From contig JADBKJ010000020.1 of assembly GCA_014896455.1 (NCBI GenBank), positions 310,001-374,000 of the forward strand: 64,000 nucleotides of DNA, given 5' to 3'. This document shows, in pieces, positions 1 to 64,000 of this stretch. The translations under genes were made by a program, and so were the position numbers. The DNA comes from Thermoanaerobacter sp. (GTDB lineage Bacteria > Bacillota > Thermoanaerobacteria > Thermoanaerobacterales > Thermoanaerobacteraceae). Below the pieces are notes generated by a model. The model saw only the letters and a list, made by a program, of their open reading frames with translations. It had not been told where the DNA came from and searched no databases. Position 1 is the first letter of the stretch; every line of letters starts with the position of its first letter.

Positions 1-467
1 GAAGAATTGATATCCTGACATATAATAAAACTTCCTCTCTCTTTTAAAAACTTAAGTCCTTTCGAACCATCACTTCCCATACCTGTCAAAATAACAGCTA
101 TTATGCAAGCATTTATTTGGGAAGCACTTATGAAAGTAGCATCAATGGAAGGTTTATAAACAGATTCAAAATCAGTAGAAAGTTTAATTTTTACTTTATC
201 ATTCTCTTCAATTAATAATAAATTTTTATCGCCAGGTGCAATATAAGCTACATTTTTCAAAATTTCCTCTCCATCTACTGCTTCTTTTACTTTGAGATTA
301 CAACTTTGGTCTAATCTTTCTGCCATCATTTTAGTAAACTTTTCTGGCATATGTTGTACTACAATTACTGAAGCGAAAAGGTCCTTTGGTAAATTTGTTA
401 ATATATATTGCAGTGCTTTAGGCCCCCCAGTAGAAGCCCCAATTATAACAAGACAATCATTTTTCAT
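1..467 (-). CDS. cheB: Protein-glutamate methylesterase CheB, catalytic domain only (3' end cut by window edge)
   Basis: Chemotaxis methylesterase that removes methyl groups from receptor glutamates. The 155 visible residues are the catalytic domain from its first strand: GASTGG with the nucleophile Ser12, VVQHMP with His39 and TGMGSDG with Asp133, so the whole catalytic triad is present. The reading frame has a TGA two codons before this ATG, which is the stop of the preceding gene, so no N-terminal receiver domain is fused to it; most CheB proteins carry one. A GGGA stretch about ten bases upstream is a modest ribosome site. It lies last in the visible fla/che operon, three bases after the PilZ gene, where Bacillus also has cheB after flhG. 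The C-terminus lies outside the window. Confidence 0.9.
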   Translation of the reverse strand, partial: MKNDCLVIIGASTGGPKALQYILTNLPKDLFASVIVVQHMPEKFTKMMAERLDQSCNLKVKEAVDGEEILKNVAYIAPGDKNLLLIEENDKVKIKLSTDFESVYKPSIDATFISASQINACIIAVILTGMGSDGSKGLKFLKERGSFIICQDINS

Positions 468-470
468 AAA

Positions 471-1100
471 TCATTCAATCCCTTTTTGTCTACTTTTTCT
501 CTGTTCTTCAAAGATATAGCTTATAATTTTTTCTCTTACTTTTTCATCAATGTCCACATAACAGAGACCAATTTCATATCCTTTTTCTAATAATTCTTCA
601 TATCTCACTACTTTTCCGCTTACTGTTACCTCTTGGTCTAATGTAAAAACACAATTTATGATAGTTCCTACCTCTAATTTTTTATCTACCTTACATCTTA
701 ATCCTCCACCGCTTATATCTTGAATAACGCCTTTATAAACCCTATCTTCATCTCCACCACTAATAGTATAAGTAAAAGGAATCACTTTTTCTAATCTAAA
801 ATACTGTCTCCTTTGCAATCTTTCTACGCTGCTTATAGGCATTATTTCTAAAAGAGCAAGTTTTCCAGAAAATCTATTTAAAACCTTGGCATAAAAGGTA
901 AATAAACCTTGTTTTGTAAAATAAATTATTTGAACTATAGAACCTATTCTCACAGGAACTAAATGTCCACTGTATACTGGAGTATCAATTAATATAGTTC
1001 CATTTTTAGAAATATCCTGTACTTGAGATGAGTACATATTTTGACTATTGTTTAACCCTAACCTTAATTTCTGCCCTGGTTGTAAATTTATCTGATTCAT
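471..1100 (-). CDS. YcgR-like flagellar brake protein with PilZ domain
   Basis: A 209-residue cytoplasmic protein with an N-terminal YcgR-type beta domain (about 1-95) and a C-terminal PilZ domain (about 96-205). The PilZ domain shows the c-di-GMP-binding RRQYFR motif near residue 97 and the DISGGG motif near 130, so ligand binding is expected. In the family, the c-di-GMP-loaded protein acts on the flagellar motor or switch to slow swimming. It overlaps the end of flhG by four bases and is followed at once by cheB, so it is translated as part of the motility operon. Start ATG follows GGAGGATTTAG. The cellular target is inferred from family and context. Confidence 0.85.
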   Translation of the reverse strand: MNQINLQPGQKLRLGLNNSQNMYSSQVQDISKNGTILIDTPVYSGHLVPVRIGSIVQIIYFTKQGLFTFYAKVLNRFSGKLALLEIMPISSVERLQRRQYFRLEKVIPFTYTISGGDEDRVYKGVIQDISGGGLRCKVDKKLEVGTIINCVFTLDQEVTVSGKVVRYEELLEKGYEIGLCYVDIDEKVREKIISYIFEEQRKSRQKGIE

Positions 1101-1951
1101 CTAAATCCTCCTCTATTTATAAGTCTAGAAAAAATACCCCACAACCCCTTGTTTTCTATAGGAGGAGGTTGATTAGCTATTTGAGCTGCAATTTGCAATA
1201 TCCTTTTTGAGGTTTTACTATTTTCATATTTAAGAACAATGGGATGTTGCTCAATTATACATTCCATCATCTTTTCGTCATTTTCCAAATAACCCAAATC
1301 AATCAAAGGAACACCTAAATAGTTTTTAACTACTGCTTCAAACCTCTCATAAATTTTTTTGTATTCATTAAAATTTTTTACCTTATTTATCAGCACATTA
1401 ATCTTTTTATCTTCACCTACCAGTGAATACTTAATAAGAGTATATGCATCCATAATAGACGTGGGTTCAGGAGTTACTATGAGTAAAACTTCATCGGCCG
1501 CTTTCAAAAAATTGCTAATTACGTTATTGAGCCCTGCACCCGTATCTATAATAATAAAATCGGAATAATAGTCTAAAATTTTAATGTTGTTTAGAAAAAG
1601 GCTTAAATCTACTCCTTCATTGATAAGGTTGAAATCTCCACCAGAAGATATGTATTTTATGCCTAAAGGTCCTTCGCTTATGACTTCTGTTATCATTTTG
1701 TTGTTGTATAAAACATCTAATAAAGTATATTTAGAAGTAACTCCTAATTCAATTTCGACATTTGAAAATCCCAAATCTGCATCAATAATCGTAACATTAT
1801 AGCCCAATTTTTTAAGCCCTAAAGAAAGATTTACTGAGATACATGTTTTGCCAATGCCGCCTTTTCCGCCTGTAATTGTAATAACCCTGCTTCTTTTTAT
1901 TTTATTTTTTTGGGAAACCAGTTTTCTTAAACTTTCAGCCTGGTCCATCAT
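1097..1951 (-). CDS. flhG: Flagellar number regulator FlhG (YlxH/FleN), MinD-type ATPase
   Basis: ParA/MinD-family ATPase of 284 residues that works with FlhF to set flagellar number and position. A deviant Walker A motif GGKGGIGKT is at about 27-35, followed by the conserved DADLG. The N-terminus has the DQAxxLR-type activation helix (DQAESLR), the segment known in this family to stimulate the FlhF GTPase. A C-terminal basic and hydrophobic tail could be the membrane-targeting helix. It is four bases downstream of flhF and overlaps the PilZ gene, the standard flhA-flhF-flhG order of Firmicutes. Ribosome site AAGGGG precedes the start; the second Met is an equally possible start. Confidence 0.93.
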   Translation of the reverse strand: MMDQAESLRKLVSQKNKIKRSRVITITGGKGGIGKTCISVNLSLGLKKLGYNVTIIDADLGFSNVEIELGVTSKYTLLDVLYNNKMITEVISEGPLGIKYISSGGDFNLINEGVDLSLFLNNIKILDYYSDFIIIDTGAGLNNVISNFLKAADEVLLIVTPEPTSIMDAYTLIKYSLVGEDKKINVLINKVKNFNEYKKIYERFEAVVKNYLGVPLIDLGYLENDEKMMECIIEQHPIVLKYENSKTSKRILQIAAQIANQPPPIENKGLWGIFSRLINRGGFR

Positions 1952-1954
1952 ATA

Positions 1955-2980
1955 TTAATTCCCCTTTACTATACTTGAGGCGATAATTTCACTTCCTGCT
2001 AAAGTTATATCATCAGGAACTATTTGTCCATTTGTAAAATAAGAAATTGGCCGCCCTGAATAATAAACAGCATTTAAAATGGAACTATAATTATCGGTTT
2101 CATCTAATTTTGTAAAAATTAATTTATAATCTCCTGCAAATTCATATCTTTTTATCACTTCCTTTAAATCTTCCGATTTAGTCGTAGCACTCAAGCATAA
2201 ATAAGTTTCATCACAGTTTGCATATTTAATGAAGGTTTTCAATTCATTTATTCGCTTTTCATCTTTATGGCTTCTTCCCGCTGTATCTATCAAAACAGCA
2301 TCGTACTTTTCAAGCTCTGGCTGAAGTTTATGAAGGTCAAAAATATTATTTACTACTTTTACTGGCACTCCTAAAATTTCCCCATAAGTTTTCAGCTGGT
2401 CTACCGCCGCTATTCTGAAAATGTCTGCTGTAACAAGTATTATATTTTTACCTTCATTCAATATCAAATTAGAAGCAATTTTGGCAATTGTGGTAGTTTT
2501 TCCCACTCCAGTAGGTCCAATGAACAAAATTTTTTTGCTTTTTTCAGTATTCAATTTTTGAGGAGGCCCCATAAAAGCCTCTATTCGTTCTTTTAAAATT
2601 TTTATCACTTTATTATCAAGTTCATCAATTCCCTCTCCTAACAAGTGTGATACTTCCCTTTCTATCCCATAATCCATTAATCTAGAAACTAAAGTTTTTT
2701 CCTTAGGTTCTGTAAGCGCTTCATTTTTATTGACTGTTATAGTTTTTATCAAATTTTTAAGTTCATTAATATCATTTTTTGTAATACCTTCTTTAGGTAT
2801 TATCGGTGGGTAATCTTCTACCGCTGCTACTACTTCCACTTTACTCTTCTTAAAAAGTCCTATAATCCCTCTTTCTTTTATTTTGTTTTGATGAAGTATT
2901 ACAGCGTTACTTCCCATTTCCGCTTTTATCATTCTTAAAGCTTCTTGATAATCGTTAGCAATATATTTTTTAACTTTCAT
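1955..2980 (-). CDS. flhF: Flagellar biosynthesis SRP-type GTPase FlhF
   Basis: Third member of the SRP-GTPase family after Ffh and FtsY, 341 residues. It has a variable N-terminal region, an N domain, and a G domain with [10 protein letters not shown] (about 154-163), DTAGR (about 232) and TKLD (G4, about 288). It recruits early flagellar components to the membrane site and is regulated by FlhG, encoded next. It overlaps the end of flhA by 11 bases and its own site GAGGTTAA precedes the ATG. Both other SRP GTPases, ffh and ftsY, are in this window, so the three paralogues can be compared directly. Confidence 0.95.
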   Translation of the reverse strand: MKVKKYIANDYQEALRMIKAEMGSNAVILHQNKIKERGIIGLFKKSKVEVVAAVEDYPPIIPKEGITKNDINELKNLIKTITVNKNEALTEPKEKTLVSRLMDYGIEREVSHLLGEGIDELDNKVIKILKERIEAFMGPPQKLNTEKSKKILFIGPTGVGKTTTIAKIASNLILNEGKNIILVTADIFRIAAVDQLKTYGEILGVPVKVVNNIFDLHKLQPELEKYDAVLIDTAGRSHKDEKRINELKTFIKYANCDETYLCLSATTKSEDLKEVIKRYEFAGDYKLIFTKLDETDNYSSILNAVYYSGRPISYFTNGQIVPDDITLAGSEIIASSIVKGN

Positions 2981-4991
2981 TTAACCTCACCGTCCCCACC
3001 GATGTAACTTCAATATTTGGTAAAAGTTCATTATATGACAAAACAGCAATATCGGGAGAAATTTGTTCTACTAACTTTCTGAGATAAAAACGAGTTACAG
3101 GTGCTGTCAAAATTACAGGTTGTCCACCCTTTAAAGTTACCTTTTTTACTAACTCATGGATACTCTTTAAAATCCTTTGGGCCGACGAAGGCTCCAATGC
3201 TAAATAAGAACCATGTTCTGTCTGAGTTATACTAGAGGATATTAACTGTTCAACACTCGGGTCTAACGTTATAACTTCAATTTTTCCACCTGCAGCATAT
3301 TTATTGGAAATAGTGCGAGCTAAAGCCTGTCTTACATACTCTGTTAAAACATCTGTATCTCGTATAATAGGGGCATAATCAGCTAAAGTCTCTAATATGG
3401 TGACTAAATCTCTAATAGATAGCCCCTCTCTTAAAAGGTTAGAAAGCACTTTTTCTATTTCACCTATTGTTAAAAGCTTAGGAACTAATTCTTCTATTAA
3501 GGCAGGATTTGTAGTTTTTACATTGTCAATTAAACTCTGCACTTCTTGCCTTCCTAAAAGTTCATGGGCATGCTGTCTTATAATATGAGTAAGGTGAGTA
3601 GCAATGACAGAAGGAACATCTACTACGGTATATCCTCTTGCTTCAACCTTTGACCTTTCGTTTTCATCTACCCAAATTGCAGGCAATCCAAAAGCTGGTT
3701 CTCTTTCTCGAATTCCAGAAATATCTTCATCTATTTCTCCAGCAGTCATAGCCATATACCTATCAACGTATACCTTGCCTCTGGCAATTTCATTTCCTCT
3801 AATTTTTATGACGTATTCATTTGGTTTTAATTGAATATTATCTCTTAGACGAATCATTGGGACCACAATACCCAAATCAATAGCAATTTGTCTTCTTATC
3901 ATGACAATTCTATCTAACAATTCTCCACTTGCAAGAGGAATCAATTCATATCCAAATTCCAGTTCAATAGGGTCAACTTGCAATAATTCATATACTTTCT
4001 TAGGATCTCTTATATTCTCTAACTCTTTTATGTTTTCTTCTTGTTCTTCTTCTTTTACTGTTACTTTTTGAGTCCCTGCAAATCCAAGATATGCAAACAA
4101 TGAACCCATTAAAATAAGTGGGAGTTTAGGTAAAAGAGGTACTAATACCAATGCGAAGAGCAACCCAGCTGCTATTTTCAGAATTCGAGGCTCATTGAAA
4201 AGCTGCTTTATTACATCCTCTCCTAAATTTGATTCAGAAGCTGAACGAGTGACAATCATTCCAGTAGCAGTTGATATTAAAAGTGCTGGTATTTGATTTA
4301 CCAAACCCTCGCCTACTGTTAAAACAGTATAAGTATTTAAAGCCCTATTTATATCCATCCCCTTCATTACCATTCCAATAATGAGACCTGCAACAATATT
4401 TATAATTATAACAATTATAGAAACAATTGCATCGCCTTTGACAAATTTACTAGCACCATCCATTGCCCCATAAAATTTTGCCTCTTGCTGTATTTCTTTT
4501 CTCCTCTCACGAGCTTCTTTTTCTGTTATAAGGCCTGCGTTTAAATCAGCATCTATTGCCATTTGCTTTCCCGGCATTGCATCCAAAGTAAATCTTGCTG
4601 ACACTTCAGATACTCTCTCTGCTCCTCTGGTTATGACGATAAATTGTACAATTGCAATTATCAAGAAAATAATAAATCCGACAACTGGATTTCCACCTAT
4701 TACAAAACTTCCAAAGGCCTGTATTACGCCACCTGCATAGGCATTGCTTAAAATAAGTCTCGTACTCGAAATGTTAAGAGCTAGTCTCAGAAGAGTAGTT
4801 ATTAATAATATAGAAGGGAATATAGAAAAATCTAAAGCATCTTTTACATACATAGTAGTTAAAAGTATTATTATAGACAAAGTTATGTTAAATATTAATA
4901 AAAAGTCCATGATAACAGGTGGTACAGGAATTATTATGAGCAAGACTATTCCTACTACGAAAAGAACCACAGTAAGCTCAGAGGCTTTCAA
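2970..4991 (-). CDS. flhA: Flagellar type III export gate protein FlhA
   Basis: Nonameric export-gate component of 673 residues. The N-terminal third holds about eight hydrophobic segments (first at 7-30), with the cytoplasmic FHIPEP-type loop between them (around 130-190, containing DAMPGKQMAID). The C-terminal half is the soluble docking ring for substrates and chaperones. Length is normal for the family. The start is TTG at 4991, eight bases after AGGAGGG; no better ATG is present. It follows flhB by ten bases and overlaps flhF, as in other Clostridia and Bacilli. Confidence 0.96.
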   Translation of the reverse strand: MKASELTVVLFVVGIVLLIIIPVPPVIMDFLLIFNITLSIIILLTTMYVKDALDFSIFPSILLITTLLRLALNISSTRLILSNAYAGGVIQAFGSFVIGGNPVVGFIIFLIIAIVQFIVITRGAERVSEVSARFTLDAMPGKQMAIDADLNAGLITEKEARERRKEIQQEAKFYGAMDGASKFVKGDAIVSIIVIIINIVAGLIIGMVMKGMDINRALNTYTVLTVGEGLVNQIPALLISTATGMIVTRSASESNLGEDVIKQLFNEPRILKIAAGLLFALVLVPLLPKLPLILMGSLFAYLGFAGTQKVTVKEEEQEENIKELENIRDPKKVYELLQVDPIELEFGYELIPLASGELLDRIVMIRRQIAIDLGIVVPMIRLRDNIQLKPNEYVIKIRGNEIARGKVYVDRYMAMTAGEIDEDISGIREREPAFGLPAIWVDENERSKVEARGYTVVDVPSVIATHLTHIIRQHAHELLGRQEVQSLIDNVKTTNPALIEELVPKLLTIGEIEKVLSNLLREGLSIRDLVTILETLADYAPIIRDTDVLTEYVRQALARTISNKYAAGGKIEVITLDPSVEQLISSSITQTEHGSYLALEPSSAQRILKSIHELVKKVTLKGGQPVILTAPVTRFYLRKLVEQISPDIAVLSYNELLPNIEVTSVGTVRLNES

Positions 4992-5001
4992 ATTATCCCT
5001 C

Positions 5002-6084
5002 CTATTCTCCCTTTAAGCTGTAGACATAAGCCAAAACTTCAGCTACAGCTTGATAAAGCTCTGGTGGAATCATATCTCCTATTTCAGTAGACCTATATAG
5101 TGCCTGAGCCAATGGCTTATTCTCTACTATAGGGATATTTAACTTCTTAGCTTCTTCTTTTATTCTGAGGGCGATCATATCCTGTCCTTTAGCTATCACT
5201 ACAGGTGCATCATTGATATTGCTGTTATACATAAGAGCAACAGCGAGATGAGTTGGGTTTGTTATTACGACATCTGCCTTTTTTAAGTCTTGCATCATTC
5301 TTCTCATAGAAACTTGTCGCTGCTTTCTTCTTATCTCTGCTTTTATCTGTGGGTTCCCTTCTGTCTCTTTAAACTCTTCCTTTATGTCCTCTTTACTCAT
5401 TTTAAGACTTGTTTCATATTCTCTCCACTGGAAGAAATAATCTAACACTCCAAGAACAATAAGTACAATCCCTATTCTAATAGTAATTCCCAAAAGTATG
5501 TTTAAAGCGTATTTTAATATATCTTGAACCGACATATCAAGAAGCATTGGTATACCTTTATATTGAGATGCTAAAAAAGAGTACATTATATAGAAAAGAA
5601 CTGCCACTTTAGCAATAGATTTAACCAATTCTACTAATGCTCTTTTTGAAAAAATTCTCTTAAAGCCCTCCACAGGATTTAATCTTTCGAATTTGAAGGC
5701 AAGAGGCTCGGTTGTAAATACAAAGCCTACTTGAAGATAAGTTGATGCAAGAGAAACGACAAAAATCAATAAGATTATAGGCATAATTATTGATATTGCT
5801 TGCTGCAAGACGTATGCAAACAGATTTCGTATACCTATCACGTTAAAAACATCGTCATTAGCTCCAGAATAAGTATAAAGCAAATATTTTATTAAAGCCA
5901 TCATTTTTTCTAAAGAAGGCATTGCAAGTATATTTACTGCCAAAAAACCTACTACAATTACTAAAGCAGAAGTTATTTCCCTGCTTTGGAATACTTGTCC
6001 TTTTTTTCTTGCATCTTGTCGCCTTTTAGGAGTAGCTGGTTCAGTTTTTTCTTCAGCAAACAATTGTAAATTTATTTTACTCAA
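5002..6084 (-). CDS. flhB: Flagellar export switch protein FlhB
   Basis: Export-gate protein that switches substrate specificity from rod and hook to filament. It has four transmembrane segments (about 30-210) and a cytoplasmic tail containing the autocleavage site NPTH at about residue 267 (ITNPTHLAVAL). I place the start at TTG 6084, six bases after AAGGTG, rather than the GTG at 6093, which has no good ribosome site; this gives 360 residues starting SKINLQLFAEEKTEPAT, the usual FlhB N-terminus. The ribosome site spans the stop codon of fliR, suggesting translational coupling. Confidence 0.95.
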   Translation of the reverse strand: MSKINLQLFAEEKTEPATPKRRQDARKKGQVFQSREITSALVIVVGFLAVNILAMPSLEKMMALIKYLLYTYSGANDDVFNVIGIRNLFAYVLQQAISIIMPIILLIFVVSLASTYLQVGFVFTTEPLAFKFERLNPVEGFKRIFSKRALVELVKSIAKVAVLFYIMYSFLASQYKGIPMLLDMSVQDILKYALNILLGITIRIGIVLIVLGVLDYFFQWREYETSLKMSKEDIKEEFKETEGNPQIKAEIRRKQRQVSMRRMMQDLKKADVVITNPTHLAVALMYNSNINDAPVVIAKGQDMIALRIKEEAKKLNIPIVENKPLAQALYRSTEIGDMIPPELYQAVAEVLAYVYSLKGE

Positions 6085-6089
6085 AACTA

Positions 6090-6872
6090 TCACCTTGTCA
6101 TAAATTTCATCAATCTAAAAATATCAGCATTCATTCCATTAAACATAAAATCTATAATTGTCAGGTACATTGGCAACATAATAAGTAAAGTAAAGATTCC
6201 AACAAAAATCTTCGCTGGTATTCCTATCATAAAGACGTTGAGCTGAGGTATAGTGCGGGAGATTATTCCCAGTGTTAAATCTGTCAAAAGAGTTGCTAAA
6301 ATTATAGGAGCACTTATTCTAAAACCTAATATAAACATATCAGAGACCATTTTTGTTAAGACATATGACATACCAGATAAATCAAAAGCAACTTTCCCAA
6401 TAGGAATTATATCAACGCTTTTAGCCAACATTGTAAATAAGGTATAATGGCCATTTATAAGCATGAAGATAAGTATTGTCAAAATATATATGAAATTTCC
6501 CATTAAAGGGACTTGGGTCTCACTATGAATGTCTAAGATGTTTACTAGTCCAAAACCCAACTGATAATCAATTAGCTGACCGGCTAAATGTATAGCACTG
6601 AAGGATATCATAGATGCCAGCCCTATCACGAGTCCAACAATGAACTCAGATATGACAACAATAAAGTAATCTAAAACATTGTTTATTTGCAAATCCACTG
6701 GTCCCATGGTATCAAAAACAATTACTGCCGCAAAAAAACCTAAACCTATTTTAAAAGTAGTAGGAACATTTTTTGTACCAAAAAAAGGCGTAAGTATAAA
6801 AATGCCAAGCATTCTGACAAAAAGTAATATAAAAACCTGAACATTTTGAAGTAAATACTGAATTATATCCAT
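6090..6872 (-). CDS. fliR: Flagellar export gate protein FliR
   Basis: Inner-membrane export-gate subunit, 260 residues, with about six hydrophobic segments over its whole length, consistent with the FliR family. With FliP and FliQ it forms the helical export channel core. The gene stands between fliQ (six-base gap upstream) and flhB (starts five bases downstream), the conserved fliP-fliQ-fliR-flhB-flhA order. The site AAAGTGATG precedes the ATG. Nothing unusual is seen. Confidence 0.94.
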   Translation of the reverse strand: MDIIQYLLQNVQVFILLFVRMLGIFILTPFFGTKNVPTTFKIGLGFFAAVIVFDTMGPVDLQINNVLDYFIVVISEFIVGLVIGLASMISFSAIHLAGQLIDYQLGFGLVNILDIHSETQVPLMGNFIYILTILIFMLINGHYTLFTMLAKSVDIIPIGKVAFDLSGMSYVLTKMVSDMFILGFRISAPIILATLLTDLTLGIISRTIPQLNVFMIGIPAKIFVGIFTLLIMLPMYLTIIDFMFNGMNADIFRLMKFMTR

Positions 6873-6878
6873 TTTACA

Positions 6879-7148
6879 TCACTTTATAAAATTATTAATA
6901 TTTAAAAACAACCTTTGAGTGTAGTTGACCAAAGTAGTAAGCATCCATGGTCCAAATAAAATTAGGCTTATAAGTATAGCGACAATTTTAGGAACGAAAG
7001 ATAAAGTTTGTTCCTGAATTTGTGTAGTAGCTTGAAAAATGCTAATTAAAAGTCCTACCCCTAATGCTACTGCTAATAAAGGAGTAGCAACTGTTAAGGC
7101 AATAGTTAAAGCTTCCCTTCCTATATCTATAACCATTCCCGTATTCAA
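6879..7148 (-). CDS. fliQ: Flagellar export gate protein FliQ
   Basis: Small export-gate protein of 89 residues made of two hydrophobic hairpin segments (about 16-38 and 50-76) joined by the conserved polar turn FQATTQIQEQTL. Four copies of FliQ pack around the FliP/FliR core. The start is TTG at 7148 after AGGAGATG; the ATG five codons inside is possible but badly spaced. It is 13 bases after fliP and six before fliR. Confidence 0.94.
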   Translation of the reverse strand: MNTGMVIDIGREALTIALTVATPLLAVALGVGLLISIFQATTQIQEQTLSFVPKIVAILISLILFGPWMLTTLVNYTQRLFLNINNFIK

Positions 7149-7161
7149 CTTGTTTCATCTC

Positions 7162-7827
7162 CTATCTAAAACCTAAAATCAAAGATTTTACAACCAGGTT
7201 CCATCCATCTACCAAAATAAAAAGTAATACTTTAAAAGGAAGAGATATCAAAACAGGTGGCAACATAAACATACCCATTGACATTAAAACACTGGCGACT
7301 ACTATATCAATTATCAAAAAGGGAATATAAATTATAAAGCCAATTTCAAAAGCAGTTTTTAATTCACTGATGATAAAAGAAGGGATGACCACTCTCATGG
7401 GAAGGTCTTCTGCATTATTTACTTTAATTTTAGCTAAACTTACAAAAAGATTTAAATCACTTTGCCTTGTTTGCCTCAACATAAAATTTTTCAATGGTTT
7501 GATAGCATTTTGATACGCTTCCTCTTGAGTTATTTTTCCTTCAGTATAAGGCTTAATAGCATTATTGTTGATATCTTGCCCCACAGGAGCCATTATATAC
7601 ATAGTTAGAAACAGCGCCAAACCAATTAGCACTTGATTAGGAGGCATTTGTTGAAGTCCTAACGCGTTCCTCAAAAAAGACAGCACGACTACTATGCGAG
7701 TAAATGAAGTCATCATTATCAAAATAGAAGGTGCTAAAGTCAAAACTGTCAGCAGAAGAACTATTTGTAGGCTTGTAGCTATATTTGAAGGAGCTGTTAC
7801 CGATGAAACCCAATCTCCTAAATTCAT
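7162..7827 (-). CDS. fliP: Flagellar export gate protein FliP
   Basis: Central pore subunit of the export gate, 221 residues. It shows the conserved [18 protein letters not shown] helix near 42-59, [16 protein letters not shown] after it, a periplasmic loop, and two C-terminal membrane helices with the [15 protein letters not shown] signature. Unlike many proteobacterial FliP proteins, it starts directly before the first membrane helix with no long leader. It overlaps the end of fliO by four bases, and the ribosome site GGTGAGC lies inside the fliO end. Confidence 0.95.
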
Positions 7828-8201
7828 TTTTGCTCACCATCTTTTTTAGACAAATATCTGTTTTTTAGCTGTTTTAATCTCTCTATTGAACTATTCAAAT
7901 TTGTCACAAAATCTTTATCGTTAGCTAGAACTTTTATATCTTCTTTATTTATCTCTGTAAGATAAGTTATATTGTTGTTACTCACACCTATAAGAAAAAA
8001 TTTATCTCCTACCTTCACTATATACAAACCTTTATCTTTACCTAAAATAATATAGTCTATCACCTGTAAATTAGTAGAGCGAGTATATCTTAAAGTACTT
8101 TGTCCTATAAATCGGCTTATATAGAAAGCCGCTCCAATTACTAAAAGGAAGGCAATTAAATACCATATCAATTGCAAAACATATTCTGTGCCATTAGACA
8201 C
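7824..8201 (-). CDS. fliO: Flagellar protein FliO-like (FliZ type)
   Basis: A 125-residue protein with one N-terminal membrane helix (about 10-29) followed by a small beta-rich cytoplasmic domain. Residues 42-85 show the weakly conserved FliO pattern ([22 protein letters not shown]). FliO helps assemble the FliP ring. Similarity between FliO proteins is low, so the call rests on size, topology and its place between cheY and fliP. The start is GTG at 8201 after GAGGCG. It overlaps fliP by four bases. Confidence 0.85.
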
Positions 8202-8211
8202 TTTAAGCGCC

Positions 8212-8571
8212 TCACTTCAACAATTTTTTAATAGCTTCCACTACTCTATCAGGTTGGAAAGGCTTTACGATAAAATCTTTTGCTCCTGCTTGAATTGCCT
8301 CGATAACCATAGCTTGTTGCCCCATAGCAGAGCACATTATTATTTTTGCATTGGGATCCTTTGCACGGATTGCCTTTACTGCTTGTATTCCATCCATTTC
8401 CGGCATAGTAATATCCATAATGACCAGATCTGGATTTTCTTGAAAATATTTTTCTACTGCTACAGCACCATTTTCGGCTTCTATTACACTCCCTAAATTG
8501 TTTTTTGAAATAATATCTTTAATCATCATCCTCATAAAAGCAGCATCGTCAACTATCATTATTTTGCTCAC
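8212..8571 (-). CDS. cheY: Chemotaxis response regulator CheY
   Basis: Single receiver domain of 119 residues. The acidic pair is at 8-9 (IVDDAAFMR), the phospho-acceptor Asp is in LVIMDITMPEMDG at about 54, the switch Ser is in IIMCSAMG, and the conserved Lys is in FIVKPFQP. Phosphorylated CheY binds the N-terminal peptides of FliM and FliY, both encoded just upstream. The start is GTG at 8571 after AGGAGGAATC. It lies between fliY and fliO as in Bacillus. Because the CheB in this operon lacks its own receiver, this is the only receiver domain visible in the cluster. Confidence 0.96.
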   Translation of the reverse strand: MSKIMIVDDAAFMRMMIKDIISKNNLGSVIEAENGAVAVEKYFQENPDLVIMDITMPEMDGIQAVKAIRAKDPNAKIIMCSAMGQQAMVIEAIQAGAKDFIVKPFQPDRVVEAIKKLLK

Positions 8572-8590
8572 AAATGATTCCTCCTCATCT

Positions 8591-9718
8591 TTATTCTATA
8601 TTGCTAATTCTTTTGCTTTGATGAACAATATCTATAATTCTAACCCCAAAATTCTCATCAATTACCACTACTTCCCCTTTAGCTATGTACTTTCCATTTG
8701 CCAAAATATCTACTGGCTCACCCGCCAATTTATCCAATTCAATAATAGAACCCTCACTTAATTCTAAAATATCTTTTATAAGTTTTTTAGTCTTGCCTAA
8801 TTCGACAGTAATAGTAAGAGGAACATCTAAAATTAGATCTAAATTTTCTTTATCTTTTTTCCCTTTAGAAGAAGAATTTTCGTCAAAGTTTTGAAAAACT
8901 ACAGGACTTACATTGACTTGCTGTTCTTTCTTGGTAACTTTCCCCCCTGGTGATATATTATCAGCTGTTTCGACAATCTTTTCATCATTTTCTATTATAA
9001 CATTAGAATTCTCTTCTTGGAAAGTCGCTTCTGATGGTTTTTCTTCATTTTTCGACAAAACACTTTGCACGAGTTCTTTAGCAAAATCAAGAGGCAAAAG
9101 CTGCATAATTTCACTATCGATTATTTCTCCTACTTCCATTTTAAAGGCAATTTTTACTACATCGCCTTCCGGAAATGAAATATCTGTTGGCAAAGAGGCA
9201 GTAAAATCGACAATAAAAGCTTTAGGCGGTGAAATATTTATAGTTTTATTGAGAAGGGTAGAAAGGGAAGTAGCAGCAGAACCTATCATTTGGTTCATGG
9301 CTTCTCCTATCGCACTTAAATGCAGATCAGTAATTTCTCCATTTTCTACTTTTCCTTCTCCTCCCATCATCAAATCTGTCATTTTAAGTACATCTTCTTT
9401 TTTTAAAATAAGAAGGTTATGACCTTTTAGTCCATTCGTGTACTCTACTTCAACACCGACGTAAGGAATATTAAATTCCTTTTTCAACTCTTCCCAAGAT
9501 AGTACTGAAACTTTTGGAGTAGTAATAGTAACTTTATTTCTCAATAAAGTATATAGAGTAGTGGCTGAAGTACCAAAACTTATATTTCCAATTTCACCTA
9601 ATATATCTTTTTCTTCTTCTGTTAACTCTTTTAAATTTGCAATTTGGTTTCCAGTAGATTCCTCTGTTAATCCCTTTAATAGTGCATTTATTTCTTCTTG
9701 TGATAAAAACTCATTCAC
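8591..9718 (-). CDS. fliY: Flagellar motor switch phosphatase FliY (CheC-FliN fusion)
   Basis: C-ring protein that also dephosphorylates CheY-P. The N-terminal peptide LSQEEINALLKGL is the CheY-binding segment. A CheC-like domain (about 35-205) has both active-site motifs, ExxN in EIGNISFG and in EAMNQMIGSA. A low-complexity linker follows (about 215-290), then a C-terminal FliN/SpoA domain (about 295-372). I chose GTG 9718 as start because AAAGGAG is eight bases before it, while the ATG at 9727 touches that site; this gives 375 residues. The gene overlaps fliM by eight bases. Confidence 0.94.
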   Translation of the reverse strand: MNEFLSQEEINALLKGLTEESTGNQIANLKELTEEEKDILGEIGNISFGTSATTLYTLLRNKVTITTPKVSVLSWEELKKEFNIPYVGVEVEYTNGLKGHNLLILKKEDVLKMTDLMMGGEGKVENGEITDLHLSAIGEAMNQMIGSAATSLSTLLNKTINISPPKAFIVDFTASLPTDISFPEGDVVKIAFKMEVGEIIDSEIMQLLPLDFAKELVQSVLSKNEEKPSEATFQEENSNVIIENDEKIVETADNISPGGKVTKKEQQVNVSPVVFQNFDENSSSKGKKDKENLDLILDVPLTITVELGKTKKLIKDILELSEGSIIELDKLAGEPVDILANGKYIAKGEVVVIDENFGVRIIDIVHQSKRISNIE

Positions 9719-10709
9719 TTTCTTCATCTCCTTTGTAAATAACTTCTGTTATTCTTACACTGTATTTGTTATTTTTGATACCAGGTATACCTCTGAATTT
9801 GACTTTTTTATCGATTATTATGTCTACGGGCTCTTTGAAATGTTTATCCAACATAATTATATCTCCTATTTCAAGCTCCAAAAATTCTTTTACAGTAATG
9901 GTTGTAGAACCAAGTTGAGCAGTAAGGGGTATATAAGTTTTGCTTATTTTACTCTTTATAAGTTCCGGATTTACCTTATCTTCTTTTTTCATGCTAGAAA
10001 ACCAAAATTTCGTCGTTAATTTGGGTACAATAGGTTCTAATGTCAAATGAGGCATACAAAAATTCATCATTCCTTCTGTTTCATTAATTTTTATAGATAA
10101 AGTGCACAAAGCTACAGTCTCATTAGGAGATATTATTTGAGCAAATTGCGAATTAGTTTCCACTCTTATTAAAGAGGGATTAATATCTAATATATTACTC
10201 CACGGTTCCTTGAAAAGTGGGAGTATTTGTTTTACAATTTTAGTCAAAAGGCTAATCTCGATCTCAGTGTAATCCCTATCCAAAAGCTCGCCTTTTCCCA
10301 TCCCTCCCAAAATTCTATCAAGTATTGCATAAGTAGTATTATTATTAAATTCCAAGAGAAAAGGACCTTCTAAAGGAGCTGCATCAATAATAGCAATGAA
10401 AACTGGATTGTTTAAAGAATTACTAAACTCATAATAAGTCAGCTGGTCAACAGAGACTACTGTAACATTTACTATTGCTCTCAAATATCCTGATAAAAAG
10501 GAAGTTAGAGACCTTGACAAATTTTCAAAAATCATTTGAAGAGTTCGCAGTTGTTCTTTTGAAAATTTATTAGGCCTTCTAAAATCATAATTTCTTATCT
10601 TTTTACTTTTAATTTCTTCTGCTTTTTCAATTTCTTGGACATCTAACCCACCAGAACTAAAAGCTTTTAATAGTTCATCTATCTCGCTCTGCGATAATAT
10701 TTCAGCCAA
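9711..10709 (-). CDS. fliM: Flagellar motor switch protein FliM
   Basis: C-ring switch protein of 332 residues. The N-terminal EIDELLKAF-type peptide (LSQSEIDELL) binds CheY-P. The middle domain (about 45-230) carries the GGxG motif as LGGMGKGELLDRDYTEIE, the FliG-contacting region. The C-terminal SpoA domain (about 250-325) pairs with FliN/FliY. The start is TTG at 10709 preceded by a strong GGAGG run. It sits between fliL and fliY. Confidence 0.96.
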   Translation of the reverse strand: MAEILSQSEIDELLKAFSSGGLDVQEIEKAEEIKSKKIRNYDFRRPNKFSKEQLRTLQMIFENLSRSLTSFLSGYLRAIVNVTVVSVDQLTYYEFSNSLNNPVFIAIIDAAPLEGPFLLEFNNNTTYAILDRILGGMGKGELLDRDYTEIEISLLTKIVKQILPLFKEPWSNILDINPSLIRVETNSQFAQIISPNETVALCTLSIKINETEGMMNFCMPHLTLEPIVPKLTTKFWFSSMKKEDKVNPELIKSKISKTYIPLTAQLGSTTITVKEFLELEIGDIIMLDKHFKEPVDIIIDKKVKFRGIPGIKNNKYSVRITEVIYKGDEESE

Positions 10710-10724
10710 ATGCCCCCCTCCTCC

Positions 10725-11132
10725 CTATTGAACAATAAATTCATCAAAATATACATTTACAATTTTTCCTTCACCTATTATTTTATTTATCTCATTTTTT
10801 ATATCGTTTTTTAATTTCTCCTGTCCTTCAGGCCCTTCCACATCTTGCTCTGTTTTTCCTCTTAAAATTTGGATTATCAAATCTCGAATCTGGGGATTCC
10901 TCTCTTCTAAGGTTTTTAAAATATTTTTATCTGCAACTTGCAACTCTATTGTTGCCTTGACAAATTTTCCGCCTCCCTTTAAATTAGTTATAAATTCTCC
11001 GCCAGGAGAGTAATTATAATAGGTGATTTCTTTAGGTTTGTTAGTAAAGGCAAAATTATTAAAATATACGAAAGCAATACCAAACGATAGAACTGCCGCA
11101 ACTACTGCTATAAGAATCGTCTTTGTATTCAT
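10725..11132 (-). CDS. fliL: Flagellar basal body-associated protein FliL
   Basis: A 135-residue single-pass membrane protein: one N-terminal helix (about 6-26) and an extracellular stomatin-like domain with the typical EITYYNYSPGGEFITNL and RDLIIQILRGKT segments. FliL surrounds the stator and supports torque generation. It overlaps the end of swrD by four bases. Start ATG follows GAGGTGTTAG. Confidence 0.92.
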   Translation of the reverse strand: MNTKTILIAVVAAVLSFGIAFVYFNNFAFTNKPKEITYYNYSPGGEFITNLKGGGKFVKATIELQVADKNILKTLEERNPQIRDLIIQILRGKTEQDVEGPEGQEKLKNDIKNEINKIIGEGKIVNVYFDEFIVQ

Positions 11133-11326
11133 TCTAACACCTCTTTATTGAAAATTTTTTGCTTATATTCTATGACTCTTTGTATTATTTCTTCTGGCGT
11201 TTCTTTTACAACTATTTTTTTACCAGTGGTAAGGCTTATAACCGTATCTGGTGTTCTCTCTATGAATTCAATTAATTCAGCGTTGACAATGAATTCTTCA
11301 TTATTAAGACGGGTAACATAAATCAT
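11129..11326 (-). CDS. swrD: FlbD/SwrD-family flagellar protein
   Basis: A 65-residue protein of the FlbD (SwrD) family: MIYVTRLN start, the NAELIEFIERTPDTVISL core and a VKETPEEIIQRVIEYK C-terminal helix. In Bacillus subtilis the orthologue sits between flgE and fliL and raises motor power. The position here is the same. It overlaps fliL by four bases. It is separated from flgE by a 48-base gap with a strong hairpin. Confidence 0.88.
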   Translation of the reverse strand: MIYVTRLNNEEFIVNAELIEFIERTPDTVISLTTGKKIVVKETPEEIIQRVIEYKQKIFNKEVLE

Positions 11327-11343
11327 AATTTTCCTCCATTACA

Positions 11344-11368
11344 TCTGCTGGGCACAAAGCCCAGCAGA
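11344..11368 (-). other. Perfect 10-bp intra-operon hairpin between flgE and swrD
   Basis: The arms TCTGCTGGGC and GCCCAGCAGA flank a 5-base loop in the 48-base gap after flgE. On the minus strand no T-run follows, so it is not a simple intrinsic terminator. A role as a 3' stability or processing hairpin that keeps hook-protein mRNA high relative to the downstream genes is an inference. Confidence 0.6.
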
Positions 11369-11374
11369 CTATAA

Positions 11375-12628
11375 TTATCTCTTCATATTAACAAGGTCTT
11401 GCAATATTTCATCAGAGACAGTTATAACTTTCGCATTAGCTTGAAAACCTCTTTGAGTTACAATTATATCTGCAAATTCATTAGACAAATCTACATTAGA
11501 CATCTCTAAGGTTCCAGGATTTATAGAACCCCTTGTACCTGTACCAGCTGATCCTATCATTGGTTCTCCTGAGTTTACTGTATTAATAAACATGGTATTT
11601 CCTATCTTCTCTAATCCCATGGGGTTTTGAAAATCTGCAATAGCAATTTGCCCAATTATTTGTCGGCGACCATTGGAATATATACCTGATACAACTCCAT
11701 ATTTGTCTATGTTAATGCTCTCCAAAGAACCCGCTTCATTTCCATTTTTACTAAGTTCCCTCAAATCGGTCTCACTTGAGAACATAGTAAGTTTTGAAAG
11801 GTCAAGTGAAACAGGACCAATAGTTGCGTTTGTCATATTACTATCCATATTAAAAGTCAGGGTACCAGTTGCAATTCTATTTCCACTTTGGTCAGGCGCA
11901 ATTTTCCCCTCAGAATCAAAAGTAAGAGTACCTGTACCATCGATAGATGAAATTGCTGGATCCGAAGAGGATACTTTCCAATCCCATGAATTTGCCCCTT
12001 TTCTAGTAAAAGTGATAGTTGCTACATGACTTCCTCCTTGAGAATCATATACAACGATATTATAGCTTATATCTGAATCTATTGCTGTTGAAGCATTTAG
12101 ATTTCCTCCTATTTCTAATTGTGTAGTCGCTACCGGGCCTATACTTGCCCAATTTTTAAGGCTTATTGGCACTAAATTTCCTGTATCAGTGTTTACTGTT
12201 TTTCCATCTGTTGACATCCAACCCAAAACTTTATATCCATCAGGCGTCACTAAATCCCCGTTAGAGTCAAAGCTAAAGTTTCCTGCCCTTGTGTACAAAT
12301 TTGCTCCTCCATTGGAGACAATGAAAAATCCATTTCCATCAATTGAAAGGTCTGTAGGATTATCTGTTCTTTGAGCACCGCCTCTTGTAAACAACGTGTC
12401 AATTGAAGCTATAGCTACTCCCAGACCAATCTGTTGAGGATTTGTTCCACCGCCATTTCCTTGAGGCGCAGAAGCACCTTTTATCGTCTGACTAAATATT
12501 TCTTTAAAAGTCATTCTGCTGGCTTTATATCCAACAGTGTTGACATTTGCTATGTTATTTCCTATTACATCCATCCTTGCTTGATGAGCTTTCAACCCTG
12601 AAACTGCAGAATACATTGACCTTAACAT
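11375..12628 (-). CDS. flgE: Flagellar hook protein FlgE
   Basis: Hook subunit of 417 residues. The N-terminus MLRSMYSAVSGLKAHQARMD with NNIANVNTVGYK and the C-terminus VDLSNEFADIIVTQRGFQA are the D0 coiled-coil segments of the rod/hook family. The central region (about 140-290) is the D1/D2 insert expected for a hook protein rather than FlgF or FlgG. It follows flgD and the small flagellar operon protein, as in Bacillus. The start ATG is preceded by GGGAGGAG and by a GC-rich structured leader. Confidence 0.93.
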   Translation of the reverse strand: MLRSMYSAVSGLKAHQARMDVIGNNIANVNTVGYKASRMTFKEIFSQTIKGASAPQGNGGGTNPQQIGLGVAIASIDTLFTRGGAQRTDNPTDLSIDGNGFFIVSNGGANLYTRAGNFSFDSNGDLVTPDGYKVLGWMSTDGKTVNTDTGNLVPISLKNWASIGPVATTQLEIGGNLNASTAIDSDISYNIVVYDSQGGSHVATITFTRKGANSWDWKVSSSDPAISSIDGTGTLTFDSEGKIAPDQSGNRIATGTLTFNMDSNMTNATIGPVSLDLSKLTMFSSETDLRELSKNGNEAGSLESINIDKYGVVSGIYSNGRRQIIGQIAIADFQNPMGLEKIGNTMFINTVNSGEPMIGSAGTGTRGSINPGTLEMSNVDLSNEFADIIVTQRGFQANAKVITVSDEILQDLVNMKR

Positions 12629-12648
12629 TTTTTCTCCTCCCTTTATTT

Positions 12649-12707
12649 CCGGTGCTGCTCGCTTTCTCTGTCATTCAAAAGCGATAAGCCCCCTTGTTAA
12701 GGTCCGG
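12649..12707 (-). promoter_or_regulatory. Candidate structured leader RNA before flgE
   Basis: On the minus strand, this 59-base GC-rich stretch between the stop of the previous gene and the flgE ribosome site can fold as a compact three-way junction. CCGG (12704-12707) pairs with CCGG (12649-12652). Inside are a CCTT/AAGG hairpin and a longer TCGCTTT/AAAGCGA hairpin extended by GCT/AGC. No gene fits here, and no riboswitch consensus I know matches. A control or processing role for the hook protein message is inferred from position only. Confidence 0.4.
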
Positions 12708-12708
12708 C

Positions 12709-13077
12709 TTAAATTATTACAGCACCGTCTATATTTGTAAAAACACTATCTTTTAACATTTCTCCATCCATTGCCGTTATAACCGTCTTAGACTTTAAAT
12801 TTACTACAAAGGCTTTGTTATCTATTATGATTAGAGAATCCTTTATTCCTTTTTGGTTAGCTTTGTTTACTGCCTCCAAAAGCTTTTGATATTCTTTCTG
12901 CGTAATTTTAACATTTCTCATTTCCATCCTCATAAGTGAATGCTTTGAAAATTTTAGTTCATCAATTTTTTCATTTAAAACTTCTTTGAAGGCTGTAGAA
13001 GTCCCATTGTTAGCTGCTACTCTCTGGGCTAAGTAATTGACATTTAGGTTTTGAGGGATTTTCACTATCTCAGACAT
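12709..13077 (-). CDS. Small flagellar operon protein (TIGR02530-type)
   Basis: A 122-residue soluble protein of the family found only between flgD and flgE in Firmicute flagellar operons. Residues 32-75 (KHSLMRMEMRNVKITQKEYQKLLEAV region) and 85-105 (IIDNKAFVVNLKSKTVIT) are the conserved parts. Its biochemical role is not established; a function in hook assembly is inferred from context. Start ATG follows GAGGTGAT, and it lies nine bases after flgD. Confidence 0.8.
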   Translation of the reverse strand: MSEIVKIPQNLNVNYLAQRVAANNGTSTAFKEVLNEKIDELKFSKHSLMRMEMRNVKITQKEYQKLLEAVNKANQKGIKDSLIIIDNKAFVVNLKSKTVITAMDGEMLKDSVFTNIDGAVII

Positions 13078-13086
13078 TTTATCACC

Positions 13087-13482
13087 TCATTCTGAAACAG
13101 CTGTCACAGCATCTACTGGCACATCTATGCCGTTCACTTGTAAAAAGTATTCTCCATTTTGCTTATAAACAACATCTACTTTTCCTGTCACACTTTGAGA
13201 GTTCCCATTATTGTCAGTAATGGTAGCATATATATTTTTGCCTATCAAATTTATAGCTCTTACCGCATTAAAGCTGCTATTCATGTTTTGCATTTGTTCT
13301 AACGTTGAAAACTGTGCCAATTGTGCAATAAATTCTCTATCATCCATTGGCTTTAAAGGATCTTGATTTTTTAGCTGGGTGACTAAAAGTTTTAAAAAAT
13401 CATCCTTTCCCAATTGGTCTTTTGATGTTGTTACTCTGTTAGTGTAAACAGTTGTAATATTGTAATTAGTATTTATATCCAC
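13087..13482 (-). CDS. flgD: Flagellar hook capping/scaffold protein FlgD
   Basis: Hook cap needed for hook subunit polymerisation. The conserved N-terminal region LGKDDFLKLLVTQLKNQDPLKPMDDREFIAQLAQFSTLEQM spans about 25-65. At 131 residues it is a short form without the long C-terminal Ig-like domains of the enteric protein; only one short beta-rich tail (85-131) follows. Start GTG at 13482 after AGGAGGGG. It stands between fliK and the small flagellar operon protein. Confidence 0.92.
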   Translation of the reverse strand: MDINTNYNITTVYTNRVTTSKDQLGKDDFLKLLVTQLKNQDPLKPMDDREFIAQLAQFSTLEQMQNMNSSFNAVRAINLIGKNIYATITDNNGNSQSVTGKVDVVYKQNGEYFLQVNGIDVPVDAVTAVSE

Positions 13483-13497
13483 AATATCCCCTCCTTT

Positions 13498-14853
13498 CTA
13501 TGCTTTTACGTCAATATGGTCTTGTGAAATTTGATAATTTTGTGGTGGCAGATCTATCTCTTCTGTTTGTGGAAGTTCATAAACTAAGTAATTGACATAT
13601 CCTTTTTGCATATTTTGCTGCTTTGATGCATCACTAAAACCTTGCTGGCCACTGTATTGAGAAGTAAATTGCATATTTTTGTCTACTGTCACATTAAAAC
13701 TATCTATTTTAATTCCTTTTAAATCTAACTGACTATTTAAAATTGCTAAATTAGATTCAATCTGATGTTTTAACTTCTCACTGTCTGTTATTATGGTAGC
13801 GATGATGTTACCATCTATAGATTTAAGGTTAATTTGAAGTTTCCCTAAAAATTCTGGTTTTAATTGTATACTAATAGTCGAAGAAACTTCATTTTTTGAA
13901 AGAATTACGTTGTTTATTATTTGGTCAAAAATTTGAATTTCAGGTTTTTGATGGAATTTAGAGTTTTGTTGTATTAATTGATTATCAAAGATTTTTGTGT
14001 CGTGTTTTAAAAATGCAAAGTCATTTTGTTGAAACGACTGATTTTGCTCAACATCACCGTCTCTCTTAATTACAAGGAATTCGCTATTTGAATTTGGTGG
14101 TAAATTTTTTGATTTTGTACTGTTATCCTTACTGACTGTACTCAAAAGACGCTGTGAATTTAATTGAGTCAAATTCTCATCTTCTTCTTTGACTTGTGTC
14201 AAGTTATTTTTTCCTTCTTTAGCATTAGAGGATTGTAAACGAGAAACGTACATATCTAATTCTTGTACTTTCGCAATTTCCCCATCAGGATTTTTATTTT
14301 TATATAGACTTAAAATTTCTTCAAAATTGCCGGTTTTAATAGCGTTAGCTATTGTATCTGATTCCAATTTGATGCCAAAGTTTTTCTCTAAAAGTTGGCT
14401 AATTTTTTGAGAGATTTTGTCAATATCCAAATTTTTGCCTTGAAAAAAATTCTGCAGCAGTTGTCCCACTTCTTTTTGAAAAACTCTAACCAATTCCTGA
14501 GAGCCAACTGACTGTTGTTCGCCCTCCATCATTTGTCCTGTTACGTTTAAAGTATTTATTAAGTATTGCAGCCAATTAAAAACATCTTTAATCAGCGTAT
14601 CTTCTATATCAGCAAATTTTGCGCCTTGACCTTCTTCGATGTTTTTATCTTTCTCGATTTTGGAGGACAGAGTTTCACCATTTTCTTTAACAGCTAACTG
14701 CAATTGTTGATTTAACACTTTTGAAAATTTATGAGGACTATCTCCTTTGGTAACTAAGTTTTTTTGTGAATTTGTAGTTGCTTTGATTCCATCAGGTTTT
14801 ACATTCACTACTGCAAATGGAAACAATTCAGTATCAAGTAGTATTCCACTCAA
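13498..14853 (-). CDS. fliK: Flagellar hook-length control protein FliK
   Basis: Secreted ruler of 451 residues that measures hook length and triggers the FlhB specificity switch. Most of the protein (about 20-310) is low-complexity, Gln/Asn/Lys-rich and poorly conserved. The C-terminal FliK domain (about 315-410) is recognisable by ISIQLKPEFLGKLQINLK and the following IESNLAILNSQLDLKGIK. The start is TTG at 14853 behind AGGAGGTGAG. Position between motE and flgD supports the call. Confidence 0.88.
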   Translation of the reverse strand: MSGILLDTELFPFAVVNVKPDGIKATTNSQKNLVTKGDSPHKFSKVLNQQLQLAVKENGETLSSKIEKDKNIEEGQGAKFADIEDTLIKDVFNWLQYLINTLNVTGQMMEGEQQSVGSQELVRVFQKEVGQLLQNFFQGKNLDIDKISQKISQLLEKNFGIKLESDTIANAIKTGNFEEILSLYKNKNPDGEIAKVQELDMYVSRLQSSNAKEGKNNLTQVKEEDENLTQLNSQRLLSTVSKDNSTKSKNLPPNSNSEFLVIKRDGDVEQNQSFQQNDFAFLKHDTKIFDNQLIQQNSKFHQKPEIQIFDQIINNVILSKNEVSSTISIQLKPEFLGKLQINLKSIDGNIIATIITDSEKLKHQIESNLAILNSQLDLKGIKIDSFNVTVDKNMQFTSQYSGQQGFSDASKQQNMQKGYVNYLVYELPQTEEIDLPPQNYQISQDHIDVKA

Positions 14854-14870
14854 TCCCTCTCACCTCCTTT

Positions 14871-15449
14871 CTAAGGAATCATTGTAGCATTTTTTAAAAG
14901 AATATTAGTTATTTTAGCTGCTTTATCTGCTTTTAATGACTCTAATATTTTTGATGCACTGTCTTTATTCATGTAACTTAATATTTTTATTACATCTTCA
15001 TCTGACATGTTGTTAAGAATTTGAGCTGCATTTTGAGGGTCCATGTTTTGATAATAAGTAGCTATATCTTTTAAACTAGCTTGCTTATTTTCTAACTGTT
15101 GTTTTAAAGTACTACTTTCATTCTGTATTTTCTCTAATTCTGCTTTTAAAGCATTAATCTGGTCATCTTTTTCTTTTAACTTAGCCTCATAGTCAGCAAT
15201 TTGTTGTTCCTTTGCTTTTAATTCATTAGTAAGTTTTGCTATTTCTGCATTTTTGTCCTGGACTGATGGCTGAGAAATCAAGCCTTTTAAAATCGGAACT
15301 TTTGATAACTGTTTTGTTAGATAGGTTTGACTTCCCCCTATATTAAAGTAAATTATCGCAGCCGCGCCCCCTATAATCACCAGCAAAAGTATTAAAAATA
15401 TTAGCCTCGTTTTTGGCCGCTTTTTCACTTGTGTTTCTTCATTTTGCAT
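14871..15449 (-). CDS. MotE/YlxF-like flagellar protein with MgtE-N-type domain
   Basis: A 192-residue protein with one N-terminal membrane helix (about 17-39), an alpha-helical coiled coil (about 66-128) and a C-terminal MgtE-N/FliG-like helical domain (QNAAQILNNMSDEDVIKILSYM). This architecture matches the COG3334 MotE/YlxF family, which sits between fliJ and fliK in Bacillus and is thought to support the stator or export apparatus. The exact role in this organism is inference. Start ATG follows AGGAGGATAAC. Confidence 0.8.
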   Translation of the reverse strand: MQNEETQVKKRPKTRLIFLILLLVIIGGAAAIIYFNIGGSQTYLTKQLSKVPILKGLISQPSVQDKNAEIAKLTNELKAKEQQIADYEAKLKEKDDQINALKAELEKIQNESSTLKQQLENKQASLKDIATYYQNMDPQNAAQILNNMSDEDVIKILSYMNKDSASKILESLKADKAAKITNILLKNATMIP

Positions 15450-15461
15450 ATGGTTATCCTC

Positions 15462-15905
15462 CTAATAGGATTTAGCTACTCTAAAACTTATCTGCTCATC
15501 TATCACCTTATTTTGCTCTAAGTTCAATAGATATTGATATTCAGTGAATTGCTTTTCTCTTAAATTTTCCAATGCCTTTTTTTCTTTAGAAATCTTTAAA
15601 AGATTTTCTCGTACTAAGTCAGCATCTTTTTCCAATTTTTTTATAAGATTTCTCTTGTCTTCAATCATCTGTTGTATTTTTCTTACATAAGCATCAGACT
15701 CGGCTATTTTAAGAGCTGTAGTCCCTTTACTTATTTCATCTTTTCTCTCTTCTAAAACCTCATTGAGATGCTTAGTCAGATTATGTAATTTTTCCTTTTG
15801 TAAATTTATTTCTGCGATAATTTTAGACAATCTCTCTTTTTCTATCTTCTCTGACTGTTCTTTCAAATTTAATACCGGCTGCAAATTAAATTCAAATTTT
15901 TTCAT
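15462..15905 (-). CDS. fliJ: Flagellar export protein FliJ
   Basis: Coiled-coil export component of 147 residues, almost wholly helical with many Lys/Glu heptads, starting KKFEFNLQPVLNLKEQSEK, the usual FliJ N-terminus. FliJ fits in the centre of the FliI hexamer and links it to FlhA. I use the ATG at 15905, which has AAAAGGTG upstream, instead of the GTG at 15914 which lies on that site. It begins six bases after the end of fliI. Confidence 0.88.
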   Translation of the reverse strand: MKKFEFNLQPVLNLKEQSEKIEKERLSKIIAEINLQKEKLHNLTKHLNEVLEERKDEISKGTTALKIAESDAYVRKIQQMIEDKRNLIKKLEKDADLVRENLLKISKEKKALENLREKQFTEYQYLLNLEQNKVIDEQISFRVAKSY

Positions 15906-15910
15906 GTCTA

Positions 15911-17221
15911 TCACCTTTTAATAGATTCGTATAAAAGTTGTTTCGTAGTTTCAAAGTCATAAGATTCGTCTATTCTCTGTCTTAAGAAACTATTCATTTT
16001 TTCATTTAGCTCAATAGCTTCATCAATTTTAAGATTACTGCCAAAATTATATGCTCCTATATTTATTAAATCCTCCGCTTCTGTGTAAGTCGCCAGAATA
16101 TCTTTAAACCTCGCTATTAGTTCTTTATGTTCTTCTGTAATTATGTCATTTATCACCCTGCTAACACTTGCTAATACATCAATAGCAGGATAATGGTTTT
16201 TATTAGCCAGTTTCCTTGACAAAACTATGTGCCCATCGAGTATACCCCTTACTGCGTCAGCAATTGGCTCATTCAAATCATCTCCATCTACCAGCACAGT
16301 GTAAAGAGCTGTAATAGAGCCTTTTTTAGAACATCCAGATCGCTCTAAAAGCTTAGGTAAAACTGAAAAGACAGAAGGAGTATAACCTCGTGAAACAGGA
16401 GCTTCCCCTATAGAAAGCCCTACTTCTCTTTGAGCCATGGCAAAACGAGTTACTGAATCCATCATCAAAAGAACATCTAACCCCTGGTCTCTAAAATATT
16501 CAGCTATAGCAGTTGCAGTCATAGCGCCTTTTACTCTTATAAGAGCTGGAGTATCAGAAGTAGCTACTACAACTACAGATTTTTTTAAACCTTCTTCCCC
16601 TAAATCTTTTTCTAAAAATTCATTTACCTCTCTCCCTCTTTCTCCTATAAGAGCTATTACATTTAAATCAGCTTTAGCATTTCTTGCCATCATACCTAAT
16701 AACGTACTTTTTCCTACACCACTTCCTGCAAAAATACCAATTCTCTGTCCTTTGCCACAAGTAAGCAGTCCATCTATCGCTTTTATACCAAGAGGAATGA
16801 CTTCTCTAATTCGCTTCCTTTCTAAAGGATCAGGCGGTACATTATTAATAGGAATAGATTTTTCAAATTTTATCGGTCCTTTTCCATCTATAGGATTGCC
16901 CAAACCGTCTAATACCCTTCCTAGAAGTTCATTTCCTACGTTAATTCTAAGTGTTTGACCTGTAGCTACCACTTTGCTACCTGCTCCTATTCCCTCCATA
17001 TTCCCTAAAGGCATGAGATACACTTTTTCTTCTTTAAAACCTACAACTTCTGCCAAAATTGTATTTCCGTTAATAGTCTTGATATTACATATTTCTCCTA
17101 TGTTAGAAAGAGGCCCTGTACTTTCAATTGTTAATCCTATTACTTGAGAAACCTTGCCATAATATTGAATTAACCTTTTTTCTTGAAGAACTTTTTTATA
17201 TTTTTCTAACATATTACTCAT
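15911..17221 (-). CDS. fliI: Flagellum-specific ATP synthase FliI
   Basis: Export ATPase of 436 residues, homologous to F1 beta. Walker A GIFAGSGVGKST is at about 163-174, Walker B is in VLLMMDSVTRFA at about 246-257, and GERGREVNEF is conserved. FliI energises and delivers export cargo to FlhA and FlhB. It overlaps the end of fliH by eight bases. Length and motifs are complete. Confidence 0.97.
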   Translation of the reverse strand: MSNMLEKYKKVLQEKRLIQYYGKVSQVIGLTIESTGPLSNIGEICNIKTINGNTILAEVVGFKEEKVYLMPLGNMEGIGAGSKVVATGQTLRINVGNELLGRVLDGLGNPIDGKGPIKFEKSIPINNVPPDPLERKRIREVIPLGIKAIDGLLTCGKGQRIGIFAGSGVGKSTLLGMMARNAKADLNVIALIGERGREVNEFLEKDLGEEGLKKSVVVVATSDTPALIRVKGAMTATAIAEYFRDQGLDVLLMMDSVTRFAMAQREVGLSIGEAPVSRGYTPSVFSVLPKLLERSGCSKKGSITALYTVLVDGDDLNEPIADAVRGILDGHIVLSRKLANKNHYPAIDVLASVSRVINDIITEEHKELIARFKDILATYTEAEDLINIGAYNFGSNLKIDEAIELNEKMNSFLRQRIDESYDFETTKQLLYESIKR

Positions 17222-17984
17222 TTAGCACACCCACAAATAAGTTTTTTAAAGCTCTAAGTTGTGTACTAACACCAGAGTTTATCACTCCAGAATTTGTTTC
17301 AATTACACAATCTCCTTTTTTTAATGATAAATCTTTTAAGATATTTACATCATCTAAAAACTCTATGTCTTTAAGAATTTTGTCTTTGTTTTTAATACAG
17401 AGTTCATAATCCTCTTCACTAACCCTTACCGTGACTTTGTCAAAAGCATTGTAGTTTTCCATTCCTTTTTTGATAAGGTTCAATATTATATCTTTGTCCT
17501 CTTCCACATATTTACCTACAATTTTTTCTACCGCTTGCAAAATTACATATACAATATCATTTTCTGCTTCTTTATACATTCGTTGTTTTTCTTTAATAAT
17601 CTCTTCTTTAATAGTTTTTGCTTCTTCTATTATAGCTTTAGCCTCTTCTTCTCCTTTTTTGTATCCTTCTTGATATCCTGCAGTATATCCAGCTTGATAC
17701 CCCTTTTCTTTATACTCTTCTTCAATCTTCTTAGCTTTTTTCTCTACTTCTATTAAGATTTTTTCTACATCTTCTTTAGTCTTCCTAAATATCTCTTGCT
17801 GGACTTGTATCGCCCTTTCAATTATTTTCTTTGCCAAATCCGCACTTTCTTTTTTTACATTCTCTCTTTGTTCTCTCAATTCAATTACTTTCTCCACTTT
17901 TTCTTTGTAATTGCAATTTTCCACAATTTTTAAAACCACGGGAGAGGAAATATTTATTTCCCGTTGCTTATATATCCTATACAA
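17214..17984 (-). CDS. fliH: Flagellar assembly protein FliH
   Basis: Regulator of FliI, 256 residues. A highly charged coiled coil (about 25-125) includes GYQAGYTAGYQEGYKKGEEE, a GxxxG-like repeat run typical of FliH. A C-terminal domain (about 130-240) resembles the delta/b subunits of ATP synthase. The start is TTG at 17984 behind GGAGGAGGGG. It overlaps fliG by eight bases and fliI by eight bases. Confidence 0.9.
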   Translation of the reverse strand: MYRIYKQREINISSPVVLKIVENCNYKEKVEKVIELREQRENVKKESADLAKKIIERAIQVQQEIFRKTKEDVEKILIEVEKKAKKIEEEYKEKGYQAGYTAGYQEGYKKGEEEAKAIIEEAKTIKEEIIKEKQRMYKEAENDIVYVILQAVEKIVGKYVEEDKDIILNLIKKGMENYNAFDKVTVRVSEEDYELCIKNKDKILKDIEFLDDVNILKDLSLKKGDCVIETNSGVINSGVSTQLRALKNLFVGVLNE

Positions 17985-18984
17985 TAATTTCGTCCCCTCC
18001 TCCTCGTGATATTACAATCTCTCCTGCATCTTCTAATTTTCTTATGATATTTACAATTCTTTGCTGTGCTTCTTCTACATCTTTTAATCTTACAGGCCCC
18101 ATATATTGTATGTCTTCTTTAATCATATCAGCAAGTCTCTTAGACATATTACTATAAATAACTCTTTGAACTTCCTCACTGGAACCTTTGAGTGCAAGAG
18201 CAATATCGTGATTGTCCACTTCTCTCAATACTCTCTGTATAGATCTGGAATCCAATGTAACAATATCTTCAAATACAAACATCCTCTTCTTAATTTCTTC
18301 TACTAACTCAACATTTATAGTCTCAAGAGTATCCAAGATATTTTTCTCTGTACTCCTATCTACAGAATTTAGTATATCTACAATTGTCTGAATACCACCT
18401 GAAGAAGTATAATCTTGTGTAACCAAAGAAGATAGTTTTCTTTCTAAAATCCTCTCAACTTCTTTTACTACTTCAGGAGAAGTGCTCTCCATTGTCGCTA
18501 TCCTCATAGCCACTTCTGCCTGTAAGTTTTCAGGTAGTGATGATAAAATTGCTCCTGCTTGTTGAGGTTTTAAATAGGACAAAATCATCGCAATAGTCTG
18601 GGGATGTTCGTTTTGTATAAAATTTAAAACTTGAGATGGATCCGCTTTTCTTATAAAATCAAAAGGCCTTACTTTTAAAGAAGAAGTCAATTTATTGATA
18701 ACTTCAAAAGCTTCTTGAGTACCTAAAGCTTTTTCTAAAACTGCTTTTGCATATTCTATTCCACCTTCTATTATGTACTCTTGTGCTACGCACATGTTAT
18801 AAAATTCATCTATAACTTTTTGCTTCTCTTCAGGAGTAAGATTTCGTATACTAGCTATTTCCAAAGTTAATTGCTCAATTTCATCTTCCCTTAAATGCTT
18901 ATATATTTGAGCTGAAAGGTCAGGGCCTAATGCAATCAAAAGCATTGCGCTTTTTTCCCTACCTGTAAGTGCACCTCTCGCCAC
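17977..18984 (-). CDS. fliG: Flagellar motor switch protein FliG
   Basis: Rotor protein of 335 residues linking the MS ring to the C ring and contacting the stator. The armadillo-like middle region has the EHPQ motif (NEHPQTIAMILSYLKP, about 130). The C-terminal domain shows the torque-helix charged residues in IVTLDSRSIQRVLREVDNHD (about 250-270). The start is GTG at 18984. It sits between fliF and fliH. Confidence 0.97.
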   Translation of the reverse strand: MARGALTGREKSAMLLIALGPDLSAQIYKHLREDEIEQLTLEIASIRNLTPEEKQKVIDEFYNMCVAQEYIIEGGIEYAKAVLEKALGTQEAFEVINKLTSSLKVRPFDFIRKADPSQVLNFIQNEHPQTIAMILSYLKPQQAGAILSSLPENLQAEVAMRIATMESTSPEVVKEVERILERKLSSLVTQDYTSSGGIQTIVDILNSVDRSTEKNILDTLETINVELVEEIKKRMFVFEDIVTLDSRSIQRVLREVDNHDIALALKGSSEEVQRVIYSNMSKRLADMIKEDIQYMGPVRLKDVEEAQQRIVNIIRKLEDAGEIVISRGGGDEIIV

Positions 18985-18995
18985 AATACCACCAC

Positions 18996-20525
18996 CTACT
19001 CTTCATTAAGCCATGTCCTAATTACCTGCACAACAAGTTCTGGCTTTTCTTTTATAAGTCTTTCTATCTGTTTTTTCTTTTCGTCCTTCTCAGAGAAATC
19101 TATTTCTTTGATAGGTTCTACAGGTTCTATAGGTTCTACAGTAGCTAAGACTTCCTGTTCAGCTGTAGTTAAAGAGGTTTCTCTTTTCTTCCTCCTCATC
19201 ATAATAAGGAATAGTCCGCCTCCTAACACTAAAGCCGCTAATATAGCCCATACATACACTGGTACTCCCTTTGAAACTTTTTCCTGCTGCTGTATCGTCT
19301 TAAGTAGGTCTTGGTTAAATTGTATCCCTTGAACCGATACTTTTACAAGAGATTCTCCTCCTGCAGCATTTGCAACTAAATCTGCAATTTGCTGTTTCAT
19401 AGAATTATTAAGATTTTGATTTACAACAACCGCAACAGAAATACTTTCAATTTTCCCTTGAGCTTGAACAAGACTTGTCTTAATTTGATTTATCTCGTAA
19501 TTTATAGTAGTTTCTGTTCTACTGTAATCAGAAGTACCATTGCCAGTTGTTGAAGCTACAGGAGGATTATTTGACGCAGTACCTGGTGAGCTTCCACCCT
19601 GCGTACCTGTCGCTTTTTCTTTAAGTTCCTGCACGCTTCTTACAATTCCTTTATTGTCATTCCCTTGAACAGGCAAATACTCTATAGTATCCTGCGTCTT
19701 TTTATCAAAATTTAAAGTAACATTTGCTCTTACAACTACATTACCTGGTCCAAACACTTGTTCTAACAATGTTTGAAGGCTGTTTTGTAAGTCTTCTTGA
19801 ACTTTTTTTTGAAGAGCAAATTGAGTATTAGCATTTTCAGCAGTAGTATCACTTTCTGCAGTTAGAATTTTACCATTATTATCAATTACAGTAACATTTT
19901 CAGGTTTTAAACCTTCTACGCTCTTAGATACAAAATCTATGATTCCCTTGATTTGCGAAGAGGATAAAGTCACACCTGGCTTTAAAGTTAGCATCACAGC
20001 CGCTGTAGCTTGATTAGTAGTATTTGAAAGTACAAAGGCATTTTGATCAGGTACTACGATATTGACAATAGCATCCTGCACTCCATCTATAGTTTTTAGA
20101 GAATTTTGTATTTCATTTTGTAGAAAATACAAATACTTTTGTCTTCTCTCTTGGTCTGTTGTAGCAAGAGAGTTATTCATAGCGTCTTGAAAGCTAAATC
20201 CCCCTTGGGGGATTCCTTCTGTCGCAAGTTTCATCCTCACCTCATCTTTGTATTGTACAGGAACTAAAATTGTCGTCCCATCATTCGATATTTTATATGG
20301 AATCTTGAATTCGGTTTTTAATTTTTCAACTACCGCTCCTGCATCTTTTATACTTAGATCTGAATATAAAACTACATAATTAGGCCTATTAGCTATGTAA
20401 ACTAATAAAGAAATGCCTATAAAAAGTAAAATAGCAATAATTCCCAACTGTATCTTTTGTTTCTTATCAAATTTATTCCAAAAGTTTGTCAGTTGTTCTC
20501 TAAAATTGGCAATGAAGTCTGGCAT
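18996..20525 (-). CDS. fliF: Flagellar MS-ring protein FliF
   Basis: MS-ring protein of 509 residues. It has two membrane helices, one near the N-terminus (about 24-44) and one near 430-450, flanking the periplasmic ring-building domains and a flexible Gly/Ser/Thr-rich loop (about 300-335). The C-terminal tail (LIKEKPELVVQVIRTWLNEE) is the FliG-binding segment. Start ATG after GAGGTGAATT. Second after fliE in the operon. Confidence 0.96.
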   Translation of the reverse strand: MPDFIANFREQLTNFWNKFDKKQKIQLGIIAILLFIGISLLVYIANRPNYVVLYSDLSIKDAGAVVEKLKTEFKIPYKISNDGTTILVPVQYKDEVRMKLATEGIPQGGFSFQDAMNNSLATTDQERRQKYLYFLQNEIQNSLKTIDGVQDAIVNIVVPDQNAFVLSNTTNQATAAVMLTLKPGVTLSSSQIKGIIDFVSKSVEGLKPENVTVIDNNGKILTAESDTTAENANTQFALQKKVQEDLQNSLQTLLEQVFGPGNVVVRANVTLNFDKKTQDTIEYLPVQGNDNKGIVRSVQELKEKATGTQGGSSPGTASNNPPVASTTGNGTSDYSRTETTINYEINQIKTSLVQAQGKIESISVAVVVNQNLNNSMKQQIADLVANAAGGESLVKVSVQGIQFNQDLLKTIQQQEKVSKGVPVYVWAILAALVLGGGLFLIMMRRKKRETSLTTAEQEVLATVEPIEPVEPIKEIDFSEKDEKKKQIERLIKEKPELVVQVIRTWLNEE

Positions 20526-20552
20526 TAATTCACCTCATTTCAATTAAAGACA

Positions 20553-20849
20553 TTACAATGGCATTCTCATTATTTCCTGATAGGCCTCCAGCACTTTATT
20601 TTTTATTTGAATTGTAAGCTGCAGTGCAATGTCAGCCTTCGCAGCATCTATCATCACTTGATTTATATCGTCAATTTCACCAGTTACAAGTTTTTGGTCA
20701 TTTTTCATTGCCGTTAACTGTAAATCATTTACTTTGTTAAAGGCTTCTTTTAAAAAGTCACTAAAAGTATCTATTTTTACTCCATTCTGTGTTGCTTCTA
20801 AAGTGCTATCCAAAGTTACTGGATTAACCGGTGTTATTTGATTAACCAT
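20553..20849 (-). CDS. fliE: Flagellar hook-basal body protein FliE
   Basis: A 98-residue junction protein between the MS ring and rod, recognised by the C-terminal ADIALQLTIQIKNKVLEAYQEIMRM segment. It needs to be exported first by the type III system. Start ATG after GGGGGTAG. It lies six bases after flgC and 27 before fliF. Confidence 0.92.
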   Translation of the reverse strand: MVNQITPVNPVTLDSTLEATQNGVKIDTFSDFLKEAFNKVNDLQLTAMKNDQKLVTGEIDDINQVMIDAAKADIALQLTIQIKNKVLEAYQEIMRMPL

Positions 20850-20855
20850 TTATAT

Positions 20856-21299
20856 CTACCCCCTACCGATTTCTAAAGACTTTTGAAACATAGCTTTTGA
20901 AGCATTAAAGGCTGTTACATTGGCTTCATAAGCACGAGTAGCAGAAATCATATCTACCATTTCAGAAACAATGTTTACATTTGGGTACTCTACATATCCA
21001 CTTTGGTCAGCATCAGGATGTCCAGGGTCATAAACTTTTCTAAGAGGAGTTTGGTCATCCTCAGCTATTTGTACAACTTCTACTCCTTTGCCACTGTATT
21101 TACCTTTAACTTTATCTAGAATGCTTTCGAAACTGTCAGGTTGTATTTCTTTTAAAGCCACTAATTTTCTCCTATAAGGCCCCCCTTGAACTGTTCTTGT
21201 AGTATTTACGTTAGCTATATTTTGGGCAATTATGTCCATTCTGAGTCTTTCCGCCGTCAAACCTGAAGCACTTATATCCATAGAACTAAATAAGTTCAT
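20856..21299 (-). CDS. flgC: Flagellar basal-body rod protein FlgC
   Basis: Proximal rod protein of 147 residues with the rod/hook family N-terminus ([22 protein letters not shown]) and the C-terminal [21 protein letters not shown] helix. Start ATG after GGGAGG. It follows flgB by six bases. Motifs and length are typical. Confidence 0.95.
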
Positions 21300-21305
21300 T
21301 GTAAA

Positions 21306-21713
21306 TTACCTCCCATCTTTTACAGCAGTCATGATAGAGTTAAGCTCTCCACTTACCCTTTGCACAAGGGCATAGTAATACAACTGATTCTTAGCTAAAT
21401 TTGCCATTTCAGCATCTATGTCTACATTATTTCCATCTAACCTCATGGAAGTGTCATTTACTTGAATAATTTCCGGTTGTATGGAATCAATAGCAGGTGG
21501 GCCAATAGGAATGTGCTTAGGGTTTGTAACATAACCTCTTAACTTTGTACCATTTATAGCATCTTTTAACATATCCTCAAATTTGACTTCAGACCTTTTG
21601 AAATTAGGAGTATCCACATTAGCGATGTTATTGGCAATCACATTGTTTCTTACAGTGGCTGCGTACAATCCCTTTTGTAATAAATCTATATTTTCAATTC
21701 CTAAATCCAGCAT
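21306..21713 (-). CDS. flgB: Flagellar basal-body rod protein FlgB
   Basis: First gene of the fla/che operon, 135 residues. The N-terminal ATVRNNVIANNIANVDTPNFKR and C-terminal MANLAKNQLYYYALVQRV segments are those of FlgB. The start ATG at 21713 has AGGAGG upstream. In many Firmicutes codY directly precedes flgB; here codY is upstream too, but separated by a 580-base gap with a GC-rich element. Confidence 0.95.
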   Translation of the reverse strand: MLDLGIENIDLLQKGLYAATVRNNVIANNIANVDTPNFKRSEVKFEDMLKDAINGTKLRGYVTNPKHIPIGPPAIDSIQPEIIQVNDTSMRLDGNNVDIDAEMANLAKNQLYYYALVQRVSGELNSIMTAVKDGR

Positions 21714-21857
21714 TTTCTCGCCTCCTCTTATTCGACCACACTATACTTAATTCGACAAAAAAATCAAAAATCCTGCTAAAATAAGCCAAAAATAAATATT
21801 TAACTTTGTTTTAACACTGCCTTTTTTGTAAAATAATATCAATTTTTATCGAATAAT

Positions 21858-21863
21858 ATTATA
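21858..21863 (-). promoter_or_regulatory. Candidate extended -10 promoter of the fla/che operon
   Basis: On the minus strand, TGATATAAT is an exact extended -10 box about 145 bases before flgB; no clear -35 is seen 17 bases upstream. The leader between it and flgB carries two copies of GTCGAAT (near 21735 and 21752) that could be a regulator site. I see no sigma-D consensus here. Confidence 0.45.
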
Positions 21864-21895
21864 TCATGTCGTAATAGTTTACACCATAAGAAAAA

Positions 21896-21918
21896 AGTCC
21901 TATTTTTATAGGACTCTT
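21896..21918. repeat. 23-bp direct repeat, left copy: terminator hairpin
   Basis: AGTCCTAT-TTTT-ATAGGACT hairpin plus CTT, identical to 22183-22205. The left copy keeps the A-run that makes it a minus-strand terminator, the right copy keeps the T-run that makes it a plus-strand terminator. The two copies flank the GC-rich element exactly, as a target duplication would. Confidence 0.75.
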
Positions 21919-21922
21919 AGAC

Positions 21923-22175
21923 TGTTGACAAACTTTCGAAAATAGGATATTTTGCAATCGGTGCGACTTGTGACAAAGCGGCAACAAAACTTAACGAGAC
22001 CGAGGGTGGAGGCAGGGCCGTAGCCACGGAGGGCGGAGGCGGGCACCTGAGACAGGACGTCGCCTGACGGGGTACCCTGCCGGAACCCGAAGGTCGAGTT
22101 TTAGTTTTGTCGCTTTGGAACATCGGAGCGACGATGCAAAATATCCTATTTTAAAAATTTTTGACTTTGTCAACA
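21923..22175 (+). ncRNA. GC-rich structured RNA / MITE-like element, copy 1
   Basis: A roughly 250-bp GC-rich island in AT-rich DNA, closed by imperfect inverted repeats (TGTTGACAAA at 21923, TTTGTCAACA at 22166; perfect 15-bp arms 21942-21956 and 22135-22149). On the plus strand, TTGACA (21925-21930), a 17-base spacer and TATTTT form a promoter-like unit, and the hairpin at 22183-22205 plus T-run forms a terminator. Inside, helices can be drawn: 21974-21980 with 22111-22117; 21984-21990 with 22104-22110; 21998-22001 with 22092-22095; 22004-22007 with 22085-22088; 22011-22017 with 22075-22081, separated by G/A-rich internal loops; and apical hairpins at 22018-22029 and 22037-22065. The core resembles 42523-42796 in reverse. 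Small ORFs here look spurious. Known family not recognised. Confidence 0.65.
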
Positions 22176-22182
22176 AGCCGCG

Positions 22183-22205
22183 AGTCCTATTTTTATAGGA
22201 CTCTT
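22183..22205 (+). terminator. 23-bp direct repeat, right copy: terminator hairpin
   Basis: Eight-bp stem AGTCCTAT/ATAGGACT with TTTT loop, followed on the plus strand by CTCTTTTT. It can end plus-strand transcription from the GC-rich element. Before duplication the same hairpin, with the A-run now at 21891, would have been a bidirectional terminator after codY. Confidence 0.7.
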
Positions 22206-22217
22206 TTTGCATAAAAC

Positions 22218-22271
22218 AAGTCTCCTACTTTCATGCTAAAGTACAACCCCATGCATAAAAGCGGGAGACTT
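22218..22271 (-). terminator. Hairpin after codY
   Basis: Arms AAGTCTCC and GGAGACTT pair over a long loop that holds an inner GCAT/ATGC pairing; on the minus strand GTTTTAT follows. It lies 25 bases after the codY stop and is a possible terminator, weaker than the hairpin next to it. Confidence 0.45.
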
Positions 22272-22295
22272 ATATTTTTCAATAAGGGTTTAAAT

Positions 22296-23048
22296 TCATC
22301 TTTTCATTTTCTCCAACTCTTCTAATAATTTATCGTTTAGTACCTTTATATGGGTACCTTTCATTCCTAAAGACCTTGACTCAATTATGCCAGCGCTCTC
22401 AAACTTTCTAAGGGCATTTACAATTACAGACCTTGTAATACCTACTTTATCTGCTATTTTACTTGCAACTAATAATCCTTCTTTTCCATTTAGCTCTTCA
22501 AAAATATTTTTTATAGCTTCTAATTCGGAGTAAGAAAGTGTTCCTAGTGCCATTTGAACAACTGCTCTTTTTCTCGCTTCATCCTCTATTTCTTCATTTT
22601 TTGACCTTAAAATTTCAAGGCCAACTACTGTAGCACCGTATTCTGCTAATATCAAGTCATCGTCAGTAAATTCTTTTACCCCTCTTGATAAGGCTAAAGT
22701 TCCTAACCTGTCTCCACCGCCATTGACAGGTACTATAGTCAAAATTAAATCTGATAAAACTTTATCCTCTTTAAAAAGATTACCTTTATCATTAGCCAGC
22801 GTCTCCGTCACTCGCAAAAGTTTGTCATTATATTCTTCAGGTATTATTTTACTTTGAGCAAAAATGTCATTTCCATAATCTTTTAATATACTATAACCCA
22901 ATACTTTACCCTTTCTACTCAAAATATATACGTTGGCCTCAATGACATCTTTTAGTATACTAGCCATTTCATTAAAATCAACTGGTTGAATTCCTGTTTT
23001 TTGCAAGATTCGATTTACTTTTCTAGTTTTTTCTAATAGTGTACTCAT
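22296..23048 (-). CDS. codY: GTP-sensing global transcriptional repressor CodY
   Basis: Nutritional regulator of 250 residues that senses GTP and branched-chain amino acids. The N-terminal GAF-type ligand domain covers about 1-155, with the C-terminal winged HTH at about 195-245 ([38 protein letters not shown]). The gene ends the hslV-hslU-codY unit and precedes the fla/che operon, the order known from Bacillus, where CodY represses motility. Start ATG after AGGAGGATTAG. Confidence 0.97.
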
Positions 23049-23082
23049 ATTTCTAATCCTCCTATGTTTTAATTTTTTATTA

Positions 23083-24462
23083 TCACAAAATGTATTTACT
23101 AACTTCGTACTTATTTAGACTATCCTTTAATTGCTCTTTTACATACTCTTCAGTTATCACTATTTGCTGCCCACCCAATTCTGGCGCATTAAAAGATAAT
23201 TCTTCAAACAACTTCTCCATGATAGTGTGCAATCTTCTTGCGCCAATGTCCTCCGATTGTTGATTTATAAGATATGCTACTTCTGCAATAGCCTCAATTG
23301 CTTCATCAGTGTATTTAACTTCTATTCCTTCTGTTCTTAAAAGCTCTTGATACTGTTTTGTAAGAGCATTTTTAGGCTCCTTTAGTATTCTTATAAAGTC
23401 CTCTTTTGTGAGAGGTTTTAAATTAACTCTTACAGGAAATCTTCCTTGTAGCTCAGGGATTAAATCAGACACTTTTGCAACGTTAAAAGCACCAGCTGCT
23501 ATAAACAATATATGGTCTGTCTTAACAGGACCGTATTTTGTCATTACTGTACAACCCTCAATTATAGGAAGAATATCCCTTTGAACTCCTTCCCTTGATA
23601 CATCCGGTCCTGCTGTATAACCGCTGCTGGCAATTTTGTCAATTTCATCTATAAAAATTATTCCATCGTTTTCTGCTCTTTTAATAGCCTCTTCAATTAC
23701 TTCATCCATATCTATAAGGTTTTGAGCTTCTTCAGACTCTAGAATTTTTTTTGCTTCATACACAGGAACTTTTTTAATTTTTTTCTTTTTAGGTAAAATG
23801 TCAGCAAATATATCTTGCAAATTTATGTTCATTTCTTCGGACCCTAAATTAGTATACATCTCAAGCATTGGTGTAGATGTATCTGTTACTTCTATTTCCA
23901 CTGCATAATTATCTAGCTCGCCATTTCTTAATTTTTGCTTTATCTCTTCTCTTTTGTATTGCATACTTTCTTCTTCTGTCTCTTCACTTTTCTCGACAGA
24001 AGGATAATTAAACAATACTTCAAAAGGATTTTTAGTTTGTTTTTTTCTTTTCCCAATTATGTAATCAATTAGCCTATCTTCTGCAATTTTCTTCGCTTTT
24101 TCAGTAACTTTTTTTAATTTTTCCTCTTTTACCATTCTTACAGCAGCCTCTACAAGGTCTCTCACCATGGAATCTACATCTCGTCCTACGTATCCTACCT
24201 CAGTAAACTTAGTAGCCTCCACTTTTACAAAAGGAGCTTCTACTAATTTTGCAATTCTTCGAGCAATTTCTGTCTTTCCTACTCCAGTAGGGCCTACCAT
24301 AATTATATTTTTGGGGGTCACTTCTTCTTTAAAATCGTCAGGTAAAAGATTTCTCCTATATCTATTTCTTAAAGCCACTGCTACTGACTTTTTAGCTTCC
24401 TTTTGTCCTACAATATACTTATCTAATTCCTCCACAATCTCCTTGGGAGTATAATTCTTCAC
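23083..24462 (-). CDS. hslU: ATP-dependent protease ATPase subunit HslU (ClpY)
   Basis: Unfoldase of the HslUV protease, 459 residues. Walker [14 protein letters not shown] is at about 53-65, Walker [12 protein letters not shown] at about 263, and the pore loop GYVGRD at about 89. The I domain (about 110-240) is present, and the C-terminal tail that activates HslV ends the protein. Start GTG at 24462 after AGGGGG. It is 12 bases after hslV. Confidence 0.97.
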
Positions 24463-24474
24463 TTAGAGCACCCC

Positions 24475-25005
24475 CTATAAAGTCTCAACTGTTATGTTGT
24501 TATTAGTGTAAACACAAATCTTTGAAGCTATCTCTAATGCTTTTTTTGCTATATCTTCTGTATCTAAATCAGTATTATACCGTAGCGCTAAGGCTGCAGC
24601 CATAGCATAATTTCCTCCAGAGCCTATCCCAATCACATCCTCATCTGGCTCAATAACTTCACCAGTGCCAGAAATAAGTAAAGTATCCTTTTTATCTACC
24701 GCAATCAAAAGAGCTTCTAACTTTCTTAAAATCTTGTCTTTCCTCCATTCCTGTGCCAATTCTACTGCTGCTCTTTTTAAATTACCTCCATACTGCTCAA
24801 GTTTTTCTTCAAATTTTTGCGAAAGAGTCAAAGCATCAGCTACCGAACCAGCAAATCCTACTATTACTTCTCCATTATACAATCTTCTAATTTTTTTCGC
24901 TCCATGTTTTAAAATTGTATTTTCTCCAAAGGTAATCTGTCCATCACCAGCCACTGATACTTTATCGCCTTTTCTCACAGCAATTATGGTAGTACCCTTA
25001 AACAT
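24475..25005 (-). CDS. hslV: ATP-dependent protease peptidase subunit HslV (ClpQ)
   Basis: N-terminal threonine peptidase of 176 residues related to the proteasome beta subunit. The nucleophile is the first Thr of [10 protein letters not shown], exposed by removal of the four preceding residues, a short propeptide seen in Clostridia. GDGQITFG and the [14 protein letters not shown] stretch are conserved. It is the first gene of the hslV-hslU-codY unit and has a good vegetative promoter just upstream. Confidence 0.97.
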
Positions 25006-25029
25006 GTTTACACCCCTTTAGATAGTTTA

Positions 25030-25058
25030 ATATTAACACATTTTTCACAATGCTTCAA
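25030..25058 (-). promoter_or_regulatory. Sigma-A promoter of hslV-hslU-codY
   Basis: On the minus strand: TTGAAG, 17-base spacer, TAATAT, about 25 bases before the hslV start and its AAGGGG site. Neither a CtsR repeat nor a CIRCE element is visible nearby. Confidence 0.7.
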
Positions 25059-25084
25059 GAATTAATTCAAAATTTTTGTTAAAT

Positions 25085-27166
25085 TCATTTAACTTCTTTT
25101 TGATAATCACATCCTGGATTAGAACATTTTAGTATATGTCCCTTTTTTGTATTTTTTTCTACTAACATGCTACCACAAACCGGACATTTTTCCTCAACAG
25201 GTTTGTCCCACAATATAAAATCGCAATCAGGTGCATTTTCGCAAGCGTAATAAGTTCGGCCTTTTTTGCTCTTTTTCTTTACAATTTCTCCACCACATTT
25301 AGGGCATTTAACACCAACCTTTTCGTATAAAGGTTTTGTATTTTTGCATTCAGGGAAACCAGAACAAGCAAGAAATTTTCCATACCTACCTTCCTTTACA
25401 ACCATATTTCTCCCACAAAGTTCACATTTAATGTCTGTTACTTCTACTTCTTCCTTTACCTCTATCTCTTCCATTTGTTCTTCTGCAATATTCAAAGTTT
25501 TGTAAAAGTCTTTGTAAAAATCTTCCACTACTTCATACCATTTCACTTGACCTTCTTCAATCTTATCTAACTGTTCTTCCATCTCAGCAGTAAATTTTAC
25601 ATCTACAATTTTTGAAAAGAACTCCTTTAATGCGTCTGTTACAATAAAACCTAATTCTGTAGGTTTTAAATTTTTTTTATCTTTTACCACATATCCTCTT
25701 TCTAACAAAGTAGAGATAGTAGGAGCATAAGTGCTGGGACGACCTATTCCTTTTTCTTCTAATTCTTTAATCAAAGAAGCTTCTGTATATCTAGGCGGAG
25801 GCTGGGTAAAATGCTGCATTGGTTTTAATTCCTCTAAAAACAATTTGGTCCCTTCTTGAAGTACAGGTACAGTTTTTTCTTCCTCTTCTTGCATATCTGT
25901 TCCTTCTACATACACTGTCATAAAACCCAAAAATTTAATGCTAGACCCTGAGGCTTTAAAAACATATCCATTATTTACTATGTCCATAGAAACAGTATCG
26001 TAAATTGCAGGTGCCATTTGACTTGCTATGAATCTACTCCAAACTAATTTGTACAATTTATATTGGTCTGGTGTTAGGGAATCTTTTATACTTTCCGGAT
26101 CCCTGTAAATAGAAGTAGGTCTTATAGCTTCATGAGCATCCTGAACATTGGCCTTTTTAGAAGCATAATTTGCTCCTGGATTGGCATACTCTTTTCCAAA
26201 CTTTTCAACTATATATTTATATACCTCTGCCTTAGCCTCATTTGCCACCCTTGTAGAATCTGTCCTCATATAAGTAATAAGACCTACACTGCCTTCTCCT
26301 TTGATTTCTACCCCTTCATATAATTGTTGTGCAATTAACATAGTTTTTTTTGCAGTAAATCCTAATTTTCTCGAAGCTTCTTGTTGTAAAGTACTAGTGA
26401 TAAAAGGTGGAGAAGGATTCCTCTTTTTGACACCTGTTTTTACTTTATCTATAATGTATTCTTCAGACAATGCTGCTAATATTTTGTCTACATCTTCTTT
26501 TGTCTTTAACTCAACTTTATCCTCTTTGGTACCGTAGAATTTTGCCTCAAACTTGCCAGAGTTTTTCTTATCAGAGAGAATTACGGTAATACTCCAATAT
26601 TCTTCTGGCACAAAGGCTTCTATTTCTCTTTCTCTGTCGCAGATAAGCCTAGCTGCTACTGATTGAACTCTGCCTGCACTTAATCCTCTCTTTATTTTTT
26701 TCCAAAGAAGAGGACTTATCTTATATCCTACTAATCTATCAAGAATTCTCCTGGCTTGCTGCGCATCTACCAAATTTAAATCTATAGAGCGAGGGTTTTT
26801 AAGAGCATTTTGCACTGCATTTTTTGTGATCTCGTGAAATTCTATGCGACAAGGCTCCTCAATATTCAAATTTAACAGTTGGGCAATATGCCAGGAAATT
26901 GCTTCTCCTTCTCTGTCAGGGTCGGTGGCCAAAAAAATTTTATCTACATCCTTTGCTTCTTTTTTTAACTTCTCTATAATAGCCCCTTTTCCCCGAATAG
27001 TTATGTACCTAGGAGCAAAATTGTTTTCAATATCGATACCTAATTGGCTTTTAGGCAAATCCCTAACATGTCCCATGGAGGCTGCTACTTTAAAATTTTT
27101 GCCTAAAAATTTAGATATAGTCTTAGCTTTAGCTGGAGATTCCACAATAACCAGAGATTTTGCCAT
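25085..27166 (-). CDS. topA: DNA topoisomerase I TopA
   Basis: Type IA topoisomerase of 693 residues that relaxes negative supercoils. The Toprim domain starts at MAKSLVIVESPAKAKTI, and the catalytic Tyr lies in GLITYMRTDSTR (about 300). The tail carries three zinc-ribbon modules with CxxC pairs (CELC, CPKC, CPVC), the usual Firmicute arrangement. An 18-codon in-frame extension upstream is rejected: GGAGGTGTCGAA stands directly before the ATG at 27166. It follows dprA by 50 bases, as in Bacillus. Confidence 0.97.
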   Translation of the reverse strand: MAKSLVIVESPAKAKTISKFLGKNFKVAASMGHVRDLPKSQLGIDIENNFAPRYITIRGKGAIIEKLKKEAKDVDKIFLATDPDREGEAISWHIAQLLNLNIEEPCRIEFHEITKNAVQNALKNPRSIDLNLVDAQQARRILDRLVGYKISPLLWKKIKRGLSAGRVQSVAARLICDREREIEAFVPEEYWSITVILSDKKNSGKFEAKFYGTKEDKVELKTKEDVDKILAALSEEYIIDKVKTGVKKRNPSPPFITSTLQQEASRKLGFTAKKTMLIAQQLYEGVEIKGEGSVGLITYMRTDSTRVANEAKAEVYKYIVEKFGKEYANPGANYASKKANVQDAHEAIRPTSIYRDPESIKDSLTPDQYKLYKLVWSRFIASQMAPAIYDTVSMDIVNNGYVFKASGSSIKFLGFMTVYVEGTDMQEEEEKTVPVLQEGTKLFLEELKPMQHFTQPPPRYTEASLIKELEEKGIGRPSTYAPTISTLLERGYVVKDKKNLKPTELGFIVTDALKEFFSKIVDVKFTAEMEEQLDKIEEGQVKWYEVVEDFYKDFYKTLNIAEEQMEEIEVKEEVEVTDIKCELCGRNMVVKEGRYGKFLACSGFPECKNTKPLYEKVGVKCPKCGGEIVKKKSKKGRTYYACENAPDCDFILWDKPVEEKCPVCGSMLVEKNTKKGHILKCSNPGCDYQKEVK

Positions 27167-27216
27167 TTCGACACCTCCAAAACAATTTATAATTATATCA
27201 AAGTTTTTGACAATTA

Positions 27217-28305
27217 TCAAAATATTTTTTTCTCATATTTATTGCCAGGAAGTTTTTCAACCATACCTTTTAACATTAAAGAAGATAAAATTGCATTAAG
27301 TTTTGAGATTTTTATTTTCATATAGCCTGCTATTTCTTCTACATCTCTTGGAGCTTCACAAATAAAATCGTACACTTCTTTCTCTTCCTCAGTCAGAGAA
27401 GACATAAGATTTTCCTCAATCTTTTGTTGGATATCCTCTCTTAAATTAAATTCTTCTAAAATATCCTCAACACCAATTACAATTTTCGCACCTTGTTTTA
27501 TGAGCTCATTTGTTCCTCTGCTATAAGCACTCGTTATATTCCCAGGTACTGCAAAAACCTCTCTTCCTTGTTCTAAGGCAAATTGAGCCGTCAATAATGA
27601 TCCACTTTTTATTCCTGCTTCTATCACAACTACTCCAAGAGATAACCCGCTTATGATTCTATTCCTCAGAGGAAAATTTTGTGGCAGCGGAGGAGAATCA
27701 AGGGGAAACTCTGAAACCAGCAATCCCTCCTCACTAATTTGCTCCATCAGCTTTTTATTTTCTCTTGGATAAACTATGTTTATGCCATTTCCCAAAACAG
27801 CAATAGTTTTTCCTCTTTCTTTCAACGCTCCTATATGAGAAAAACTATCAATTCCTCTTGCCATGCCACTTACAACTGTTATACCTCTTTCTGATAGTTC
27901 ATAGGCCAATTTTTGTGCCACTTGTTTTCCATAAAAAGTAGCATTTCTTGCGCCCACCATGGCAATGAGCAAATTATCTTTTAAATTTATATTTCCCTTC
28001 AAATATAAAACAGGAGGTGGGTCATAAATATTTTTTAATTCTTTCGGATATTCCTCCTCTTCTAATGTATATACACTTATTTTTAAATTTTGTAATCTTT
28101 CTATATAATCAAAAGGGTTCAACTTCTGAGCTTCTATTATATTTTGTACTAATTTTCTATTTCCTATCGCTTTAAAAATATCAATTTCTTTTGCTTTATA
28201 CACACCTTCCGCAGTTTTGAAAAATTCCATCAATTGAACATAACTTTTATACCCTATTCCTTTTACAGTACTTAACCATATTATAAAAATCTTTTCCCTT
28301 TCCAT
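27217..28305 (-). CDS. dprA: DNA processing protein DprA (Smf)
   Basis: Single-strand DNA-binding protein that loads RecA on incoming DNA during transformation, 362 residues. It has an N-terminal SAM/HhH-like region (about 8-60), a Rossmann-type core (about 95-285) with MVGARNATFYGKQVA, GMARGIDSFSHIGAL and SGSLLTAQFALEQGREVFAVPGN, and a C-terminal winged-helix domain (about 305-360). A comM-like gene is also in the window. Start ATG after AAAGGGGAGC. Confidence 0.95.
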   Translation of the reverse strand: MEREKIFIIWLSTVKGIGYKSYVQLMEFFKTAEGVYKAKEIDIFKAIGNRKLVQNIIEAQKLNPFDYIERLQNLKISVYTLEEEEYPKELKNIYDPPPVLYLKGNINLKDNLLIAMVGARNATFYGKQVAQKLAYELSERGITVVSGMARGIDSFSHIGALKERGKTIAVLGNGINIVYPRENKKLMEQISEEGLLVSEFPLDSPPLPQNFPLRNRIISGLSLGVVVIEAGIKSGSLLTAQFALEQGREVFAVPGNITSAYSRGTNELIKQGAKIVIGVEDILEEFNLREDIQQKIEENLMSSLTEEEKEVYDFICEAPRDVEEIAGYMKIKISKLNAILSSLMLKGMVEKLPGNKYEKKIF

Positions 28306-28344
28306 AATTGCTCCCCTTTAACATCGTTTTCCCTAATTATCTTT

Positions 28345-28371
28345 ATTATAATACATAACCTGTGATAAAAT
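28345..28371. promoter_or_regulatory. Overlapping divergent promoters of dprA and rnhB
   Basis: Minus strand: TATAAT (28345-28350) with a TTTATT -35 about 18 bases upstream, reading to dprA. Plus strand: an extended -10, TGATAAAAT (TAAAAT at 28366-28371), reading to rnhB. The two start regions lie within 30 bases of each other, so polymerase binding at one should interfere with the other. Confidence 0.5.
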
Positions 28372-28394
28372 AAAGAAAAAAGAAAGGTGATACA

Positions 28395-29123
28395 ATGTCA
28401 AACTTATATAGCCTACGCCAACTAAAAAACTACTTATACCAAAACCCCTCTTGTGACTTTCAATCTCTCAGCTTAAATGAAGCAGCTAAAAAGTGGCTTG
28501 AAAAAGAAACAGAAAGAATAAACAATCTAAAATACTATGAAAATCAATTATATCAATTAAATTTAAATTTCATTGCTGGAGTAGACGAGGCGGGAAGAGG
28601 TCCTTTAGTAGGACCAGTAGTTGCCGCGTGTGTAATACTTCCTAAAAAAATTTTCATCCCTGAGATAAATGACTCGAAAAAACTATCTGAAGAAAAAAGA
28701 GAAGTATTGTCAGAGGTAATAAAAAAAGTAGCTATCTCGTATGCCATTGGAATAGTTGATTGCGAAGAAATTGATAAAATAAATATACTAAATGCTACCT
28801 ACAAAGCCATGCAGATTGCTGTTTCAAAAATACAACAAAAAATTGATTACCTTTTAGTAGATGCTATTACCATTCCTCAAATAGAGATAAATCAAAAAGC
28901 GATAATAAAAGGAGATTCAAAAAGTATCTCTATAGCTGCTGCCTCTATACTGGCAAAGGTTGAAAGAGATAAAATAATGAAAGAATACCACAAAATCTAT
29001 CCTCAGTATAATTTTGAAAAAAATAAGGGTTATGGTACAAAAGAACATATTGAAGCTTTAAAAAAATACGGTCCCTCTCCTATCCACAGAAAGACTTTTA
29101 TTGAAAAAATTCTGAAAGGATGA
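28395..29123 (+). CDS. rnhB: Ribonuclease HII RnhB
   Basis: Removes RNA and misincorporated ribonucleotides from DNA, 242 residues. A helical N-terminal extension (about 1-55), usual in Firmicute RNase HII, precedes the catalytic domain starting AGVDEAGRGPLVGPVVAA (Asp and Glu of the active site). The further acidic ligands are in NDSKKLS (Asp) and DYLLVDA. Start ATG after AAGAAAGGTG. It is followed six bases later by yraN, the same pair as in many Clostridia. Confidence 0.96.
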   Translation: MSNLYSLRQLKNYLYQNPSCDFQSLSLNEAAKKWLEKETERINNLKYYENQLYQLNLNFIAGVDEAGRGPLVGPVVAACVILPKKIFIPEINDSKKLSEEKREVLSEVIKKVAISYAIGIVDCEEIDKINILNATYKAMQIAVSKIQQKIDYLLVDAITIPQIEINQKAIIKGDSKSISIAAASILAKVERDKIMKEYHKIYPQYNFEKNKGYGTKEHIEALKKYGPSPIHRKTFIEKILKG

Positions 29124-29129
29124 AAAACA

Positions 29130-30488
<1,359 letters not shown>

Positions 30489-30519
30489 TCAATTGAGTAT
30501 TTTATGTCGTTTAGAAAAA

Positions 30520-30548
30520 ATTATAAGAGAAAATTTCAAAATTTACAA
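30520..30548 (-). promoter_or_regulatory. Sigma-A promoter of trpS
   Basis: On the minus strand: TTGTAA, 17-base spacer, TATAAT, about 47 bases before the TTG start of trpS. It lies directly behind the stop of the YitT-family gene. Confidence 0.7.
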
Positions 30549-30554
30549 TGAAAT

Positions 30555-31421
30555 TTAAAATAATTCCCTCATAAATCCTTTTCCATGGACTTCGGCTACA
30601 TCTAATATGGAGATAAAAGCATTTTCATCTATTTGGTGTACAATAAGTTTAAGCTGTGGAAGCTGTGTTAAAGACACAATAGAGTATAAAACCTTTTTAC
30701 TCTCCTTAGTATAAGCTCCCTCTCCATGTAACAAAGTAACCCCCCTTTTTAATGTGGTCATTATCTCTTTACTCACTTCTTCTACTTTGTCAGTAACTAT
30801 AAGTACCATTTTTTGTCTATTAAATCCCTTTAGAGTTTTATCTACCATGTAGGAAGTAATGTACATTGAGACAAGAGTGTAAAGAGCACTGGTCAAACCA
30901 AAAAATATAGCTCCAATAGCTACGATAAAAAAGTTAACAATAAAGGAAATATGCCCAATTTCAAAATTATCATATTTCTTTTTTACAATTACAGAAATTA
31001 TATCTAAACCGCCAGTTGACCCGTGATTACTAAAAACTATTCCCATACCTAAACCATTTAACACTCCGCCGTATAAACTCAAAAGTAATGGATCATTTAT
31101 ATGTAATATATTTTTTATTGAATAAGTAAGCACCAAAAACAAAGAAAGTGATACAGTACCTATAATAGTAAAAATTGTAAACCTCAAATTTACTTTTTTA
31201 TAGCTCAAAATTAAAAGTGGGATGTTTAGCAAAAATATAGTGTATCCTGCAGGAAACTTGGTTAAATACTGTATAATAAGTGCAATACCAGAGACTCCTC
31301 CACTTAAAAGTTTAGCATGAACAATAAACATGTTAATACCAATAGCAGACATTAAAGTTCCTATAAGAATAAAGAAAATATTTTTTATACTTTCCCTATT
31401 AAAAAAACTTGTTATCTCCAA
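30555..31421 (-). CDS. YitT-family (DUF161/DUF2179) membrane protein
   Basis: An integral membrane protein of about 289 residues with five or six hydrophobic segments in the first 190 residues (starting IFFILIGTLMSAIGINMFIV) and a C-terminal soluble DUF2179 domain (about 205-285) with LKRGVTLLHGEGAYTKESKKVL and MREL. The family is widespread in Firmicutes and its transport or signalling role is unknown. I prefer TTG 31421, six bases after AAGGTG, to the ATG at 31454, which has no ribosome site. A palindrome lies over the presumed promoter area just upstream. Confidence 0.87.
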   Translation of the reverse strand: MEITSFFNRESIKNIFFILIGTLMSAIGINMFIVHAKLLSGGVSGIALIIQYLTKFPAGYTIFLLNIPLLILSYKKVNLRFTIFTIIGTVSLSLFLVLTYSIKNILHINDPLLLSLYGGVLNGLGMGIVFSNHGSTGGLDIISVIVKKKYDNFEIGHISFIVNFFIVAIGAIFFGLTSALYTLVSMYITSYMVDKTLKGFNRQKMVLIVTDKVEEVSKEIMTTLKRGVTLLHGEGAYTKESKKVLYSIVSLTQLPQLKLIVHQIDENAFISILDVAEVHGKGFMRELF

Positions 31422-31484
31422 AGCTAACACCTTCTTATCACAATTGATAATCAATTACTTTACATAAAATTTTTATTGTAATTT

Positions 31485-33017
31485 TTATTTATACCAATAT
31501 TTGCTATCAACAATTCTATACTGTAATGCTTCTGCTACATGCTCAAACTTAATATTTTCTGCACCTTCCAAATCAGCAATTGTACGAGCAACTTTTAAAA
31601 TTTTATTATATCCTCTTGCACTTAAATAAAATTTTTCGAAAGCCCCATTTAAAAATTTTTTAGTATCTTCGTCTAGTTTGCAATATTTTTTTAGCATATT
31701 TCCTTTTAATTGAGAATTAAAGTATATACCAGTACCTTTATACCTTTTAAGTTGAATTTCTCGTGCTTTTATAACTCGTTGGCGAATTTCCTTGGAACTT
31801 TCCGATGGCGTTTCTTCTTCGAAATATTTATCTTTTTTAAGAGGTTTTACCTCCACATGTAAATCAATTCTATCTAACAAAGGTCCTGAAATTTTATTTT
31901 GGTATCTTCTTATTTCATTTGCACTGCAATGGCATTCGTGAGTATCATCGCCATAATAGCCACAAGGACAGGGATTCATAGCTAAAATTAAAATAAATTT
32001 ACTCGGATAACTAAAGCTACCATTTACGCGAGTAATTGTAACCACTTCATCTTCTAAGGGCTGCCTTAAAACTTCTATTGCATCTTTTTTAAATTCAGGA
32101 ATCTCGTCTAAAAATAACACTCCATAGTGGGCAAGGGATACTTCTCCAGGCTTAGGATATTTTCCTCCCCCAACTAAAGCAACTGTAGAGATAGTATGAT
32201 GAGGAGCTCTAAAAGGTCGAGTAGTGATAAGAGGTGTACCTTTTGGAAGCAATCCTGCTATACTGTATATCTTGGTAACTTCTAAAGCCTCTTCAAAACT
32301 TAACTGAGGAAGAATAGTAGGAAAACGCCTTGCCAACATAGTTTTACCCGCTCCCGGAGGGCCAATCATTAGCACATTGTGGCCTCCGGCAGCAGCAATC
32401 TCAAGTACCCTTTTGGCATTTTCTTGTCCCTTTACTTCCGCAAAATCTACGTCGTATTCTACATTATCAAAAAAACTATTAATATCTAAAGCAAAAGATT
32501 TTATTTTCTTATCTCCATTTAAAAATTCAACTACTTCTTTTAAATTTTTCATAGGATATACTTTTATTCCCTCAACAACTGCCGCTTCATAAGCATTTTC
32601 ATAAGGAACAACAATAGAGGATATACCTTTTTCCTTTGCCCCGATTACCATTGGCAGTATACCATTTACGCCTCTTAGGCTTCCGTCCAAAGAAAGTTCA
32701 CCTACAAAGGCTATATCCTCCTTTTCCTCTTTTATCTCCTCTGTGCATTTTAAAATTCCTATTGCTAAAGGCAAATCAAACGCAGTACCTTCTTTTTTAG
32801 TATCCGCTGGTGCTAAATTTACAGTAATTTTTTTGAGGGGAAATTCAAAGCCACTGTTTTTGATAGCAGACCTTACTCTGTCTCTTGCTTCCTTAACTTC
32901 TGTATCGCCCAAGCCCACAATATCAAAAGAAGGAATTCCTGTAGATAAATCTACCTCCACCTCTACCACATAGGCATTTATCCCTAAGACTGCCATACTT
33001 TTTACTTTAGAAAGCAT
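31485..33017 (-). CDS. comM: ComM/YifB-like Mg-chelatase-family AAA+ protein
   Basis: AAA+ protein of 510 residues with an N-terminal ChlI/Lon-S5-like domain (about 1-170), a Walker A GPPGAGKTMLARR near residue 212 and a C-terminal Mg-chelatase domain with a Cys-rich patch (CPCGYYGDDTHECHC). ComM helicases promote branch migration in natural transformation in Gram-negatives; in Firmicutes the role is less clear. The in-frame 39-codon extension is rejected because AGGGGG stands six bases before the ATG at 33017. It starts 12 bases after rbgA. Confidence 0.9.
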   Translation of the reverse strand: MLSKVKSMAVLGINAYVVEVEVDLSTGIPSFDIVGLGDTEVKEARDRVRSAIKNSGFEFPLKKITVNLAPADTKKEGTAFDLPLAIGILKCTEEIKEEKEDIAFVGELSLDGSLRGVNGILPMVIGAKEKGISSIVVPYENAYEAAVVEGIKVYPMKNLKEVVEFLNGDKKIKSFALDINSFFDNVEYDVDFAEVKGQENAKRVLEIAAAGGHNVLMIGPPGAGKTMLARRFPTILPQLSFEEALEVTKIYSIAGLLPKGTPLITTRPFRAPHHTISTVALVGGGKYPKPGEVSLAHYGVLFLDEIPEFKKDAIEVLRQPLEDEVVTITRVNGSFSYPSKFILILAMNPCPCGYYGDDTHECHCSANEIRRYQNKISGPLLDRIDLHVEVKPLKKDKYFEEETPSESSKEIRQRVIKAREIQLKRYKGTGIYFNSQLKGNMLKKYCKLDEDTKKFLNGAFEKFYLSARGYNKILKVARTIADLEGAENIKFEHVAEALQYRIVDSKYWYK

Positions 33018-33028
33018 AAAAATCCCCC

Positions 33029-33862
33029 TTATGGTCTTTCCAGAGAAATCTTCCCCAGTTTCCCCTTGCGAAAATCTTCCAGCAAAATATGAGAAGTTTT
33101 TAATGTATCTACTTCTCCACCTGCAATTAAACAACCTCTTTTTCTGCCTATTTCTTTTAAAAGTTCAAAATCTTCATCTACTATTTTATCAATTTTATAG
33201 CGAGACATCAAATAATTAGGATAATACTTCTTTAAGATTGTTACTAAGTTTAATGCTATTTCTTCTATGTCTAATATTTCATCTTTTATAGCTCCAGTAA
33301 TTGCTAACATAATTCCTATTTTTTTATCGTCAAATTTTGGCCAGAGTATGCCAGGAGTGTCCAAAAGGTCGAAATAAGGAGTTTTTATCCAATGCAAAGC
33401 CCTTGTAACCCCAGGCTTATCGCCAGTCTTTGCCCTTTTACTGCCAATTAATTTATTAATAAAAGTAGATTTACCAACATTTGGAACACCTACAATCATT
33501 CCTCTCAGCCTTGGAATCATTCCTTTTTGCTTTTTTTTATCCAAAATATCTCGACAAACTCTCTGAGTTACTTCATTTATCTCTTTAAGGCCAAATCCTG
33601 TAATTGAATTAACTTTTACCGCTTCTATTCCCTTTTCTTTAAAATATTCTATCCATAAATCCGTAATTACATCATCAGCCAAATCAGCTTTATTGAGAAG
33701 AATGATCCTTTTTTTATTTTTTACAATATCATCAATATCTGGGTTTCTACTGCTTCTAGGTATTCTCGCATCTACTATTTCGTATACTACATCTACTAAC
33801 TTAAGGTTAGAAACTATCTCCTTTTTAGATTTTGCCATATGTCCAGGATACCACTGTATCAT
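33029..33862 (-). CDS. rbgA: Ribosome biogenesis GTPase RbgA (YlqF)
   Basis: Circularly permuted GTPase needed for late 50S assembly, 277 residues. The motif order is permuted: G4 LLNKADL (about 60) comes before G1 GVPNVGKST (about 125) and G3 DTPGI (about 170). The C-terminal helical domain binds rRNA. Start ATG 33862 follows GGAGGAATTAG; five upstream codons are left out. It follows rplS behind a terminator-like hairpin, the classic rplS-rbgA-rnhB neighbourhood. Confidence 0.95.
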   Translation of the reverse strand: MIQWYPGHMAKSKKEIVSNLKLVDVVYEIVDARIPRSSRNPDIDDIVKNKKRIILLNKADLADDVITDLWIEYFKEKGIEAVKVNSITGFGLKEINEVTQRVCRDILDKKKQKGMIPRLRGMIVGVPNVGKSTFINKLIGSKRAKTGDKPGVTRALHWIKTPYFDLLDTPGILWPKFDDKKIGIMLAITGAIKDEILDIEEIALNLVTILKKYYPNYLMSRYKIDKIVDEDFELLKEIGRKRGCLIAGGEVDTLKTSHILLEDFRKGKLGKISLERP

Positions 33863-33884
33863 GTCTAATTCCTCCACATATTTA

Positions 33885-33908
33885 AAAAAGGGGCTTTAAC
33901 CCCTTTTT
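33885..33908 (-). terminator. Terminator/attenuator after rplS
   Basis: AAAAAGGGG and CCCCTTTTT pair over a 6-base loop, beginning inside the rplS stop codon; a T-run follows on the minus strand. rbgA starts only 22 bases further on, so part of the transcripts must read through, which would lower rbgA relative to L19. Confidence 0.75.
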
Positions 33909-34251
33909 ACATTAATTCCTTTATCTTTGTAGCAGCTTTTCCTACTCTCTTTCTCAAATAATACAATTTTGCTCTTCTGACTTTACCTCTCCTTATAACC
34001 TCTATCTTTTCAATTCTTGGAGAGTGAAGTGGAAAAGTCCTTTCAACTCCAACGCCATAAGATACACGTCTTACAGTGAAAGTCTCTCTTAAACCTGAAC
34101 CACTCTTTTTAATTACTATCCCTTCAAAAGGCTGAATTCTTTCCCTATCACCTTCAATAACCTTATAATGTACCCTTATAGTATCTCCTACATTAAAAGG
34201 AGTTAAGTCTTTTCTCATCTGCTGACTTTCAACTGCTTTTATTAAGTCCAC
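33907..34251 (-). CDS. rplS: 50S ribosomal protein L19
   Basis: Ribosomal protein L19 at the subunit interface, 114 residues: [15 protein letters not shown] start, [45 protein letters not shown] and the [20 protein letters not shown] tail. The start is GTG at 34251, behind AAGGAGGG; the 11-codon longer frame is not supported. It follows trmD by 22 bases in the conserved rpsP-khpA-rimM-trmD-rplS order. Confidence 0.97.
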
Positions 34252-34273
34252 TATTTTTCCCTCCTTCCACCTT

Positions 34274-35002
34274 CTAAATGTCAAGCCCTTTTTCTCTTAA
34301 AAACTTTTTATCTTCTTCAGTCAAAACAGCCTTTTTAAGCAAATCAGGCCGTTTTAAAATAGTTATCTCTAAAGACTTTTGCCTTCGCCATTTAGCTATT
34401 TCGGCATGATTACCACTTAGTAAAATTTCTGGCACCTTCATACCTCTAAAAACTTCTGGCCTTGTATACTGTGGATATTCCAATAAATTATTAGCAAAGG
34501 ATTCTTCTATAGCGCTTTGAGGGTGTGAAAGTACTCCTTCAATAAGTCTTGTTACCGCGTCAATGATAGCCATGGCGGCTATCTCTCCGCCTGTCAATAT
34601 AAAATCTCCTAAAGAAATTTCTTCATCAATAACAGAATAGACTCTTTCATCTATTCCTTCATAGTGGCCACACAAAAGGGCTATTCTTTCTAATTTAGAC
34701 ATCTTAACCGCCATTTCCTGATTGAAAATTTTACCTTTAGGACCAAGGTAATATACAGGAATATTTCCTTGACTTTTTACAAATTCAATTGCATCAAAGA
34801 GAGGCTGAGGCATCATCACCATTCCTGGCCCGCCTCCATAAGGATAATCATCTACTCTTTTGTGTTTATCCTTTGAAAAATCTCTTATATTTATCAAATT
34901 AACTTTTATTTTCCCTTTTTCAATAGCCCTTTTCAATATACTATAGGATAAAACACTATCAAACATTTCAGGAAATAGGGTTAATACGTCAAAAATCATC
35001 AT
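34274..35002 (-). CDS. trmD: tRNA (guanine-37-N1)-methyltransferase TrmD
   Basis: SPOUT-class knotted methyltransferase of 242 residues that makes m1G37 and so prevents frameshifting. Conserved segments are [28 protein letters not shown], the knot region [13 protein letters not shown] and GDFILTGGE. It overlaps rimM by four bases. Length is normal. Confidence 0.97.
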
Positions 35003-35502
35003 AGCCCCTCCAGAAGATGGACCACCATTACTTTATTGTCAATATCAATTTTTTTGACCACTTCTTTTATAGCAGGAATTAGTATTTCCCTCTCCTCAGT
35101 TTTTATTACATATACATCATTTGCACCTGTCTTAAGTACCTCTACCAATGTACCCAGAAAACTTCCTTCTTCTGTATACACCTTTATCCCGACTAAATCT
35201 TTGATGAAATATTCATTTTCTTCTAACTCCAAAGCATTTTGAGAGTCAACTTTTAAAAAAGCCCCTTTTAATTTTTCTGCATCGCCTCTAGTATCAATTC
35301 CTTTTAATTTTACACAAACTCCTTTAGATATAATCTTGACATATTCAATGTCATATTTGTGGGGCCTTTGTTGGTCATCAAAAATCCATACATACTCAAG
35401 GTCATAAAACCTTTCAGGAACATTGGTAAGAGGATATACTTTAACTTCGCCCTTAATGCCATGGGCAGAAGTAACTTTTCCTACATTATAATAAGCAGCC
35501 AT
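34999..35502 (-). CDS. rimM: 16S rRNA processing protein RimM
   Basis: 30S maturation factor of 167 residues that binds S19. The N-terminal domain begins [23 protein letters not shown], and the PRC-barrel C-terminal domain contains [21 protein letters not shown]. Start ATG after TAGGTGGTGG. It overlaps trmD by four bases and follows khpA by eight. Confidence 0.96.
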
Positions 35503-35510
35503 ACCACCAC

Positions 35511-35738
35511 CTAGATTATCTCAACAATCACACGTTTCTTTTCTTTTAAGGCAGCAGCTTTAACCAATGTACGAATTGCTTGAGCAATCCTTCCCTGTTT
35601 CCCAATTACTTTTCCCATATCTTCGGGAGCAACTTTAAGCTCTATGATAACAGATTGCTGTCCTTCAATTTCATTGACTTCTACAGCATCAGGATTATCA
35701 ACTAACGCTTTGGCTATAGTTTTAACCAATTCTCCCAT
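35511..35738 (-). CDS. khpA: KH-domain RNA-binding protein KhpA (YlqC)
   Basis: A 75-residue single KH domain with the GxxG loop as GKQGRI (about 44). KhpA forms heterodimers with KhpB and binds structured RNAs in Firmicutes. It sits between rpsP and rimM as usual. Start ATG behind GAGGAGGTG. Confidence 0.93.
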   Translation of the reverse strand: MGELVKTIAKALVDNPDAVEVNEIEGQQSVIIELKVAPEDMGKVIGKQGRIAQAIRTLVKAAALKEKKRVIVEII

Positions 35739-35763
35739 TATTACACCTCCTCACAAGAGAGGA

Positions 35764-36024
35764 TTATTGAGATGCACTATTGCCAATTATACCTTCTTTT
35801 TTAAACAGTGACTTTACAGTATCTGAAGGTTGGGCACCAACACTAAGCCACTTTTTAGCCTTTTCAACATCTATTTTTATTTCAGCAGGCTGGGCTATAG
35901 GATTGTAATATCCTATCTCATCAATAAACCTTCCATCTCTTGGTGACTTTGAATCTGCTACTACTATCCTGTAAAAAGGTCTTTTCTTAGCCCCAAACCT
36001 TTTTAATCTTATTCTGACTGCCAC
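35764..36024 (-). CDS. rpsP: 30S ribosomal protein S16
   Basis: Ribosomal protein S16, 86 residues, typical start [33 protein letters not shown] and GYYNP. The start is GTG at 36024 behind AGGAGGTGAG. It follows ffh by 37 bases, as in Bacillus. Confidence 0.97.
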
Positions 36025-36061
36025 TTTCTCACCTCCTTCAAAAGTTGCCCACCTTCCGATA

Positions 36062-37402
36062 TCATCTAAAGAAAGGCAGCCTCATTTTACCTTTCTTTAG
36101 GTCTTTGTCAATATCAGCAAATTTCTTCATCATCTTTTTAGTTTCTTCAAACTGTTTTAAGAGGCTATTTACCTGTTGAATGGTGGTACCGCTGCCTTTG
36201 GCTATTCTTTTCTTTCTACTGCCATTTATAATAGAAGGGTTTTGCCTTTCTTCTTTAGTCATAGATTGAATAATGGCTTCTATCCTCTTTAAGTCTTTTT
36301 CTGAAATGTCTACATTTTTAAGCATGTTTTTGCTCATTCCAGGGATCATACCGAGAAGTTGGTCTAAAGGCCCCATATTTTTAAGACTCTGCAATTGTTC
36401 CAAGAAATCTTCTAATGTAAACTGTTTTGTTAAAAGCTTTTGACCTAACTCTTGTGCCTTTTTCTCATCAATTGCTGCTTGGGCCTTTTCAATTAAAGTC
36501 AAAACATCTCCCATTCCCAAAATACGAGAGGCCATTCTATCAGGATAAAAAGGCTCTAAATCTGTCAACTTTTCGCCTGTACCCACATATTTTATGGGTT
36601 TTTGTGTAACAGCCTTAATAGAAAGAGCTGCTCCACCCCTCGTATCCCCATCCAATTTTGTCAATATAACTCCTGTTATATCGAGCCTTTCATTAAAGGA
36701 AGACGCTACATTCACTGCGTCTTGACCTGTCATCGCATCTACTACTAACAAAATTTCATCTGGTTGTACTGCTTTTTTTATATTTACAAGTTCCTCCATT
36801 AATTCTTCATCTATGTGAAGCCTACCAGCAGTATCTATGATAATTACGTCAGAGTTATGAGACTTTGCATAATCAATAGAAGCTTTTGCAATATCAACAG
36901 GATTTACTTTGTCCCCCATTGTGAAAACTGATACATTTACATTAGCTCCCACAACCTGCAACTGCTTTATGGCAGCTGGTCTGACGACGTCACAGGCTAC
37001 TAGTAGGGGATTTTTCCCCTGCTTCTTTAACAAGTTTGCCAATTTCCCACAAGCAGTAGTCTTTCCAGAACCTTGAAGTCCAACCATCATTATAACTGCA
37101 GGAACTTTATTCCCTATATTTAAGCGGCTTTGAGTAGACCCCATAAGGGCTATAAGCTCATCATTGACTATCTTTATCACCTGTTGCCCCGGGGTCAGGC
37201 TTTCCATCACTTCTTGCCCTAAAGCTTTTTCTGTAACAGAGTTTATAAAGTCTTTTACTACCTTAAAGTTGACATCCGCTTCTAAGAGGGCAACTTTTAC
37301 TTCCCTCATAGCTTCTTTTATATCTTTTTCTGTGAGTTTTCCTTTTCCTCTTAACTTTTTAAAGATTTCCTGCAGCCTTTCAGATAGGCTTTCAAAAGCC
37401 AT
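36062..37402 (-). CDS. ffh: Signal recognition particle protein Ffh
   Basis: SRP54 homologue of 446 residues. N domain, then the G domain with Walker [16 protein letters not shown] (about 108-122), DTAGR (about 191) and [10 protein letters not shown] (about 249); the Met-rich M domain (about 300-440) includes [13 protein letters not shown] and [26 protein letters not shown]. It binds signal peptides and 4.5S RNA (not in this window) and docks with FtsY, encoded next to smc upstream. Follows ylxM by 13 bases. Confidence 0.98.
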
Positions 37403-37415
37403 TAAAATTTACCTC

Positions 37416-37769
37416 CTACGGATTTAGCTCCTCTATTTCACGAGCTATCTCCTCAATAATTTTCAAAATTTCTGGGTCTCTTTCTCTTTGCCGTATTATC
37501 TTAATGCCCTTTTCTATCTTATCCAGTTTATTAATTATCTCTTGATGTCTTTTTACCAATCCTAATTTTTCCTCAAAAAATTCTAACGAGCTTTCTGCTC
37601 TTTTTAAGGTATCATAAACCCCTTGCCGCGAGATATCCAAAAGTTCGGAAATTTCTCCAAGAGAATAATCATTTAAATAGTACATCTCAAAAATTTCTCT
37701 TTGCTTATCTGTAAGCAAAGCACCATAAAAATCATACAAAAGAGTCATAAATAAAAAATCATCATCCAC
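37416..37769 (-). CDS. ylxM: YlxM/p13-like DNA-binding protein (UPF0122)
   Basis: A 117-residue sigma-70 region-4-like HTH protein (about 15-65: LTDKQREIFEMYYLNDYSLGEISELLDISRQGVYDTLKRAE) with a coiled-coil tail. It is linked with ffh in almost all Firmicutes and acts with the SRP pathway in some. The start is GTG at 37769. A strong promoter with a 37-base leader stands directly before it, so it begins the ylxM-ffh-rpsP-khpA-rimM-trmD-rplS unit. Confidence 0.92.
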   Translation of the reverse strand: MDDDFLFMTLLYDFYGALLTDKQREIFEMYYLNDYSLGEISELLDISRQGVYDTLKRAESSLEFFEEKLGLVKRHQEIINKLDKIEKGIKIIRQRERDPEILKIIEEIAREIEELNP

Positions 37770-37808
37770 AAAAATCCCACCCGTTAAGGTCCTAACCTTT
37801 ACATTAAG

Positions 37809-37837
37809 ATTTTATATGAAGGTCTGCTTTTTGTCAA
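37809..37837 (-). promoter_or_regulatory. Sigma-A promoter of the ylxM-ffh-rpsP-rplS unit
   Basis: On the minus strand: exact TTGACA (37832-37837), 17-base spacer, TAAAAT (37809-37814), with an overlapping TATAAA two bases earlier. It lies in the 99-base gap after ftsY. Confidence 0.75.
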
Positions 37838-37868
37838 GTTGTGTTTTTTCATTTTTTTATGGTTTAAT

Positions 37869-38825
37869 TTACTGAAAAATAGCAGAAACGAAAGATTTTG
37901 CATCAAAAGCTTGCAAATCCTCTATTCCTTCCCCAATTCCTATGTATCTTATAGGTACATTTAATTCTGATTTTATAGCTACCACAATTCCACCTTTTGC
38001 CGTTCCATCTAATTTGGTAAGTACAATACCGGTTATATCAGAAACTTCTTTAAATATTTTCGCTTGTTGAAGAGCATTTTGACCAGTTGTAGCATCTAAA
38101 ACTAAAAAGGTTTCTACTCTCGCTTCAGGATATTCCCTATCTATAACTTTGCGTATTTTCCTCAATTCCTCCATCAGATTCTTTTTATTATGCAGTCTAC
38201 CTGCAGTATCACAAATAAGTATATCTATTCCCCTTGCTTTTGAGGCTTGAATGCCATCAAAAATAACAGAAGCTGGATCTGAGCCTTCTTGATGTTTTAT
38301 AATTGGACAGCTAACTCTCTCTGCCCATATTTCTAACTGGTCAATAGCTGCAGCTCTAAAAGTATCACCTGCTGCTAGCATAACTTTTTTGCCTTCTTTT
38401 TTGTACAAATAAGCTAATTTTCCAATTGTAGTAGTCTTTCCTACTCCATTTACCCCAACGTTCAATATCACCATAGGTGAAGTCAAGGTAAAAGGTTCTA
38501 CATCCTTTTGCAAAATTTCATAAACTTCTTCAGCTAAAAGTTCTTTTATTTGAGACGCATCATAAATCTTCCTTTCTTTTGCCTTTTGACGTATTCCTTC
38601 TATAATCTTAGAAGTAGTACTAATACCTACATCAGCTAAAATTAAAATCTCTTCTAATTCTTCCAAAAATTCTTCGTCAATTTTTCTACCTATTGTAACC
38701 ATACTATCTATTTTAGAAGTCAAATTTTCTCTTGTTTTTAAAAGTCCTTCTTTAATCTTTTGAAAAAAACCTTTTTTTTCAGCAATTTCGGATTCTTTTT
38801 TAGATTTGTCAAAAAAATTAAGCAT
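37869..38825 (-). CDS. ftsY: Signal recognition particle receptor FtsY
   Basis: SRP receptor GTPase of 318 residues with a short basic and acidic N-terminal region, an N domain and a G domain with NVGVNGVGKTTTIGKLAYLYK (about 122-142), DTAGRLHNKKNLMEEL and TKLDGTAKGG. It lacks the long acidic A domain of E. coli FtsY, as usual in Firmicutes. It overlaps the end of smc by eight bases, the conserved rnc-smc-ftsY order. Confidence 0.97.
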   Translation of the reverse strand: MLNFFDKSKKESEIAEKKGFFQKIKEGLLKTRENLTSKIDSMVTIGRKIDEEFLEELEEILILADVGISTTSKIIEGIRQKAKERKIYDASQIKELLAEEVYEILQKDVEPFTLTSPMVILNVGVNGVGKTTTIGKLAYLYKKEGKKVMLAAGDTFRAAAIDQLEIWAERVSCPIIKHQEGSDPASVIFDGIQASKARGIDILICDTAGRLHNKKNLMEELRKIRKVIDREYPEARVETFLVLDATTGQNALQQAKIFKEVSDITGIVLTKLDGTAKGGIVVAIKSELNVPIRYIGIGEGIEDLQAFDAKSFVSAIFQ

Positions 38826-41800
38826 GTTTAACCAAGCCTCCTATTTTGTCGTCAGTATTTAGTTTAAGGGATAACAATTTGGAAACTCCTTTTTCTTGCA
38901 TTGTTACACCGTATATCGCGTCTGCCACCATCATTGTCCCTTTTCTGTGGCTTACAACTATAAACTGAGTATCTCTTGACAATTCTTTCAGAAACTCAGC
39001 AAATCTATCCACATTTGCATCATCTAATGCTGCATCTATCTCATCCAATATACAAAAAGGAGCAGGTTTTATAATTAACATTGCAAATAAAAGGGAAATA
39101 GCAACTAATGCTTTTTCTCCTCCTGAAAGAAGAGAAAGGGTTTGCAATTTCTTTCCTGGGGGCTGGGCTTTAATTTCTATACCTGTTTCTAAAAGATTGT
39201 CTTCATCAGTAAGTATTAACTCTGCATTACCCCCTCCAAAAAGCCGCCTAAACGTCTCCTTAAATTGAATCTGTAGGATTTCAAAACCATCTTTAAATTT
39301 TGTTTTGATAATTTTATTTGCTTCTTCGATTACAGAAATCAAAGATTCCTTTGCCTTTATAATATCTTCCATCTGAGATTTTAAAAAATCATACCTTTCC
39401 TTTACCCCTTTATATTCTTCAATAGCATCTATATTCACATTACCTAATCCTTTTATAGCCTTTGCCAAATGATCTGCTCTTTGTCTTAATTTTAAAATCT
39501 CGCCTTCTTCAGCTTCTTCAAGAGCTCTGTCTAAGGTCAATTCATATTCTTCCCAAAGCCTATTTTTGATATTGTCAATCTCTATCTGGAATCTTTGCAT
39601 TTCCATTTCTACCTTATGAAATTCTTCATTAATATTAGTAAATTCTTGTTGTAAAATCGAAAATTTTTCTTTCCGTTTTTGTAAATCCTCTTCTTCTTGG
39701 AAAATATTATCTTCTAAAAAAGAAATATCTTTTTGAATTTTTTCTACTTCTTGTTGTAATTTATATATTTCTCCTTGCAACTTTTCCCTATCTAAACTCA
39801 AATTGACCTTTAAGCTTTCTATTTCTTTAATATTCTTTTCCTTCTCACCTATATTGTTTTTTTCTCTATCAAATTCTTGTCGTTTATCTTTTAAGTTATG
39901 AAGTTCATTCTGGAGCTTTTGTTCGATTTTAGCGATTTCAATCTTCAAAGCAGTTATTTCTTTGTCTAAAATTGCTAAATTTTCTTCTTCTTTATTGTTT
40001 TTTTCTTTAAAACCATTGATCAAAGCATCCAATCCTTCTTTTTCTTTTTCTAAGCTTTCTAACTCTTTTAAAAACTGGTCAATTTCTTGTTGATAATTTT
40101 CAGTATTTTCCTTTAATTCATCAATTTCTAAAGTATAATTTTCTAGTTGATTTAATAAATTTCCTATCTCTTTTTCTAATGAAATCCTCCTTTGCTCATT
40201 AGAAGTTATATTGTAGCTAATATCAGAAATTTCTTTGTTCAATAATTCTATTTGCTCTTCTTCATGAATTTTATCATTTATTTTTTGCCCAATTTCTTCC
40301 ACCAATATTTCTTGTTGATTTTTTAAACTATCAATTTCTTTTTTCAGTTTAGTTATCTCTTCTTTTCTCTTAAAAATGCTTTGAAGTTTAGGTTTTAAAC
40401 TGCCACCGGTTATTGCACCCCCTGGATTTATAACTTCTCCTTCTAATGTTACAATTTTATAAGCTTGATTATATTTTTTAGATAGCCTCACTGCATTTTC
40501 AATGGTATCTACTATAATAACACGGCCTAACAAAAAATTAAAAATTTCTTTTAAATTATCGTTATACTTTATTAGCTTAGAAGCAACTCCAATTACGCCT
40601 TTCTCAGTCAAAATATTGCTTTCCTGTTGAGAAAGACCCCTCCCACGGATTAAATCAAGAGGCAAAAAAGTAGCTCTTCCTAAATCTTTTTGCTTTAACC
40701 TTGCAATTATTTCCGCTACTCCCTCAGAAGATTTTATAACTATATTCTGTATACTTGAGCCCAATGCTACCTCAATTGCTGTACTATAAGTATTTTCAAC
40801 CTCTAAAAGTTCCCCCACTACTCCTATTATATTTTCCTTAAACGAAGGAATATTTTCAGAGAGTTTTAACAAGTTCCGCACAGTTCCACTATAGCCTTCG
40901 TAATTTTTATCCATCTCCTCTAAAATAGAAAGTCGCGACCTTTTTCTTTCAATTTCTTCTTTAATAACTTTTAAAGTATCTTCTCTCAAAATCAGCTCAT
41001 TATCAATTTTTTGTAAAGCTTGCTGTTTAGTGCTCCTTTGCTGATTCTTTTTATCCAGTTCTTTTTGTAAAATTTGTAATTCTTCAACAATTTTATTTTT
41101 TTCTTTATCCAAAATTTCTATTCGATTTTGAATTTCATCTATATGCTTTTTTAAATTTTGCTGCCTACTTATTGCCTCTTCCTTTAGAGAATTGTTCAAT
41201 GACAATTTTCCCTTCACATCTGCAATGCTATTTAAAATTTCAATTATATCTTCCTTAGCTTTTTCAACTTCTTCTATCTCATTCTTTTGTTTCTTTTGCA
41301 AACTTACATATTCTTCTTGAAATTGTCTTAACTTTTCTTCCAATTCTTCCTTGTTTGCATGTAAAAGGGCTACATTAGACTCTGTCCTTTTAAGTTCTTC
41401 CTTTAAAACTCTTTCCCGTTTTGCAGCTTTTTCTAACTCCTCTCTGTAAAGCTCTGTGGTTTCTTCCAAATTTCTAAGCTTCTCTATTATTAATTCCCTT
41501 TTCCCTGAAACTATCTCTATCTCTCTTAACTTATTGTGGTATTCCTCTTTTTTACTGCCTAATTGCTGTTTTAAGTCATGAATTTCTTTTTCTTTATATA
41601 ACAAATTCTCCTCTTGATTGATTTTATGTATTTTTTTCACATCTAATTGATTTTTTAAGTTCTCATATTTCCCCTTTAAAGCATCATACTGATTCATAGA
41701 CCTCTTTGCTAATTGAATATATAAACTTATATCTGCTTTCCTTTTTTCCTTGTGGAGTTTTAAAAACTCTTCTGCCTTGCCTTTTTGGGCTTCCAAAGTA

Positions 41801-42408
41801 GTAAGCTGCTTCTCTAATTCTACAACTATATCGTTTAAACGAAGTAGATTATCATTAGCTGCTGTGAGTTTCCTCTCTGCTTCTTCTTTTTTATATCTGT
41901 ACTTTGAAATACCTATTGCTTCCTCAAAAATTTGTCTTCTATCTTCTGGTCTTGCAGATAGGACCTCGTCTATTCTCCCTTGTCCTATTATTGAATAGCC
42001 TTCTTTTCCTACTCCTGTATCTAAAAAAAGCTCGTATATGTCTTTAAGACGGCAAGGAGTTTTATTTATAAAAAACTCACTTTCGCCAGATCTAAAAATT
42101 TTTCTGGTAATAACTACTTCTGTATAATCAAAAGGAAGATAACCATCAGAATTATCAAAGGTGAGATTTATTTCACAAAAACCTAAAGGTTTTCTATTCT
42201 CGCTACCTGCGAAAATTACATCCTCTAACTTAGAACCTCTTAAACTTTTGATACTTTGTTCTCCTAAAACTAATCTAATAGCGTCAGAAATATTACTTTT
42301 GCCACTTCCATTTGGACCTACAATTGCTGTTACACCTTTTTCAAAATTAAGAGTTACTTTGTCTGCAAAAGACTTAAAGCCTTGAAGTTCAAGTTTCTTA
42401 AGGTACAT
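38818..42408 (-). CDS. smc: Chromosome segregation protein SMC
   Basis: Condensin ATPase of 1196 residues. N-terminal Walker A GPNGSGKSNISDA (about 32-44), a coiled coil to about 505, the hinge domain (about 510-665, with EGYSGTVRNLL and GRATFLPLD), a second coiled coil, then the ABC signature LSGGEKALVAISLLFAM and Walker B FCILDEIDAALDD near the C-terminus. It compacts and segregates DNA with ScpA and ScpB. Start ATG after GGAGTGGTGG. A promoter with TTGCCA and TATAAT lies about 80 bases upstream, next to a GC-rich element. Confidence 0.98.
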   Translation of the reverse strand: MYLKKLELQGFKSFADKVTLNFEKGVTAIVGPNGSGKSNISDAIRLVLGEQSIKSLRGSKLEDVIFAGSENRKPLGFCEINLTFDNSDGYLPFDYTEVVITRKIFRSGESEFFINKTPCRLKDIYELFLDTGVGKEGYSIIGQGRIDEVLSARPEDRRQIFEEAIGISKYRYKKEEAERKLTAANDNLLRLNDIVVELEKQLTTLEAQKGKAEEFLKLHKEKRKADISLYIQLAKRSMNQYDALKGKYENLKNQLDVKKIHKINQEENLLYKEKEIHDLKQQLGSKKEEYHNKLREIEIVSGKRELIIEKLRNLEETTELYREELEKAAKRERVLKEELKRTESNVALLHANKEELEEKLRQFQEEYVSLQKKQKNEIEEVEKAKEDIIEILNSIADVKGKLSLNNSLKEEAISRQQNLKKHIDEIQNRIEILDKEKNKIVEELQILQKELDKKNQQRSTKQQALQKIDNELILREDTLKVIKEEIERKRSRLSILEEMDKNYEGYSGTVRNLLKLSENIPSFKENIIGVVGELLEVENTYSTAIEVALGSSIQNIVIKSSEGVAEIIARLKQKDLGRATFLPLDLIRGRGLSQQESNILTEKGVIGVASKLIKYNDNLKEIFNFLLGRVIIVDTIENAVRLSKKYNQAYKIVTLEGEVINPGGAITGGSLKPKLQSIFKRKEEITKLKKEIDSLKNQQEILVEEIGQKINDKIHEEEQIELLNKEISDISYNITSNEQRRISLEKEIGNLLNQLENYTLEIDELKENTENYQQEIDQFLKELESLEKEKEGLDALINGFKEKNNKEEENLAILDKEITALKIEIAKIEQKLQNELHNLKDKRQEFDREKNNIGEKEKNIKEIESLKVNLSLDREKLQGEIYKLQQEVEKIQKDISFLEDNIFQEEEDLQKRKEKFSILQQEFTNINEEFHKVEMEMQRFQIEIDNIKNRLWEEYELTLDRALEEAEEGEILKLRQRADHLAKAIKGLGNVNIDAIEEYKGVKERYDFLKSQMEDIIKAKESLISVIEEANKIIKTKFKDGFEILQIQFKETFRRLFGGGNAELILTDEDNLLETGIEIKAQPPGKKLQTLSLLSGGEKALVAISLLFAMLIIKPAPFCILDEIDAALDDANVDRFAEFLKELSRDTQFIVVSHRKGTMMVADAIYGVTMQEKGVSKLLSLKLNTDDKIGGLVKHA

Positions 42409-42487
42409 ACCACCACTCCTTATGCACCTTACATTTTACCACATCTACATTTAAATTTCATCTTTTATTTTTCAGTATTTTTTCAGT

Positions 42488-42515
42488 ATTATACTTATCA
42501 AGGATAGATTGGCAA
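42488..42515 (-). promoter_or_regulatory. Sigma-A promoter of smc-ftsY
   Basis: On the minus strand: TTGCCA (42510-42515), 16-base spacer, TATAAT (42488-42493). The -35 box stands eight bases outside the inverted-repeat end of the GC-rich element. Confidence 0.65.
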
Positions 42516-42522
42516 TTTATTT

Positions 42523-42796
42523 AGCTGACATTTTGCATAGCTCGCTCCCGGTAACAGAGAAGGCTAAACTAACGCTCGAGTTCGGACTATGGAGGGGTAC
42601 CTACGTCAGGTGGCCTCCTTACCTTAAGGTGCCAGCCTCCGGCATCCTTGCCTCCGACCCCGCTTTCGTATCTCAGTCTCGCTAAGTTTCTCTGCACTCA
42701 ACTGAACTGGCTGGTCTTTTCTCTTATTCTCCTTTTTTAACTTTTTCGGTTGAGGGCAGAGCTTTAAAGTCACTTCTCTTGTGCAAAATGTCAGCT
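42523..42796 (-). ncRNA. GC-rich structured RNA / MITE-like element, copy 2
   Basis: A 274-bp element closed by a perfect 15-bp inverted repeat, AGCTGACATTTTGCA (42523-42537) and its complement (42782-42796). Read on the minus strand its core aligns with 21923-22175: shared blocks AACTTAGCGAGACTGAG, GGAGGC, GGCACCT, CACCTGACG, GGTACCC and GTTAGTTT. Equivalent helices form with different bases: 42688-42694 with 42555-42561; hairpin 42641-42652 (GGCA/TGCC); 42632-42638 with 42608-42613 (AGGcTGG/CCACCT), capped by ACCTTAAGGT. A 5' extension folds by CTCTGC..TCAAC (42749-42761) with GTTGA..GCAGAG (42690-42702). A 61-codon ORF inside has no coding character. It is co-directional with the surrounding genes and just upstream of the smc promoter. 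Family unknown to me. Confidence 0.65.
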
Positions 42797-42812
42797 TTAT
42801 TAGTCTCACCTA

Positions 42813-43046
42813 CTACAGTTCTCCACGTACTCTTCGTATTTCTTCTACAATCTCCTCTATTTCTTTCTTATAAGAAGAAGGTGCTAATATTTCTCCCCAT
42901 CCTGTTACCATTTGAAACAATCCATCATAAGCCGTATCATGATAACTTCTTATAAAATGTGGTATCCCCTTTTCTTTTAAAATGCCTTCTAACAGTTTAG
43001 CTTCTATTTCATTTTCTAACACTAAGATTTTAATGAAGCCCTCCAT
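42813..43046 (-). CDS. DUF2007-like small protein
   Basis: A 77-residue soluble protein with a ferredoxin-like pattern: IKILVLENEIEAKLLEGILKEKGIPHFIRSYHD followed by GWGEILAPSSYKKEIEEIVEEIR. This resembles DUF2007 signal-transducing-like proteins (PII-type fold), with no function known. Start ATG 43046, six bases after GAGGTG, is better than the frame's first codon at 43055. It follows spoVS behind a terminator. Confidence 0.75.
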   Translation of the reverse strand: MEGFIKILVLENEIEAKLLEGILKEKGIPHFIRSYHDTAYDGLFQMVTGWGEILAPSSYKKEIEEIVEEIRRVRGEL

Positions 43047-43070
43047 CAAAATCACCTCTATATAAAAATA

Positions 43071-43093
43071 AAACCTGCTAAAAAAGCAGGTTT
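43071..43093 (-). terminator. Terminator after spoVS
   Basis: AAACCTGC and GCAGGTTT arms over a 7-base loop, then TATTTTT on the minus strand, three bases after the spoVS stop. Confidence 0.8.
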
Positions 43094-43096
43094 AGA

Positions 43097-43357
43097 TTAT
43101 CTTGGTTCTACAATAAATTTTATCGCTGTCCTCATTTCGCCGTCTATCTCAATCTCTGAAAAGGCAGGAATCGCAATTAAGTCTATGCCATTTGGCGCCA
43201 CAAACCCCCTTGCTATTGCAATAGCCTTAACCGCTTGATTTACCGCACCTGCCCCAACCGCCTGAATTTCTGCTGAAGATTTTTCTCTTAAGACGGCTGC
43301 TAATGCACCTGCTACAGACTTAGGTTTAGATTTAGCTGATACTTTTAGAACCTCCAC
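43097..43357 (-). CDS. spoVS: Stage V sporulation protein S (SpoVS)
   Basis: An 86-residue Alba-like protein required for coat assembly and stage V in Bacillus; also found in non-spore-formers. The sequence EVLKVSAKSKPKSVAGALA, AIARGFVAPNGIDLIAIPAF and GEMRTAIKFIVEPR matches the very conserved family. The start is GTG at 43357 behind AAGGAGGT; a 26-codon in-frame extension is discarded because SpoVS is always 86 residues. A matching sigma-H promoter stands upstream. Confidence 0.97.
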   Translation of the reverse strand: MEVLKVSAKSKPKSVAGALAAVLREKSSAEIQAVGAGAVNQAVKAIAIARGFVAPNGIDLIAIPAFSEIEIDGEMRTAIKFIVEPR

Positions 43358-43416
43358 TGTAAAATAACCTCCTTCATACATTATTGTGAAAATGAATACA
43401 TTTGATATATATTTAT

Positions 43417-43445
43417 ATATTCGATAAAAAACCAATATTTCCTTC
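43417..43445 (-). promoter_or_regulatory. Sigma-H promoter of spoVS
   Basis: On the minus strand: GAAGGAAAT (-35), 11-base spacer, ATCGAATAT (-10), fitting the published sigma-H pattern RnAGGAwWW-N11/12-RnnGAATwW at every constrained position, about 60 bases before the GTG. spoVS is sigma-H dependent in Bacillus. Confidence 0.75.
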
Positions 43446-43462
43446 TTTTTTATAAAATTTTT

Positions 43463-44527
43463 TTAAAAATTATTTTTTATAAAATCGGTTATAGAAATAC
43501 GCATGACCTTTTTATCACTGCAAACAACTATTTTGTCATTATTAAGACTGTTTAATATTTTAAATTCCATTTTTACGTTGTATTTTTTTTGTAAAAACAA
43601 CTTGTTGAATTTTTTTTGCCCTATAATTGTGGAAATCCGCCTTTCATTAGAAAAAATTGTAACTTTTGTATTCCTTATATTTTTATCCTCAAATACCTCT
43701 ATGAGAATGTCAAGAATAACACTTGACTCAACTAATTGCCCCATTGCAGGATGAAAAGGACCTGCTATTACATCTTTATTGTAATTAATATTTTCTGTCG
43801 TTTGAAGTCCAATACGAATGACATCAATATTATTCTTAATAAAAATTATATACATTTTCTTTGAAAATTCAACAGCCTCTTGCAAGGTTAGAGGAAAGAA
43901 TTTCCCTTCTTTATACATTTTTTCAAGATAAGTATTTTTAATCACCAAAGTAGGATAAATCCTCACAAAATCAGGTTTCAACTCCACAATCTTATAAGCG
44001 GTATTTAAAGATTTCTCTAAGTTATCTCCAGGTAGTCCTATCATTATTTGCAATCCTAATTTAAAGTCATATTGTCGAATTAAATTCACAGCTTTTGCGA
44101 CATCCTCACTTGTATGACCTCTTCTACTTTTTAAAAGCACTTCGTCATCCATTGACTGTACTCCAAGTTCTATTGTTGAAACTTTGTATCTCTTAAGATT
44201 TTGTAAAATCTTGGTGTCTATATAATCAGGACGAGTAGACAAACGAATAGCATCTATTTTGCCATTGTCCAAATATTCTTTCGCAATTCCCAAGTAGAGA
44301 TTTTGCATATCCTGTGGTATTCCCGTAAAACTGCCACCAAAAAAAGATACCTCTATTTCTGCATCCCTTGGAAGAGTTTTTAAATGGGTTTCTATAGTTT
44401 GTCTTACATATTCTTCTGTTATCTCCTGCTGTTGGCCTGTTATTAAATTTTGATTGCAAAAAACACACTTAAAAGGGCAACCTAAATGGGGTATAAAAAG
44501 TGGTATTATATACATCTTTTTTTTCAT
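43463..44527 (-). CDS. Radical SAM protein (Elp3-like N-terminal type)
   Basis: A 354-residue radical SAM enzyme with the cluster motif CxxxCxxC in HLGCPFKCVFCNQ (about 14-26), SFFGGSFTGIP, IRLSTRPDYID and LGVQSMDDEVL, the pattern of the Elp3/YhcC-like group. The C-terminal 100 residues are not recognised and there is no acetyltransferase domain. The substrate is unknown; a tRNA- or protein-modifying role is only suggested. It lies between rnc and spoVS and overlaps rnc by four bases. Confidence 0.82.
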   Translation of the reverse strand: MKKKMYIIPLFIPHLGCPFKCVFCNQNLITGQQQEITEEYVRQTIETHLKTLPRDAEIEVSFFGGSFTGIPQDMQNLYLGIAKEYLDNGKIDAIRLSTRPDYIDTKILQNLKRYKVSTIELGVQSMDDEVLLKSRRGHTSEDVAKAVNLIRQYDFKLGLQIMIGLPGDNLEKSLNTAYKIVELKPDFVRIYPTLVIKNTYLEKMYKEGKFFPLTLQEAVEFSKKMYIIFIKNNIDVIRIGLQTTENINYNKDVIAGPFHPAMGQLVESSVILDILIEVFEDKNIRNTKVTIFSNERRISTIIGQKKFNKLFLQKKYNVKMEFKILNSLNNDKIVVCSDKKVMRISITDFIKNNF

Positions 44528-45222
44528 TTTAATATCCCCAATTTAATCAATGCTTCCATAGCCGCAGCTTGCTCAGCTTCTTTTTTACTTTTACCATAAC
44601 CTTTTCCTAATATTACATCACCAATCCGCACTTGAGTTACAAAAGTTTTATTATGGTCAGGACCTATTTCCTCTATTAGCTCATAGATAATTTTCCCTAT
44701 TTCCATGCTTTGAACAACTTCTTGCAGTTTTGTTTTATAGTCGCGATAAATAAGCCCTTCCAAAACTTCTTCAATGATATTTTTGAACAATTCTAAAATT
44801 ACATTGCGAACGACTTCTAATCCTCCATCCAGATATACAGCAGCCAGTATTGCTTCCATAGCATCTGCAAGAATAGAATCTCTTTCTCTTCCTCCAGTCA
44901 GTTCTTCTCCTTTGCCAATGCGCAAAAAGTTGCCTAATTCTATTTCTCTTGCACATCTGGCAAGGGAGGGCTCACAAACTATTTCAGCTCTATATTTAGA
45001 AAGAGAACCTTCTTCTAAATCTTTTCTATTTTTGTACAAATACTCGCTTATTACAAGGCTTAGGACAGAATCACCTAAAAACTCCAATCTTTCATTGCTA
45101 ACCTTGCTATTTTTGCCTTCGTGAGCCCATGAACTGTGAGTTAAAGCCTCTATAAGCAAATTTTTATCTTTAAAACTATAGTTTATTCTCTTTTCTAATT
45201 CAGACAAATTTTCTTTTTTCAC
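44524..45222 (-). CDS. rnc: Ribonuclease III
   Basis: Double-strand RNA endonuclease that processes rRNA. The catalytic domain carries the signature NERLEFLGDSVLSLVISEYLY with the metal-binding Glu/Asp; the second acidic pair is in DAMEAILAAVYLDGG; the C-terminal dsRBD has DYKTKLQEVVQ and KKEAEQAAAMEALIKLG. I prefer the GTG at 45222, seven bases after AGAGG; the ATG at 45228 touches that site and the longer frame overlaps fabF. It has 232 residues. Confidence 0.95.
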   Translation of the reverse strand: MKKENLSELEKRINYSFKDKNLLIEALTHSSWAHEGKNSKVSNERLEFLGDSVLSLVISEYLYKNRKDLEEGSLSKYRAEIVCEPSLARCAREIELGNFLRIGKGEELTGGRERDSILADAMEAILAAVYLDGGLEVVRNVILELFKNIIEEVLEGLIYRDYKTKLQEVVQSMEIGKIIYELIEEIGPDHNKTFVTQVRIGDVILGKGYGKSKKEAEQAAAMEALIKLGILK

Positions 45223-45235
45223 TTCCATACCTCTT

Positions 45236-46465
45236 TTAAAATTTTTTAAAAAGTAATGTACCATTATGTCCTCCAAAGCCTAAGGAATTAGAAATCGCAT
45301 AATTTACTTCTCTTTCTATAGCCTCATTAGGCACATAATTCAAATCGCACTCTGGATCAGGAGTTTCGTAATTAATAGTAGGAGGGATAATGCCATTTTT
45401 TATAGCCAAAACAGTAGCAACAGCTTCAACAGCCCCTGCTGCTCCTAACAAATGGCCTAGCATAGACTTGATAGAACTTACATAGAGTTTATACGCATGG
45501 TCTTTAAAGACTTTCTTTATAGCCATTGTTTCAAATTTGTCATTATATTCAGTGGAAGTTCCATGAGCATTGATATAATCTATCATGTCAAAACTTACTT
45601 TTCCGTCCTTTAAAGCTGCTTCCATTGCACGAGCAGCTCCTTCTCCCTCTGGCGCAGGAGCAGTTATGTGGTAAGCATCATCTGTAGCACCATAACCTAT
45701 TATCTCTGCATAAATTTTAGCTCCTCTTTTTTGCGCATGTTCTAAAGATTCTAGAATTAAGCTCGCAGACCCTTCTCCCATTACAAAACCGTCTCTATTC
45801 AAATCAAAAGGACGGGAGGCTTTTTTAGGGTCCTCATTTGTGGACATGGCTTTCATTGCACAAAAACCTGCAAAAGACATGGGAGTTATAGCTGCTTCAG
45901 TACCACCTGTAACTATAAGGTCTGCATCTCCCCTTTGAATAGCTTTAAAAGCTTCTCCTATAGCATTAGTACTGGAAGCACAGGCATTTACTATAGTCTC
46001 GTTTATCCCTTTTAGCCCAAAAGTTATTGCAATTTGACCTGCTGCCATATTTGCTATCATCATAGGTATGAAGAAGGGACTTACTTTTCCAGGACCTTTT
46101 TCATACATAATTTTCATCTGATTTTCAAAAGTTTCAATTCCTCCTATGCCTGTACCGTAAATAACACCAAACCTGTTTAAATCGACTTTAGAAATGTCAA
46201 TTTGTGAATCTTCTAACGCCAACTTCGCACTGGCAACAGCAAACTGGATGAACCTATCCATTCTTCTTGCTTCTTTTTTATCTATGTATAAAGTGGGTTC
46301 AAAATCTTTTACTTCTGCTGCTACCTTAGTAGGAAACTCCGACACGTCAAATTTGGTAACAGTGTCTATTCCAGACTCACCATTTATTAAAGACTTCCAA
46401 AATTTTTCTACAGTATTGCCTAAAGGTGTAATGACTCCTACTCCTGTTACAACTACTCTGTTCAT
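45236..46465 (-). CDS. fabF: 3-oxoacyl-ACP synthase II FabF
   Basis: Elongating condensing enzyme of fatty acid synthesis, 409 residues. The catalytic Cys is in [12 protein letters not shown] (about 162), with the two His in [11 protein letters not shown] (about 300) and [15 protein letters not shown] (about 337). It is last in the fapR-fabF cluster, 66 bases after acpP, and rnc follows at once. Start ATG after GGAGGTTTTAAC. Confidence 0.97.
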
Positions 46466-46509
46466 GAGTTAAAACCTCCAAAATAGAGTAAAATTTTATA
46501 TTGCACAAA

Positions 46510-46526
46510 GTCCCGCGACGCGGGAC
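46510..46526 (-). other. Strong 7-bp hairpin between acpP and fabF
   Basis: GTCCCGC/GCGGGAC with a 3-base loop, six bases after the acpP stop; on the minus strand only TTTG follows, not a T-run. A likely use is to protect or partly terminate the acpP message, as ACP is needed in large excess over FabF. This is inference. Confidence 0.55.
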
Positions 46527-46531
46527 CTCAA

Positions 46532-46759
46532 TTATTCAAGATTGCTTAAGTATTCTACTACATCACCTACTGTTTTAATCTTTTCAGCATCTTCATCAGG
46601 AATTTCAATATCAAACTCTTCTTCTAGAGCCATTATGAGCTCTACTATGTCCAAAGAGTCTGCTCCTAAATCATCTATAAAAGATGACTCCATCGTTATT
46701 TCCTCTGGATCAATGCCAAGTTGTTCAGCTATTATGTCCCTTACTTTTTCAAAAATCAT
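46532..46759 (-). CDS. acpP: Acyl carrier protein
   Basis: Acidic carrier protein of 75 residues. The phosphopantetheine Ser is in [15 protein letters not shown] (about 36). Start ATG at 46759; the longer frame starts on the ribosome site AGGAGGTG. The gene is 41 bases after fabG, inside the fab cluster. Confidence 0.97.
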
Positions 46760-46800
46760 ACCTTCTTCACCTCCTCTCAAAATTATACATTATGATAATA

Positions 46801-47544
46801 TTACATAACCATTCCTCCGTCAACATTTATTACTTGCCCGGTAATGTAATCTGAAGCGGGACTCGCCAAAAAAGCAACTAATTCAGCTACATCCTCCGGT
46901 TTTCCAGCTCTTTTCAAAGGAATGCTCTTTAACATATTTTCTTTTATTTCATCTTTTAACACACTTGTCATATCCGTTTCAATGAAGCCGGGAGCTACAG
47001 CATTTACTGTTATTCCCCGATTTGCTAACTCTTTTGCAACAGATTTAGTAAGTCCTATCACTCCTGCTTTAGAAGCAGCATAGTTAGCTTGACCTGCATT
47101 TCCCATTATTCCCACAACTGATGTAATATTTATTATTTTCCCTTTTCTCTTTTTTATCATATACTTTGATGCAAATTTTATTACATTAAATGTACCTTTT
47201 AAATTTACATCTATTACTTGGTCCCACTCGCTTTCATCCATCTTCAAAATTAAATTGTCCTTTGTAATTCCCGCATTATTTACTACAACATCTATACTAC
47301 CAAATTCTTCTACAATTTTATCTATCGCTTTTTCAACCTCATCGTATTTAGAGACGTCACATTTGACAGCCATTGCCTCTACTCCATACTCTTTTGCTTC
47401 TTTTACAACCTCTTCAGCACTTTTATCACTTTTCGAATAGTTGACAACAATATTAAATCCATCCTTTGCCAAGCGTAAAGCAATAGCACGTCCTATTCCT
47501 CTTGACCCACCTGTTATAAAAGCAGTTTTTCTTTCAGTTTCCAT
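46801..47544 (-). CDS. fabG: 3-oxoacyl-ACP reductase FabG
   Basis: NADPH-dependent SDR reductase of 247 residues: [16 protein letters not shown] nucleotide-binding motif (about 11-26), NNAG (about 91), catalytic Ser in NITSVVG and Tyr-x3-Lys in YAASKAG (about 155-159). Typical C-terminus with INVDGGMVM. It is between fabD (two-base gap) and acpP. Confidence 0.97.
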
Positions 47545-47546
47545 AC

Positions 47547-48476
47547 TTATACCCCCAAAGCAGAGAGAGTCTTTAAAAGGGACTCCTCATCTTCAAAATT
47601 ATAAGCATTTTTGGTTTTGTCAATCTTTTTAACAAAACCTGTAAGAGTCTTTCCTGGGCCTATCTCAACAAAAGTATCTACACCATCTTCAATCATTCTT
47701 TTTACAGATTGTTCCCATAGCACAGGATGACTCACCTGTTTTATGAGCAGGTCTTTCACTTGGTCTTTAGACGCATAATCAGCGGTTACATTTGATACTA
47801 CGGGAATTTTTAAATCCTTTATTTCTACTTTTTCTAAGTCCCTCTCTAAGAGTTCTCCTGCTTTTTTTAACATGCTGCAGTGGAAAGGTGCGCTGACTGC
47901 TAATACCACCGCTCTTTTTGCACCTTTTTCTTTGGCTATCTCGACAGCTTTTTCCACAGCTTTTACTTCTCCAGATATAACTAATTGACCAGGACAGTTG
48001 TAATTAGCAGGTTCTACTATTCCAACTTGTGATACAGTACGGCAAATCTCTTCTACTACTTCATTTTCAAGTCCCAGTATTGCTGCCATAGTACCCACTC
48101 CTTGGGGTACTACTTCTTGCATATACTTTCCTCTGTTTTTCACTAAACGAACCGCATCTTCAAAATCTAAAGCTTCAGCCAATACTAAAGAGGAATACTC
48201 TCCTAAGCTCAATCCTGCAGTAACCTCAGCATTTATTCCTCTCTTTTGCAAAACCTTTGTTAAAGCAACAGAAACCGTTAAAATGGCCGGCTGGGTATTT
48301 TCTGTTTTCATAAGTTCTTCTTCTGGTCCCTTAAAACAAAGTCCAGATATACTAAACCCTAAAGCTTCATCTGCTCTTTCAAAAATTTCTCTTGCCTCTT
48401 GGTATTTTTGGTATATTTCTTTGCCCATTCCAGCATATTGGGCACCTTGCCCGGGATAAATAAAAGCTACTTTCAT
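47547..48476 (-). CDS. fabD: Malonyl-CoA:ACP transacylase FabD
   Basis: Transfers malonyl from CoA to ACP, 309 residues. The active Ser is in [10 protein letters not shown] (about 92) and His in APFHCSML (about 200); N-terminal [14 protein letters not shown]. Two bases before fabG, four after fabK. Start ATG after GAGGTGAAA. Confidence 0.97.
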
Positions 48477-48480
48477 TTTT

Positions 48481-49422
48481 TCACCTCATTTTATTCAAAT
48501 TGTCAATTACTTCCTCAGCTTGTTTCATTATGTCCTCTATTATCTCTTTTACAGGTTTAATATCATTTATAAGTCCTGCAATTTGACCTGCCATCACAGA
48601 ACCATATTCTATATCACCGTCTACTACCGCCGCTCTTAATTTTCCTTCCCCTAATTTTTCTAATTGTTCCTTAGGAGCACCCATTTGCTCTAACTTTTCA
48701 AATTCTCTTGTCAGTTTGTTTTTTAATGACCTGACGGGATGACCTGTGCTTCTTCCTGTAACAACGGCATCCCTGTCTTTTGCCTTTAAAATATATTCTT
48801 TGTAACGAGGATGAGCAGTACATTCAGTAGAGCATACAAACCGAGTTCCCATTTGAATGCCTGAAGCTCCTAAGCAAAATGCAGCTGCAAAACCCCGTCC
48901 ATCAGCAATTCCTCCTGCAGCGATGACTGGAATTTTAACAGCATCTACTACTTGAGGTACTAATGCCAAAGTCGTTAGTTCTCCAATATGACCTCCCGAT
49001 TCTGTTCCTTCAGCAATAACAGCATCCACACCAATGTCCTCCATTCTTTTTGCTAATGCTACTGAAGGCACAACAGGAATAACTTTAATACCCCGTTCTT
49101 TAAGTCTTTGTATGTACTTACCTGGATTACCTGCTCCAGTGGTTATGACATCTACTTTTTCTTCTAAAATAACCTCCATAACTTCATCAACAAAAGGAGA
49201 CAAAAGCATTACATTGACGCCAAAAGGTTTATCAGTAAGTTCTCTTGCCTTCCGTATCTGTTCCCTTACAAAACTAGCTGGTGCATTACCTGCTCCTATT
49301 ATTCCTAAACCTCCTGCATTTGACACGGCAGCAGCTAGTTCTGCAGTTGCGACCCATGCCATTCCACCCTGAAATATTGGATATTTTATGTTGAGCATTT
49401 CTACTATTTTAGTTTTAAACAT
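48481..49422 (-). CDS. fabK: Enoyl-ACP reductase FabK (FMN type)
   Basis: FMN-dependent enoyl reductase of the FabK/nitronate monooxygenase superfamily, 313 residues: [29 protein letters not shown] start, [11 protein letters not shown] and [28 protein letters not shown]. The place inside the fab cluster supports FabK over a nitronate monooxygenase. No fabI or fabL gene is seen in this window. Start ATG 49422 after AGGGGTG; three upstream codons are dropped. Confidence 0.93.
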
Positions 49423-49434
49423 ATTTTTCACCCC

Positions 49435-50430
49435 TTACTTGCTCCATCTTATAACACTTGATGCCCAAGTCAAACCTGCACCAAAAGCGACAGTTAGTAT
49501 GACATCGCCTTTTTTTATCAGTCCTTTTCTATAGGCTTCATCTAAGGCTATAGCAACAGAGGCAGCAGAGGTATTACCATATTTATCAAGATTTATATAA
49601 ACCTTATCATTGCTAAGTTTTAACCTCTTCCTCGCCGCTTCAATTATTCTTGTGTTTGCTTGGTGAGGTATAAGCATATCTATGTCTTCCGGTTTTAAAC
49701 CACATCTGTTTAAAGCCTCAATAGTAGCACTATCCATTACTTTTACTGCAAATTTAAATACTTCGTGCCCTTCCATAAAAATAGTATGTAAATTCTTTTT
49801 TACAGTCTCTTCGCTGGCCGGCATTCTAGAACCACCTGCTGGCATGTACAAGTGTCTCCCACCAGTGCCATCAGCTCCTAAATAAGAACTCAGTATTCCA
49901 TATCCGCTTTCAACTCTTCCCACAACTACTGCCCCTGCTCCATCTCCAAAGAGAACACAAGTGTTTCTATCCTTCCAATTTATTATTTTAGACAAAGTTT
50001 CTGCTCCAATAACCAATATTTTGTTATATATACCAGTCTCTATAAATTGCTGAGCGATAGCAAGTCCATATATAAATCCTGAACATCCGGCGGAGATATC
50101 AAAAGCAGCAGCGTTGGCTGCACCTAAATTAGCTTGAACTATGCAAGCAGTAGATGGGAAATTCATATCAGGTGTAACAGTTGCGACAATAATCACGTCA
50201 ATTTCTGAAGGGTCAACTTTAGCATTTTCCAAGGCCTTCTTTGCGGCTTCAGTAGCCAAGTCAGAAGTAGCTTGTGAAGGATCTGCAATACGCCTTTCTT
50301 TAATTCCTGTCCTTGTAGTAATCCATTCATCAGAAGTATCCACCATTTTTTCTAAATCAAAATTAGTAAGAACTTTTTCGGGAACATAACTTCCTGTACC
50401 TAAAATTCCTGCAGCAATCTTTTCACACAC
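49435..50430 (-). CDS. fabH: 3-oxoacyl-ACP synthase III FabH
   Basis: Starter condensing enzyme of 331 residues that joins acyl-CoA to malonyl-ACP. The catalytic Cys is in [14 protein letters not shown] (about 115), with His in [11 protein letters not shown] and Asn in GNTSAASV. Start GTG at 50430 overlaps the end of plsX by eight bases. Length and residues are normal. Confidence 0.97.
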
Positions 50431-51421
50431 TTAACTCATCTCCCATTGACTCAATTTCTTCTTTTATGTGATTTAAGACATCATTATCTACAAAATTCTT
50501 AGCTTGTTTTATCGCATTAAAAATAGCTTTTGCTTTTGAGTTGCCATGGGCTTTTATGACTGGCTTTTTAATTCCTAAAAGAGGGGCTCCTCCGTATTCA
50601 GTGTAATCCATTTTTTTAGTTATTCTTTTTAATCCACCCATTATCAAAAGAGCACCCAGTTTAGTAAAAATATTCCGTTTCAACTCTTCCTTTAAAAGTT
50701 GAGAAATCACAGAAGCAATTCCTTCCATAGACTTTAGTATCGCATTTCCCACAAATCCATCGCAGACTACAACTTCACAGACGCCGTAAGGTATATCTCT
50801 TCCTTCCACATTTCCAATAAAATTTAGTTTTGATTTTTTAAGTTCTTCAAAAGCCTTTTTTACTACTTCATTTCCTTTTTCCTCTTCTGCTCCTATATTA
50901 AAAAGCCCCACTCTTGGTCTTTCTATCTCAAACATTTTTTGAGCATAGACATGTCCCATGACAGCAAATTGCACCAAATTTTGAGCATCACAATTAGTAT
51001 TAGAACCTGCATCTAATAACACGGTAGCCCCATTTAAAGTAGGAAGTATTGGTGCCAAAGCTGGTCTGTCGATTCCCTTAATGCGCCCTAAAGTAAGCAA
51101 TGCTCCTGCCATGAGAGCTCCTGTATTGCCAGCTGACAAAAAAGCATCCACTTCTTCCTTTTTAAGAAGTTCTAAACCCACTACCATTGAAGAATATTTT
51201 TTCTTTCTAACAGCCGTAACAGGTGCTTCATCATTTTCAATAACTTCTGAAGCAAAAACAAGCTTAAGCCTTTTCTCCTTTCCTTGGAGCCCGCGTAAAA
51301 CTTCTTCTTTCCCAATGAGGACAATTTCTACATCTTGAAAATGCTTTAGTGCCTCTAAGCTGCCTTTAATTATTTCCTCTGGAGCATGGTCACCACCCAT
51401 AGCATCAATTGCTAACCTCAA
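50423..51421 (-). CDS. plsX: Phosphate acyltransferase PlsX
   Basis: Makes acyl-phosphate from acyl-ACP for phospholipid synthesis; 332 residues, peripheral membrane. N-terminal [16 protein letters not shown], then [21 protein letters not shown] and a C-terminal [19 protein letters not shown]. The start is TTG at 51421, eight bases after AGGAG; the frame's GTG lies on that site. It overlaps fapR by 17 bases, as expected for translational coupling. Confidence 0.96.
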
Positions 51422-52007
51422 CGGTGTCACTCCTTTTTTTTAGAAAATCCTCATCAATGGCCACTAAAATGAACTTTCCTCTGAATACTTCCTTATCCCT
51501 AACTTTTATCTTAACCCAAACAAAATATTTGTTTCCTCTTTGACGTATCACTTCGGCTTTCGCAACAAGTCTATCTCCTACTTTAACAGGAAACTTGTAT
51601 TTTATGTTTGCAACTCCAATTAAAGCAGCAGAGGCATCAATCAAAGACATAGCTAAAGACTCAGCCTGAGAATAAATGTATTGCCCTTTTACAATTTTTG
51701 TCTTGACAAAAACCATATCCTCTGTAGGTTCAAAAATCGAAATACCCCTTTTACCTAATTCTAAGTCTATTAATTCTCCAACTACTTCAGTGCCTGTAAT
51801 AGTTCTCACTTTTTGATAATTTTCTTCTGCAACACTTTTTATACGCTCTCTAACTTCAGGGATTCCCAATTCCATCCTGTCAAGTCTTATAGTTTGTACA
51901 CTTACTCCAAACATTTCTGCTAACTCGTCATCAGTGTAAAAGGGATTAGTATTTATTTTTTCTTTTAAAAGTTTTTGCCTTTCTACTTTACTCATGCGCA
52001 CAGCCAT
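51405..52007 (-). CDS. fapR: Fatty acid biosynthesis repressor FapR
   Basis: Represses the fab/plsX regulon and is released by malonyl-CoA. A N-terminal DeoR-like HTH (about 18-65: [28 protein letters not shown]) precedes a hot-dog effector domain (about 80-190). It heads its own regulon here, fapR-plsX-fabH-fabK-fabD-fabG-acpP-fabF, so control is autogenous in principle. I did not find a convincing FapR operator in the promoter. Start ATG after GGAGC. Confidence 0.94.
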
Positions 52008-52050
52008 ATTACCAGCTCCAGATATTAGTTGTTTTTATGACCTACCCAAA

Positions 52051-52079
52051 ATTATAAATTATTTTTTTTGTAAAATCAA
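52051..52079 (-). promoter_or_regulatory. Sigma-A promoter of fapR-fab operon
   Basis: On the minus strand: TTGATT (52074-52079), 17-base spacer, TATAAT (52051-52056), leader 43 bases. Directly downstream of the strong terminator after rpmF. Confidence 0.75.
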
Positions 52080-52081
52080 CT

Positions 52082-52123
52082 AAAAAAAGTAGTAATAGGT
52101 CTTTTCCTATTACTACTTTTTTT
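52082..52123. terminator. Bidirectional 18-bp terminator between rpmF and fapR
   Basis: A perfect 18-bp inverted repeat (AAAAAAAGTAGTAATAGG and its complement) with a 6-base loop; T-runs follow on both strands. It separates the yceD-rpmF unit from the fapR promoter. Confidence 0.9.
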
Positions 52124-52138
52124 AGTTTTATTTTGGTG

Positions 52139-52321
52139 TTACTCTTCTACTTTTATTACCTCTCTATCTTTGTAATAGCCGCAGTTGGGACATACTCTAT
52201 GAGGTAGTTTAGGCTCATGACATCTTGGACACAAAACGTAAGCCGGTACAGCTATTTTATAACTATTATTCCTTCTAGTATCTCTTCTCGCCTTTGATGT
52301 CCTCCTCTTTGGAACTGGCAT
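52139..52321 (-). CDS. rpmF: 50S ribosomal protein L32
   Basis: L32, 60 residues, with start AVPKRRTSKARRDTRRN and the zinc-binding CPRCHEPKLPHRVCPNCGYY (four Cys), the C+ form. It follows yceD by 17 bases and ends before a terminator. The yceD-rpmF pair is conserved in Firmicutes. Confidence 0.97.
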   Translation of the reverse strand: MPVPKRRTSKARRDTRRNNSYKIAVPAYVLCPRCHEPKLPHRVCPNCGYYKDREVIKVEE

Positions 52322-52338
52322 CTTAACACCTCCTACAT

Positions 52339-52824
52339 CTATTGCAGTAGTTTAGAAAGGACGGTAAGCCGCGGATCAATATCTTCCCGCTTGCAGCTAC
52401 AGGTTTGGTAGTTTAAATTAGTACCGCAAACAGGACACAAGCCTTTGCAATTTTCTTTGCATAAAAATTTCATTGGCAACGACAATATCACAAAATGAAC
52501 TACAAAAGTAGTTAAATCAAAATTTTCATAAAAGCTATCATCTACTTCTTCATCTACTGACTCCTCTACATATTCCCGTGATTTAAGGTCTAAATTATAA
52601 ATAAACTCATCCAAACATCTGTCGCACACGGCATTTATACTACCTGTGATATCAAGTTCTGCCAAAAGCCCTTCTTTCTGCGCGGTAATAGTACCTTTTA
52701 CATGTAGAGGAGCTGCAATTTTGTATTCTTCCCCTTTAAATTCAATGCTCTCTATGTCCTCTACATAGTCTATATTTATGCTGCGGCCAAGCTGTCCTTT
52801 GATTTTTAATAGATCGATTTTCAT
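52339..52824 (-). CDS. yceD: YceD-family protein (DUF177)
   Basis: A 161-residue DUF177 protein linked to 23S rRNA accumulation in bacteria. It shows the family's CDRCLDEF (about 69) and a second metal-type Cys cluster CKENCKGLCPVCGTNLNYQTCSC (about 128-150). First gene of the unit with rpmF behind a consensus promoter. Start ATG after AAGGTGTG. Confidence 0.92.
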   Translation of the reverse strand: MKIDLLKIKGQLGRSINIDYVEDIESIEFKGEEYKIAAPLHVKGTITAQKEGLLAELDITGSINAVCDRCLDEFIYNLDLKSREYVEESVDEEVDDSFYENFDLTTFVVHFVILSLPMKFLCKENCKGLCPVCGTNLNYQTCSCKREDIDPRLTVLSKLLQ

Positions 52825-52860
52825 TTTTCTTCACACACCTTAAAATAATTGACATCACCT

Positions 52861-52889
52861 ATTATACTAACCCCACAACCCGTTGTCAA
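52861..52889 (-). promoter_or_regulatory. Perfect consensus sigma-A promoter of yceD-rpmF
   Basis: On the minus strand: TTGACA (52884-52889), 17-base spacer, TATAAT (52861-52866), both hexamers exact. It begins seven bases after the ackA stop. Confidence 0.85.
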
Positions 52890-52895
52890 GATTAT

Positions 52896-54101
52896 CTACT
52901 TTAAACCCCTTACCAATTTTTCAGTATCTTTAGCTATCATATATTCTTCATTTGTAGGAATAACCATAACTTTAACTTTTGAATCTTCTGTAGATATAAT
53001 TTCCTCTTTTCCTCTCACATTATTTTTCGCTTTGTCCAGTTTAAAGCCTAAAAACTCTAGATCCTCTAAAATAAACTCTCTCATTTCTGGTCCATTCTCT
53101 CCAACTCCAGCTGTAAATACAATTACATCAACACCACCCATAGCAGCTACATAAGAACCTATTGTCTTTTTCACCCTATAAGCGAAAACTTTTAAAGCCA
53201 ACATAGCCCTTTTATGCCCTTCTTTAAAAGCTGCATTTTCTATATCTCTAAAGTCATTACTTATTCCTGAAATTCCGTATACACCTGATTTTTTATTGAG
53301 TATATCTATAACTTGTTCTGCAGTCAATCCTTCTTTTTCCATTAAGAAAGTTATAATTGAAGGATCAACATTTCCGGACCTTGTACCCATAGCCAGCCCT
53401 TCTAATGGTGTAAATCCCATGCTTGTATCTATTGACTTACCGCCTTTAACCGCAGCAATGCTAGAACCATTTCCTAAATGGCAAGTAATGATTCTCAACT
53501 CTTCAATAGGCTTATTTAATATTTCAGCAGCTCTTAAAGATACATATCTATGAGAAGTCCCATGGAATCCATATCTTCTTATTCTGTATTTTTCGTAGTA
53601 TTCATAAGGAATGGGATAAATATATGCATAATCTGGCATTGTTTGATGGAAAGCCGTATCAAAAACTGCTGCCATCGGTACCCCTGGCATTATCTGCTGA
53701 CAAGCTTTTATCCCCTCAATATTAGCAGGATTGTGCAAAGGCGCAAGGTCAATACATGCTTCTAATTTTTTGATTACCTCATCGTCAATCAATACGGAAT
53801 CAGTAAAAAACTCCCCCCCGTGTACAACTCTATGTCCTACTGCATCTATTTCTTTCATATCTTTTAAAATTCCGATTTCTTTATCTACTAAAGCCTCTAA
53901 AACAATTTGTATAGCTTCTTTATGATTTTTCATATCTTTTTGTATTTTTATTTTATCTTTGCCCTCTACTTGATGAGTTAAAAGAGAATCATTGATACCT
54001 ATCCTTTCCGCCAATCCTTTCGCTAGCACTTTCCCATTATCCATATCTAACAATTGATACTTTAATGACGAGCTTCCACAGTTCATGACTAAAATTTTCA
54101 T
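52896..54101 (-). CDS. ackA: Acetate kinase AckA
   Basis: Acetyl-phosphate + ADP to acetate + ATP, 401 residues. It has [53 protein letters not shown] and [14 protein letters not shown], all ASKHA-type nucleotide and substrate motifs. It follows pta by 19 bases. The pair gives the acetate branch and one ATP of mixed fermentation. Confidence 0.98.
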
Positions 54102-54120
54102 AATCGCTGCCTCCTTAAAG

Positions 54121-55119
54121 TTAATTTTTCACCCCTTGAGCTTGTACACAAGTTATTGCCATAACATTAACAATATCTTCTACACTACAACCTCTTGACA
54201 AGTCATTGATAGGTTTAGCAAGACCTTGAGAAATTGGTCCGATAGCATTAGCTTTAGCAAGTCTTTGCACTAGCTTATATCCAATGTTTCCCGCTTGCAA
54301 ATCTGGGAAAATAAGAACATTTGCATTTCCTGCTACAGGACTTCCTGGAGCCTTTAACTCTCCTACTTCTTTGACAATCGCAGCATCTAATTGAAGCTCA
54401 CCATCAATTAGTAAATCAGGTGCCAATTCTTTTGCGATTTTTGTTGCATTTTTCACCTTATCTACTAATTCATGGTTTGCACTCCCTTTGGTAGAAAATG
54501 ACAGCATGGCGATTCTAGGCTCAATTTCAGCGAGGACTTTTGCAGTATGGGCAGAAGCTATAGCAATTGCCGCTAATTCCTCTTCATTAGGGTTGGGATT
54601 TATTGCGCAATCAGCAAAAACAAATACTCCATCGCTTCCATAAGTACAATTAGGTACCTCCATTATAAAGGCGCTGGATACTACTTTGACACCTGCAGCA
54701 GTTTTTACAATTTGAAAAGCTGGTCTGAAAACATCAGCAGTAGCGTGAATCGCCCCAGATACCATACCATCAACATCGTCTAATTTGACCATCATGCACC
54801 CATAGTACATAGGGTCCTTCATAATTTGATATGCCTGCTCTTCTGTAACTCCTTTGTTTTTTCTCAATTTATAATATTCTTCAGCATATTTTTGTAAAAG
54901 AGGCGACTTTTCAGGGTCTATAATTTCTGCTTTCGAGATATCCAATCCCCTTGCTTTTTCTTTTATCTCTTTTTCCTCCCCCAATAAAACCACATCAGCG
55001 ATCCCTTCTTTAATAACCTTTTCAGCAGCTTTTAAAGTCCGTGCTTCACTTCCCTCAGGAAGCACAATCCTTTTTTTATTAGCTTTAGCTTTTTGTATGA
55101 TATTATCCATTACTGCCAT
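54121..55119 (-). CDS. pta: Phosphate acetyltransferase Pta
   Basis: Acetyl-CoA + phosphate to acetyl-phosphate, 332 residues, the short class without N-terminal DRTGG domain. Motifs include [56 protein letters not shown] and [16 protein letters not shown]. First gene of pta-ackA, divergent from tmcAL. Start ATG after AGGGAG; the ATG three codons further on is also possible. Confidence 0.97.
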
Positions 55120-55176
55120 TTACAATCTCCCTTCCTATTTTAATTTTAACTATAATATTGTATACACGATCTCCCT

Positions 55177-55205
55177 TTTACATTTTATCATATTTTATGT
55201 AAAAT
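55177..55205. promoter_or_regulatory. Symmetric face-to-face promoters of pta and tmcAL
   Basis: Plus strand: TTTACA (55177-55182), 17-base spacer, TAAAAT (55200-55205), reading to tmcAL. The same stretch is an inverted repeat (TTTTACAT/ATGTAAAA), so the minus strand also shows TTTACA, 17 bases, TAAAAG, reading to pta. The -35 of each lies on the -10 of the other. Confidence 0.6.
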
Positions 55206-55249
55206 AATAAGTAAATCTTAAAAATTTTTTTGAAAGGATAAGAAGTTAT

Positions 55250-56455
55250 ATGGGAATTTTAGGAATTATTGTCGAATATAATCCTTTTCACAATGGTCAC
55301 CTTTATCATCTGCAAACTTCAAAAAAATTAACTAAATGCGATTATACTATAGCAGTAATGAGTGGAAATTTTGTACAAAGAGGAGAGCCAGCTATTGTAG
55401 ACAAATGGAAACGAACTCAAATGGCATTAAAAGCCGGTATAGATTTGGTAATCGAGTTACCAGTAGTTTATGCTACCTCTACAGCTGAAAATTTCGCTTA
55501 TGGAGCGGTGAAACTATTAGATTCCTTAAAAATAGTAGATTGTATTTCCTTTGGGAGTGAAAAAAGCGATTTAAGCGAACTCACAAAAATTGCTGAAATA
55601 CTTTTAGAAGAGCCAATTTATTATAGAAAAGCATTAAAAGAATATTTAAAAAACGGCATAACCTTTGCAAAAGCACGGGAATTAGCATTACAAAAAGTTA
55701 TAAATAATCATGAAATAGAAAAGATTTTACAAACATCCAATAACATATTGGCAATAGAATACCTTAAATCTTTAAAAAAAATAGGTAGTTCTATTACACC
55801 TTTTACTATAAAGCGAAAAGGCTCTTTGTATACTGCGTTAGAACTAAAAGAAGAATTTGCCAGTGCCTCTTCTATAAGAAAGCATATTTTTGAAAAGGGA
55901 CTAGAAGGTTTAGAAAAATATATACCGGACTTTACAAAAGAAATTTTGCAAAGTTCTTTTGTAAAAAAACAAGGTCCCATATCTTTAGAGGAATTTTCTA
56001 ATATTTTAATTTATCTGTTGAGAAATCACATTCCTCTCAATCACATATTTGATGTCTCTGAAGGCTTAGAAAATAAAATTTACAAAGCTTCTTATAAAAC
56101 TAATAATGTTGAAGAACTTATAAAACTTGTAAAATCAAAACGATACACAGAAAGCAGAATAAGGCATATACTTATTCATCTATTACTTAATATAGATAAA
56201 CAAATTTTTAAAGAATTTGATGGCCCTAATTATATAAGGGTTTTGGGTTTTAATGAAAAGGGCAAAGAAATGCTAAGAGAAATAAAGAAAAAATCTCCCC
56301 TCCCTATAATTACAAAAGTATCACAATATAAAATCAAACTATCTAATACTAAAATGTTTGAAAAAGATTTATTTGCTACTGATGTCTATACTTTAGCTTA
56401 TAAAAACTCCTCTATCGCCGGTTTAGACTTTATACATCCTTTAATAAAACTTTAA
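55250..56455 (+). CDS. tmcAL: tRNA(Met) cytidine acetate ligase TmcAL (YlbM)
   Basis: Makes N4-acetylcytidine at the elongator tRNA-Met wobble base from acetate and ATP, 401 residues. Nucleotidyltransferase-like motifs GIIVEYNPFHNGHLYHL (the HxGH-type site) and MSGNFVQRGEPAIVDKWKRT are intact. Its substrate acetate is the product of the divergent pta-ackA genes. Start ATG about ten bases after AAAGGAT. ylbJ follows. Confidence 0.95.
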   Translation: MGILGIIVEYNPFHNGHLYHLQTSKKLTKCDYTIAVMSGNFVQRGEPAIVDKWKRTQMALKAGIDLVIELPVVYATSTAENFAYGAVKLLDSLKIVDCISFGSEKSDLSELTKIAEILLEEPIYYRKALKEYLKNGITFAKARELALQKVINNHEIEKILQTSNNILAIEYLKSLKKIGSSITPFTIKRKGSLYTALELKEEFASASSIRKHIFEKGLEGLEKYIPDFTKEILQSSFVKKQGPISLEEFSNILIYLLRNHIPLNHIFDVSEGLENKIYKASYKTNNVEELIKLVKSKRYTESRIRHILIHLLLNIDKQIFKEFDGPNYIRVLGFNEKGKEMLREIKKKSPLPIITKVSQYKIKLSNTKMFEKDLFATDVYTLAYKNSSIAGLDFIHPLIKL

Positions 56456-56528
56456 ATTCCCCACATTCATTTTTAAAGGACTTTCTAAATAATATAGTAA
56501 TGATACCAAAACAAGGTGGGGATAAATC

Positions 56529-57710
56529 TTGAAAAACACCTTTTTAAATATTTTTATTTCTTTTTTAATTTTAATGGTACTATCTTTAATACTTTTTCCT
56601 AAAGAAGCATTAGAATCCGCCAAAGGCGGTATAAACCTTTGGCTTTTTACTATTACTCCTTCTCTACTTCCTTTTTTCATAGGTTCAGAGCTTCTTTTAC
56701 AATTAGGAGTAGTACATTTTTTAGGCACTTTTTTAGAGCCTATAATGAGGCCCTTATTTAACGTGCCGGGAAGTGGCTCTTTTGCGATGGCAATCGGATA
56801 CACTTCCGGTTATCCCGTAGGGGCTCAAGTAATATCAAGACTTTGGGAAGAAAATTTATGCACAACAGAAGAAGCAGAAAAGCTCATGTCCTTTTGCAAT
56901 AATTCAGGCCCCCTTTTTATGTTAGGAGCCGTCGCAATTGGCATGTTCGGTAGTCCAAAAGCCGGATACGTAATCATGGCATCTAATTACTTAGCAGCCA
57001 TAACCACCGGACTTCTCTTTCGTTTCTACAAGAAAAATTCTTATAAAAAGTCCCTTTCAACAAAAAACCTTTTAAATGCTGCCATCAAAAAAATGTATTA
57101 TACAAGAGAGCAGAACAAAAAAAGCTTAAGTACTATCCTGTCAGAAGCTGTCTTTAAATCAACAAATACTATTATCATGATAGGAGGTTATGTTATACTT
57201 TTTTCAGTTGTAATAGAATTTTTAAAACTGTATAAATTTTTGGATTTTCTTTCTTACTTCATATCTCCTATATTCTTATTATTAGGTTTTGACAAAAGTC
57301 TAATACCTGCTTTTTTAAGCGGCCTTTTAGAAATAACAGTAGGTTCAAACTTAATAAGCCAAGTTTCTGCACCTTTAGAACAAAAAGTAGTATTAGTAAG
57401 CGCTATAATAGCATGGGGCGGAATATCGATACATGGACAAGTGTTAGGCGTAATAGCAAAAACAAAAATAAAATATCTTCCTTATTTCATTGCAAAAACA
57501 ATCCAATTTTTTCTTGCTGCTTTATACTCCTATTTGTTACTCTCAGTAATAAAAATTCAAGAAGAAAATACAATTTTCCACGTTTTCAACCTATATACTT
57601 ACAAAAATTCATGGGACATATTTCAATTTTCTTCAATAATTTTTATAATTGTCACTTTGACTATCCTGCTTTTTGCAATAGCTATAAAACAATATCTACA
57701 ACAACATTAA
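56529..57710 (+). CDS. ylbJ: Sporulation integral membrane protein YlbJ
   Basis: A membrane protein of 393 residues with about eight hydrophobic segments and a nucleoside-transporter-like (Gate) pattern, with GYTSGYPVGAQVISRLW and NNSGPLFMLGAVA. The family is needed for spore coat/cortex formation in Bacillus under sigma-E. The start is TTG at 56529 after AAGGTGGGG; that site can pair with CCCCAC at 56459-56464. The stop codon abuts that of the convergent gene at 57711. Confidence 0.92.
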   Translation: MKNTFLNIFISFLILMVLSLILFPKEALESAKGGINLWLFTITPSLLPFFIGSELLLQLGVVHFLGTFLEPIMRPLFNVPGSGSFAMAIGYTSGYPVGAQVISRLWEENLCTTEEAEKLMSFCNNSGPLFMLGAVAIGMFGSPKAGYVIMASNYLAAITTGLLFRFYKKNSYKKSLSTKNLLNAAIKKMYYTREQNKKSLSTILSEAVFKSTNTIIMIGGYVILFSVVIEFLKLYKFLDFLSYFISPIFLLLGFDKSLIPAFLSGLLEITVGSNLISQVSAPLEQKVVLVSAIIAWGGISIHGQVLGVIAKTKIKYLPYFIAKTIQFFLAALYSYLLLSVIKIQEENTIFHVFNLYTYKNSWDIFQFSSIIFIIVTLTILLFAIAIKQYLQQH

Positions 57711-58175
57711 CTATTTGTTGCCTTTTAATTCTTCTCTATTTCTCTTAATAGTTTCTAATATTTCAGACACCTGTGACTCAATTTTGGCAAGTAATTCATC
57801 AGCATATTCTCTACTTCCTAACCTTATTTCCTTTGCATTAGCTTGGGCAGCAGAAATAATTTCTGCTGCCGTCTTTTCTGCCTTTTTAACTATCTCACTT
57901 TCACTCACCATTTCCTTAATCTTTTGTTCGGCTTCTTTTATTATCATTTCTGCTTCCTGTTGTGCCTCCAACAGAATTCTTTGCCTTTCTTGTTTGATCC
58001 ATTCCGCCCTTTTAAATTCATCTGGCAATTTTATTCGGATTTGTTTTATTAAGTCCAAGACTTCTTCTTTGTTTATTAAAACTTTGCCAGAAAGAGGAAT
58101 AGAAGAACTGTTTTCTATAATGTCTTCTAATTCTTCTAAAAGATTAAGAACTTCTAAACCATCAAAATTTGACAA
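57711..58175 (-). CDS. Coiled-coil (ATPase subunit H-like) protein
   Basis: A 154-residue soluble, highly charged helical protein, with a 60-residue N-terminal region (GLEVLNLLEELEDIIENSS) and a long coiled coil (about 65-150) rich in Glu, Lys and Ala. It resembles DivIVA-like or V-type ATPase subunit H-like proteins often annotated in Clostridia next to coaD. No function is assigned. Start TTG at 58175 after GGAGG. It is the last gene of the rsmD-coaD unit. Confidence 0.65.
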   Translation of the reverse strand: MSNFDGLEVLNLLEELEDIIENSSSIPLSGKVLINKEEVLDLIKQIRIKLPDEFKRAEWIKQERQRILLEAQQEAEMIIKEAEQKIKEMVSESEIVKKAEKTAAEIISAAQANAKEIRLGSREYADELLAKIESQVSEILETIKRNREELKGNK

Positions 58176-58189
58176 AAATAAAACCTCCT

Positions 58190-58672
58190 TTAATTATCTA
58201 AAAATTTTTCCTTTAATTTTTGAGCCACAATATCAGGCACAAACTCAGAAAGACAGCCGCCAAATTGTGCAATTTCTTTTACTACACTGGAACTTAGATA
58301 CCCATATTTTGCACTAGTCATTAAAAAAATCGTCTCAAGAGAAGGATTTAATTTTTTGTTGATCAGTGCCATTTGAAACTCATATTCAAAATCAGATACC
58401 ATTCTTAAGCCTTTTATTATAGCATTAGCATTGACTTTCTTGGCATAATCTACCAATAAACCATCAAAATAATCGATCTCTACATTAGGAATATCATAAG
58501 TTACCGCTTTTAAAAGCTCTACCCTTTCTTCCACTGAAAATAAAGGCTTTTTCGACGGATTTAAAAGTACAGCTACAATAAGCTTATCAAACAGATTTGC
58601 TCCTCTTTTTATAATATCAATGTGTCCATAGGTAACTGGATCAAAACTCCCTGGATAAATTGCAGTTTTCAT
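58190..58672 (-). CDS. coaD: Phosphopantetheine adenylyltransferase CoaD
   Basis: Penultimate step of coenzyme A synthesis, 160 residues. The TxGH motif is in [16 protein letters not shown] (T/H at about 15-18), and the ISSTxxR-like motif appears as [13 protein letters not shown]. It overlaps rsmD by four bases. Start ATG after AAGGAGG. Confidence 0.97.
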
Positions 58673-59223
58673 ATTTCCTCCTTATAAAATGATAATATCG
58701 TCTCCCCATATTTATTCTCTCTTATCTTTACTAAATTTCCATACCTTTCTCTTATTTTATCATTTTTATGGTGTTCTGCTATGATAATGCCGCCTTCCTT
58801 TAAAACTTTAGCCTCTCCAAGCTTTATAAGGGTTTTTTCAGCAAGGTTTTGATAGTAAGGGGGATCTAAAAATATTATATCAAACTTTGTGTTATTTTTG
58901 TCTAATATTTCAATAACTTTCAACACATCTCGGTGAAGTATTCTAGCAAAAGGTATTAAATTTAATTCAGCTATATTTTCCCTTATACATTTTATGCTTT
59001 TTAAACTTTTATCTACAAAATAGCAAAACTGGGCCCCTCTGCTTAATGCTTCGATGCCTATGTTACCTGTGCCCGCAAATAAATCCAAAAAAATACTTCC
59101 TTCTATTTTATTCATCAATATATTAAACAGCGATTCTTTAACTCTATCAGCAGTTGGCCGCACTTCATCGCCATCTAAAGATTTTACTTTTCTTCCCTTT
59201 AACTTACCTGCTATCACTCTCAA
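58669..59223 (-). CDS. rsmD: 16S rRNA (guanine-966-N2)-methyltransferase RsmD
   Basis: Methylates G966 of 16S rRNA, 184 residues. Start [15 protein letters not shown]-binding [20 protein letters not shown] (about 43-62) and the catalytic DPPYYQ (about 120). I take the TTG at 59223, eight bases after GGAGG, which gives the family's usual N-terminus; the ATG codons upstream are crowded by the ribosome site. It pairs with coaD as in most Firmicutes. Confidence 0.95.
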
Positions 59224-59370
59224 AAACATTACCTCCACTTCAACAATTATTTTAGCATATTTTTAAAAAATATCACAAAAAATATGTATAAAATTCTTTC
59301 AAAATGGCAAATAATATTTATGGGAACAGAAATTTCCCCAAAATTCTTCCTTCAATTTCTCCTCTCCCAG

Positions 59371-59431
59371 TCCAGGTAGGCAACTACCTGGATTAAAATT
59401 TTAAAAGGGCAATCGCAAGGACTGCCCTTTT
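59371..59431 (-). terminator. Terminator region after the second SASP gene
   Basis: Two hairpins lie after the minus-strand SASP stop at 59447: AAAAGGGCA/TGCCCTTTT (59403-59431), ending in TTTT, then a perfect 9-bp TCCAGGTAG/CTACCTGGA with GCAA loop (59371-59392). Confidence 0.75.
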
Positions 59432-59446
59432 TTATTATAAATTATT

Positions 59447-59674
59447 TTATTTCCAAGTTCCTTTGCTAGCCATCTGGCTTTCTGCCATTTGTATCATCTT
59501 CCTTACCATGTGGCCACCTACAGCACCGCAATCTCTTGATGTGAGGTTGCCCCAGTAGCCATCAGCTGGAGGAGTTATCCCTAATTCATTAGCTATCTCA
59601 TACTTCCATTGGCTCATAACCTGTTTTGCTTCTCTTACCACAAGTGGATTTTTAGTTTCTGACCCTACAGCCAT
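59447..59674 (-). CDS. Alpha/beta-type small acid-soluble spore protein (second of two)
   Basis: A 75-residue SASP that coats spore DNA in the A-like form. It has KYEIANELGITPPADGYWGNLTSRDCGAVGGHMVRKMI, the two conserved helices of the family, with the germination protease region at NELGI. The ATG at 59674 follows AGGAGGTGA. It differs from the gene at 59817-60044 at only a few residues. A candidate sigma-G promoter (GTATA, 18-base spacer, GTATACAA) lies upstream but fits weakly. Confidence 0.96.
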   Translation of the reverse strand: MAVGSETKNPLVVREAKQVMSQWKYEIANELGITPPADGYWGNLTSRDCGAVGGHMVRKMIQMAESQMASKGTWK

Positions 59675-59769
59675 TTTAATCACCTCCTAAATCATGTTCC
59701 ATTATTAATTTAACCCTCTATTTAAGTTGTATACCTGTAAACAATTGCTATATATACCTTTTTGATATT

Positions 59770-59800
59770 AAAAAGGATATCCCTTTGGGATATCCTTTTT
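59770..59800 (-). terminator. Terminator between the two SASP genes
   Basis: A perfect 14-bp stem (AAAAAGGATATCCC and complement) with a TTT loop, 17 bases after the stop of the first SASP gene. The two SASP genes are therefore separate transcripts. Confidence 0.85.
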
Positions 59801-59816
59801 ATATTAATAATATGAT

Positions 59817-60044
59817 TTATTTCCAAGTTCCTTTGCTAGCCATTTGGCTTTCTGCCATTTGTATCATCTTCCTTACCATGTGGCCACCTACAGCACCGCA
59901 ATCTCTTGATGTGAGGTTGCCCCAGTAGCCATCAGCTGGAGGAGTTATCCCTAATTCTCTTGCTATTTCATATTTCCATTGGCTCATAACCTGTTTTGCC
60001 TCTTTTACCACAAGAGGATTTTTGGTTTCTGATCCTACTGCCAT
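59817..60044 (-). CDS. Alpha/beta-type small acid-soluble spore protein (first of two)
   Basis: A 75-residue SASP almost identical to the gene at 59447-59674; differences include VKEAKQ for VREAKQ and ARELGI for ANELGI. The ATG at 60044 follows GGAGGTGATTG; a 14-codon in-frame extension is discarded. It is followed by its own terminator. Made late in the forespore in related organisms; it protects DNA and supplies amino acids on germination. Confidence 0.96.
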   Translation of the reverse strand: MAVGSETKNPLVVKEAKQVMSQWKYEIARELGITPPADGYWGNLTSRDCGAVGGHMVRKMIQMAESQMASKGTWK

Positions 60045-60159
60045 TTCAATCACCTCCATTTGTGTTTGTATTATTAATTTAACCAAATTGCTTTTTTATA
60101 AACTATAAATTTGTTTTCAAAAATGTATAAAAGTGATTGAAATGGCAAATAATAAAATT

Positions 60160-61002
60160 TTATTTTCCCTCAAAAAAAACTCCTGCTGCATCAGGCCCTG
60201 CATGGGTACCTATTCCGCAGCCAGCTCTTGACCTTAAAAACTTAGTTATTCCTAACTCACTTCTTAAGGCAGCTTCTATTTCATTTAAAAATTCTTCTTT
60301 ATCTGTATGAATTAATCCCACTTCTCTATCTGTAAAATCTACTCCTGTATTTTTCATATAATCAATCATCCAGCGAATAACCTTTTTTTGACCTCTAACT
60401 TTATCTACTATTTTTAATTCCCCGTCATCATTCATTAAAATAGGCTTTATATTTAAAATATTTCCTATAAAAGCCTGTGATTTAGGTAGACGTCCTCCCC
60501 TGTACAGATAGTCTAAAGAATCAAAAGCCATTATATATCTAATTTTAGGAATTAAATCATACACCTTTTCAATAATTTCCTCCTTAGAAGCCCCTGCAAC
60601 TGCCATTTTAGCAGCTTGAAGAACTAACATACCATTCCCTAATGTAAAATGTCTTGAATCAATAACTTCAATCCGTTTTGGGTCTACCATATCCTTGGCA
60701 ATCACAGCAGATTGATAAGTGCCGCTAAATTTAGAAGTCAAAATGATGGAAATGATGTAATCATAGCTCTTTAATAAATCTTTAAAAACCTCCATGAATT
60801 CTACTGGTGAAACTTGAGTAGTTGTAGGCATTTTCCCTTCTCTTAAAAGCCTATAAAATTCTTCTTTTGTTATATCTACACCATCTTTATAACTTACACC
60901 ATCAATATTGATAGTCAGAGGAACTACAAATATTCCATAAGTTTTTACTAAATCCTCAGGTATGTCAGACAAGCTATCTGTGACAATCGCTATCTTTTCC
61001 AT
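60160..61002 (-). CDS. DegV-family fatty-acid-binding protein
   Basis: A 280-residue DegV protein, FakB-like, that holds a fatty acid for phosphorylation by FakA. Motifs are VTDSLSDIPEDLVKTYGIFVVPL, MPTTTQVSPVEF, TSKFSGTYQSA, and the C-terminal GCGIGTHAGPDAAGVFF with the conserved His. A fakA-type gene lies one gene away (after recG), so the two may work together. Confidence 0.93.
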   Translation of the reverse strand: MEKIAIVTDSLSDIPEDLVKTYGIFVVPLTINIDGVSYKDGVDITKEEFYRLLREGKMPTTTQVSPVEFMEVFKDLLKSYDYIISIILTSKFSGTYQSAVIAKDMVDPKRIEVIDSRHFTLGNGMLVLQAAKMAVAGASKEEIIEKVYDLIPKIRYIMAFDSLDYLYRGGRLPKSQAFIGNILNIKPILMNDDGELKIVDKVRGQKKVIRWMIDYMKNTGVDFTDREVGLIHTDKEEFLNEIEAALRSELGITKFLRSRAGCGIGTHAGPDAAGVFFEGK

Positions 61003-61019
61003 ACTACTATTCTCCTTCT

Positions 61020-63065
61020 CTAATTTAATATTATTCCTTCTAGTTTTTGATAAAATTGATTAAATAAAACACTTTTTAGCTTTGGATGGTTTTCAAGTTT
61101 AGGATCTTTTTCCAGTAACTCTTCTACATCTTTTTGCACTGTCTTTAAAATATCTATGTCTTCAAAAATGTTAGCAATTTTAAATTCAGGAAGACCATGC
61201 TGCCTTAATCCTAAAAATTCACCTGGTCCTCTTATTTCTAAATCTTTTTCTGCAATTTTAAATCCATCAGTAGTTTGAGCTAAAACTCCCAGTCTTTTTT
61301 TAGCTATGCTAGAATTAGAATAACTAATCAAAATACAATAAGACTGAAATTCTGACCTGCCAACTCTACCTCTAAGTTGATGAAGCTGTGCAAGTCCAAA
61401 CCTTTCTGCATTTTCTACAATCATCACTGTTGCATTAGGTACATTTACTCCTACCTCTATTACTGTAGTAGAAACTAAAATATCGATTTTGCCATTTACA
61501 AACTCTTCCATAACCTTCTCTTTATCGCTGTCAGTCATTTTACCGTGTAAAAGTCCTACTTTAGCTTCCTTAAAAGCATCTTCATAAATTTCTCTATATA
61601 CTATTTCGGCAGACATCGCATTTATTTTATCCGATTCTTCAATTAGTGGACAAACTACATAAACTTGTCTTCCCTTTTTTACTTCCTTCATTGCAAACTC
61701 GTAGGCTTTTTTTCTCAAAGAAGAAGAAATAACGTAGGTTTTAACTTTTTTTCTTCCAGGAGGTAATTGGTCAATTATTGATATATCTAAATCTCCATAA
61801 AGGATGAGAGCCAATGTACGAGGAATTGGTGTAGCTGTCATAACCAAAACATCGGGATTTTCACCTTTTTGTGTCAAAAGAGCTCTTTGTCTCACACCAA
61901 ATCGGTGTTGCTCATCAGTTATACAAAATCCTAAATTGTTAAAAATAACATTATCCTCTATTAGTGCATGTGTCCCTACTACAATATCATAATCTCCATT
62001 TTTAATTTTTTCCAGTATCTCCTTTTTATTGGAAGGTGAAATGCTGCCAGATAAAATCCCAATTTTTATATCAGTATTTCTAAAAAGCTCTATTAATGTA
62101 TGATAATGCTGTTTTGCCAATATCTCCGTTGGAGCCATCATTGCCACTTGATAGCCATTTTTGACAGCAATGTACATGCTGCAAGCTGCAACAACCGTTT
62201 TACCAGAACCTACATCTCCCTGCACTAGGCGATTCATCACTTTGTGAGAATTCATATCTGCAATTATTTCTTTCAAAACTTTTATCTGCGCCGAAGTCAA
62301 TTTAAAGGGTAATCCCAAGAGAAAAGGCTTTAACTCTACTCTTTCAAATTTTATCCCTTTTTTCCCTTTAACAGACCTTTTCATTAAAAATAAGGCTATT
62401 TGCAGCAAAAAAAGTTCTTGATATTTAAATCTGTATTTTGCTTGCTCAAAATATGCCTCATTTTGGGGGAAATTTATATTAATTAGTGCGTTTCTTATAT
62501 CCATTAATCCTTTTTCAGATAAAAATTCTTCATCAAAAAACTCTTCCACTTCCTGTACATAATCATGAAGCGCATTAAACATTATCTTTCTGATAGCATT
62601 TTGCGTCAACCCTTCTGTAAGCCCATAAATAGGAACTATCCTTCCAGTATTTAATTTAAAATCTTCACTTTTTTCTAAAACAGGATTTTCTACTATTAAC
62701 TGCCCATATTTAAATTGCAATTTGCCGTTTATTATATATTCTTCACCAATTTTAAAATTATTCTTTATATAGGGTTGATTATACCAAACTAATTCTACTG
62801 CACCTGTTCCATCTTTTACAGGCACTTTAGTTATGATAACTTTTGAAGTCTTTATTTCTCGGGGACTACCTGCAATATAACCTCTAAAAGTTTGTTTTTC
62901 CCCAACTTTTAGGTCCTCAATCTTTAAAATATCGCTTCTATTCTCATAATCTTTGGGAAAATAGAATAATAAGTCCTCTACTGTGTTTATTCCCAATTTT
63001 TTAAGAAGTTTTGCCCTTTTAGGTCCAACTCCTTTTACATACTGAATATCCAGATTTAAAGGCAT
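61020..63065 (-). CDS. recG: ATP-dependent DNA helicase RecG
   Basis: Branch-migrating helicase of 681 residues for stalled-fork rescue. An N-terminal wedge OB-fold (about 50-150) is followed by helicase domains with Walker A GDVGSGKTVVA (about 283), DEQH (ITDEQHRFG), TATPIPRTLAL and the C-terminal QLRGRVGR. It is 17 bases before degV and 12 after the fakA-type gene, as in Firmicutes with yloV-recG. Confidence 0.97.
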   Translation of the reverse strand: MPLNLDIQYVKGVGPKRAKLLKKLGINTVEDLLFYFPKDYENRSDILKIEDLKVGEKQTFRGYIAGSPREIKTSKVIITKVPVKDGTGAVELVWYNQPYIKNNFKIGEEYIINGKLQFKYGQLIVENPVLEKSEDFKLNTGRIVPIYGLTEGLTQNAIRKIMFNALHDYVQEVEEFFDEEFLSEKGLMDIRNALININFPQNEAYFEQAKYRFKYQELFLLQIALFLMKRSVKGKKGIKFERVELKPFLLGLPFKLTSAQIKVLKEIIADMNSHKVMNRLVQGDVGSGKTVVAACSMYIAVKNGYQVAMMAPTEILAKQHYHTLIELFRNTDIKIGILSGSISPSNKKEILEKIKNGDYDIVVGTHALIEDNVIFNNLGFCITDEQHRFGVRQRALLTQKGENPDVLVMTATPIPRTLALILYGDLDISIIDQLPPGRKKVKTYVISSSLRKKAYEFAMKEVKKGRQVYVVCPLIEESDKINAMSAEIVYREIYEDAFKEAKVGLLHGKMTDSDKEKVMEEFVNGKIDILVSTTVIEVGVNVPNATVMIVENAERFGLAQLHQLRGRVGRSEFQSYCILISYSNSSIAKKRLGVLAQTTDGFKIAEKDLEIRGPGEFLGLRQHGLPEFKIANIFEDIDILKTVQKDVEELLEKDPKLENHPKLKSVLFNQFYQKLEGIILN

Positions 63066-63077
63066 TTCATTTCACCT

Positions 63078-64000
63078 TTACTCTATTGATATAACATAAT
63101 AGTAAAGTGGCTGACCTCCAAAATAAATTTCCACATCTGCCTCTACGGAAAGAGAGTTTTTCAATTCCTCCGCTTTTTCTTTTGTAACTTCTTCCCCATA
63201 ATATATGCTAACTAATGAAGAATCCTCATCTAAAGCTTTATAAATCAATTCTTGTGCTACTTTATTATAATCTTTTCCTACTGATTCCAGACTGTCATTT
63301 ATAAAACCTAACACATCTCCTTTTTTGATTTCAAAACCGTTTATTTGCGTGTCTCTTATTGAATAAGTTACTTCAATTGTCTTTATATTACTTAATATTT
63401 CTTTTATTTTAGTTACATTTTCCTCTAAACTTTTTTCAGTATCAATATTTACAATGGCAGTTATAGCTTCATTAAAATTATTTGTTGGAATTATTTCTAC
63501 TTTCTTATTTGATAAGGCTTTTGCTTGTTCGCAAGCCATTATTATATTTTTATTATTAGGAAAAACTAAAATATTTTCCGCATTTATCCTTTTTATACCC
63601 TCTAAAATGTCATTTGTACTGGGATTCATCGTTTGTCCACCATTTATAATAACATCACAACCCAGTTCTGAAAAAAGATTTTTAATTCCTTCTCCGTTAA
63701 CTACAACCAAAACCCCATATTTTTTTTCAGGCTTTCTCTTTTCACTTACCAAACTTTCATGTTGTATTTTCATATTGTCAATTTTTACTTTTATAAGTTC
63801 ACCTATTTTAAGTCCTTCTTCTAATACCAATCCAGGATTGTTGGTATGCACATGGACTTTTAAAATGTCATCATCTGAAACTAACACCAAACTATCCCCA
63901 AATTTGCCAAATTTCTCTTTTAAAATAGCTTCTGCATAAGTCATTTTTGTTTTGACTAATATTTCTGTGCAATATAAAAATCTTAAATCCTCCACAACTT
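63078..64000 (-). CDS. FakA/YloV-type fatty acid kinase, C-terminal part (cut by window edge)
   Basis: The C-terminal 307 residues visible belong to the YloV/FakA family: YCTEILVKTKM, GKFGDSLVLVSDDDILKVHVHTNNPGLVLEEGLKIG (the DhaL-to-middle domain border) and a DegV-like DAK1-type end (INGGQTMNPSTNDILEGI, FPNNKNIIMACEQA). The N-terminal DhaL kinase domain lies outside the window, so the frame runs past 64000; the internal GTG at 63995 is not a start. With DegV protein at 60160 it would make a fatty acid kinase. Confidence 0.9.
   Translation of the reverse strand, partial: VVEDLRFLYCTEILVKTKMTYAEAILKEKFGKFGDSLVLVSDDDILKVHVHTNNPGLVLEEGLKIGELIKVKIDNMKIQHESLVSEKRKPEKKYGVLVVVNGEGIKNLFSELGCDVIINGGQTMNPSTNDILEGIKRINAENILVFPNNKNIIMACEQAKALSNKKVEIIPTNNFNEAITAIVNIDTEKSLEENVTKIKEILSNIKTIEVTYSIRDTQINGFEIKKGDVLGFINDSLESVGKDYNKVAQELIYKALDEDSSLVSIYYGEEVTKEKAEELKNSLSVEADVEIYFGGQPLYYYVISIE

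Follow-up and report, generated by a model that had tools for sequence, protein, structure and literature searches.

A covarying RNA carried by an IS1182-type element in Thermoanaerobacter: a divergent relative of TwoAYGGAY and a candidate decoy for CsrA

The window analysed here, by which we mean the whole 64,000-nt stretch of a Thermoanaerobacter sp. genome, contains two related elements. Element 1 lies on the plus strand (about 21918-22180; the boundaries are approximate and come from its ends aligned with other copies and from a duplicated flank), and element 2 lies on the minus strand (42523..42796). They are 70% identical across 165 bases. A reading made from the letters of the window (hereafter the sequence-only reading) had noticed both elements and taken the matched base changes between them for a conserved RNA fold, with a link to a transposon as a candidate relationship. 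The locus raises the questions of what carries these elements, whether the fold is real, and what such an RNA would do.

The carrier of element 1

Element 1 sits between two minus-strand genes, a codY-like gene at 22296-23048 and a flgB-like gene at 21306-21713; we take these names from the translations and not from a family search. It is bounded by an exact 23-nt direct repeat, each copy of which is a terminator hairpin. The left copy (21896..21918) is terminator-like on the minus strand and the right copy (22183..22205) on the plus strand. Inside the element, the left closing arm ATAGGATATTTTGCA (21942..21956, plus strand) is the exact complement of the right closing arm TGCAAAATATCCTAT (22135..22149, plus strand). 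No reading frame of 80 or more amino acids spans the element, so it holds no transposase of its own.

At least seventy-five close copies of the element 1 type are present in this Thermoanaerobacter genome. The tally was made by hand and consists of forty places scored among 131 first-look candidates and thirty-five further places found by reading the surroundings of the end motif GTTTGTTGACAAAG, which occurs eighty times in the genome (control, 0). When all are turned the same way, the copies have the ends CAGACTGT(T/A)GACAAAC ... CTTTGTCAACAAACTG in common, and their normal length is about 265 nt. Among 81 end-to-end rows, in which seven loci are represented twice owing to another left end nested within a longer pair and duplications containing indels are read as 0, a target duplication of 16-30 nt was found in 43, none in 37, and one of 5 nt in a single row. 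All 43 duplicated targets fold as hairpins, 42 of them at -5 kcal/mol or lower. Of 2000 length-matched stretches drawn at random from the window, 64 reached that level. Because every one of the 43 duplications is a hairpin, we infer that the element inserts into hairpins and duplicates them whole; those that were looked at are terminator-like.

Two sister species contain four full-size elements (1560-1566 bp) whose ends match those of the short copies, with CAGACTGT(T/A)GACAAA and CTTTGTCAACAAACTG common to both. Three of the four are flanked by hairpin duplications (20, 20 and 28 nt) and the fourth by a 6-nt duplication, so that the short and full-size elements also agree in their target duplications. 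The two of the four full-size transposases that were scanned matched NF033551 (IS1182) at 492 and 496 bits against a cut-off of 270. In the genome of the window itself, autonomous IS1182 is represented by one decayed copy that ends in the same repeat. Judged by these matching ends and transposases, the carrier of element 1 is a non-autonomous IS1182-type element (a MITE), and the supposed link to a transposon was correct.

The carrier also occurs without the RNA. Locus L041 is 56 nt long and consists of the ends only, yet its hairpin is duplicated. Two further loci in the same genome (L066:299-563 and L076:299-556) are IS1182-type shells of nearly the same length with unrelated inner DNA and intact hairpin duplications; the interior of L076 resembles the beginning of a gene and may be captured cargo. 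Since shells with other cargo keep the hairpin duplications, movement may not depend on the RNA.

The RNA fold and its relatives

The plus strand of 21925-22175 has a folding energy of -113.3 kcal/mol (z -8.8), a value equally low in none of 200 shuffles. The minus strand folds at -96.9 kcal/mol (z -7.0), so both strands fold better than shuffles. The structured core of element 1 spans 21967..22124 (plus strand) and scores 150 bits with R1, a covariance model described below; that of element 2 spans 42553..42706 (minus strand) and scores 57.5 bits. The outer helix is CAAAGCG/CGCTTTG in element 1 (21974-21980 with 22111-22117, plus strand; alignments A4 and A6) and CAGAGAA/TTCTCTG in element 2 (42688-42694 with 42555-42561, minus strand), exactly as the sequence-only reading had it.

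Its other three helices stood in part. The hairpin contrast CCGT/ACGG versus GGCA/TGCC is right for element 2, whereas the alignment pairs element 1 as GCC-ACGGAG-GGC (22023-22034) at this hairpin and not as CCGT/ACGG. The stem AGGCG/CGCCT with CCTG/CAGG belongs to the minimum-energy fold of element 1 and is not the family consensus, which at this stem is GGGCAC/GUGCCC around GAC/GUC or GGC/GCC; window-type copies can adopt a fold in which loop 2 is partly paired. The closing arms, ATAGGAT versus AGCTGAC, are exactly complementary in each element but are part of the carrier and not of the RNA fold, so the contrast between them is a change of carrier. Sequence comparison shows the carrier of element 2 (arms AGCTGACATTTTGCA/TGCAAAATGTCAGCT) to be different from that of element 1. 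Elsewhere in the genome, two TGCTGACATTTTGCA arms face each other within 211 bases (G000:C4:103095-103305) and may mark a sister to the carrier of element 2. The window also contains two 260-nt direct repeats, 92% identical (59428-59687 and 59798-60057), over two short minus-strand reading frames.

We collected 121 distinct cores and hand-picked seventeen with one type of second hairpin for alignment A4, which was aligned by sequence only and took its structure from the folds of two rows. In A4, 96.7% of cells are paired, compared to 31-46% when the structure is slid along the alignment. The covariation score was 0.193 against 0.113 in shuffled alignments, and none of 500 shuffles reached it. 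Nine pairs changed on both sides, a count that 88 of 500 column shuffles also reached, and the number of pair types exceeded none of 500 shuffles. On A4 alone (128 substitutions), a tree-aware test found one of 51 pairs to covary. When 61 cores were aligned together with MAFFT (A2), the G020/G022 family was placed wrongly and no consensus structure emerged; A4, R1 and the realignment below took the place of A2.

The covariance model R1 was built on the seventeen copies of A4. Alignment A6 contains sixty-seven model-aligned R1 matches from sixty-seven chosen loci, after one antisense match at L123, a near-palindrome, was dropped. Fifty of the 51 pairs changed on both sides, and none of 500 shuffles equalled A6 on any measure (the antisense row was still included in this comparison). 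The tree-aware test is our own implementation after the null of R-scape, applied to the 65 rows left when those at least 97% identical were removed; 34 of the 51 model pairs passed at E 0.05, compared to one of 12195 other column pairs. Because the A6 alignment had been fitted to the structure, we also realigned its rows by sequence alone, leaving out eight rows of the G020/G022 family (59 sequences, then 57). Here 88% of cells are paired (34-44% when slid), and 14 of the 51 pairs passed compared to none of the 12195 others. The sequence-only reading had asked for such a test on a larger alignment beforehand, and significant pairs were found under this R-scape-like null. The covariation is real, as are the compensatory changes and conserved fold first noticed between the two elements, and element 1 very probably carries a structured RNA as transposon cargo.

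No Rfam model matched at gathering level anywhere in the window. Up to E = 1, the only matches in 21700-22400 were TwoAYGGAY (RF01731) and an unrelated lncRNA model beside the element. TwoAYGGAY matched element 1 at 22.1 bits (cut-off 43) over model positions 1-168, its full length with both hairpins, though the loops are not strictly AYGGAY; it gave no match in element 2 up to E = 10. Five of ten other loci tested (E up to 10) matched at 26.7-38.8 bits, and the best copy in the genome of the window reached 39.5 bits. Across the class, 17 of 37 genomes had matches at E 0.01 and two (G020 and G022) had matches above the cut-off. As the scores in this genome lie under 43 bits, we do not file the RNA as a member of the family; on its alignment to the model, the core is a divergent relative of TwoAYGGAY. 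As a separate observation, a SAM riboswitch cut by the locus end lies at L029:3218-3284 (39.9 bits).

Of 299 genomes of the phylum, 52 (41 of 214 genera) gave R1 matches to the RNA, often in several copies, with at most nine candidates scored per genome. Outside the genus but within the family, six of ten genomes had one TwoAYGGAY match each. Five of the six are clearly the same RNA, and the remaining match, in G016, is a doubtful one at another place; in the three with flanking genes listed, the RNA lies between ctpA-like and glycerate-kinase-like genes, in either orientation. Thermoanaerobacterium-type loci (L120, L128 and L123, also L134 and L122) have a single copy at the same place with arms AAGACAATTTTGA/TCAAAATTGTCTT and an orientation that differs by species; as we read L120, L128 and L123, this difference is in-place inversion.

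A pattern scan of named genomes gave at least 115 stretches, and 80 of these plus L353 were scored with R1. Matches were found at 42 of the 81 loci, in records that include Thermoanaerobacter, Thermoanaerobacterium, Moorella, Desulfosporosinus, Desulfovirgula and Lachnospiraceae. Phage and plasmid records gave no blastn match, and L353, the locus of a viral contig with the exact pattern, had no R1 match at E 1e-4. One gammaproteobacterium, Luteibacter rhizovicinus, has many exact CTGAGGCANGGANGCCGAAT matches; its thirteen loci among the 81 (L250, L260, L261, L265 and nine more) were not matched by R1 and may form a branch of their own within the family.

The ends around the RNA vary with the genome. 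Reading by eye, we found several copies between ends of the TATCCCC ... GGGGATA type in G218 and G304, some of which (L222, L223 and L230) are flanked by repeats about 10 nt long. A third kind of end surrounds the RNA in G258, and IS1182-like ends recur in distant genomes (L209, L215), also by eye.

Paired GGA loops and a candidate role

An A(N)GGA loop at the tip of each hairpin is conserved, present in 58 of the 67 A6 rows in hairpin 1, in 63 in hairpin 2 and in 56 in both. In element 1 the loops are ACGGAG (22026..22031, within GCC-loop-GGC) and AGGAC (22054..22058, within GAC-loop-GTC), both on the plus strand; in element 2 they are AAGGAT (42644..42649) and AAGGAG (42615..42620) on the minus strand. 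The three-base stems below the loops interchange (GCC/GGC, GGC/GCC, GAC/GTC, CAC/GTG, CGC/GCG and others) with the loops kept. In the 59 rows having both GGAs, they lie 22-28 nt apart (median 25). R1 includes the loops and its weak matches are biased to GGA, though it also picked up loci lacking GGA, at 102-106 bits.

Passages of PMC4383904 describe CsrA as a dimer whose binding sites are short GGA-bearing hairpins, usually bound in pairs. By sequence and distance, the paired GGA loops of this RNA form the pattern expected for a CsrA-dimer site, with two loops per RNA. All ten genomes of the genus carry csrA, as a host of a CsrA-sequestering RNA would. Across the phylum csrA is common (213 of 299 genomes), and it was found in 50 of the 52 RNA-bearing genomes compared to 163 of the 247 others (P = 1.3e-6, by a statistic that ignores kinship; P = 1.5e-5 if G037, scored positive on a weak match of 8.4e-5, is counted as negative). 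Spo0A, our control for lineage, was present in 49 of 52 and 208 of 247, respectively (P = 0.08). RNA-bearing genomes without csrA or Spo0A were identified by eye. In the genome of the window, csrA adjoins a fliW-like and a flagellin-like gene, presumptive names recognised from their translations.

The ends of the element could supply transcription signals. A promoter-like site, TTGACA-17-TATTTT, lies in the left terminal repeat of element 1 (21925..21953, plus strand) and is the best such site in 21700-22350, matching at 10 of 12 positions. The same inward-reading layout, T(T/A)(G/A)ACA-17-TATTTT (or TATCTT), is found at the left end of 70 of 72 normal-size rows from this genome, while a looser inward search of the right end found a promoter-like site in one of 72. 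Full-size elements have TTGACA-17-TATTAT or TATGAT at the same place. The right copy of the duplicated hairpin at element 1 is terminator-like on the strand of the promoter-like site. At 25 distant loci, promoter scores were no higher upstream (mean 6.5) than on the opposite side (mean 7.0; P = 0.36), so we describe the promoter layout for this genome only.

On balance, we think it probable that element 1 is a mobile small-RNA gene whose product binds CsrA and acts as a decoy. The cargo of the IS1182-family MITE would then be a small-RNA gene. Transcription on the plus strand would start from the promoter in the left terminal repeat, yield a rod-shaped RNA that carries two hairpins at its apex, and end at the terminator hairpin of the target, which insertion has duplicated. 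The two A(N)GGA loops, at the spacing given above, would hold one CsrA dimer, and the RNA made from so many genome copies would act as a decoy and lower free CsrA. This reading draws on the mobility signature, the carrier family, the covarying fold, the loops and their spacing, the promoter-like and terminator-like sites and the host csrA, all of which the sequences show; from these we infer transcription, CsrA binding and titration. Since the GGA loops are kept while the stems around them mutate in matched pairs, a CsrA decoy may be spreading on mobile DNA.

The alternative that survives best, although we consider it unlikely, is an RNA that is produced and conserved but uses its GGA loops for something other than CsrA binding, such as contacts with ribosomes or anti-Shine-Dalgarno sequences or with a different RNA-binding protein. 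Some loops are AAGGAG, which is Shine-Dalgarno-like, and csrA had no match in two RNA-bearing genomes (G213, 94% complete, and G265, 75% complete). Moreover, in G003, a genome of the same genus that has csrA, the two loci read of five matches (L098 and L108) keep the fold and similar ends while GAAA-like apical loops replace A(N)GGA. Against this, presentation in hairpins, the A before GGA and the spacing suit a dimeric GGA binder, and nearly all RNA-bearing genomes do have csrA.

It is less likely still that the element acts in cis as a message tail, that is, as a 3' untranslated region or terminator module and not as a separate small RNA. The element does sit in terminators, and at least one neighbouring gene points at it in 25 of 26 copies tested (of loci L001-L030). 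However, the RNA has no preferred orientation among the neighbours of these 26 copies (both along the RNA in nine, both against it in nine, convergent in seven and divergent in one), which means that no neighbour reads into the RNA strand in ten of the 26. The promoter-like left ends and the Thermoanaerobacterium-type single copies, found in either orientation at one place, also argue against a message tail.

We regard as improbable a third alternative, in which pairing is kept at the DNA level (as a cruciform or transposition hairpin) or by arm-to-arm correction, with no RNA function. It would suit a near-palindromic element whose two strands both fold. What speaks against it is that the loops are kept while the stems turn over and that the same RNA is found between different arms. 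The ratio of G-U to A-C cells bears on both sides: G-U is well in excess in A4 (39:3) and A6 (125:64) but only slightly so in the sequence-only alignment (114:87). The cells are not independent events, and the excess favours selection on RNA of this strand.

The suggestion of a HEARO or omega-type guide RNA for a nuclease or transposase was not borne out and is the least credible of all, since the likeness lies in a structured RNA tied to a transposon, while Rfam gave no match to HEARO or IS605-orfB RNAs (at gathering level in the window, and up to E = 1 in 21700-22400), the carrier is an IS1182 element with a transposase of a different class, and the RNA-less L041, L066 and L076 also have hairpin duplications.

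We offer a wider form of the decoy reading tentatively. At least two unrelated types of transposon end may carry the same CsrA-decoy RNA, spread through Bacillota, with the dose of antidote set by transposon copy number. This would be a mobile system of the CsrB kind, present in bacteria believed to depend on FliW, with an RNA gene that is completed at each insertion by the duplicated terminator.

Comparison with known systems

The habit of the carrier resembles that of IS1272/TnSha1, relatives in the IS1182 family. As passages of PMC4923244 describe, these insert at hairpins, several of which were shown to be terminators, in both orientations, and TnSha1 deletes part of its target without duplicating it. 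Here the whole hairpin is duplicated, by three of the four full-size elements as well. Whole-terminator duplication by IS1182 elements is of interest in its own right.

TwoAYGGAY has been a candidate RNA without known function since 2010 (PMC2864571). It has two AYGGAY-type hairpin loops on an internally looped stem and was proposed, on motif matches, as a CsrA-binding RNA in a passage of PMC4333381. The RNA described here shares that layout but differs in its scores below the cut-off, in the lack of any match to element 2 and in being high-copy transposon cargo. The TwoAYGGAY passages of PMC2864571, PMC4333381 and PMC11701678 make no mention of transposon cargo, and among the matches listed from the open-licence literature (titles and starts of abstracts) no description was found of TwoAYGGAY or a CsrA-binding RNA in that role. 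TwoAYGGAY thus gains a context and a testable partner, with close relatives carried at high copy by non-autonomous transposons, their loops kept and their stems turning over.

A passage of PMC4682653 holds that FliW is thought to stand in for CsrA-sequestering RNAs outside the gamma-proteobacteria. If true, the decoy reading would provide an RNA route to CsrA control in FliW-bearing Bacillota, a question left open in that passage, and would be a case of a transposon bearing a decoy for a regulator of its host. Like the CsrB/RsmY-type RNAs, the RNA has more than one GGA hairpin loop in a host with CsrA. Those RNAs gather many sites in one gene, whereas here there are two sites per RNA and many mobile copies of the gene, in a host that also has a fliW-like gene.
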